From Flavobacteriales bacterium (GTDB taxonomy: Bacteria; Bacteroidota; Bacteroidia; Flavobacteriales; Flavobacteriaceae), in assembly GCA_027066365.1 (NCBI GenBank), contig JAMONV010000052.1, positions 1 to 32,148 on the forward strand: DNA of 32,148 bases, read 5' to 3'. Shown piece after piece: positions 1-32,148 of the stretch (position 1 is its first letter; every line of letters begins with the position of its first letter). Made by a program: the position numbers and the translations under genes. The notes beneath the pieces are model-generated. The model was given only the letters and a program-made list of their open reading frames with translations, was not told where the DNA came from and did not search any database.

Positions 1-61
1 TATAGATTCTGATTTTTTATCGGACAACAATGAATATTTTTAAAATTTTTCTATATAAAAA

Positions 62-78
62 TCCCGTTTTGAACGGGA
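62..78 (-). terminator. Short hairpin, possible minus-strand terminator
   Basis: A perfect 7-bp inverted repeat (TCCCGTT / AACGGGA, 3-nt loop) lies in AT-rich DNA. Read on the minus strand it is followed by TTTTTAT, like an intrinsic terminator; read on the plus strand there is no T-run. It could also end a plus-strand gene that lies before the window, or block antisense readthrough. Its role is uncertain. Confidence 0.3.
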
Positions 79-190
79 GTAACCAAAATACAAATTTAAA
101 GCAAAAAAACATATTGCCAAAAAAAACTTATCAACAATGAATTGTTAGTAAATTTTTCATTGAAAAAAGGATAAAAATCATTAATAGGAT

Positions 191-198
191 TATTTTTG
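191..198 (+). promoter_or_regulatory. Candidate -7 box (TAnnTTTG) for the TonB-dependent receptor
   Basis: TATTTTTG matches the Bacteroidota -7 consensus TAnnTTTG and ends 21 nt before the ATG at 220, the same spacing seen at other genes here. No TTG is found 17-23 nt upstream, so the -33 element is not supported. If the box is real, the TTG codon at 196 lies inside the promoter and cannot be the start. Confidence 0.35.
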
Positions 199-219
199 AC
201 AAACTCAAAACACCAATCC

Positions 220-3200
220 ATGTTCAAATTTAAAATTTTGCCCCTGCTACTGATTTTTTTCACAGGAGCCATTGCACAGGTAACTACGTCCAAGATCGAA
301 GGGACGGTTAAAGACCAGAACGAACCGCTTGGCGGTGCGGAAATTAAAGTAACCCATTTGCCTACGGGAACGGTGACGGGTGTGATATCAAGAATGAACG
401 GAACATTCACGGTACCTAACTTACGTGTAGGTGGTCCCTACACGGTGGAAGTGAATTATATGGGTTATAAGCCGGTAATACTGGAGAATATTTATCTTCA
501 GTTGGGAAAAACTTACAATGTTGATGTGGTTTTGATACCGGATTCGCAAAAGCTGGGAGAGGTGGTGATCACTACATCCAAAAATCAAGTGTTCAACAGC
601 GACCGGACGGGATCGGAAACGAATATTGATGAAAAAACCATCTCCCAATTGCCGTCCATTACACGTTCCGCCGCCGATTATTATCGCTTGGAACCTACGG
701 CAAGCAACGGCTCTTTTGCCGGGCGAAACGATCAATTCAACAACTTTTCGTTGGACGGTTCCATTTTCAATAACCCGTTCGGATTGGATGCGGCTACACC
801 CGGCGGACAATCCAATGCACAGCCGGTTTCTTTGGATGCCATCGAGCAAATTCAAGTAGCCGTGGCGCCTTATGACGTTACATTGTCCGGATTTACGGGT
901 GCTTCGGTGAATGCCGTAACCAAGAGCGGAACCAACCGGTTTCACGGAACCGTTTTCGGATTTTTCCGCAATCAGGATATGACCGGAAAGGTAAATTTGT
1001 CCGGAACCCAACTCAAGCCTCAGCTCAAGCAAAATCAAGCGGGTTTTTCGCTGGGCGGTCCGATTGTTAAAAACAAACTTTTCTTCTTCTTGAATTATGA
1101 GGTGGACGATCGAAGTGACTTAGGTTCTATGTATATCGCCAAAAAACCCGGACGCGCAGGAGGAAATGTTTCCCGTGTGGAAGCTTCGGATCTCGAAGAA
1201 GTAGCCGGTTTGTTGAAATCCATCGGTTATGATCCGGGCCCCTATGAAGGTTATACGCATTATACCTATTCCGATAAAGGCTTGCTTAAATTGGATTGGA
1301 ACGCCACGCAAAATCACCGAGTAACTTTTACAGTCAATTATTTGAAAGCATGGCGTGATTTGAATGCACATCCCGAGGCTATTATGCACCGCGGTCCCGA
1401 TAAAACCGTTTTGCAATTCTATAAGTCGGGATACCGGATACACAATAATATTCTATCCGGTTTGTTGGAAGTGAATTCCACCTTTGCCGATGGAAAAATT
1501 TCCAATAAAATGCAAGCCGGATATACTTATTTTAACGATTTCAGAACTCCGAAATCGGAGCCTGCGCCGGTGATCAATATCGTTAAAGACGGACAACCTT
1601 ATATCATTGCCGGACACGAACCTTTTTCCATTCACAATCATTTGAAGCAATTCGTATGGCAATTCACCGATAATGTGAATTATTACATGGACAATCATAC
1701 GATTACGGCGGGTGTGTCGTTTGAAAAATTTCATTTCTGGAATTCCTTTAATCTCTTCGGATACGGTTTTGATATTTTTCAAACCTATACCATGGATCAA
1801 TTTCGGGATTCCATTGCGTCGGGATATATACAAAGTCATTTTGAAGCCGCTCGTGCTGCGGATGCCGCCGGAAATTGGAACATTACGCGTTTGGATGTCG
1901 GACAACTCGGCGTTTATGCTCAGGATAAATGGGAAATCAACGACAAGCTGAATGTGACCTTTGGATTACGTGTCGATAAACCGTTGTATTTCAATACGCC
2001 TCAATATATTAAAGAAAAAATCAAACAAGCCGGCTCGGATTATATCGCCGAAGATGTTACTTGGTATGACGAAAACGGAAATACGGTAAAGCTTTCCGCC
2101 CGTGATTTGCCGAAGGGGAAAGTATTGTTGTCACCGCGTTTCGGATTTAATTGGGATGTAAAAGGCGATAAAACCTTGCAGGTGAGAGGCGGAAGCGGTG
2201 TTTTCACGGGACGTTTGCCTTTCGTTTGGATTGGTAACCATGTGGCTAATGTCGGTCGTTGGTATTTTACGCCTGTCGCGCCCGATTTCAATTTCCCGCA
2301 AGTGTGGCGAACCGATGTGGGTGTGGATAAAAAATTCGAAAACGGTTGGATCGTTTCGGGAGATTTGGCTTATACGAAAGATATAAATGGAATGATGGTG
2401 CGTAATTATGGTTTGAAGCCGCCATCGGGAACCCTCAATAGTCCGGTCGATAAACGTCCGGTTTATACCGCTGCCGATCATGCGGTCATGCCCGATTATG
2501 GCTTGCCGGCCGATGCTTTTGTGTTCACCAACACGAAATTGGGGCATGCTTTCAATGCTACCTTTAAAATTCAAAAGTCTTTTGAAAATAATCTAAGATT
2601 TAGCTTGGCCTACAGTTTCTTGGATTCTTATGATGTGAATTCCATTGAAGCGGAAATAACCGGCGATGCTTTCATGCGTAATCCCGCTTTGGGTAATGTT
2701 AATAAAGATCGTTTGGCGCATTCGCTTTACGGTGATCGCCATCGTTTCGTCGGTTATGTTGTTAAGTCATGGAATTACGGTAGCCGGGAGCAGTGGTCGA
2801 CCAGCTTGGCCGCATATTATGAAGTGGCACAGGGCGGACGTTTTTCCTATACCTATTCCGGTGATATCAACGGTGACGGATCACCTTTGAACGATTTGCT
2901 CTATATTCCCACCGAAGAGGAAATTCAACAAATGCATTTCGATACTTCCAACGGCTTGAGCGAAGAACAACAACGCTTGGCATTCAATACTTTTATCGCT
3001 CAAGATCCATATTTGAGCACGCACCGCGGCCAATACATGGAAAAATACGGTGCATTGAGTCCTTGGCGGCATCGCGTCGATTTGAAATTGACTCAAACCT
3101 TGAAAATGAAAAACAATACCCGCTTGGAATTCAATCTGAATATGCTCAATTTTACCAACTTATTGGATGAAGAATGGGGGCATATTCAATTGCCGACCAA

Positions 3201-3342
3201 TCGTCAGCCGCTGGGTGTTTACATCAACGCCAACGGCGAACCGATTTATTCTTTCGACCCGAATCTTAGACATTCTTTCACGAATGATTACAGTCTTGAT
3301 TCCCGTTGGCAAATTCAAGCGGGGTTGCGCTATGTTTTCTAG
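220..3342 (+). CDS. Oar-like TonB-dependent outer-membrane receptor
   Basis: An outer-membrane beta-barrel of 1040 aa. A 20-residue signal peptide (MFKFKILPLLLIFFTGAIAQ) is followed by a carboxypeptidase-regulatory-like domain (about residues 25-110: IEGTVKDQNEPLGGAEIKV ... MGYKPV), a plug domain (about 120-240, containing SLDGSIFNNPFGLD and GASVNAVTKSGTNRFHG) and a long barrel whose last residues are GLRYVF, the C-terminal aromatic expected for insertion by the Bam machinery. The SGTNRFHGT segment and overall layout resemble Oar-type receptors rather than SusC proteins, and no SusD partner follows. The substrate cannot be read from sequence; Oar proteins have been tied to protein or signal uptake/export. 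I chose ATG 220 over an upstream TTG (196) because it starts directly at the signal peptide. The gene is monocistronic and ends at a terminator. Confidence 0.9.
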   Translation: MFKFKILPLLLIFFTGAIAQVTTSKIEGTVKDQNEPLGGAEIKVTHLPTGTVTGVISRMNGTFTVPNLRVGGPYTVEVNYMGYKPVILENIYLQLGKTYNVDVVLIPDSQKLGEVVITTSKNQVFNSDRTGSETNIDEKTISQLPSITRSAADYYRLEPTASNGSFAGRNDQFNNFSLDGSIFNNPFGLDAATPGGQSNAQPVSLDAIEQIQVAVAPYDVTLSGFTGASVNAVTKSGTNRFHGTVFGFFRNQDMTGKVNLSGTQLKPQLKQNQAGFSLGGPIVKNKLFFFLNYEVDDRSDLGSMYIAKKPGRAGGNVSRVEASDLEEVAGLLKSIGYDPGPYEGYTHYTYSDKGLLKLDWNATQNHRVTFTVNYLKAWRDLNAHPEAIMHRGPDKTVLQFYKSGYRIHNNILSGLLEVNSTFADGKISNKMQAGYTYFNDFRTPKSEPAPVINIVKDGQPYIIAGHEPFSIHNHLKQFVWQFTDNVNYYMDNHTITAGVSFEKFHFWNSFNLFGYGFDIFQTYTMDQFRDSIASGYIQSHFEAARAADAAGNWNITRLDVGQLGVYAQDKWEINDKLNVTFGLRVDKPLYFNTPQYIKEKIKQAGSDYIAEDVTWYDENGNTVKLSARDLPKGKVLLSPRFGFNWDVKGDKTLQVRGGSGVFTGRLPFVWIGNHVANVGRWYFTPVAPDFNFPQVWRTDVGVDKKFENGWIVSGDLAYTKDINGMMVRNYGLKPPSGTLNSPVDKRPVYTAADHAVMPDYGLPADAFVFTNTKLGHAFNATFKIQKSFENNLRFSLAYSFLDSYDVNSIEAEITGDAFMRNPALGNVNKDRLAHSLYGDRHRFVGYVVKSWNYGSREQWSTSLAAYYEVAQGGRFSYTYSGDINGDGSPLNDLLYIPTEEEIQQMHFDTSNGLSEEQQRLAFNTFIAQDPYLSTHRGQYMEKYGALSPWRHRVDLKLTQTLKMKNNTRLEFNLNMLNFTNLLDEEWGHIQLPTNRQPLGVYINANGEPIYSFDPNLRHSFTNDYSLDSRWQIQAGLRYVF

Positions 3343-3370
3343 TTAGACTAGATAATGTTCTGTAGTGTAT

Positions 3371-3402
3371 AAAGGCACTTGTTGTATGCAGGTGCCTTTT
3401 TT
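3371..3402 (+). terminator. Intrinsic terminator after the TonB-dependent receptor
   Basis: An 8-bp perfect stem (AAAGGCAC / GTGCCTTT) with a 13-nt loop and a run of six T lies 28 nt after the receptor stop codon. The facing gene rlmN ends at 3433, so the hairpin also separates convergent units, though the minus-strand T-run is weak. Confidence 0.75.
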
Positions 3403-3432
3403 GTTGCGCCGGGGCAGCGGAGAAACGAAAAA

Positions 3433-4530
3433 TTAGAATTTGAGTTTTGGTGTTTTGTATACGATTTTAGGCAGGAGGGTTTCGTATTTTCCGGCCAATT
3501 GGCCGCAAGCCGCATCGATGTCTTGTCCGGCGCTGTGTCTGATGGTGGCGGTGATTCCCGCTTCTTTCAGACGTTTTTGATAACGCAGGAACCACCGGTC
3601 GCCTGCATCTTGATAATTATTGAAGGAGTTCGCAGGGTTGTAACGGATCAAATTTATTTTGGAAGGAACGCGTTTTGCATAGTGAATTAGCGCTTCAATG
3701 GCAAGGTCATTATCGTTGATGTCTTTTAAAACGAGGTATTCAAAAGTAATTTTATTTTTGGTTTTTCGATACCATTCCCGTAATGATTCCATAAGGGGAA
3801 TTAATCCACCGGTTCGTTCGTTAACGGGCATTAGTCGCGATCTAACTTCGTCGATGGCGGAATGTAGCGATACGGCCAGATTGATTTTGGGTTGATCGGA
3901 AGCCAGATGTTTGATCATTTTGGGAATGCCTGCCGTTGAAAGTGTTATTCGTTTGGGAGATAAACCCAATCCCTTGGGCGAAGTGATTATTTCAATGGCT
4001 TTATTAACATTTGTGTAATTTAACAGCGGTTCGCCCATGCCCATGAAAACAATATTGGTCAAGCGGCGGGTATAGTGTTCGTCGGCCAAATCGATGGCTT
4101 GTTTAACTTGATCCACTATTTCGGCATAGGTTAAATTGCGCATTCGCTTAAGTTTTGCCGTTGCGCAGAAAGTGCAATCAAGACTGCATCCTACTTGTGA
4201 AGAGACGCACACGGTTACGCGCTTGCCGGTTGGTATTACCACCGATTCCACATGTAATCCGTCGGGTAGTTCGACAGCATTTTTTAAGCTACCGTCTTTG
4301 CTTTGAAGCGTTTCATTCAGTTGTGCGGTTTCGATAAAAAAATGTTCTTGAAGTTTGAGGCGTAATGGCTTGGAAAGATTGGTCATATCCTCAAAGGAAG
4401 TGACGTGTTTTTGCCACAGCCATTCTAAGATTTGCTTGGCGCGATAGGGTTTTTCGCCTTCTCTTGCCAGCCATTTTTCCAATTCTTCCTGTGTAAGAAG
4501 TCGAATATTTTTTGGTGTTGTTTTTTTCAT
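3433..4530 (-). CDS. rlmN: Dual-specificity rRNA/tRNA adenine-C2 methyltransferase RlmN
   Basis: A cytoplasmic radical-SAM enzyme that methylates C2 of A2503 in 23S rRNA and of A37 in some tRNAs. The 365 aa are typical for the family. The radical-SAM cluster motif is C115-SLD-C119-TF-C122. The GMGEPLLNY segment (164-172) is the SAM-binding signature, and AVSLHS (219-224) is also typical. The conserved C-terminal cysteine that forms the methyl-transfer intermediate is C342 in DIDAACGQLAG. The N-terminal RNA-binding portion (LAREGEKPYRAKQILEWLW, 21-39) is intact. The start codon is 5 nt after the stop of the upstream DUF4834 gene, so the two are probably cotranscribed. Confidence 0.96.
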   Translation of the reverse strand: MKKTTPKNIRLLTQEELEKWLAREGEKPYRAKQILEWLWQKHVTSFEDMTNLSKPLRLKLQEHFFIETAQLNETLQSKDGSLKNAVELPDGLHVESVVIPTGKRVTVCVSSQVGCSLDCTFCATAKLKRMRNLTYAEIVDQVKQAIDLADEHYTRRLTNIVFMGMGEPLLNYTNVNKAIEIITSPKGLGLSPKRITLSTAGIPKMIKHLASDQPKINLAVSLHSAIDEVRSRLMPVNERTGGLIPLMESLREWYRKTKNKITFEYLVLKDINDNDLAIEALIHYAKRVPSKINLIRYNPANSFNNYQDAGDRWFLRYQKRLKEAGITATIRHSAGQDIDAACGQLAGKYETLLPKIVYKTPKLKF

Positions 4531-4535
4531 GAATT

Positions 4536-4778
4536 TTAATCGATTTCTTCAAAAACGGCATCTTCGGCATCGGTTTGGCGTCCGGATTTATTGATGTAGG
4601 TTTTGCCGGGTTCGGTGTTTTCCTCCTTAGGACGATAGTAAGGGTTTCGGAATTGTTCTTCGAAGCGTTTTTGGGCTTTTTCCATCATTTTGTTTACGAG
4701 AAAGGGAGCTAAAAGTCGCATCAAAAAGCGATAAAGCAGCATAAAGAATATGAAGTAAAGTAAAATTTTAAATAGCAT
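4536..4778 (-). CDS. Small membrane protein, DUF4834 family
   Basis: An 80-aa protein with one hydrophobic N-terminal segment (about residues 2-28: KILLYFIFFMLLYRFLMRLL) followed by a basic/polar tail rich in K, E and R (NKMMEKAQKRFEEQFRNPYYRP). This layout, the length and the adjacency to another Bacteroidota gene match my memory of DUF4834, a flavobacterial family of unknown function. It should sit in the inner membrane with the tail in the cytoplasm. It is first in a two-gene unit with rlmN (5-nt gap). Two GAAATATA sites upstream (4804-4811 and 4813-4820; TATATTTC on this strand) are one base off the -7 consensus and are correctly spaced. I see nothing that gives a biochemical role. Confidence 0.75.
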   Translation of the reverse strand: MLFKILLYFIFFMLLYRFLMRLLAPFLVNKMMEKAQKRFEEQFRNPYYRPKEENTEPGKTYINKSGRQTDAEDAVFEEID

Positions 4779-4841
4779 GAAAAACAGGTTTTTATTTGGG
4801 CATGAAATATACGAAATATATAAATCGGAAAAAACATGCGA

Positions 4842-5333
4842 TTAGTGACTTGTCAGGAAATAGCCTTTGTATATTCGGATTTTTTCATAGGAATTGTTTT
4901 GTAAATAGCATTCGAAATAACCTTCGATAGTATCGTTGTTGTATTTCAGGATTTTAACATAACCGCTATTGGGAGTAGTCCGGTAGATTCTTGTCGAATC
5001 GTAAAACCACTCTGCATAAGCCGTGGCGGGCATAGGTGTCCCGTTTTGCCAAACTTCCGAAAAATGGTATGGGTTGTTTACCCTGATGGGGTGGGGTATG
5101 TGAATATGTATTAAACTACCGTTAATGGTTAGAGTGGAATCTTCCTTGATGCGGGCTTCTTCCGAGTTTTTAAAGAGGGGTTGTCCTTCGCTTTCTTCTA
5201 TAAAATATGAGATGGAGTTGATGGAGAAATTTTTGTTTAACATACCGGGAGTGATATATCGAGGGTTTTTGCAGCAGTTTGATAGTAAGAGTGTTATAAT
5301 TAGAATTGGAAGTGATTGTTTAAGTGTTTTCAT
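4842..5333 (-). CDS. Small putative lipoprotein A, DUF6252-like, unknown function
   Basis: 163 aa. The signal sequence ends in a lipobox with C20 (LLSNC) and a second cysteine follows at once (C21). The rest is polar and beta-rich with no known catalytic motif. The C-terminal block (SGYVKILKYNNDTIEGYFECYL ... KITKGYF-like ending) resembles the DUF6252 pattern of flavobacterial lipoproteins, but that is from memory and unconfirmed. It is clearly related to the next gene upstream (5346-5894), which has the same CC at 20/21 and the same C-terminal pattern (ILxYN...GxFE...KGxF). It is last in a three-gene operon, 12 nt after the paralogue. Confidence 0.7.
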   Translation of the reverse strand: MKTLKQSLPILIITLLLSNCCKNPRYITPGMLNKNFSINSISYFIEESEGQPLFKNSEEARIKEDSTLTINGSLIHIHIPHPIRVNNPYHFSEVWQNGTPMPATAYAEWFYDSTRIYRTTPNSGYVKILKYNNDTIEGYFECYLQNNSYEKIRIYKGYFLTSH

Positions 5334-5345
5334 AGCCGTTCCGTT

Positions 5346-5894
5346 TTAAAAATGATAAATCATTTGCCAGTCGAAGAAACCTTTGGTGATTTTTCTGCTT
5401 TCGTAATTATTTTCGACGGTAAATTCAAAAATTCCTCTAATGAAATTTTCTTCCGGGTTGTATTCCAAAATGCGTAAATAGGAATCCGGGCCGCCGGTGG
5501 AATACAGGTTATCGCCTTCAAAAAGGGAATAGATTATCGTGTTACGGTTAAAATAGTCGGAACTGTCGAAGGCATCGAAGTGATAAATGCCAGGGCCGTG
5601 AAAATGATGTATATTTATCCATATGGCAAAGCGGCTGTCGATTAAGTTGGTGCTATTGCTTTTCGGATAGTAATTTAAACGAATAAATAAAGTGGAATCG
5701 GTCGAATAAATTTCGGCAGGCAATGATTGGGCATCATAAAGTGCGGGTGTATATTCCAAAATAACGGGTTGGCCGTTTAACTCGAAATAAAATTGATTGT
5801 CGTAAAGTTCATTTACTCTAATGGCCCGGCGACAACAAGCATTTGCCGTGATGACTATTGCTGCCGTGATGAGTATTTTCAGGAGCTTTTTCAT
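5346..5894 (-). CDS. Small putative lipoprotein B, paralogue of lipoprotein A
   Basis: 182 aa with a signal sequence and lipobox ending at C20 (TANAC), again followed by C21. The mature part is acidic/aromatic and beta-rich. The C-terminal block SYLRILEYNPEENFIRGIFE then RKITKGFF parallels lipoprotein A, so the two probably arose by tandem duplication followed by strong divergence. The central motif HHFHGPGIYHFD is histidine-rich and has no counterpart in A. It lies 12 nt downstream of the barrel gene and upstream of A in the same operon. The lipid anchor suggests the periplasmic or outer face of the outer membrane; the function is unknown. Confidence 0.7.
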   Translation of the reverse strand: MKKLLKILITAAIVITANACCRRAIRVNELYDNQFYFELNGQPVILEYTPALYDAQSLPAEIYSTDSTLFIRLNYYPKSNSTNLIDSRFAIWINIHHFHGPGIYHFDAFDSSDYFNRNTIIYSLFEGDNLYSTGGPDSYLRILEYNPEENFIRGIFEFTVENNYESRKITKGFFDWQMIYHF

Positions 5895-5906
5895 GGTATT
5901 TGATTT

Positions 5907-6533
5907 CTAGAAACGGTATGATAGACCGGTTTCGATACTAGTGTAGTTTCCGTTATAGATGTGATTTAGGGATATTTCCGCTGATATGTTTTTATAAAAA
6001 CGATATTGAAAATTGAGTTGAAAGCCGTAGAATTTATTAAGGTAATCGTGAGGTTCTTTGCTTCTTTGGTAGATTATTTTGTCATTGTCATAAACGGTAA
6101 AACGGTAGGTTTGTGAACCGATTAAAAATTGATGGAAAAAATTCATTGTAGCGCCAAAATCTTTGTATTTGAACAGGAATCCCGTGGTAAAATACATGGC
6201 GGGAAAGTAGCGTATCAAGCGGTATTCATATTGACCGGAAGATCGATATTCTTCGGTTTTGAATGGGGAATACGCCAAAGAAAGAAGAGTAAAGAATTGG
6301 CTTGGATTTTGCTCGTTGCCGAACGAAAGGCCCAGTACGCCTTTGAGGTATGGCATGGGCCTCGGGCGAGTATGTTGATACGGACTGTTATTCGGAAAGG
6401 TTAAGTTTATTCCGGTTCCCAAGGCGTAATACGAGATAAAATGATTTTCCGAAGCGGATTCGGATTGACCGTAAGTTGCTATTACGGGAAAAATCAAAAG
6501 AATCCACCGCATTGGATATTTGTTTTGGGCCAT
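5907..6533 (-). CDS. Small outer-membrane beta-barrel protein
   Basis: 208 aa. A hydrophobic leader (MRWILLIFPVIATYGQ, residues 8-23) gives an exported protein; M8 is an alternative start that would give a tighter signal peptide. The mature part alternates polar and aromatic residues in strand-length blocks (ISYYALGTGINLTF, YLKGVLGLSFG, FFTLLSLAYSPF, FYGFQLNFQYRF, SAEISLNHIYN) and ends GLSYRF with a terminal Phe, as expected for a small barrel of roughly eight strands. It is the first gene of the operon with the two lipoproteins, which may be its partners. No substrate or enzymatic motif is visible. Confidence 0.75.
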   Translation of the reverse strand: MAQNKYPMRWILLIFPVIATYGQSESASENHFISYYALGTGINLTFPNNSPYQHTRPRPMPYLKGVLGLSFGNEQNPSQFFTLLSLAYSPFKTEEYRSSGQYEYRLIRYFPAMYFTTGFLFKYKDFGATMNFFHQFLIGSQTYRFTVYDNDKIIYQRSKEPHDYLNKFYGFQLNFQYRFYKNISAEISLNHIYNGNYTSIETGLSYRF

Positions 6534-6556
6534 GGGTTATTTTTACAATTAAAAAG

Positions 6557-6585
6557 CAAAAATTATGCCTAACTTGAATTTTCAA
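6557..6585 (-). promoter_or_regulatory. Candidate promoter of the barrel/lipoprotein operon
   Basis: On the minus strand a TTG is followed after 17 nt by TAATTTTTG, which is the -7 box with one extra base between TA and TTTG. The box ends 23 nt before the ATG at 6533. The irregular -7 spacing keeps confidence low. Confidence 0.35.
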
Positions 6586-6631
6586 TAAGAAATGCCAATT
6601 GAATTGTTTTAATAAATGTAAAATAAAGATG

Positions 6632-7594
6632 TTAAAATTTTAAATTTAATATCTTGTCTGCCGTTATTTTTGCGAGTTTTCGAGCGCTTTCTTCCGAAAG
6701 GCCGGCTATATGTGGGGTGATAATGATGTTGGGGCGGTTAAGTAATCGCTGCAATGTATCCGGAAAATTTCCTTGTTTTAGTCCTTCATTAAACGAATGG
6801 TGTTCATATTCGATGACGTCCAGTGCGGCACCTAGGATTTTTCCTTTATCCAAGAAATGAAGAAGAGATTCGGTCTCAACCGTTTCGCCGCGAGCGGTAT
6901 TGATGAGGTAGAAATTTTTTTTCATTTTTTCAACAAATCGAGCATTGACCATGTGGTGGGTTTTCGGTGTAAGCGGAACATGTAAACTAATGATGTCTGC
7001 GCGTTGAAAAATTTCTTCCGGATGGGTTTGACGGGCAAAACGGTCACCTTTTCCGGGTATAATATCATGACAAATGACTTCGCAACCGAATACGGACAAC
7101 TTTTCAGCGAAAGCTTGGCCGGTGTTGCCGTAGCCGATAATTCCAACGACTTTACCTTCCAATTCGTTGCCGAGAAAGGCGTTTCTATTCCAATTCCCGT
7201 TTTTAACATCCATTGCAAATGCGAAGGATTTGCGTATCAAACCGAGCAAAAGCCATAGGGCATGTTCGGCCACGGCATTGCGATTTCCTTCGGGGGCATT
7301 GATTACGACAATATTTTTGAAGGCGGCATATGTTTTATCGATACCTTCGGTGCCGGAACCGACGCGAGCGATAAATTTAAGTTGTTTTGCACGGTCGATT
7401 AAAAACTTGTCCACCGGAATGCGGCTTCGCAGAATAAGTCCTTGATAGGATGCTATTTTTTCGGCGATGTGTTTATAATCGCCGTTTAAGTCCTCGTCCA
7501 CCGTCCAGCCGTTTGTGCGGAGTAGGCTATCGAGGAGGGGATGGACCGGGTCAATGCGGAGAATTTTCTTGGAAAATATTTTTGAAGTATTCAT
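6632..7594 (-). CDS. D-isomer-specific 2-hydroxyacid dehydrogenase, SerA-like
   Basis: A 320-aa NAD-dependent dehydrogenase, closest in look to 3-phosphoglycerate dehydrogenase but without a C-terminal ACT domain. The Rossmann motif GIIGYGNTGQ (151-160) and the catalytic triad R235 (NTARGE), E264 (DVIEYE) and H295 (TPHIAG) are all present. The N-terminal substrate half has RSRIPVD and VGSGTEGID, as in PGDH. The start overlaps the end of the epimerase gene by 44 nt; the first dozen residues (MNTSKIFSKKIL) look like an extension, but I see no better start. It is last in the polysaccharide operon. It could be a true SerA (serine synthesis) or act on a 2-keto sugar intermediate; context cannot decide. 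Confidence 0.85.
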   Translation of the reverse strand: MNTSKIFSKKILRIDPVHPLLDSLLRTNGWTVDEDLNGDYKHIAEKIASYQGLILRSRIPVDKFLIDRAKQLKFIARVGSGTEGIDKTYAAFKNIVVINAPEGNRNAVAEHALWLLLGLIRKSFAFAMDVKNGNWNRNAFLGNELEGKVVGIIGYGNTGQAFAEKLSVFGCEVICHDIIPGKGDRFARQTHPEEIFQRADIISLHVPLTPKTHHMVNARFVEKMKKNFYLINTARGETVETESLLHFLDKGKILGAALDVIEYEHHSFNEGLKQGNFPDTLQRLLNRPNIIITPHIAGLSEESARKLAKITADKILNLKF

Positions 7595-8552
7595 AAGTTA
7601 TTTTCAGTCCTTCTTCCAACGGAACCAAATCGGAATAGCTGAGGAGTTTTTGCGCTTTGGAAATGTCGGCCAGGGAGTCTCGGACGTCGCCTGGACGGGC
7701 CGGTCCGAATTCGGGGTGGGCTTTTTTTTGGGCAAGGGCGGCTATTTTTTCAAGCAATCGGAGCAGGGAAGTTCGTTTTCCGACGGCTATGTTATATACT
7801 TGATTGACGGCATTTTCTGATGCAAAGAAAGCGCGAATGTTGGCTTGCACGGCATTTTCGACGAAGGTAAAATCCCGGGTTTGTAATCCGTCTCCGTTGA
7901 TGACGGGGCGTTTGCCGGTGATAACGGCTTTCATGAAAAGCGGAATAACGGCGGCATAGGCGCCGTTGGGATCCTGTCGTGGGCCGAAAATATTAAAATA
8001 ACGCAGGCCTATGGTTCGGGTGCCGTATAATTTTCCGAAAACACCGGCATACAGTTCGTTCACCAGTTTGGTTACGGCATAAGGCGATAGCGGATTTCCG
8101 GTATTGTTTTCGCGTTTGGGCAATTGGGTACTGTCGCCGTAGGTTGAGCTTGATGCGGCGTAAATCATGCGTTTTGGACGTGAGGCATTTTTAAAGGCGG
8201 TGAGCACATTCAAAAATCCGTTGATATTGACTTGGTTGGTGGTCAACGGATCTTCGATCGAACGCGGCACGGACCCCAGCGCGGCTTGGTGAGAAATATA
8301 ATCGGATTGTTCCACTAGATTTTTGACCAAATTGTAATCGCGAATGTCTCCTTCCACAATTTCAAGCGCCGGATTGTCATCAAAAGCTTTTAGGTTTTTC
8401 CTGAAACCGGTGGAAAAATTATCGAGCACAATTACTTTCCGGGCATTATATCGAAGCAAATATTCCACAATGTGTGATCCGATAAATCCGGCACCGCCTG
8501 TAATCAGGAATGTAAAATTCAAATTGCCGTCATGAAATTTTTTTTCATACAT
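7551..8552 (-). CDS. UDP-N-acetylhexosamine 4-epimerase, WbpP/TviC-like
   Basis: 333 aa, extended short-chain dehydrogenase/reductase fold. NAD is bound by GGAGFIGS (19-26). The catalytic set is the Ser region SSSTYGD (134-140) with Y158 and K162 (SPYAVTK). LRYFNIFGPRQDP (183-195) and GDGLQTRDFTF (220-230) are typical of the UDP-GlcNAc/UDP-GlcNAcA epimerase group. Next to a UDP-HexNAc dehydrogenase, it should interconvert gluco and galacto forms of the UDP-N-acetyl sugar or of its uronic acid, as in the Vi antigen and Pseudomonas O6 pathways. I chose ATG 8552, which begins 2 nt after the dehydrogenase stop, rather than a TTG at 8558 that would overlap it. Confidence 0.88.
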   Translation of the reverse strand: MYEKKFHDGNLNFTFLITGGAGFIGSHIVEYLLRYNARKVIVLDNFSTGFRKNLKAFDDNPALEIVEGDIRDYNLVKNLVEQSDYISHQAALGSVPRSIEDPLTTNQVNINGFLNVLTAFKNASRPKRMIYAASSSTYGDSTQLPKRENNTGNPLSPYAVTKLVNELYAGVFGKLYGTRTIGLRYFNIFGPRQDPNGAYAAVIPLFMKAVITGKRPVINGDGLQTRDFTFVENAVQANIRAFFASENAVNQVYNIAVGKRTSLLRLLEKIAALAQKKAHPEFGPARPGDVRDSLADISKAQKLLSYSDLVPLEEGLKITYEYFKNIFQENSPH

Positions 8553-8554
8553 AA

Positions 8555-9844
8555 TCAAAGCCGTTTGGTGATGACCGAACGTGGAAGGAATGATTTGACG
8601 TCGTATATGATTCCGTTGTTTTTTTTGAGTTTTACAAAATCCAAATCTTTAAATTCGCGATGAGCAACGGCAAGGATGATGGCATCGTAAGGAGCGTTAG
8701 CTTCGGGGTTGGGGGTTAGTTGGAATCCGTATTCGTGTTTGACTTCTTCCGGGTTAGCCCAAGGGTCATAAATATCCACATTGATTTTGTAGGATAAAAG
8801 TTCGTTGATTACGTCGATGACGCGAGAATTACGGATATCTGGGGTGTTTTCCTTGAAGGTAATTCCCAGCACCAAAACTTTGGAGCCTTTTATGGTTAAA
8901 TCGTTGTGAATCATGGTTTTAACCGTTTCGGCCGCGACGTATTTCCCCATGCTGTCATTCATGCGTCTTCCTGCGAGAATAATTTCCGGATGATATCCCG
9001 CTTCTTGGGCTTTTTGTGCCAAATAGAACGGATCTACGCCAATGCAATGTCCGCCTACCAATCCGGGTGTGAATTTGATGAAATTCCACTTGGTGGCGGC
9101 GGCTTCCAAAACATCGGAAGTGTCGATATTCAGCAGGTTAAAGATTTTTGCCAGTTCGTTGACGAAGGCTATGTTGATATCACGTTGGGCGTTTTCGATA
9201 ACTTTGGCGGCTTCGGCTACTTTGATGGAAGGTGCCGGGTGTGTTCCCGCTTGAATGATGGTTCGGTATAAGGCGTCGATTTTTTGTGCGGCTTCGGGAG
9301 TTGAACCGGAAGTAATTTTTTTGATGTTGTGTATGCGTCTTTTTTTATCGCCGGGATTGATGCGTTCGGGTGAATACCCTGCAAAGAAGTCGAGGTTAAA
9401 TTTGAGTCCCGAAGTTTTTTCCAATACGGGTACGCAAATTTCTTCCGTGACACCGGGGTATACAGTGGATTCATAAATTACGATGTCGCCGTGTTGAAGG
9501 TATTTTCCTACGGTTTCGCTTGCTTTGATCAAGGGTGTCAGCACGGGACGGTTGTGTTTGTCGATGGGCGTGGGTACGGTAACGATGTAAATATTGGAGC
9601 CGGTCAGATCGGAGGGGTTATCCGTAGGATAAAATCCGGCATGGCGGTCGTTTTTGGATTTCAATACCGATTGTAATTCTCCGGGTTCGGCTTCTTTGGT
9701 GATGTCGTAGCCGTTCCGTAGTTCATCGATGCGTTTGGGATTGATATCGAAGCCGGTTACGGGATAATGTTTGGCAAATTCAATGGCCAAAGGCAGTCCC
9801 ACATAGCCCAGTCCGATAATGCTTATTTTATCATTTGAATTCAT
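8555..9844 (-). CDS. UDP-N-acetyl-D-hexosamine 6-dehydrogenase, WbpA/TviB-like
   Basis: 429 aa. Oxidises the C6 hydroxyl of a UDP-N-acetylhexosamine to the uronic acid using two NAD+. The N-terminal Rossmann motif is [12 protein letters not shown] (9-20) with the acidic ribose-binding residue in GFDIN (31-35). The catalytic cysteine is C267 in [21 protein letters not shown] (157-166) and the C-terminal domain motif [14 protein letters not shown] are family signatures. The preference for N-acetyl sugars rather than UDP-glucose is inferred from the WbpA/TviB-like motifs and the paired epimerase. It lies 12 nt downstream of wzc in the operon. Confidence 0.9.
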
Positions 9845-9856
9845 TCGGTTTAATTT

Positions 9857-12337
9857 TTAGGATTCGGAGGAGAAAAACCGGTGGAAAAATTCTTTGAATT
9901 TTTCTTTGAATGTCTTACGATTTGTGAAACTGTATGCTTTGTAGCCTTCGCGTCCGTATGCATAAGCATAACGACTGTGATATGCGTAACGTTTCAACAG
10001 ATTGATGCGATAATCGTTGTAAATGATACCGATATTGTCGATGGTTTTATTTTCGTGGTATTCGTTGACGAGGTTCAAATAACTTTTTTTGGAATAATTT
10101 TCCCGGATAACATAACCCATGAAGTCGGCGTATTGATTGAGAATAATACTGTCGGGAACCAATCCGAGGGGCGGACTGTCCACAATGATATAATCGAATT
10201 CTTGCATAAGATAGTCAAATAAGTGATGAACTCTGTCGCTTTCGATTAATCCTGCGATATCGTCTTTGAAGTTTTGTATGGAAGATCCGGCGGGGATAAA
10301 ATAGAGGTTTTTAACGAAGGTTTCTTTGATGATATCTTGGGGTTGCATGTCTGTTTTCAATAAGAAGTCACTGATGCCCGTTCCGTTGGATTTTAGTTTG
10401 AAATAGCGGTAAGTTTTCGGTTTTCGTATATCGAATTCGAGCAAAACGGTTTTTTGTCCGCCGGAAGCATTAATAGCGGCTAAATTGCTTGAAATGAATG
10501 TTTTTCCTTCGCCGGAAGTGGTGGAAGTGATGATGATGGTCTTGGCTTTATTCTTTGCCGGTAAAGTAAAGCGAATATTGGTTCTGAGGGTGCTAAAAGA
10601 TTCTCTGATTTGCGTGCCGGATTTGTCGTTTAGAACGGGTAATTTTTCATTGTTGTGGGAATGGAAAATGGTGCCGATTAGCCGGATGGGGGTGAGGCGT
10701 TTAATTTCTTCTTCGGCATAAATGGTTTCGTCGGTGACGGTTTTTATCAATATCCAAAGGGCGGGCAATAGTAAAGCAATCATCAAGAACAAGAGATAAT
10801 TGGCTTGGCGGTTGGGGGCGATGGGGCTTTGGCCTGTGTCTTTGGCATTGTCCAATACCTTGATGGTGGATTGGTTGGATGCTTTCACGATGTTGACTTC
10901 ATTGCGTTTTTGGAGCAAGTAACTGTAAATTTCATCTTTGATTTTGTAATCGCGTTTGAGGTCGATGAAGTTTTTCAATTCCGAAGGTAATTTGTTGAGT
11001 TTGTTTTCCAGTGCATTGATTTGGGATTGCAGGAATTGCATTTGTCGATTGAGGTTGTAAAGTGCCGAATGGACTGCCGTTTCCAGCGCCGATTTCAATT
11101 CTTCTATTTTGAGATTTAATTCTTGCACGGGGATGGCATCGGGACTCAGGGTGGCTTCCAGTTGTTTTTTTTGGATGCTTAAGGAGGTGATTTGCTTTAC
11201 TTTATCAACAATTAATGGGTCTTCAATGCCTACAACCGAAGGAGCGGGGATTCGATCCAAGTGATTATTGCGGATGGTATTGAGCAGGGTTTGGTAATAC
11301 ATTTTTTTGGTGGAGAGCTGGTTTTTGGTTTGATCCAATTCGATTAATTGGGAATATAGGTTGGCCGAAGGGTTGTCCAGTGCGAATTCCACTTTTCCTT
11401 TTTGAAAAGCTTCCAATTTTTTGCCCGATGCGTCCAAATCTTTTCGTATAAATTTCAAGGTGGAGTCAATGAATTTGAGCGTATTAATGGCAAAACTGTT
11501 TTTATCTTCCAGGAGTTTGTCTTTCAGTTCACTCACCGAAGTGTTGAGAAATTTTTCCAATTTCTTTTTATTTACGCCTTTCATGGACAAACGTATCATG
11601 GAAGTGCCTTTCACATTTTGCACAAATAAATGCCGGAAATGGTTGACTACGGAATTGAAGTTTAAAAATTTAAAAAAATAAATTTTGTTTTTTTTCGCTT
11701 CGGCTTTCGGATTTAGGATGATGGTGCCGTGAAAAAAATCTTCGTCGATGTGTTCGCCGAATCGATAGTTTTTTTTGAATGTTTTATTTTTGAGCTGGAT
11801 TTTCCGGGTTTGTTCGTCGTGATAATTCCATGCGGTGAAAAGACTGTCTTCGGTTTGATAGCTTAACGTAAATGTGTCGGGAGAAACTATGCGGATGGCG
11901 AAGGGAAGTCCGGTGATTTGATATTGTTTTTCATCCGGTTGAACGATGAAGGGAGCTTTTCCGTAGATATCAACCGGAAAGTATTTTCCTTCTATGTAAT
12001 AATCGATATAAAGTTTTAGTTTTTTAACGATTTGTTCGTTATGGTTACGGGATTTAAAAGTGGTCATTATCGTATTAACCTTGTCGCTGGGTCCGCCCCA
12101 ATTAAATACTAAACTCATATTGGTGGTAAAGAAGGGATTTTGGCGGTCTTTGACGGAAATCAACGTATCAAGTTTGTAAATATTGGGTTTTCGTTTATTA
12201 TATTCGTGTGCCAAGAATAATCCCAAGAGCATGGTTGCCAGGAACCACGGCCAGTTTTTCAGCATGCGAAAAAAAAGCAACTTGACGTTGATAAAATCTT
12301 CGACGTGTTCTTTGAAGTTTTTTTCTTTTTCCGTCAT
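9857..12337 (-). CDS. wzc: Wzc-type polysaccharide co-polymerase with tyrosine autokinase
   Basis: An 826-aa inner-membrane protein that controls polymer length and export with Wza. A first membrane segment (about 30-46) and a second (about 513-532) flank a large periplasmic Wzz-like region with coiled coils (about 285-320 and 385-455). A proline motif SPIAPNRQ precedes the second membrane segment. The cytoplasmic BY-kinase has Walker A SGEGKT (608-613), Walker A' VLLEFDIR (631-638) and Walker B YIIVD (716-720). The tail carries a tyrosine cluster (Y773, Y776, Y784, Y786, Y790, Y792, Y794, Y799, Y802), the expected autophosphorylation site. It sits 12 nt after wza. Confidence 0.93.
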   Translation of the reverse strand: MTEKEKNFKEHVEDFINVKLLFFRMLKNWPWFLATMLLGLFLAHEYNKRKPNIYKLDTLISVKDRQNPFFTTNMSLVFNWGGPSDKVNTIMTTFKSRNHNEQIVKKLKLYIDYYIEGKYFPVDIYGKAPFIVQPDEKQYQITGLPFAIRIVSPDTFTLSYQTEDSLFTAWNYHDEQTRKIQLKNKTFKKNYRFGEHIDEDFFHGTIILNPKAEAKKNKIYFFKFLNFNSVVNHFRHLFVQNVKGTSMIRLSMKGVNKKKLEKFLNTSVSELKDKLLEDKNSFAINTLKFIDSTLKFIRKDLDASGKKLEAFQKGKVEFALDNPSANLYSQLIELDQTKNQLSTKKMYYQTLLNTIRNNHLDRIPAPSVVGIEDPLIVDKVKQITSLSIQKKQLEATLSPDAIPVQELNLKIEELKSALETAVHSALYNLNRQMQFLQSQINALENKLNKLPSELKNFIDLKRDYKIKDEIYSYLLQKRNEVNIVKASNQSTIKVLDNAKDTGQSPIAPNRQANYLLFLMIALLLPALWILIKTVTDETIYAEEEIKRLTPIRLIGTIFHSHNNEKLPVLNDKSGTQIRESFSTLRTNIRFTLPAKNKAKTIIITSTTSGEGKTFISSNLAAINASGGQKTVLLEFDIRKPKTYRYFKLKSNGTGISDFLLKTDMQPQDIIKETFVKNLYFIPAGSSIQNFKDDIAGLIESDRVHHLFDYLMQEFDYIIVDSPPLGLVPDSIILNQYADFMGYVIRENYSKKSYLNLVNEYHENKTIDNIGIIYNDYRINLLKRYAYHSRYAYAYGREGYKAYSFTNRKTFKEKFKEFFHRFFSSES

Positions 12338-12349
12338 GTTTTCCTGCGC

Positions 12350-13138
12350 TTATTTGGTTCTGTTCGAGAAAAGGTAAATGGATATTCCGAAGGAAACGAT
12401 ACTGAATACCGTAGTAAGGGTTGAAATTAAGGTGGTTCCGGTTCCGATGGTTTTTTGCGGTAGCGGTTTAACATAAACGATATCATTGTTTTGCAAATAA
12501 AAGAAGGGTGAATTCATGACGCTTTTCCGGGTTAAGTCCAAATGTTCGATTTGCCGGGTTCCATCGGCTAATTGGCGGATAATCATAACGTCGGTGCGGT
12601 CGCCGGTCAGTTGAATATCGCCGGCTTGGGCAATGGCTTTGAGTATATCGGGGTTTTCTTCGAGCAATATAACGGTTCCGCTGTGTGCCACTTCGCCGAG
12701 AACCGTCACTGATATTCCGGCCGGGAGTACTTTCACGTAAACGTCTTCGGGATGGCGAAAGAATTTTCGTAGTAATTCGTCTTTAATATCTTTTTTGAGT
12801 TCGTCGGAGGTTTTGCCACGTGCTTTGATTCGACCGATTACCGGTAAGTCAATAAATCCTTCTTTGTCGACGTGATAGGTGATGAAATAGGTGTTTTGTC
12901 CCGATATGTTTCGCGTATCTGTTTTGCCGGTTAACAATTGGTTGATTTGTTCGTCGCGGGTTTTGATGTCGATATAGATTCGGTCGAAAGTTTTAAAGCG
13001 ATATGCTTCGTTCCCGTGCGCTTGAATTTCGGAATGATCGTTTTGCAAATAAATCAATTTTTTGGTGGGAATACACGACTGCATAAAAACCAATAAAAAA
13101 ATAATGCTTCCTAAAATCCCGGTTCGTTTAAAATTCAT
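12350..13138 (-). CDS. wza: Wza-type polysaccharide export lipoprotein
   Basis: 262 aa. A lipoprotein signal ends at C22 (VFMQSC). The Poly_export domain (about residues 45-125, including FKTFDRIYIDIKTRDEQIN and YHVDKEGFIDLPVIGRIKARG) is followed by one SLBB-like domain (about 133-215: VLGEVAHSGTVILLEENPDILKAI and NNDIVYVKPLPQK). The protein closes with a C-terminal hydrophobic helix (about 237-258), common in Bacteroidota members in place of the long barrel helix of E. coli Wza. It is shorter than E. coli Wza (about 380 aa), as is usual in this phylum. First gene of the export operon, directly upstream of wzc. Confidence 0.9.
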   Translation of the reverse strand: MNFKRTGILGSIIFLLVFMQSCIPTKKLIYLQNDHSEIQAHGNEAYRFKTFDRIYIDIKTRDEQINQLLTGKTDTRNISGQNTYFITYHVDKEGFIDLPVIGRIKARGKTSDELKKDIKDELLRKFFRHPEDVYVKVLPAGISVTVLGEVAHSGTVILLEENPDILKAIAQAGDIQLTGDRTDVMIIRQLADGTRQIEHLDLTRKSVMNSPFFYLQNNDIVYVKPLPQKTIGTGTTLISTLTTVFSIVSFGISIYLFSNRTK

Positions 13139-13160
13139 GGCATTGCTCTAAATGATTTTA

Positions 13161-13168
13161 CAAATATA
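13161..13168 (-). promoter_or_regulatory. Candidate -7 box for the wza-wzc polysaccharide operon
   Basis: TATATTTG on the minus strand matches TAnnTTTG and ends 22 nt before the wza ATG. It fills the 31-nt gap between hflX and wza, so the -33 region would lie within the 3' end of hflX; no clear TTG at 17-23 nt was found there. Confidence 0.4.
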
Positions 13169-13169
13169 G

Positions 13170-14330
13170 TCAAAATTCCAAATCGGGGTAGAGAAAATCG
13201 TTATGGGGATATCGTTTGATATGAATTTTCCGGACTTCGTCATAAAGGGTTTTTCGCAGGCGGTCGAATCCTTTTTTGCTGATGGCGGAAATCATGACGA
13301 CGGGCGAGTCGTAAATTTTAAATTGGTTTTTCAATACCGTGAGTTGTTCCGGGGTGATCCGATCGATTTTATTTAGGACGAGGATGCTGTTTTTGTTCGC
13401 TGCACCTATTTCGGCGAGGGTTTCCCTTACGGTAGTCAAGTGTTTTTGCATTTGCGGGTGCGCGGCGTCGGCGACATGAAGCAAGAGATCTGCTTCGCGG
13501 ATTTCGTCGAGCGTGGATTTGAAAGCTTCGATCAGTTGTGTGGGTAATTTACGAATAAATCCGACGGTATCGCTCAATAGAAATGGCAAATTGCCGATTT
13601 GGATTTTATCGACTTTGGTATCCAGTGTGGCGAAAAGTTTGTTTTCGGCGAACACGCCCGATTTGGCCAAGGCATTCATCAGGGTGGATTTACCAACGTT
13701 GGTATAACCTACCAGAGCAACACGTACCAATTTTCCCCGGTTGCTACGTTGCACTTTCTTTTGCTTGTCGATTTTGGCCAATTGTTTTTTTAGATCGGCA
13801 ATACGTTTGTTTACGATACGCCGGTCGGTTTCGATTTCCCGTTCGCCGGGGCCGCGCATGCCGATACCGCCGCGTTGGCGTTCGAGGTGAGTCCACATGC
13901 CTTTTAAGCGGGGAAGCAGGTATTGATATTGTGCCAGTTCCACTTGCGTTCGTGCATGAGCGGTGCGTGCGCGCATGGCAAAAATATCGAGAATCAAAGT
14001 GGTCCGGTCAAGGATTTTAACGCTTAATTCTTTTTCCAAGCGGAATTGTTGAGCCGGCGAAAGTTCATCGTCAAAAACCACCGTATCGATTCGGTTTTCG
14101 ACAATAAATCTTCGGATTTCTTCCAGTTTTCCTTTCCCGACAAATGTTTGCGGATTGGGATGCGAGAGTGTTTGGATAAAACGTTTTACGGGTTGTCCGC
14201 CGGCGGTTCGCACCAAAAATTCAAGCTCATTCAAGTATTCTTCCAGTTCCTGCCGGGTTTGCCCTTTTGTAACCAGTCCGACGAGAATAGCCCTTTCGGG
14301 GGACGCTTTGATATTTTTGTTCTCGATCAA
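13170..14330 (-). CDS. hflX: Ribosome-associated GTPase HflX
   Basis: 386 aa. HflX splits stalled or hibernating ribosomes. The N-terminal HflX domain (about 12-200) contains NPQTFVGKGKLEEI (59-72), VFDDELSPAQ (85-94) and the glycine-rich RQRGGIGMRGPGEREIETDRR stretch (151-171), which continues into a coiled linker. The G domain has G1 GYTNVGKS (208-215), G3 DTVG (254-257) and G4 NKID (320-323). The start agrees with family length. It is divergent from rpoD and upstream of wza on the same strand, from which it may be read as an independent unit. Confidence 0.95.
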   Translation of the reverse strand: MIENKNIKASPERAILVGLVTKGQTRQELEEYLNELEFLVRTAGGQPVKRFIQTLSHPNPQTFVGKGKLEEIRRFIVENRIDTVVFDDELSPAQQFRLEKELSVKILDRTTLILDIFAMRARTAHARTQVELAQYQYLLPRLKGMWTHLERQRGGIGMRGPGEREIETDRRIVNKRIADLKKQLAKIDKQKKVQRSNRGKLVRVALVGYTNVGKSTLMNALAKSGVFAENKLFATLDTKVDKIQIGNLPFLLSDTVGFIRKLPTQLIEAFKSTLDEIREADLLLHVADAAHPQMQKHLTTVRETLAEIGAANKNSILVLNKIDRITPEQLTVLKNQFKIYDSPVVMISAISKKGFDRLRKTLYDEVRKIHIKRYPHNDFLYPDLEF

Positions 14331-14349
14331 AGGGATAAATCTTTTCTTG

Positions 14350-14357
14350 CAAAAGTA
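14350..14357 (-). promoter_or_regulatory. Candidate -7 box for hflX
   Basis: TACTTTTG on the minus strand matches TAnnTTTG and ends 19 nt before the hflX ATG. No TTG is present at a suitable distance upstream. Confidence 0.35.
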
Positions 14358-14384
14358 AAGAAATTCCGAATTTATAACGGGATG

Positions 14385-14392
14385 TAATTTTG
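14385..14392 (+). promoter_or_regulatory. Candidate -7 box for rpoD
   Basis: TAATTTTG matches TAnnTTTG and lies 102 nt before the rpoD ATG, so the mRNA leader would be longer than for other genes here. No well-placed -33 TTG was found. It lies 27 nt from the opposite-strand hflX box. Confidence 0.25.
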
Positions 14393-14494
14393 TTTATGCA
14401 TTTGATTTTATTGGGCGCACAAATGTTTATTCGATTTTTTTGTAACAAAATCCGGGTTTATACGTATATATAAGTGAAAACACAAATCAGCGCC

Positions 14495-15358
14495 ATGAGA
14501 CAACTGAAAATCACCAAACAAGTCACCAACCGCGAGACTGCCTCTTTGGACAAATATCTTCAAGAAATTGCCAAGGTAGATTTGATAACCGCCGACGAAG
14601 AAGTGGAATTGGCTCAACGTATCAAAGCAGGAGATGAAAAAGCATTGGAAAAATTGGTGAAAGCCAATTTGCGTTTTGTCGTATCGGTTGCCAAGCAATA
14701 TCAAAATCAAGGTCTTTCCTTGCCCGATTTGATCAACGAAGGAAATATGGGATTGATTAAAGCGGCCAAGCGGTTTGACGAAACACGCGGATTTAAGTTT
14801 ATTTCCTATGCGGTATGGTGGATTCGCCAGTCCATTTTGCAAGCATTGGCGGAGCAGTCGCGTATTGTGCGTTTGCCTTTGAATAAAATAGGAACGATAA
14901 ATAAAATCAATAAAGCATATGCTTTGCTTGAACAAAAATTGGAACGTCCGCCTTCGGTGGAAGAGTTGGCCGAGGAATTGGATATGAATCCTTCCGATGT
15001 GAAAGAATCGTTGAAAAATGCAGGGCGCCATATTTCCATGGATGCCCCGCTTGTGGAAGGTGAAGACGCCAATTTATATGATGTATTGCGTGCCGGCGAT
15101 ATGCCCAATCCCGATAAAGAATTAATGCAGGAATCACTTCGCATAGAAATCGAGCGCGCTTTGAATACGCTTACGCCGCGGGAAGCCGACGTGATTCGTT
15201 TGTATTACGGCTTAAACGGAAATCATCCCTTGACTTTGGAAGAAATCGGCGAAACGTTCGGTTTGACACGTGAGCGGGTTCGTCAAATCAAAGAAAAAGC
15301 CATACGTCGTTTGAAACATAATTCCCGGAGCCAAATTTTGAAAAAATATTTGGGATAA
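14495..15358 (+). CDS. rpoD: Primary RNA polymerase sigma factor RpoD/SigA
   Basis: 287 aa, the length and sequence of the Bacteroidota primary sigma factor, which lacks the long region 1.1 and insertion of E. coli sigma70. Region 1.2 is SLDKYLQEI; region 2 runs from about 60 to 115 with [41 protein letters not shown] and RQSI; region 3 includes RIVRLPLNK; region 4.2 has the helix-turn-helix [31 protein letters not shown] at 14474 would add seven residues (MKTQISA), but homologues begin [10 protein letters not shown], so ATG 14495 is preferred. This factor is expected to read the TAnnTTTG promoters found through the window. A terminator follows. Confidence 0.96.
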
Positions 15359-15385
15359 ATTTAAAACTTAATTGATTAAACTTGC

Positions 15386-15420
15386 AAATCCGGTATGTAA
15401 TCAGGCATACTGGATTTTTA
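15386..15420 (+). terminator. Intrinsic terminator after rpoD
   Basis: A 12-bp stem with one G-T wobble (AAATCCGGTATG / CATACTGGATTT), 8-nt loop, followed by TTA, lies 27 nt after the rpoD stop. Confidence 0.78.
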
Positions 15421-15634
15421 TTTGCTCATATCAAGGGATAAATGGCAAGTGCATGATTTTGATGTTGGAAAATTGGTGTTTTTGATTTCATTTAACCGGA
15501 TTTTAAGTACAATCTTCGATTTTTGTTGACAAAGTATCGTGATGGAACCGGCTCATTCGATGTCAGAGGATTGTAGATAGAAATCTAAGGACAAAAGGCA
15601 GGGATGTTTCGAAAAAGTCGATTATTTGCGGTTT

Positions 15635-15642
15635 TATTTTTG
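15635..15642 (+). promoter_or_regulatory. Candidate -7 box for the NagZ/beta-lactamase operon
   Basis: TATTTTTG matches TAnnTTTG and ends 16 nt before ATG 15659 (40 nt before ATG 15683). No TTG lies 17-23 nt upstream. The 215 nt between the rpoD terminator and this site show no ORF or RNA that I can recognise. Confidence 0.35.
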
Positions 15643-15658
15643 CTTGAATTTTCGTAAT

Positions 15659-18600
15659 ATGTCACCGCAAAAAACGAGATTTATGAGAAGAGGTTTTGCA
15701 GGACTGTCGATTTTGTTTTTTTCCTCGATTCTTTTGGCTCAACAGCCGGATCCTTTCTATCTGGACAGCACGGCTGAAGCGATGGTTGATCGAATGTATA
15801 AGGCGATGACGCCGGAAGAAAAAATCGGTCAGTTGTTTATGATGCGCATTCCTTCGGAATATACTCCCGAGAATATCCGGCTTGTGGAGCATTATTTGCG
15901 TGATTTACACATGGGCGGAATGGGTTATTTGAAGGGGCATCCGACGGATCATTTGCAAATGAACAATTATATTCAATCACATAGTAAAATTCCCGTGATT
16001 TTGGCCATTGACGCGGAGTGGGGATTGGCCATGCGATTGGATTCGGTAATTCCTTATCCGTGGTTTATGACTTTGGGCGCTATTCGTGACGACAGTTTGA
16101 TATATCGCATAGGGCGGAGGATGGGCAGGCAATTATCGTCATTGGGATATGGAATGAATTATTCGCCGGATGTGGATATTAATACCAATCCGTTAAATCC
16201 GATAATAGGGAACCGTTCGTTCGGTGAGGATAAGCATAATGTGGCGCAAAAGGGTTACCTGATCATGAAAGGGATGCAGGATGAGAAAATTTTAACAACC
16301 GCCAAACATTTTCCCGGCCATGGCGACACTTCACAAGATTCCCATAAAACTTTGCCTACGGTGAATTTCGATTCGTTACGTATCGACAGTGTCGAATTGT
16401 ATCCTTATAAATATTTGATTCCTAGAGGTTTAACGGGTGTTATGGTGGCGCATTTACGCATTCCGGCACTGGATTATACGGGCATGCCTTCCACCATTTC
16501 AAAGCCGGTGGTTGACGGGATACTAAAAAAGAAACTGGGTTTTTGGGGAATTATCATGACCGATGCTATGGTGATGAAGGGTGTAGCGGATTATACTTCA
16601 CCCGAAGAAGCGGATTTGAAAGCTTTTATGGCCGGAAACGATATCGTCTTATTCAGTGCCGATCCGGATAAGAGTTTTGCATATTTTCTAGAAGCCTATC
16701 GTCAGGGAATAATTACCGAAGAAAGATTGGCCGAATCGGTTAAAAAGATATTGCGCGCCAAACTTTGGGCGGGGTTGTTCGATTATAAGCCGAGACCAAT
16801 GTCAAACGTGCGATTGATCAGCACACATGAAGATACCTTGTTGGTGAACGAAGCCTTTGAGAAAGCCGTCACTTTGATTAAAAATCTAAATGATTTTTTG
16901 CCTTTTGTCGATTTGGAGAAGAAGACTGCATATGTTGCGTTGGGTGACGAAAAAGACCGGGACAGTTTGTTTTATACCTATTTAAATAAATATCAACCGG
17001 TGAAAAAGGTTTCGGTAAACGATACGTCGGATGTGAAACGATTGTCGGTATTCGACCGGGTGATCATCGGCGTATTCAAAAATACGTCCAATCCTTGGAA
17101 ACCCTATAAATTATCGAAGCGGACAAAAATGTTAATTGAGGCCGTATCACGATCGAAACCTACAGCAACGATTATTTTCACTTCACCCTATGCATTGTTG
17201 CCTTGGAAAGAAGAATTGCCGGGCGAAGCCGTTGCGGTGGCCTATCAAAATACGGAATTTACGCAAAGAATCGTTCCGCAACAAATATTTGGTGCCTTGC
17301 CGTTTTTGGGAAAATTACCGGTTTCCGTCAATCGAAAATATCGGGTCAATCATGGGATTTTGACGAAAAAAATCGGACGGTTGGCATACGGTTATCCGGA
17401 ACAGGAAGGTATGGATAGCCGGATTTTGCAACGAGGCGTGGATTCGCTCATGCAAATAATGTTGGATACCATGGCGGCACCGGGAGGAGTGGTTTTGGCG
17501 GCACGCAACGGACGGATTGTCTTTTTGAAAGCATACGGTAAACATCGATACGACGGAGAAATCGATACCCGAACGGATGATATATTTGATTTGGCTTCGG
17601 TGACAAAGGTGATTTCTTCCACCTCGAGTATGATGCGTATTTATGACCAAGGCGGGTTTAAGCTCAATGACCGTTTGGGGGATCTGTTGCCTTATTTAAA
17701 GGGAAGTAATAAGGATACTTTGGATATTATTTCGGTTTTGTCGCATTATGCCCGTTTGAAATCATGGATTCCTTTTTACAGGCAAACATACGATACGGTT
17801 TCTCGAAATCCTTTAAAAGTGGTTCCGAGTTCGCGATATTACCGTTATAAACCCGAGCCGGGATTTGATTTAATTGTAGCAAAGAATTTTTATTTAATTT
17901 CTTCGTATCCCGACACGATTTGGCAGCAAATCAAAGACGCACCGCAATACGAAGAGCGTAAGTACCGTTATAGCGGCCTACCGTTTTTATTATGGAAAAA
18001 ATTTATGACAGAACATTATCAAACGGATTTAGATATTTATGTGGATTCAGCTTTTTACCGGCCGATGGGGGCGATGAGTTTAACTTATAATGCATGGAAA
18101 AAATTTTCGCCGGCGCGTATTGTGCCTTCGGAAATCGATGTATATTGGCGTCATCAGGAACTGATCGGATATGTTCATGACATGGCTGCGGCTATGCTTG
18201 GCGGCGTGAGCGGAAATGCGGGATTATTCGGTAATGCGGAAGATTTGGCTAAAATGATGCAAATGCATTTACAAGGAGGTTTTTACGGAGGCCGTCGCTA
18301 TATTAGCGATACGACGGAACAACGTTTTCGCACACGACATTTTGCAGCGGATAGTGTTCGGCGAGGTTTGGGTTGGGATATGCCGCAATTTAAAGGAACC
18401 GTAGGCCCTACTTTTGAAGAAATTTCGCCCCGGAGTTTCGGGCACCAGGGTTTTACGGGCACGATGGTTTGGGCCGATCCCGAAGAAAATATCGTTTATG
18501 TTTTTCTTTCAAACCGCACTTGGCCGGGTTTTGAGAACAAAAACAATCCCGGGTGGTATAACAATTTGCTTTCGGAATTAAACATCCGGAGCGAAGTGCA

Positions 18601-18700
18601 GCGTGTCATATATCTTTCTATAAAAAATCCCAAGCACGATTACCGGGATCAATACAAATTGAAAGACATTCCTTATCCGTGGGAAAAGGATAAAAAATGA
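15659..18700 (+). CDS. NagZ-like GH3 glycosidase fused to a serine beta-lactamase domain
   Basis: 1013 aa, exported: the signal peptide lies within MRRGFAGLSILFFSSILLAQ, and ATG 15683 is an alternative start. The N-terminal GH3 domain (about 35-390) has the NagZ signature KHFPGHGDT (216-224), then D227 and H229 of the DSH dyad, and the probable nucleophile D302 in IIMTDAMVM. A GH3 C-terminal-like alpha/beta region (about 400-600) follows. The last part (about 610-1000) is a class C beta-lactamase/PBP-like domain with S647-V-T-K650 as the SxxK motif and FGHQGFTGT near the end. This fusion is known in Bacteroidota; cleavage of GlcNAc-MurNAc peptides and acting on the peptide or on a beta-lactam are the likely roles, but the second activity is unproven. 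Its stop overlaps the next start (ATGA). Confidence 0.88.
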   Translation: MSPQKTRFMRRGFAGLSILFFSSILLAQQPDPFYLDSTAEAMVDRMYKAMTPEEKIGQLFMMRIPSEYTPENIRLVEHYLRDLHMGGMGYLKGHPTDHLQMNNYIQSHSKIPVILAIDAEWGLAMRLDSVIPYPWFMTLGAIRDDSLIYRIGRRMGRQLSSLGYGMNYSPDVDINTNPLNPIIGNRSFGEDKHNVAQKGYLIMKGMQDEKILTTAKHFPGHGDTSQDSHKTLPTVNFDSLRIDSVELYPYKYLIPRGLTGVMVAHLRIPALDYTGMPSTISKPVVDGILKKKLGFWGIIMTDAMVMKGVADYTSPEEADLKAFMAGNDIVLFSADPDKSFAYFLEAYRQGIITEERLAESVKKILRAKLWAGLFDYKPRPMSNVRLISTHEDTLLVNEAFEKAVTLIKNLNDFLPFVDLEKKTAYVALGDEKDRDSLFYTYLNKYQPVKKVSVNDTSDVKRLSVFDRVIIGVFKNTSNPWKPYKLSKRTKMLIEAVSRSKPTATIIFTSPYALLPWKEELPGEAVAVAYQNTEFTQRIVPQQIFGALPFLGKLPVSVNRKYRVNHGILTKKIGRLAYGYPEQEGMDSRILQRGVDSLMQIMLDTMAAPGGVVLAARNGRIVFLKAYGKHRYDGEIDTRTDDIFDLASVTKVISSTSSMMRIYDQGGFKLNDRLGDLLPYLKGSNKDTLDIISVLSHYARLKSWIPFYRQTYDTVSRNPLKVVPSSRYYRYKPEPGFDLIVAKNFYLISSYPDTIWQQIKDAPQYEERKYRYSGLPFLLWKKFMTEHYQTDLDIYVDSAFYRPMGAMSLTYNAWKKFSPARIVPSEIDVYWRHQELIGYVHDMAAAMLGGVSGNAGLFGNAEDLAKMMQMHLQGGFYGGRRYISDTTEQRFRTRHFAADSVRRGLGWDMPQFKGTVGPTFEEISPRSFGHQGFTGTMVWADPEENIVYVFLSNRTWPGFENKNNPGWYNNLLSELNIRSEVQRVIYLSIKNPKHDYRDQYKLKDIPYPWEKDKK

Positions 18701-20385
18701 AAAATAGAATTGTTTTTTTGAGAACGATTTTGATGGTTTGGTCGCTAGCGTTATACGGCCAGGCGGTTTATTATGTGTCGCCGTCGGGGGATGATGCGCA
18801 AGCGGGTGATTCGTTGCATCCTTGGCACTCGATTCAAACGGGACTGAATCGATTGGAGCAAGGGGATGTATTGGTTCTTTTGGGTGGAACTTACCGTGAA
18901 AAAATCAGCATTCCGCAAGATTCCGTCAGTTTACGGGCGGCAACGGGTGCACATGTTGTTTTGGATGCGTCGGGATTGATACAAACGGAACCGGTTATAG
19001 AGATTACAGGTAAATCGCATATTCGAATTTCGGGATTGGAAATTGCCAATAATATCATGAACGATGCCGTGGGTATACGTGTTTCCGGATCGGGTGAGGC
19101 GATTACGATTGAAAATTGCATAATTCACGATATTCATTTTTCGGCGGATCCGGACGCACAGGTGACCGAACAAACCAACGCGCAAGGTATTGTGGTTTAC
19201 GGGACGGAATCGCAGGCATACGAAAATATTGTTATCCGGAATTGTGAACTCTATCATTGTCGCTTGGGATACAGTGAAGGAATTGCTATAAACGGTAATG
19301 TGGACGGTTTTGAAATTTCCGGAAACCGGGTGCATGATTTGACCAATATCGGGATTGATGTAATTGGTTATGAAGGAACATGTCCCGATGTTCAATCGGA
19401 TTATGCCAGAAACGGGCGAATCGTTGATAATGAAGTTATCAATTGCAGGGCATCCTATGATACTTCGGCGGGAATTTATGTGGATGGTGGAGCCAATGTA
19501 TTGATCATGCGAAATTTATGCAAGGGGAACGGGTGGGGGATTGAGGTAGGATGCGAAAATCCGGGTCATGAATCCACGCAGATTGAAGTGCGTGATAATA
19601 TGATCATTGAAAATTCGGAAACCGGTGTTGCTTTAGGCGGCTATGATTATCCTTCGGGGTCGGGTAAGGTTACTCAAACGCGTATCGTTAATAATACTTT
19701 TTTGAATAATGATACTCAAAACACCGGGACGGGGTCGTTGTTTTTGACTTATTCGGAAGATTGCATTATCGAAAACAATATTTTTTATACGCAAAACGAC
19801 GATTTGCTATATGCGGAAGGGACGGCGGTAAATTTGATTTTGGATTATAATCTCTACTATGATGCCGATGGCGACGATACGGATAATGGTATTGATTTTT
19901 TCGGAACATCCTACGACGGTTTTTCCGATTTTCAATCACGGACGTCTTATGAAATACACGGGTTATATGCTAGCCCGCTGTGGCAAATCAACGTGGAAGG
20001 GATCCCGCATTTAACCGCTCAATCGCCTGCAGTGGATACCGGATCGGATAGTGTGGGTATTTTGACGGGAGAGACCGATTTTTTCGGAAACGAAAGGTTT
20101 TTTAACAATCATATTGACCGTGGTGCCGAAGAATACGGAGCGCCTGACGGTATTAAAAAAAGCTATCTGTCCTTGCCGGTATATCCCGTTCCTGCGGGTA
20201 ACGAGTTGCATATCGAATCGATGGAAACGGGTTTTTACCTCATTTTTTCATCGGACGGTCAACTCCTGAGGTCCGGTATGATTAAGTCGGGACGGGTGGA
20301 TACCGGTCGATTGTCAAAAGGAGTATATTTTTTGGTTGCGAAATCGGGAGAACGAATATTCCGTGCGAAGTTTATTAAAAAATAA
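18697..20385 (+). CDS. Secreted right-handed beta-helix protein with T9SS sorting domain
   Basis: 562 aa. Signal peptide to about residue 22 (WSLALYGQ). The mature start VYYVSPSGDDAQAGDSLHPW with a following GDVLVLLGGTYRE is the usual opening of parallel beta-helix (DUF1565/pectate-lyase-like) proteins. The middle (about 95-430) is built of short strand turns rich in N and G (IRISGLEIANN, ITIENCIIHD, IVIRNCELYH, FEISGNRVHDL, TRIVNNTFLNN, CIIENNIFY). The end (about 487-562) is a type A T9SS sorting domain: VYPVPAGNELHI ... GVYFLVAKSGERIFRAKFIKK. It is therefore secreted and probably surface-attached. It may bind or cut a polysaccharide; no catalytic triad can be named. The ATGA overlap with the GH3/beta-lactamase gene suggests translational coupling. 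Confidence 0.85.
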   Translation: MKNRIVFLRTILMVWSLALYGQAVYYVSPSGDDAQAGDSLHPWHSIQTGLNRLEQGDVLVLLGGTYREKISIPQDSVSLRAATGAHVVLDASGLIQTEPVIEITGKSHIRISGLEIANNIMNDAVGIRVSGSGEAITIENCIIHDIHFSADPDAQVTEQTNAQGIVVYGTESQAYENIVIRNCELYHCRLGYSEGIAINGNVDGFEISGNRVHDLTNIGIDVIGYEGTCPDVQSDYARNGRIVDNEVINCRASYDTSAGIYVDGGANVLIMRNLCKGNGWGIEVGCENPGHESTQIEVRDNMIIENSETGVALGGYDYPSGSGKVTQTRIVNNTFLNNDTQNTGTGSLFLTYSEDCIIENNIFYTQNDDLLYAEGTAVNLILDYNLYYDADGDDTDNGIDFFGTSYDGFSDFQSRTSYEIHGLYASPLWQINVEGIPHLTAQSPAVDTGSDSVGILTGETDFFGNERFFNNHIDRGAEEYGAPDGIKKSYLSLPVYPVPAGNELHIESMETGFYLIFSSDGQLLRSGMIKSGRVDTGRLSKGVYFLVAKSGERIFRAKFIKK

Positions 20386-20416
20386 ATCCGGCTCTTATGA
20401 ACCGGATTTAATTTTA
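20384..20416. terminator. Bidirectional terminator between convergent genes
   Basis: A perfect 8-bp stem (AAATCCGG / CCGGATTT) with a 10-nt loop starts inside the stop codon of the beta-helix gene. T-rich tails lie on both sides (plus: AATTTTAT; minus: ATTTTTTA), so it can end both this operon and the peptidase gene, which stops at 20432. Confidence 0.8.
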
Positions 20417-20431
20417 TGATTGTCAGGGATT

Positions 20432-21652
20432 TTAGAGTTTTTTGCGTAATTTTTCCGGTAAAGCGTTTTTGTTGATCATCAAACCGGTGGTTTTGAGTTT
20501 GAAGTAGGCGTAGGATACAAAGAAATATCCGCCCAGTTTGTTGCTATCTGCGGCCCAGGAATTTTTGACAATGAAATATTTGGTTCCGTTTTGGTCTTGG
20601 GCGATGCCTACGATATGCATTCCGTGATCATCGGTTGTAAGTTTGTTATCGAAATATTTTTGGCGTTCTTCTTGGGTTACTTTGGCTTGAGGAACGGGTT
20701 GCATGAATGCATTGGGAATTTTTTTGCCGTTGATTTCAAAGCTGAGTTCGGTGGATTTTTTATCTTTCACGGTTTCTAGGTTTTCGGGTAAGACGGCCAA
20801 TCCTTTTCTGTGTGAAAAACCTTTTTCGGAAACATCGCCCCCCCATGCCACGGAATAACCTTTTTTGAGTGCATGTTCCACCGCTTCTACGAGTTCGTCG
20901 ATAGGAACGTTGAAGGCTTGTTGCAGGCTCCAGTTGTCGGGCAATTCGAGAGTAAAATAAGTATAGAAAGGATGATGGGTGAAGGAAGTTAATTCCACGT
21001 AATCGTCGGGATTGATTCCGAGTGATTGGGCAAAAGAGTAGGGATTATAGGTTTTTCCCTTGTAAGTGAATTTAAAGTCTTTAACATTATCGGGAACTTG
21101 TCCGAGGTAAGCATCCACACTTTCCGTAAAGGCTTTTTTCCAAGCGGTGGTGAGGTGATGTTTTTGGGGTAATTTTTTGAGTGCATCCAATTCTCCTTTT
21201 AAAACGGCATATAATTCGCTGTGATTATGGTTTTTTTCTCCGTAATTTAGTCCGGGATACGCTTTTTCCGGTACCAATCCGTATCGCTCCATGACCCAAA
21301 AAAAGTCGTGAAATTCACCGCCTTGTCCGAAATTTAAATGTCCGTCCATACGAAGAAAATTTTCCGCTTTTCCTATATAAGCATTACGGGCAATCCACAT
21401 TTCCGAGAGATTATATGTTCCTTTGCCCATCCGGAGCAATTCGCTTTCGATAAAAGATACCGAGGAAAAAGCCCAACATGTCCCGGTATAGTTTTGGTCT
21501 TTGACGGGCGTAACTTTCACTTGTTTGATGATTTCAAACCGGTATTGACTGCCGGGATAATTGATGACGGTTTTGTCTTTGAAAGGGTATGATTGCGCCC
21601 ATGTTAAATTGATCAACAATCCTGTGAATAATAAAAAAAACGAATGTTTCAT
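20432..21652 (-). CDS. Exported C1 cysteine peptidase, bleomycin hydrolase/PepC-like
   Basis: 406 aa with a signal peptide ending about WAQ (residues 18-20), unlike cytoplasmic PepC. The papain-fold active site is Q53 (oxyanion hole) and C59 in VKDQNYTGTCWAFS, H343 in DDHGMHIVGI and N364 in VKNSWAAD. Aligned by eye, DHGMHIVGI matches the THAMVLTGV motif of PepC, so H343 is the likely catalytic His. The insert around 180-260 (about TFEYKGK ... NWSLQQAFNVPIDEL) also fits the bleomycin hydrolase branch. It probably acts as an aminopeptidase or endopeptidase in the periplasm or outside. It stands alone. Confidence 0.88.
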   Translation of the reverse strand: MKHSFFLLFTGLLINLTWAQSYPFKDKTVINYPGSQYRFEIIKQVKVTPVKDQNYTGTCWAFSSVSFIESELLRMGKGTYNLSEMWIARNAYIGKAENFLRMDGHLNFGQGGEFHDFFWVMERYGLVPEKAYPGLNYGEKNHNHSELYAVLKGELDALKKLPQKHHLTTAWKKAFTESVDAYLGQVPDNVKDFKFTYKGKTYNPYSFAQSLGINPDDYVELTSFTHHPFYTYFTLELPDNWSLQQAFNVPIDELVEAVEHALKKGYSVAWGGDVSEKGFSHRKGLAVLPENLETVKDKKSTELSFEINGKKIPNAFMQPVPQAKVTQEERQKYFDNKLTTDDHGMHIVGIAQDQNGTKYFIVKNSWAADSNKLGGYFFVSYAYFKLKTTGLMINKNALPEKLRKKL

Positions 21653-21675
21653 GATGTTTTAATTTTTAAACGTTT

Positions 21676-21683
21676 CAAAGTTA
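21676..21683 (-). promoter_or_regulatory. Candidate -7 box for the C1 peptidase gene
   Basis: TAACTTTG on the minus strand matches TAnnTTTG and ends 23 nt before the ATG. No suitably spaced TTG was seen. Confidence 0.4.
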
Positions 21684-21783
21684 GCAAAAAACAGGCTATT
21701 TTTTATTTGAATTCCCGGAATATTTAAAGGATTAAACAATTGGTTTGTCGACCGGGTTACCATGAGAGAAACGCTATAAAATT

Positions 21784-21807
21784 AAACCCCGGCGTTGACC
21801 GGGGTTT
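21784..21807 (-). terminator. Intrinsic terminator after the S74 protein gene
   Basis: A perfect 9-bp GC-rich stem (AAACCCCGG / CCGGGGTTT) with a 6-nt loop lies 21 nt past the S74 gene stop. On the minus strand it is followed by AATTTTAT. Confidence 0.78.
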
Positions 21808-21828
21808 ATTTGAAATGTTCGGCACCGA

Positions 21829-23541
21829 TTAATTTTGAAGTTTTTGTTCCAATTCTTTTATGCGTTGTTCCAGTTTTTCGATTGTTTTTTGCTGTTCTTG
21901 AATGGCGGCATTGAGAACCGGAATAATCATTTGATAATTGACACCCCATAAATCGGTTTGTTCATTGGCGGGTTTATGAACGGCTTCGGGTATCACTTGA
22001 TACAATTCTTGTGCGATATATCCGTATTCCGGTGCTGTTTGAGGCAGGATTTCAATGCCCCGGATTGTATCGTCTTTTTCGCCGCCGGTAATAAATCGGC
22101 TGCTATGATGCATGTAGCGAACCGGATGCAAGCGCTTGACCAGTTCCAAGGAATTTTTAATCCTGCGAATATCCGATTTAATACGATTATCGGAATAGGT
22201 TACCCAAGCATAGGCACGGGCCCGTCCTACGTCCAAGTCACTGTTGTTGGGCAGATTCAAGGCATAGGTATTACCGCCTCCGTTTATATTAATCTTCACA
22301 TTCTCATTAGCGGATCTGCCCATTAAAATACCTCCGCCGTCATAATTCAATAACAAATTACTCACTTGCGTTCCATTCCTCATTGCGTTGATCTCATTGT
22401 TATCCAATTCCAAATGGCTGCTACCCATTGAGCCGATTACCAAATCGGAGGTTTGGCTAGAGGAATTAACACCTCCGTCAAAAAGGTGAGGAATATGTAA
22501 TACTCCCTTGGGTAAGGTAATACCATGTAACCCCATATAACCGTATCCGGTAATTGTCACGGCTTCCACACGATTATCCCACCCGTCTTGCAATTTGGTA
22601 ATCACTTGAATGGCACGGGTATTGCTATTTATATCCGAACCTAAATAAAGTATTTCGTAACCGGGATCATTGTTTACATTATTCATTATATAAGATGCCG
22701 ACTCTCCACCGCCGATAGCCGTAATAGCTCCGGCTCCGATATAAATATTTTCACCGTAAATATTATTGGCATATTTTACTCGCACCCAAGTTCTGCCCGC
22801 ATCATTATTGGGTGTATAAAATCTTAATTCTTCACCGTGCCTAATAATCCCGTTGACGTCCAGCTTATATTGCGGATTGGTTTGGTGAATTCCTACGTTT
22901 CCGTTAGACAGCAATACCAATGAACTGTCACCGTCCATAAGAAAAACGGTTTTACCCTCGCTTATTGTATCCGAATGGGTTTTCTGGGAAATATAGAGGT
23001 TCCGTTCATCTTTGTGATAATAAATGCTACTACGAATGGTATCATCGATGCTAAAACGATATTCAATCATTGAAGCTACCGAACTATTACTGTTCATGTT
23101 GAGCTCGATATCCGGATCGTCGCTCTTGATTTCAAATGAAGTATGAGAACCGTTCGTATGGTTTTCCAGATATACGGTTCCGTCGGTGTGGATAAAAATT
23201 CCTTCGTCGTCGCCGTCATTGGAAATCCAATGTCCGTTGGTTTTAATGTTTTCCGTGGCAATGTGATTACCCAAATTGTCGGCCGAGGCTTTTACCCAAG
23301 CCGACCCGTCATAATAATAAAACGTATTATCGTCCGTCACGAAGACCAACAAGCCCGTTGCCGGAGAACCAATATTATTCCGCTCGGAGGCTGTCATCCG
23401 AGGAATTAATAAGCCCGACGTTGTGGACTTGATATCCAACATGGCCGAGGAATCGGGATTACTTCCATCGTTATTGATAGCGATTTGCGCTTGAATCCAA
23501 GGAGCATAAGCAAAAATCAACACAAAAATTATCTTCTTCAT
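21829..23541 (-). CDS. Exported tail-fibre-like protein with C-terminal S74 chaperone domain
   Basis: 570 aa. Signal peptide to about residue 18 (WIQAQ). It then shows AMLDIKSTTSGLLIPRMTASER (about 33-54), a motif common at the start of long Bacteroidota adhesin-like proteins, and NTFYYYDGSAWVKA. A repeat-poor beta-rich stalk follows. The C-terminal 120 residues are a peptidase S74 intramolecular chaperone: SDNRIKSDIRRI, the trimerising-domain block APEYGYIAQELYQVIPEAV, and a final coiled coil (EQQKTIEKLEQRIKELEQKL). By analogy with phage endosialidase, autocleavage would fall between S450 and D451. No phage genes lie nearby, so it is probably a trimeric secreted or surface fibre of host origin. 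Confidence 0.85.
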   Translation of the reverse strand: MKKIIFVLIFAYAPWIQAQIAINNDGSNPDSSAMLDIKSTTSGLLIPRMTASERNNIGSPATGLLVFVTDDNTFYYYDGSAWVKASADNLGNHIATENIKTNGHWISNDGDDEGIFIHTDGTVYLENHTNGSHTSFEIKSDDPDIELNMNSNSSVASMIEYRFSIDDTIRSSIYYHKDERNLYISQKTHSDTISEGKTVFLMDGDSSLVLLSNGNVGIHQTNPQYKLDVNGIIRHGEELRFYTPNNDAGRTWVRVKYANNIYGENIYIGAGAITAIGGGESASYIMNNVNNDPGYEILYLGSDINSNTRAIQVITKLQDGWDNRVEAVTITGYGYMGLHGITLPKGVLHIPHLFDGGVNSSSQTSDLVIGSMGSSHLELDNNEINAMRNGTQVSNLLLNYDGGGILMGRSANENVKININGGGNTYALNLPNNSDLDVGRARAYAWVTYSDNRIKSDIRRIKNSLELVKRLHPVRYMHHSSRFITGGEKDDTIRGIEILPQTAPEYGYIAQELYQVIPEAVHKPANEQTDLWGVNYQMIIPVLNAAIQEQQKTIEKLEQRIKELEQKLQN

Positions 23542-23560
23542 GGTAGTGTTTTTTATTATG

Positions 23561-23568
23561 CAAATATA
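23561..23568 (-). promoter_or_regulatory. Candidate -7 box for the S74 protein gene
   Basis: TATATTTG on the minus strand matches TAnnTTTG and ends 19 nt before the ATG. The upstream DNA is so AT-rich that a chance match is possible; no -33 TTG at the right distance. Confidence 0.35.
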
Positions 23569-24274
23569 TAAATTTCTGAATTAAATTAAGCTTATTTTTT
23601 ATTATATATTTGTTAGAAAAGTTAAAAAAGGAAATAAAAATTTGTTTATTCTCGTTTTTGGTTTGAATGTTTTTATTTTATAATTCGCCCCTTTTGGGGT
23701 TACGATTTTCCGTGTAAGTTCGTTAAATATTGCTATTTAAAAATAATGGCTGTTATTTGGTATTTATTGAATTAAACGTTTTATTCATACGTGAAAAGTA
23801 AGGAAAAAGAACCATCTACAGGGTTGCCAGGATAAATTCAAAACAAAATATACTTCCTGCCGGGAAATTCATTGCCAATAACCGGTCCGCATTTCCGCCC
23901 GGTCAACACGCCAAACCGCCTTAGGGGTATTTAGGGCCTGCCAATTTTTGTGCATATTATCAACATTACTGCGTATTCTTTAAATGAGTTATTTTATAAA
24001 CTAATTTTAATTCGTGATAATTCTTGTATTTCGTGGTTTTTATTACCGGATTTAGGTTTGGAATTTTACAATTGGGATCTTTCGGAAGGATGTTAGCGGC
24101 AGGTTTTTTTCGATTTTGAAAGAATAATTGTTATTTTTCATTTGTTTTTCAATATAAATGCATGTAAATAAATTATTCTTTGTTTCTTTTTTAAAAAAGT
24201 GTAGAGTGAAAATGCAATTTGTTGATAATCTTTCAGTTAGTATTTTGTTCTTTTGAAATTGAAAAAGAGTATAA
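23569..24274. other. Long AT-rich gene-free region with a GC-rich island
   Basis: About 700 nt without a believable gene; ORFs here show no family features and are low-complexity. A short CCCC/GGGG hairpin with a TTTT loop lies near 23688-23699. A notably GC-richer island (about 23858-23945) contains a 5-bp ACCGG/CCGGT stem and stands out from the flanking AT-rich sequence. I do not recognise an RNA family, IS end or riboswitch in it. Confidence 0.5.
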
Positions 24275-24295
24275 TTGTTTTGTATTTCAAAACAA
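24275..24295. repeat. Palindrome overlapping the tRNA promoter
   Basis: A perfect 8-bp inverted repeat (TTGTTTTG / CAAAACAA) with a 5-nt centre (TATTT). The -33 TTTG of the tRNA-Ala promoter (24279-24282) is inside the left arm. This placement is what an operator would have, but it could also be chance in AT-rich DNA. Confidence 0.6.
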
Positions 24296-24308
24296 ATGTC
24301 TATATTTG
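24279..24308 (+). promoter_or_regulatory. Promoter of tRNA-Ala, -33 TTTG and -7 TATATTTG
   Basis: TTTG (24279-24282), an 18-nt spacer, and TATATTTG (24301-24308) fit the Bacteroidota consensus in both elements and spacing. It is the best-formed promoter in the window. Transcription would begin near 24315, giving about 97 nt of leader before the tRNA. Confidence 0.65.
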
Positions 24309-24320
24309 CAATGCCAAAAG

Positions 24321-24344
24321 CGAGTATATAAACGAGTATATAAA
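24321..24344. repeat. Tandem 12-bp direct repeat in the tRNA leader
   Basis: CGAGTATATAAA occurs twice without a gap, just downstream of the predicted transcription start and ahead of the tRNA. It is followed by a further CG, so the register continues for two bases. Confidence 0.85.
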
Positions 24345-24411
24345 CGCAAAAACGGCGAAAATTGAAATAGCTAACTAATTGGTTGTGAATGGTTTGTAAA
24401 TCATAAAACAC

Positions 24412-24488
24412 GGGGCCGTAGCTCAGTTGGCTAGAGCGCTTGAATGGCATTCAAGAGGTCGTGGGTTCGACTCCCATCGGCTCCACCA
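24412..24488 (+). tRNA. tRNA-Ala, anticodon GGC
   Basis: A 77-nt cloverleaf with all arms. The acceptor stem GGGGCCG / CGGCTCC includes a G-U at the third pair, the alanine identity element. The D-arm is GCTC/GAGC, the anticodon stem CTTGA/TCAAG with loop ATGGCAT (anticodon GGC, reading GCC), and the T-arm GTGGG/CCCAT with TTCGACT. The 3' CCA is encoded. The gene stands alone, without other tRNAs in the window. Confidence 0.97.
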
Positions 24489-24490
24489 CA

Positions 24491-24525
24491 AGAAAGAGGG
24501 TTTTGAAGAGGCCTTCTTTTTTTTT
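24491..24525 (+). terminator. Terminator after tRNA-Ala
   Basis: AAAGAGGG pairs with CCTTCTTT (8 bp, one G-T wobble) around an 11-nt loop, followed by a T-run. It starts 3-5 nt past the tRNA. The tRNA transcript therefore probably ends before the LRR gene. Confidence 0.72.
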
Positions 24526-24707
24526 GCATGCTGAATTATCGCGGCGGTGGCCACAAAATTTTCAAATACATTCTTTAATGATAATTTATGTCCGGTTGGA
24601 TGACTCATAATGAGAGCATTCAAGCCAGCCGGAATTTTTAGGAAAAAATGCCCAAAATCATTGACAGGCTTTTCAAGCTAAAATATATTAAAATAAATTT
24701 CAAAATT

Positions 24708-26060
24708 ATGAAAGTAATATTAATAGCTTTTATTGTTGGTATTTATGGAGGAATATTGCAGGCACAGAAAACATATGTGCCGGATGATCATTTTGAGTAT
24801 TATCTTGAAACCCACAATGCCAACGGTAGTGTTGTTAGTATGGGCGATGCTAATAGCTTGGGCGATGGGGTGATGAATGATTCGATTCCTACATCGAAAA
24901 TTCGGAATTTGACGATTTTGGATGTGCATAGTCAACAAATCACCGACTTGACCGGAATTGAGGATTTTGATTCGTTGCAGGTTTTAAAATGTTATGATAA
25001 CCGATTAAATACATTGGACGTTCATCAAAATACGGCTTTGACACAATTATTTTGTAGTGAAAACGATCTTACCGCTTTGGATTTAAGTCAAAATAGGAAT
25101 TTGCAACTATTGTCGTGTTCCCGAAATCGATTAACCCGCCTGGAAGTAGCGCGTAATGATCAACTTCGCATGTTATATTGTTCCGAAAACCGATTAAATA
25201 ATTTGGATGTAACAACCAATACGTTTTTGCAACAATTGAGTTGTCATCATAATCAATTAACTTCGATAAATGTTCGATATAATACGAATTTACAATTGTT
25301 GGATTGCGGATTTAATCGATTAACAAATTTAGATGTCAGTCAAAATGTGCAATTGGAGCACTTGGCTTGTAATAATAATGCGCTTGACTCATTGGATGTT
25401 AGCCGTAATACGTCGTTAACATGGCTTTCATGTAGTAATAATCAAATACCGTTTTTGGATTTAACGAATAATCCGGAACTGCAGTCTCTTTATTGCGCCA
25501 GCAATCAACTTACGGATTTGGATTTGCGAAACAACACCTTGCTTCAAAATCTGGTATGTAATGCCAATCAAATTCATGTCTTGGATTTGACGCGAAATAC
25601 AGCACTTACGGAAATAATTTGTTCATCCAATCAATTAAGTTTTATGGATATGCGCAACGGTCATAACAGCCAAATTACTTCGTTCAATGCACGCCATAAT
25701 CCGGATTTGACTTGCATCTTCGTGGATGATGCCGCATGGAGCCAACAACATTGGACAAATATTGATTCCAATTCCCATTTTGTAGAAACCCAAGCCGATT
25801 GTGACGCTTTGGATATGGTGGAAATTCCGATAAATGAGGTTGTTGTGTATCCCAATCCTACCGACGGCACGGTGCAATTGAAATCGCCCGAAAAGATGTA
25901 TTTTGTTTTGAGCAATATCGAAGGACGTATTTTACAACAAGGCGAAATGATTTCCGGATTGAATCGTTTGGATATGACGGGTTTGCCCGGAGGTATTTAT
26001 TTATTGCGATTGCAGGATAAAAAGGGTGGAGTGAGCGTGCATAAGTTGATAAAACGCTAA
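24708..26060 (+). CDS. Secreted leucine-rich-repeat protein with T9SS sorting domain
   Basis: 450 aa. Signal peptide to about residue 20 (YGGILQAQ). After an N-terminal cap (TYVPDDHFEYYLETH ... GIEDFD, about 22-89) come eleven 21-residue leucine-rich repeats (about 90-320) of pattern LxxLxCxxNxLtxLDvxxNt. The cap form is that of Bacteroidota internalin-like LRR proteins. The end (about 376-450) is a T9SS type A sorting domain: VYPNPTDGTVQL ... PGGIYLLRLQDKKGGVSVHKLIKR. It should be secreted by type IX and could bind protein ligands; no enzymatic motif. I chose ATG 24708 instead of an ATG at 24648, because the latter puts 20 residues ahead of a complete signal peptide. Confidence 0.85.
   Translation: MKVILIAFIVGIYGGILQAQKTYVPDDHFEYYLETHNANGSVVSMGDANSLGDGVMNDSIPTSKIRNLTILDVHSQQITDLTGIEDFDSLQVLKCYDNRLNTLDVHQNTALTQLFCSENDLTALDLSQNRNLQLLSCSRNRLTRLEVARNDQLRMLYCSENRLNNLDVTTNTFLQQLSCHHNQLTSINVRYNTNLQLLDCGFNRLTNLDVSQNVQLEHLACNNNALDSLDVSRNTSLTWLSCSNNQIPFLDLTNNPELQSLYCASNQLTDLDLRNNTLLQNLVCNANQIHVLDLTRNTALTEIICSSNQLSFMDMRNGHNSQITSFNARHNPDLTCIFVDDAAWSQQHWTNIDSNSHFVETQADCDALDMVEIPINEVVVYPNPTDGTVQLKSPEKMYFVLSNIEGRILQQGEMISGLNRLDMTGLPGGIYLLRLQDKKGGVSVHKLIKR
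24975..25667 (+). repeat. Eleven 63-bp repeats encoding the LRR domain
   Basis: Each unit encodes 21 residues starting at L. The sixth residue is Cys in all eleven copies (for example LQVLKC, LTQLFC, LQLLSC, LRMLYC). The units differ in DNA sequence, so this is an old diverged array, not recent tandem duplication. Confidence 0.9.
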
Positions 26061-26087
26061 TTCAAGAACATTTAATTTCTTGACAAA

Positions 26088-26114
26088 AAAATCCCGGCTG
26101 AATGCCGGGATTTT
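26088..26114. terminator. Strong bidirectional terminator
   Basis: A perfect 11-bp stem (AAAATCCCGGC / GCCGGGATTTT), 5-nt loop, with A-tract on the left and T-tract on the right. It lies 27 nt after the LRR gene stop and 21 nt beyond the gapA stop, so it ends both convergent units. Confidence 0.88.
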
Positions 26115-26135
26115 CACGTTGTAGATTGTTGTGAA

Positions 26136-28140
<2,005 letters not shown>

Positions 28141-28147
28141 AGCGGGT

Positions 28148-30055
28148 TTATTTAAAATGATAGCGTTTAAAGGCTTCCATCGCTTCGTATTCGGCTAGTC
28201 CCAATGCGTTGAATTGGTCGGCCAGTTCTTTATTTCGTTCCTCGGCGCGCATCCAGAATTCGCGCATATCGTCGCCTTTAAACATGACAATATCTTTTTG
28301 CGATTGATGATAGAATGTTGCGTGTCGTTTTTTTAGCACTTGATCGGGGCTCATGGGCACGGCCATATCGATTTCATGAATTTCGTATTCGTCCCAAGCG
28401 CCACGATAGAGCCACACATAGATGTCGTCGGCAAAATCTTGGTCTTTTATATTTTCCAAAGATATTTTGAGGAGTTCAAAAGCCAATTGGTGTGTTCCGT
28501 GAGGGTCGGCCAGGTCGCCCGCGGCAAAGATTTGGTGCGGTTTAATCCATTCGATTAATTTTTGCATGATTTCCACGTCGCGTTCCGAGATTGAACGTTT
28601 GTGCACTTCGGGAGCGTCGTAGAAGGGTAAATCGAGGAAATGAATATTTACGTCGGGGACCCCTAGGAATTTAAGTGCACCAATGGCTTCGGCACGACGA
28701 ATACCGGCTTTCAGTTTGCGCAAGGCGAAGGAGTCGGTGGGGCGGTTTTCCATTTGTAGTTCGCGCAAAATCATTTCGGTTTCTTCATTGGATAGTCCTG
28801 TGAATTGTGCTACTTGTAGATATTTCATGGCTTCTTCGTCCGAAACAGCATTATATCCGGCCACCTGATATGCTACATGGACGTCGTGTCCTTGTTCGAC
28901 CAGCCGGTCAAGGGTTCCGCCCATGGAAATGACGTCATCGTCGGGGTGGGGTGAAAAGATAAGGACGCGTTTTTGGGGTGGGTTGGCACGTTCGGGTCGG
29001 TGGGTGTCATCGGCGCCGGGTTTTCCGCCGGGCCAGCCGGTGATGGTATGTTGGATTTTGTTAAAAATTTCAATATTCAAATCATATGCCGAACCTTTGC
29101 GGGCGATTAAATCGGCAAGGGAGTTTTCGTTGTATTCTTTATCGGTGAGTTTCAATATGGGTAATTGGGTTTTTTCGCTTAACCAAACAACGGCTTTTTT
29201 GCTCATGGTGTCGTTCCATTCCACGTCTTTTACCAACCAAGGGGTATTGATTCGGGTTAATTTGGATGCGGCTTCCCTATCTAAAACAAAAGTAGTGTTG
29301 GGATGTTTTTGCAGATATGTAGCCGGGACATCTGCAGTCATTTCTCCTTCAACGGTTCGTTTGATGATGTCGGCTTTTTTCTTCGACCATGCCAATAGGA
29401 CGATTCTTCGTGCTTGGAAGATGGATGAAATACCCATGGTGATGGCTTTTCGCGGAACATTGCTTAGTCCGTGAAAAGCAGGTGCAGCATCCACGCGCGT
29501 AATATGTGATAGTGTAATTAACCGGGTTTGGGAATTGATATGGGAACCGGGTTCGTTAAATCCAATATGTCCCGACCGTCCGATGCCTAGCAATTGAAAA
29601 TCCAAGCCGCCGCGTTCTTTTATTTTTTCTTCGTATTCCATGCAATAATCCTTCATTTTTGCCAGCGGAACGCTACCGTCGGGAATGTGGATGTTTTTCG
29701 GGTCAATATCAATATGTTTAAACAAATATTGATGCATGAAATAATGGTAGGAATTGATATCTTTGGGCGACATCGGCCAATATTCGTCCAAATTGAAAGT
29801 AATAACGTTTTTAAAACTTAATCCTTCTTCTTTGTGCATGCGCACCAATTCGTCATACACTTTGATGGGCGACGAACCGGTAGCCAGTCCCAATACGGCA
29901 TATTCGCCGCTTTCTTGTTTTTTCCGGATCAAGTCGGCAATTTCTCTTGCAACCGCCAATGAGCCTTCTCTGTCGTTTTCAAAAACTACGTTATGGATTT
30001 TCTCATAACGGGTTTCTTCAAATTGTCCGGGTTTTTGATAAGCTATACTTTTCAT
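28148..30055 (-). CDS. nagB: Glucosamine-6-phosphate deaminase fused to a PIG-L deacetylase-like domain
   Basis: 635 aa. The N-terminal NagB domain (about 15-290) has LGLATGSSP (55-63), the general base D90 in TFNLDEYWP, then GIGRSGHIGFNEPGS with H163 and E168 matching E. coli H143 and E148. Where E. coli has D141, this protein has S161. It should turn glucosamine-6-phosphate into fructose-6-phosphate and ammonia. After a linker (about 335-360, rich in G, P and D) a PIG-L (LmbE-like) zinc deacetylase domain begins: SPHPDDDVISMGGTL (369-382) with H370 and D373, and a later DLADPHGTH motif. The fusion is known from Bacteroidota; the role of the second domain is unproven. ATG 30055 is favoured over 30082 because it leaves the promoter box intact. 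Confidence 0.9.
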   Translation of the reverse strand: MKSIAYQKPGQFEETRYEKIHNVVFENDREGSLAVAREIADLIRKKQESGEYAVLGLATGSSPIKVYDELVRMHKEEGLSFKNVITFNLDEYWPMSPKDINSYHYFMHQYLFKHIDIDPKNIHIPDGSVPLAKMKDYCMEYEEKIKERGGLDFQLLGIGRSGHIGFNEPGSHINSQTRLITLSHITRVDAAPAFHGLSNVPRKAITMGISSIFQARRIVLLAWSKKKADIIKRTVEGEMTADVPATYLQKHPNTTFVLDREAASKLTRINTPWLVKDVEWNDTMSKKAVVWLSEKTQLPILKLTDKEYNENSLADLIARKGSAYDLNIEIFNKIQHTITGWPGGKPGADDTHRPERANPPQKRVLIFSPHPDDDVISMGGTLDRLVEQGHDVHVAYQVAGYNAVSDEEAMKYLQVAQFTGLSNEETEMILRELQMENRPTDSFALRKLKAGIRRAEAIGALKFLGVPDVNIHFLDLPFYDAPEVHKRSISERDVEIMQKLIEWIKPHQIFAAGDLADPHGTHQLAFELLKISLENIKDQDFADDIYVWLYRGAWDEYEIHEIDMAVPMSPDQVLKKRHATFYHQSQKDIVMFKGDDMREFWMRAEERNKELADQFNALGLAEYEAMEAFKRYHFK

Positions 30056-30079
30056 AACACATTTTTTCCGTCGGAAATA

Positions 30080-30110
30080 CAAAGATAGTCAACTTGTTTT
30101 TCTAAAACAA
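30080..30110 (-). promoter_or_regulatory. Promoter of the nagB-pfkA-gapA operon
   Basis: On the minus strand TTG, a 20-nt spacer and TATCTTTG match the Bacteroidota pattern; the -7 box ends 24 nt before ATG 30055. Confidence 0.55.
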
Positions 30111-30158
30111 TGACTTTGCGGAATTTCAGCCGATTTTAGTGTTAAATTTCAACCGGCA

Positions 30159-30189
30159 TTGTTTTTTGTTTCTGCACGTCTTAACTTTG
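30159..30189 (+). promoter_or_regulatory. Promoter of the FetA/FetB-like operon
   Basis: TTG, a 20-nt spacer and TAACTTTG match the Bacteroidota pattern; the -7 box ends 22 nt before ATG 30212. Its layout mirrors the opposite-strand nagB promoter, including a shared CATTGTTTT at the -33 region. Confidence 0.55.
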
Positions 30190-30211
30190 TTTTTCTAAAG
30201 TTTTGTGAATA

Positions 30212-30844
30212 ATGATTGAATTTGAGAATGTTTCGTTGAATTGGGATGATAGAATTATTTTCCGCGATTTGAGTTTTTCGGTCAAACCGGGTGAAAAAGT
30301 GGCATTGGTCGGGGAATCCGGGAGCGGGAAATCGACTTTATTGAATCTTATACCGGGTTTTATTCCGCATTTTAGGGGGAAAATAGTTGTGGACGGCTTA
30401 ATTCTGAATGCTACAAACGTGCATGCGATTCGACAAAAATTGGCTTACGTGCCCCAAGCATTGCAATTTACGGTATTTCCCACGGTGAAATCTTTGTTTT
30501 TTACGCCTTTTTCTTTTGTTTATAACCGGAAATTGAAACCGGATCGAAAGGTTGTTCGTATGCTTTTCGAACGTTTTGAATTATCGACCGATTTATTGAA
30601 TCGCTCCGTGAAGGAAATATCCGGTGGACAGAAACAAAGGATTTTGCTAGCCGGCGCATTGCTCTTGAAGCGGCCGGTTTTGCTTTTGGATGAGCCTACT
30701 TCGGCTTTGAATAAGGAAATCAAACAGGCGGTGGCGGATTATATCTTGGGTTTAAAGGATGTGACGGTGATTGCCGCTACGCACGATGAATATTGGATGA
30801 AAAAATCGGATAAGATATTGGAAATAAAAAATTTACATGGATGA
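30212..30844 (+). CDS. ABC transporter ATP-binding protein, FetA/YbbL-like
   Basis: 210 aa, a short ABC ATPase. Walker A is GESGSGKST (34-42), the signature is ISGGQKQR (about 136-143), Walker B is VLLLDEPT (about 156-163) and the switch His is in THDE. The size and its partner, a UPF0014 permease, indicate the FetAB pair, which in E. coli exports iron and relieves peroxide stress; the substrate here is inferred only from that. The stop overlaps the permease start (ATGA), typical of a coupled pair. Confidence 0.88.
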   Translation: MIEFENVSLNWDDRIIFRDLSFSVKPGEKVALVGESGSGKSTLLNLIPGFIPHFRGKIVVDGLILNATNVHAIRQKLAYVPQALQFTVFPTVKSLFFTPFSFVYNRKLKPDRKVVRMLFERFELSTDLLNRSVKEISGGQKQRILLAGALLLKRPVLLLDEPTSALNKEIKQAVADYILGLKDVTVIAATHDEYWMKKSDKILEIKNLHG

Positions 30845-31638
30845 AGGGAGCTGTTGACATAGCATGGTGGATGCTTGCGTCGGGTTATTTGTTGATGTTT
30901 ATACCTTTGGCTATTTTCCGCTACTACCGTTCCGGTTTGGAAAAGGCCACGGTTTGGGCGGTAATCCGAATGACCGTTCAACTTTTATTAGTGGGATTAT
31001 ATCTGGAATATATTTTCAAATGGGACAGCCCGCTAATTAATTTTACTTGGGTGTTTGTTATGACCATTGTGGCTTCTTACACGGTGATTAAACGAACGGG
31101 TTTGCGATTGCGTATGTTTTTCGTTCCGGTTTTGTTGTCTACTTTGGCCAGCATCGTTTTAATCGATTATTATTTTCTTGGTTTTGTTATCGGTTTAAAA
31201 AATATTTTTACGGCACGATACTTTATTCCGATTACGGGGATGTTGCTGGGAAATTCTTTGAAAAATGTAATTATTGCTTTGGATTCGTTTTTCCGCAGGA
31301 TTGATGACGAACAAATAACTTATCGTTGGGAATTGGCTAACGGCGCTACACGGTCCGAAGCGCTTTTGCCGTTTATGCGATTCGCTTTGAAAAAAGCATT
31401 TAATCCGTTGATTGCAACAACGGCCATCATGGGTTTGATTTCTTTGCCGGGCATGATGACGGGGCAGATTTTGGGCGGAAGCGATCCTATGGTTGCCGTA
31501 AAATACCAAATCATGATTTTGGTGGTTATTTTTTCATCTACATCGTTGAATGTTTGGTTGACAATTATTTTTTCGGAGCGGGTTGCCTTTGACGGATTCG
31601 ATAACTTAAGGCGTGAAATTTTTTCCGGTCATAGGTAA
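30841..31638 (+). CDS. ABC transporter permease, FetB/YbbM (UPF0014) family
   Basis: 265 aa with about seven hydrophobic segments. The UPF0014 signature SLPGMMTGQILGGSDP (about 200-215) and ITGMLLGNSLKN (about 130-141) are clear. Paired with the preceding ATPase it forms an inner-membrane exporter. It is translationally coupled to the ATPase. Nothing follows on the same transcript except, at some distance, the decayed methyltransferase. Confidence 0.9.
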   Translation: MKGAVDIAWWMLASGYLLMFIPLAIFRYYRSGLEKATVWAVIRMTVQLLLVGLYLEYIFKWDSPLINFTWVFVMTIVASYTVIKRTGLRLRMFFVPVLLSTLASIVLIDYYFLGFVIGLKNIFTARYFIPITGMLLGNSLKNVIIALDSFFRRIDDEQITYRWELANGATRSEALLPFMRFALKKAFNPLIATTAIMGLISLPGMMTGQILGGSDPMVAVKYQIMILVVIFSSTSLNVWLTIIFSERVAFDGFDNLRREIFSGHR

Positions 31639-31659
31639 TAGAGAAGTAAAAATTTTGAC

Positions 31660-31667
31660 TAACTTTG
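31660..31667 (+). promoter_or_regulatory. Candidate -7 box for the methyltransferase relic
   Basis: TAACTTTG matches TAnnTTTG and ends 29 nt before the ATG. No suitably spaced TTG. The promoter of a dead gene may have survived. Confidence 0.3.
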
Positions 31668-31696
31668 AATATTATTGTATAAAGCTGTGTAAGGTT

Positions 31697-32148
31697 ATGA
31701 AAAAATATCTTTCTATCAGCCAAGTAGCCAAAATTTTAGGCGTGAGCACTGAAACCCTACGGCGATGGGATAACGACGGTTAGTTCAAAAGTTCTAGGAA
31801 TCCCATTAATAATTACAGGGTTTATTCCGAAGAACAAGTGGAAAATTTTATTCGTGAAATGCAATTGGAATTTGATTTTTCCCCGCGGGTTAAAGATGAA
31901 AATCAAACCTTAAATATTTCCCGAAATCCTGAAATTACACCTTATTTTGAAACCGGATACGGTAAACTATATCACTATGATGCCGTTGAATTTCTAACGA
32001 GAAGTCAGGCGGAAACTTCCCGGTATGCCAACGGCAAGAAGAAAAAATACCATTGGACCCCGCATCCTTTGGGCGCCAAACCGAAAGATGTATTTGAAAT
32101 TCCCACCATTTCCAACGGGGCATGGGAAAAATATCCCCACGTAACCCA
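31697..32148 (+). pseudogene. Relic of a MerR-HTH adenine/cytosine DNA methyltransferase
   Basis: From ATG 31697 the frame reads a MerR-type helix-turn-helix (LSISQVAKILGVSTETLRRWDNDG), then a TAG at 31781-31783 (codon 29), then continues in frame: FKSSRNPINNYRVYSEEQVE. Next is GYGKLYHYDAVEFL (about codons 86-99), where beta-class N6/N4 methyltransferases have the target-strand block just before DPPY. Here, though, the sequence jumps within a few codons to SQAETSRYANGKKKKYHW and WTPHPLGAKPKDVFEIPTIS, and then to NGAWEKYPHVT, which in relatives lies about 100 or more residues later, before HPTQKPEEL. So the DPPY catalytic block appears to be missing. With the stop codon this makes a double lesion. 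The gene runs off the window; any later part cannot be seen. The family name comes from memory of homologues. Confidence 0.75.

Follow-up and report, generated by a model that had tools for sequence, protein, structure and literature searches.

A type II restriction-modification pair, very probably inactivated recently in both genes, in a Flavobacteriales genome

Among solved structures, the best sequence relative of an intact homologue of the methyltransferase gene studied here is the MboIIA methyltransferase (PDB 1G60; E 2e-39), with an N6_N4_Mtase domain, and beside it RsrI and CcrM are named as related methyltransferases. Compared with MboIIA, the homologues add an N-terminal MerR-type HTH, and the copy in our window lacks motif IV. 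For the partner nuclease, the closest described enzyme in predicted fold is Kpn2I, which the available text of PMC6344858 places among the CCGG-family endonucleases. The name Kpn2I for PDB entry 6EKR was taken from the entry title; 6EKR goes unmentioned in that text, and a literature search found no paper with this entry code. According to the portion of PMC4176335 consulted, total loss of restriction-modification systems is frequent, and solitary genes rarely arise by decay.

The window, a 32,148-nt stretch that makes up the entire contig C52 of genome G000 (a draft assembly of 64 contigs, 2.03 Mb, 99% complete), ends within a gene of this methyltransferase type. In the ORF translation, the plus-strand frame from the ATG at 31697 reaches the window end with a single stop, a TAG at 31781–31783. 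The fragment before it (31697–31780) contains the start and part of the MerR-type HTH, where two intact homologues that were scanned match MerR/HTH_17. Every one of the 12 distinct homologous ORFs spanning the TAG position has Lys there (L005–L008, L014, L015, L018–L022 and L025; L005 and L006 are near copies, and the 3′ end of L025 is cut by a contig end). The remaining HTH, the linker and a segment up to DAVEFL follow at 31784–31996. After the deletion junction, placed at 31997–31999 by alignment, the later part of the gene runs from 32000 to the contig end at 32148 and continues on contig C26 (251–509).

At this junction, FL^TRSQAETS (31991–32005), the frame after DAVEFL reads TRSQAETSRYANG. 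In all 11 complete homologues, the Y of the YxxD segment and KYP(K/E/R)R are 135 residues apart, and therefore 129 codons (387 bp) are absent from the window. The absent block starts after the FL of DAVEFL, contains ADPPYNI and stops just before R(S/T/K)Q, so that catalytic motif IV (DPPY), present in the 11 complete homologues, is missing from the remnant. A close intact allele, from which the exact end-points or microhomology could have been located, was not found. A preliminary description, made from the sequence alone, had proposed a MerR-HTH beta-class methyltransferase relic with two separate lesions, a TAG in place of an expected Lys and an in-frame loss of the DPPY block, and homologue alignment and family matches bear this out. 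The same description had allowed for homologues that naturally lack the block, of which there were none among the 11. Its argument from a clean in-frame excision carries no weight because retention of frame is a 1-in-3 event.

The final 250 bases of C52 (31899–32148, plus strand) equal C26:1–250 with two mismatches; one is silent and the other gives R on C52 and Q on C26 and in the aligned homologues. The shared sequence occurs in the genome only at these two contig ends, and a repeat-driven misjoin was dropped for this reason. The deletion junction is present at the matching place on C26, and the TAG, which falls outside the shared 250 bases, is known from C52 only. C26 extends the frame through TQKP and DPFGGSGTT, which we take to be the SAM-binding motif I and which the remnant retains, to a stop at C26 507–509; 3′ of the TAG, the frame comprises 207 codons with no further stop. 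Because its flanks show 66% and 78% identity to a related methyltransferase on either side of the gap, this frame is not a chance one. The C26 portion matches PF01555 (N6_N4_Mtase; E 3.5e-28, profile positions 120–220 of 221), the window portion after the TAG alone gave no Pfam methylase match, and the two intact homologues scanned match the full profile (E 1.9e-51 and 1.3e-54). Judged by its sequence, the remnant is a relic of a beta-class N6_N4 DNA methyltransferase and not a working member of the family. A second genomic copy was considered and dropped, as the genome search found no second or fuller methyltransferase copy elsewhere in the assembly.

Reading past 32148 onto C26 revealed the rest of the methyltransferase gene and the restriction partner that had been anticipated there. 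The convergent nuclease gene starts at C26 1225 on the minus strand, reads for 33 codons to a TAA, and resumes in another frame down to 498. The gap measures 44 nt here versus 198–201 nt in the homologues, i.e. 154 or 157 nt have been lost and the frame is broken; the homologue figure comes from the 5 rows of 14 in which the measuring pattern matched (3 of the 14 were partial). The genome search independently gave two nuclease pieces, one with an internal TAA. This deletion is known from one contig (C26) of the draft assembly. The methyltransferase is not 'orphaned', as had been suggested, because its partner remains, broken by a deletion and a frameshift, and the orphan interpretation was dropped.

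Pfam and NCBIfam assign no name to the nuclease. In the two intact relatives scanned with PADLOC, the nuclease was called as REase_II (E 1e-35 and 6e-33) and the methyltransferase as MTase_II (E 2e-66 and 1e-65). The predicted structure of the intact partner at locus L014 (pLDDT 86.9) matched Kpn2I (PDB 6EKR) with Z 25.6 over 267 residues (rmsd 2.8, 19% identity; Foldseek E 9.6e-13), the fold being that of this intact relative and not of the remnant; lower-ranked matches were PspGI (Z 14.7) and PfoI (Z 11.4). A sequence comparison of the intact partner with Kpn2I gave E 1e-12. An intact relative of the partner is thus predicted to be Kpn2I-like in fold, albeit at low identity, whereas the copy in the window's genome is broken.

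Some methyltransferase match was found in 18 of 60 genomes, G000 included. Within the genus, four of eight relatives (G003, G006, G007 and G008) carry the methyltransferase at 69–74% identity, and in the remainder it is weaker or absent. Of 21 matched loci, L027–L034 were left out as weak matches, and the methyltransferases of L016, L017 and L023, being those of L006, L005 and L007, were each counted once. Of the 14 distinct related loci, 13 gave a match to a convergent nuclease next to the methyltransferase, and in 11 its ORF is full-length; the single locus with no matched nuclease, L025, is cut off by a contig end. The nuclease of G003 (L007, L023) is odd-looking and lies at a contig end. 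Intact homologous pairs are found in G006 and G008 of the same genus and at L014, L015 and L018–L022, in records titled Bacteroidales, Tannerella and the like. These pairs resemble the relic in having a MerR-HTH methyltransferase and a convergent nuclease whose 3′ ends are adjacent or overlapping, but the relic differs by its TAG and 387-bp loss and by the frameshifting deletion in its nuclease. A pair on Lactiplantibacillus plasmids (NZ_CP035132, NZ_CP077103) also has methyltransferase (55%) and nuclease (31%) matches side by side; there, however, the methyltransferase match starts after the HTH and the genes are in tandem rather than convergent.

Two further observations concern these relatives. 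The N-terminal MerR/HTH_17 domain is present in the two intact methyltransferases scanned (e.g. L005 1501–2595), and such an HTH may let these methyltransferases regulate their own expression. The Tannerella genome Cd354_bin75, which holds an intact copy of the pair (L021), has a second, degraded copy (L026 1094–1877) in which only the 3′ parts of both genes were matched.

Upstream of the relic in the window lies a permease gene (30841–31638, plus strand), whose 78%-identical relative in G004 matches UPF0014. Of the genus relatives, G004 has the polA closest to that of G000 (87%). In G004 both permease and polA lie on a single contig, convergent as here, with about 10 kb of other genes separating them; this supports the join of C52 and C26. 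Both genes of the pair were searched for in G004 and neither was matched. Where G000 has the relic, the roughly 10-kb polA–permease interval of G004 (L061 2923–12355) includes genes for a hydrolase, an S74-peptidase protein and an OmpA protein. G007 has an intact pair directly beside polA, in the same placement as the G000 relic. Because polA adjoins it, the pair is probably chromosomal. At the opposite end of the window, bases 1–44 form a short, dispersed repeat found near contig ends: the first 33–44 bases recur at seven other genome sites, five of which sit 78–133 bases from a contig start.

Apart from the main lesions, decay was assessed at sites invariant in the other copies. The methyltransferase remnant differs at 2 of 101 such sites, one of them the Q/R difference peculiar to C52, and the nuclease remnant at 7 of 83. 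Both sets exclude L006 because it nearly duplicates L005, and the nuclease set also excludes L007, L023 and L026, which are partial. Open-frame copies range from 0 to 12/113 changes for the methyltransferase and from 0 to 33/113 for the nuclease, the highest values belonging to the divergent L008, whose frames are open and which is not dead. Because this background decay is slight, it suggests a recent death, and the earlier view that the gene has been 'dead for some time' is unsupported.

We consider it very likely that the locus held a type II restriction-modification pair whose two genes were recently inactivated. Slight decay would also be compatible with misassembly of an intact gene, or with intact copies elsewhere in the population, and both the TAG and the nuclease deletion are each known from one contig of a draft assembly. 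An artefact of this kind would mean that the cell has an intact pair and that the stop and the deletions come from mixed strains or from low coverage at a contig end. It would agree with the position of the C52/C26 break inside the methyltransferase gene and with the two mismatches in the 250-base overlap, which suggest strain mixture. It would, however, require three separate lesions across two genes, a fuller copy was not found elsewhere in the assembly, and the methyltransferase junction is present on two contigs that differ from each other, making a single misjoin unlikely. We therefore regard an artefact as improbable.

The open frame after the TAG could alternatively reflect a shortened but useful protein, the 207-codon frame or a readthrough product being kept for DNA or SAM binding. 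Its lack of further stops, the 2/101 invariant-site changes and the intact DPFGGSGTT are in keeping with this, but a recent death accounts for the same facts. Moreover, DPPY and its surrounding block are lost, a start codon would be needed inside the old HTH or linker, and the broken partner fits loss of the whole system. This explanation of the locus is barely plausible, and it is highly improbable that the 3′ part of the methyltransferase is translated and, with both activities gone, has been kept as a shortened protein that binds DNA or SAM. We give almost no credence to the idea that this organism translates TAG as an amino acid: although it is the lone stop in an otherwise open frame, TAG terminates 2 of the 22 window ORFs listed as genes and is therefore an ordinary stop here, on which ground recoding was dropped. 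Recoding would also leave the 387-bp loss and the broken partner unaffected.

As in a type II system, a cognate endonuclease gene, the convergent partner on C26, adjoins the methyltransferase gene; both genes are broken. In the favoured reading, recent inactivation of the pair, a MerR-HTH-fused beta-class methyltransferase would originally have been paired with a convergent Kpn2I-like endonuclease. Family matches point to N6-adenine as the probable target base, and in intact relatives both enzymes would act on a common site, the methyltransferase to protect it and the nuclease to cut it. Here the nuclease has lost about 155 nt and its frame, and the methyltransferase has a stop codon in the HTH and is missing the 387 bp that include catalytic motif IV. 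The nuclease was probably dead before the methyltransferase, although the evidence for this order is weak. According to the consulted part of PMC4176335, a cell may die if it loses the methyltransferase while its nuclease is active, and the greater invariant-site change in the nuclease is weakly in line with the order; against it, the divergent L008 shows still larger counts in both genes with its frames open. Because the nuclease frame is lost and the methyltransferase has a stop and no motif IV, it appears from the sequence that neither activity can be made from the present copy.

The locus clearly exemplifies the death of both genes of a restriction-modification system and is otherwise an ordinary case of a lost defence system. 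Intact relatives occur within the genus, and the closely related G004 has no match to either gene. The present case fits loss of the whole system, as argued in the available passages of PMC4176335.
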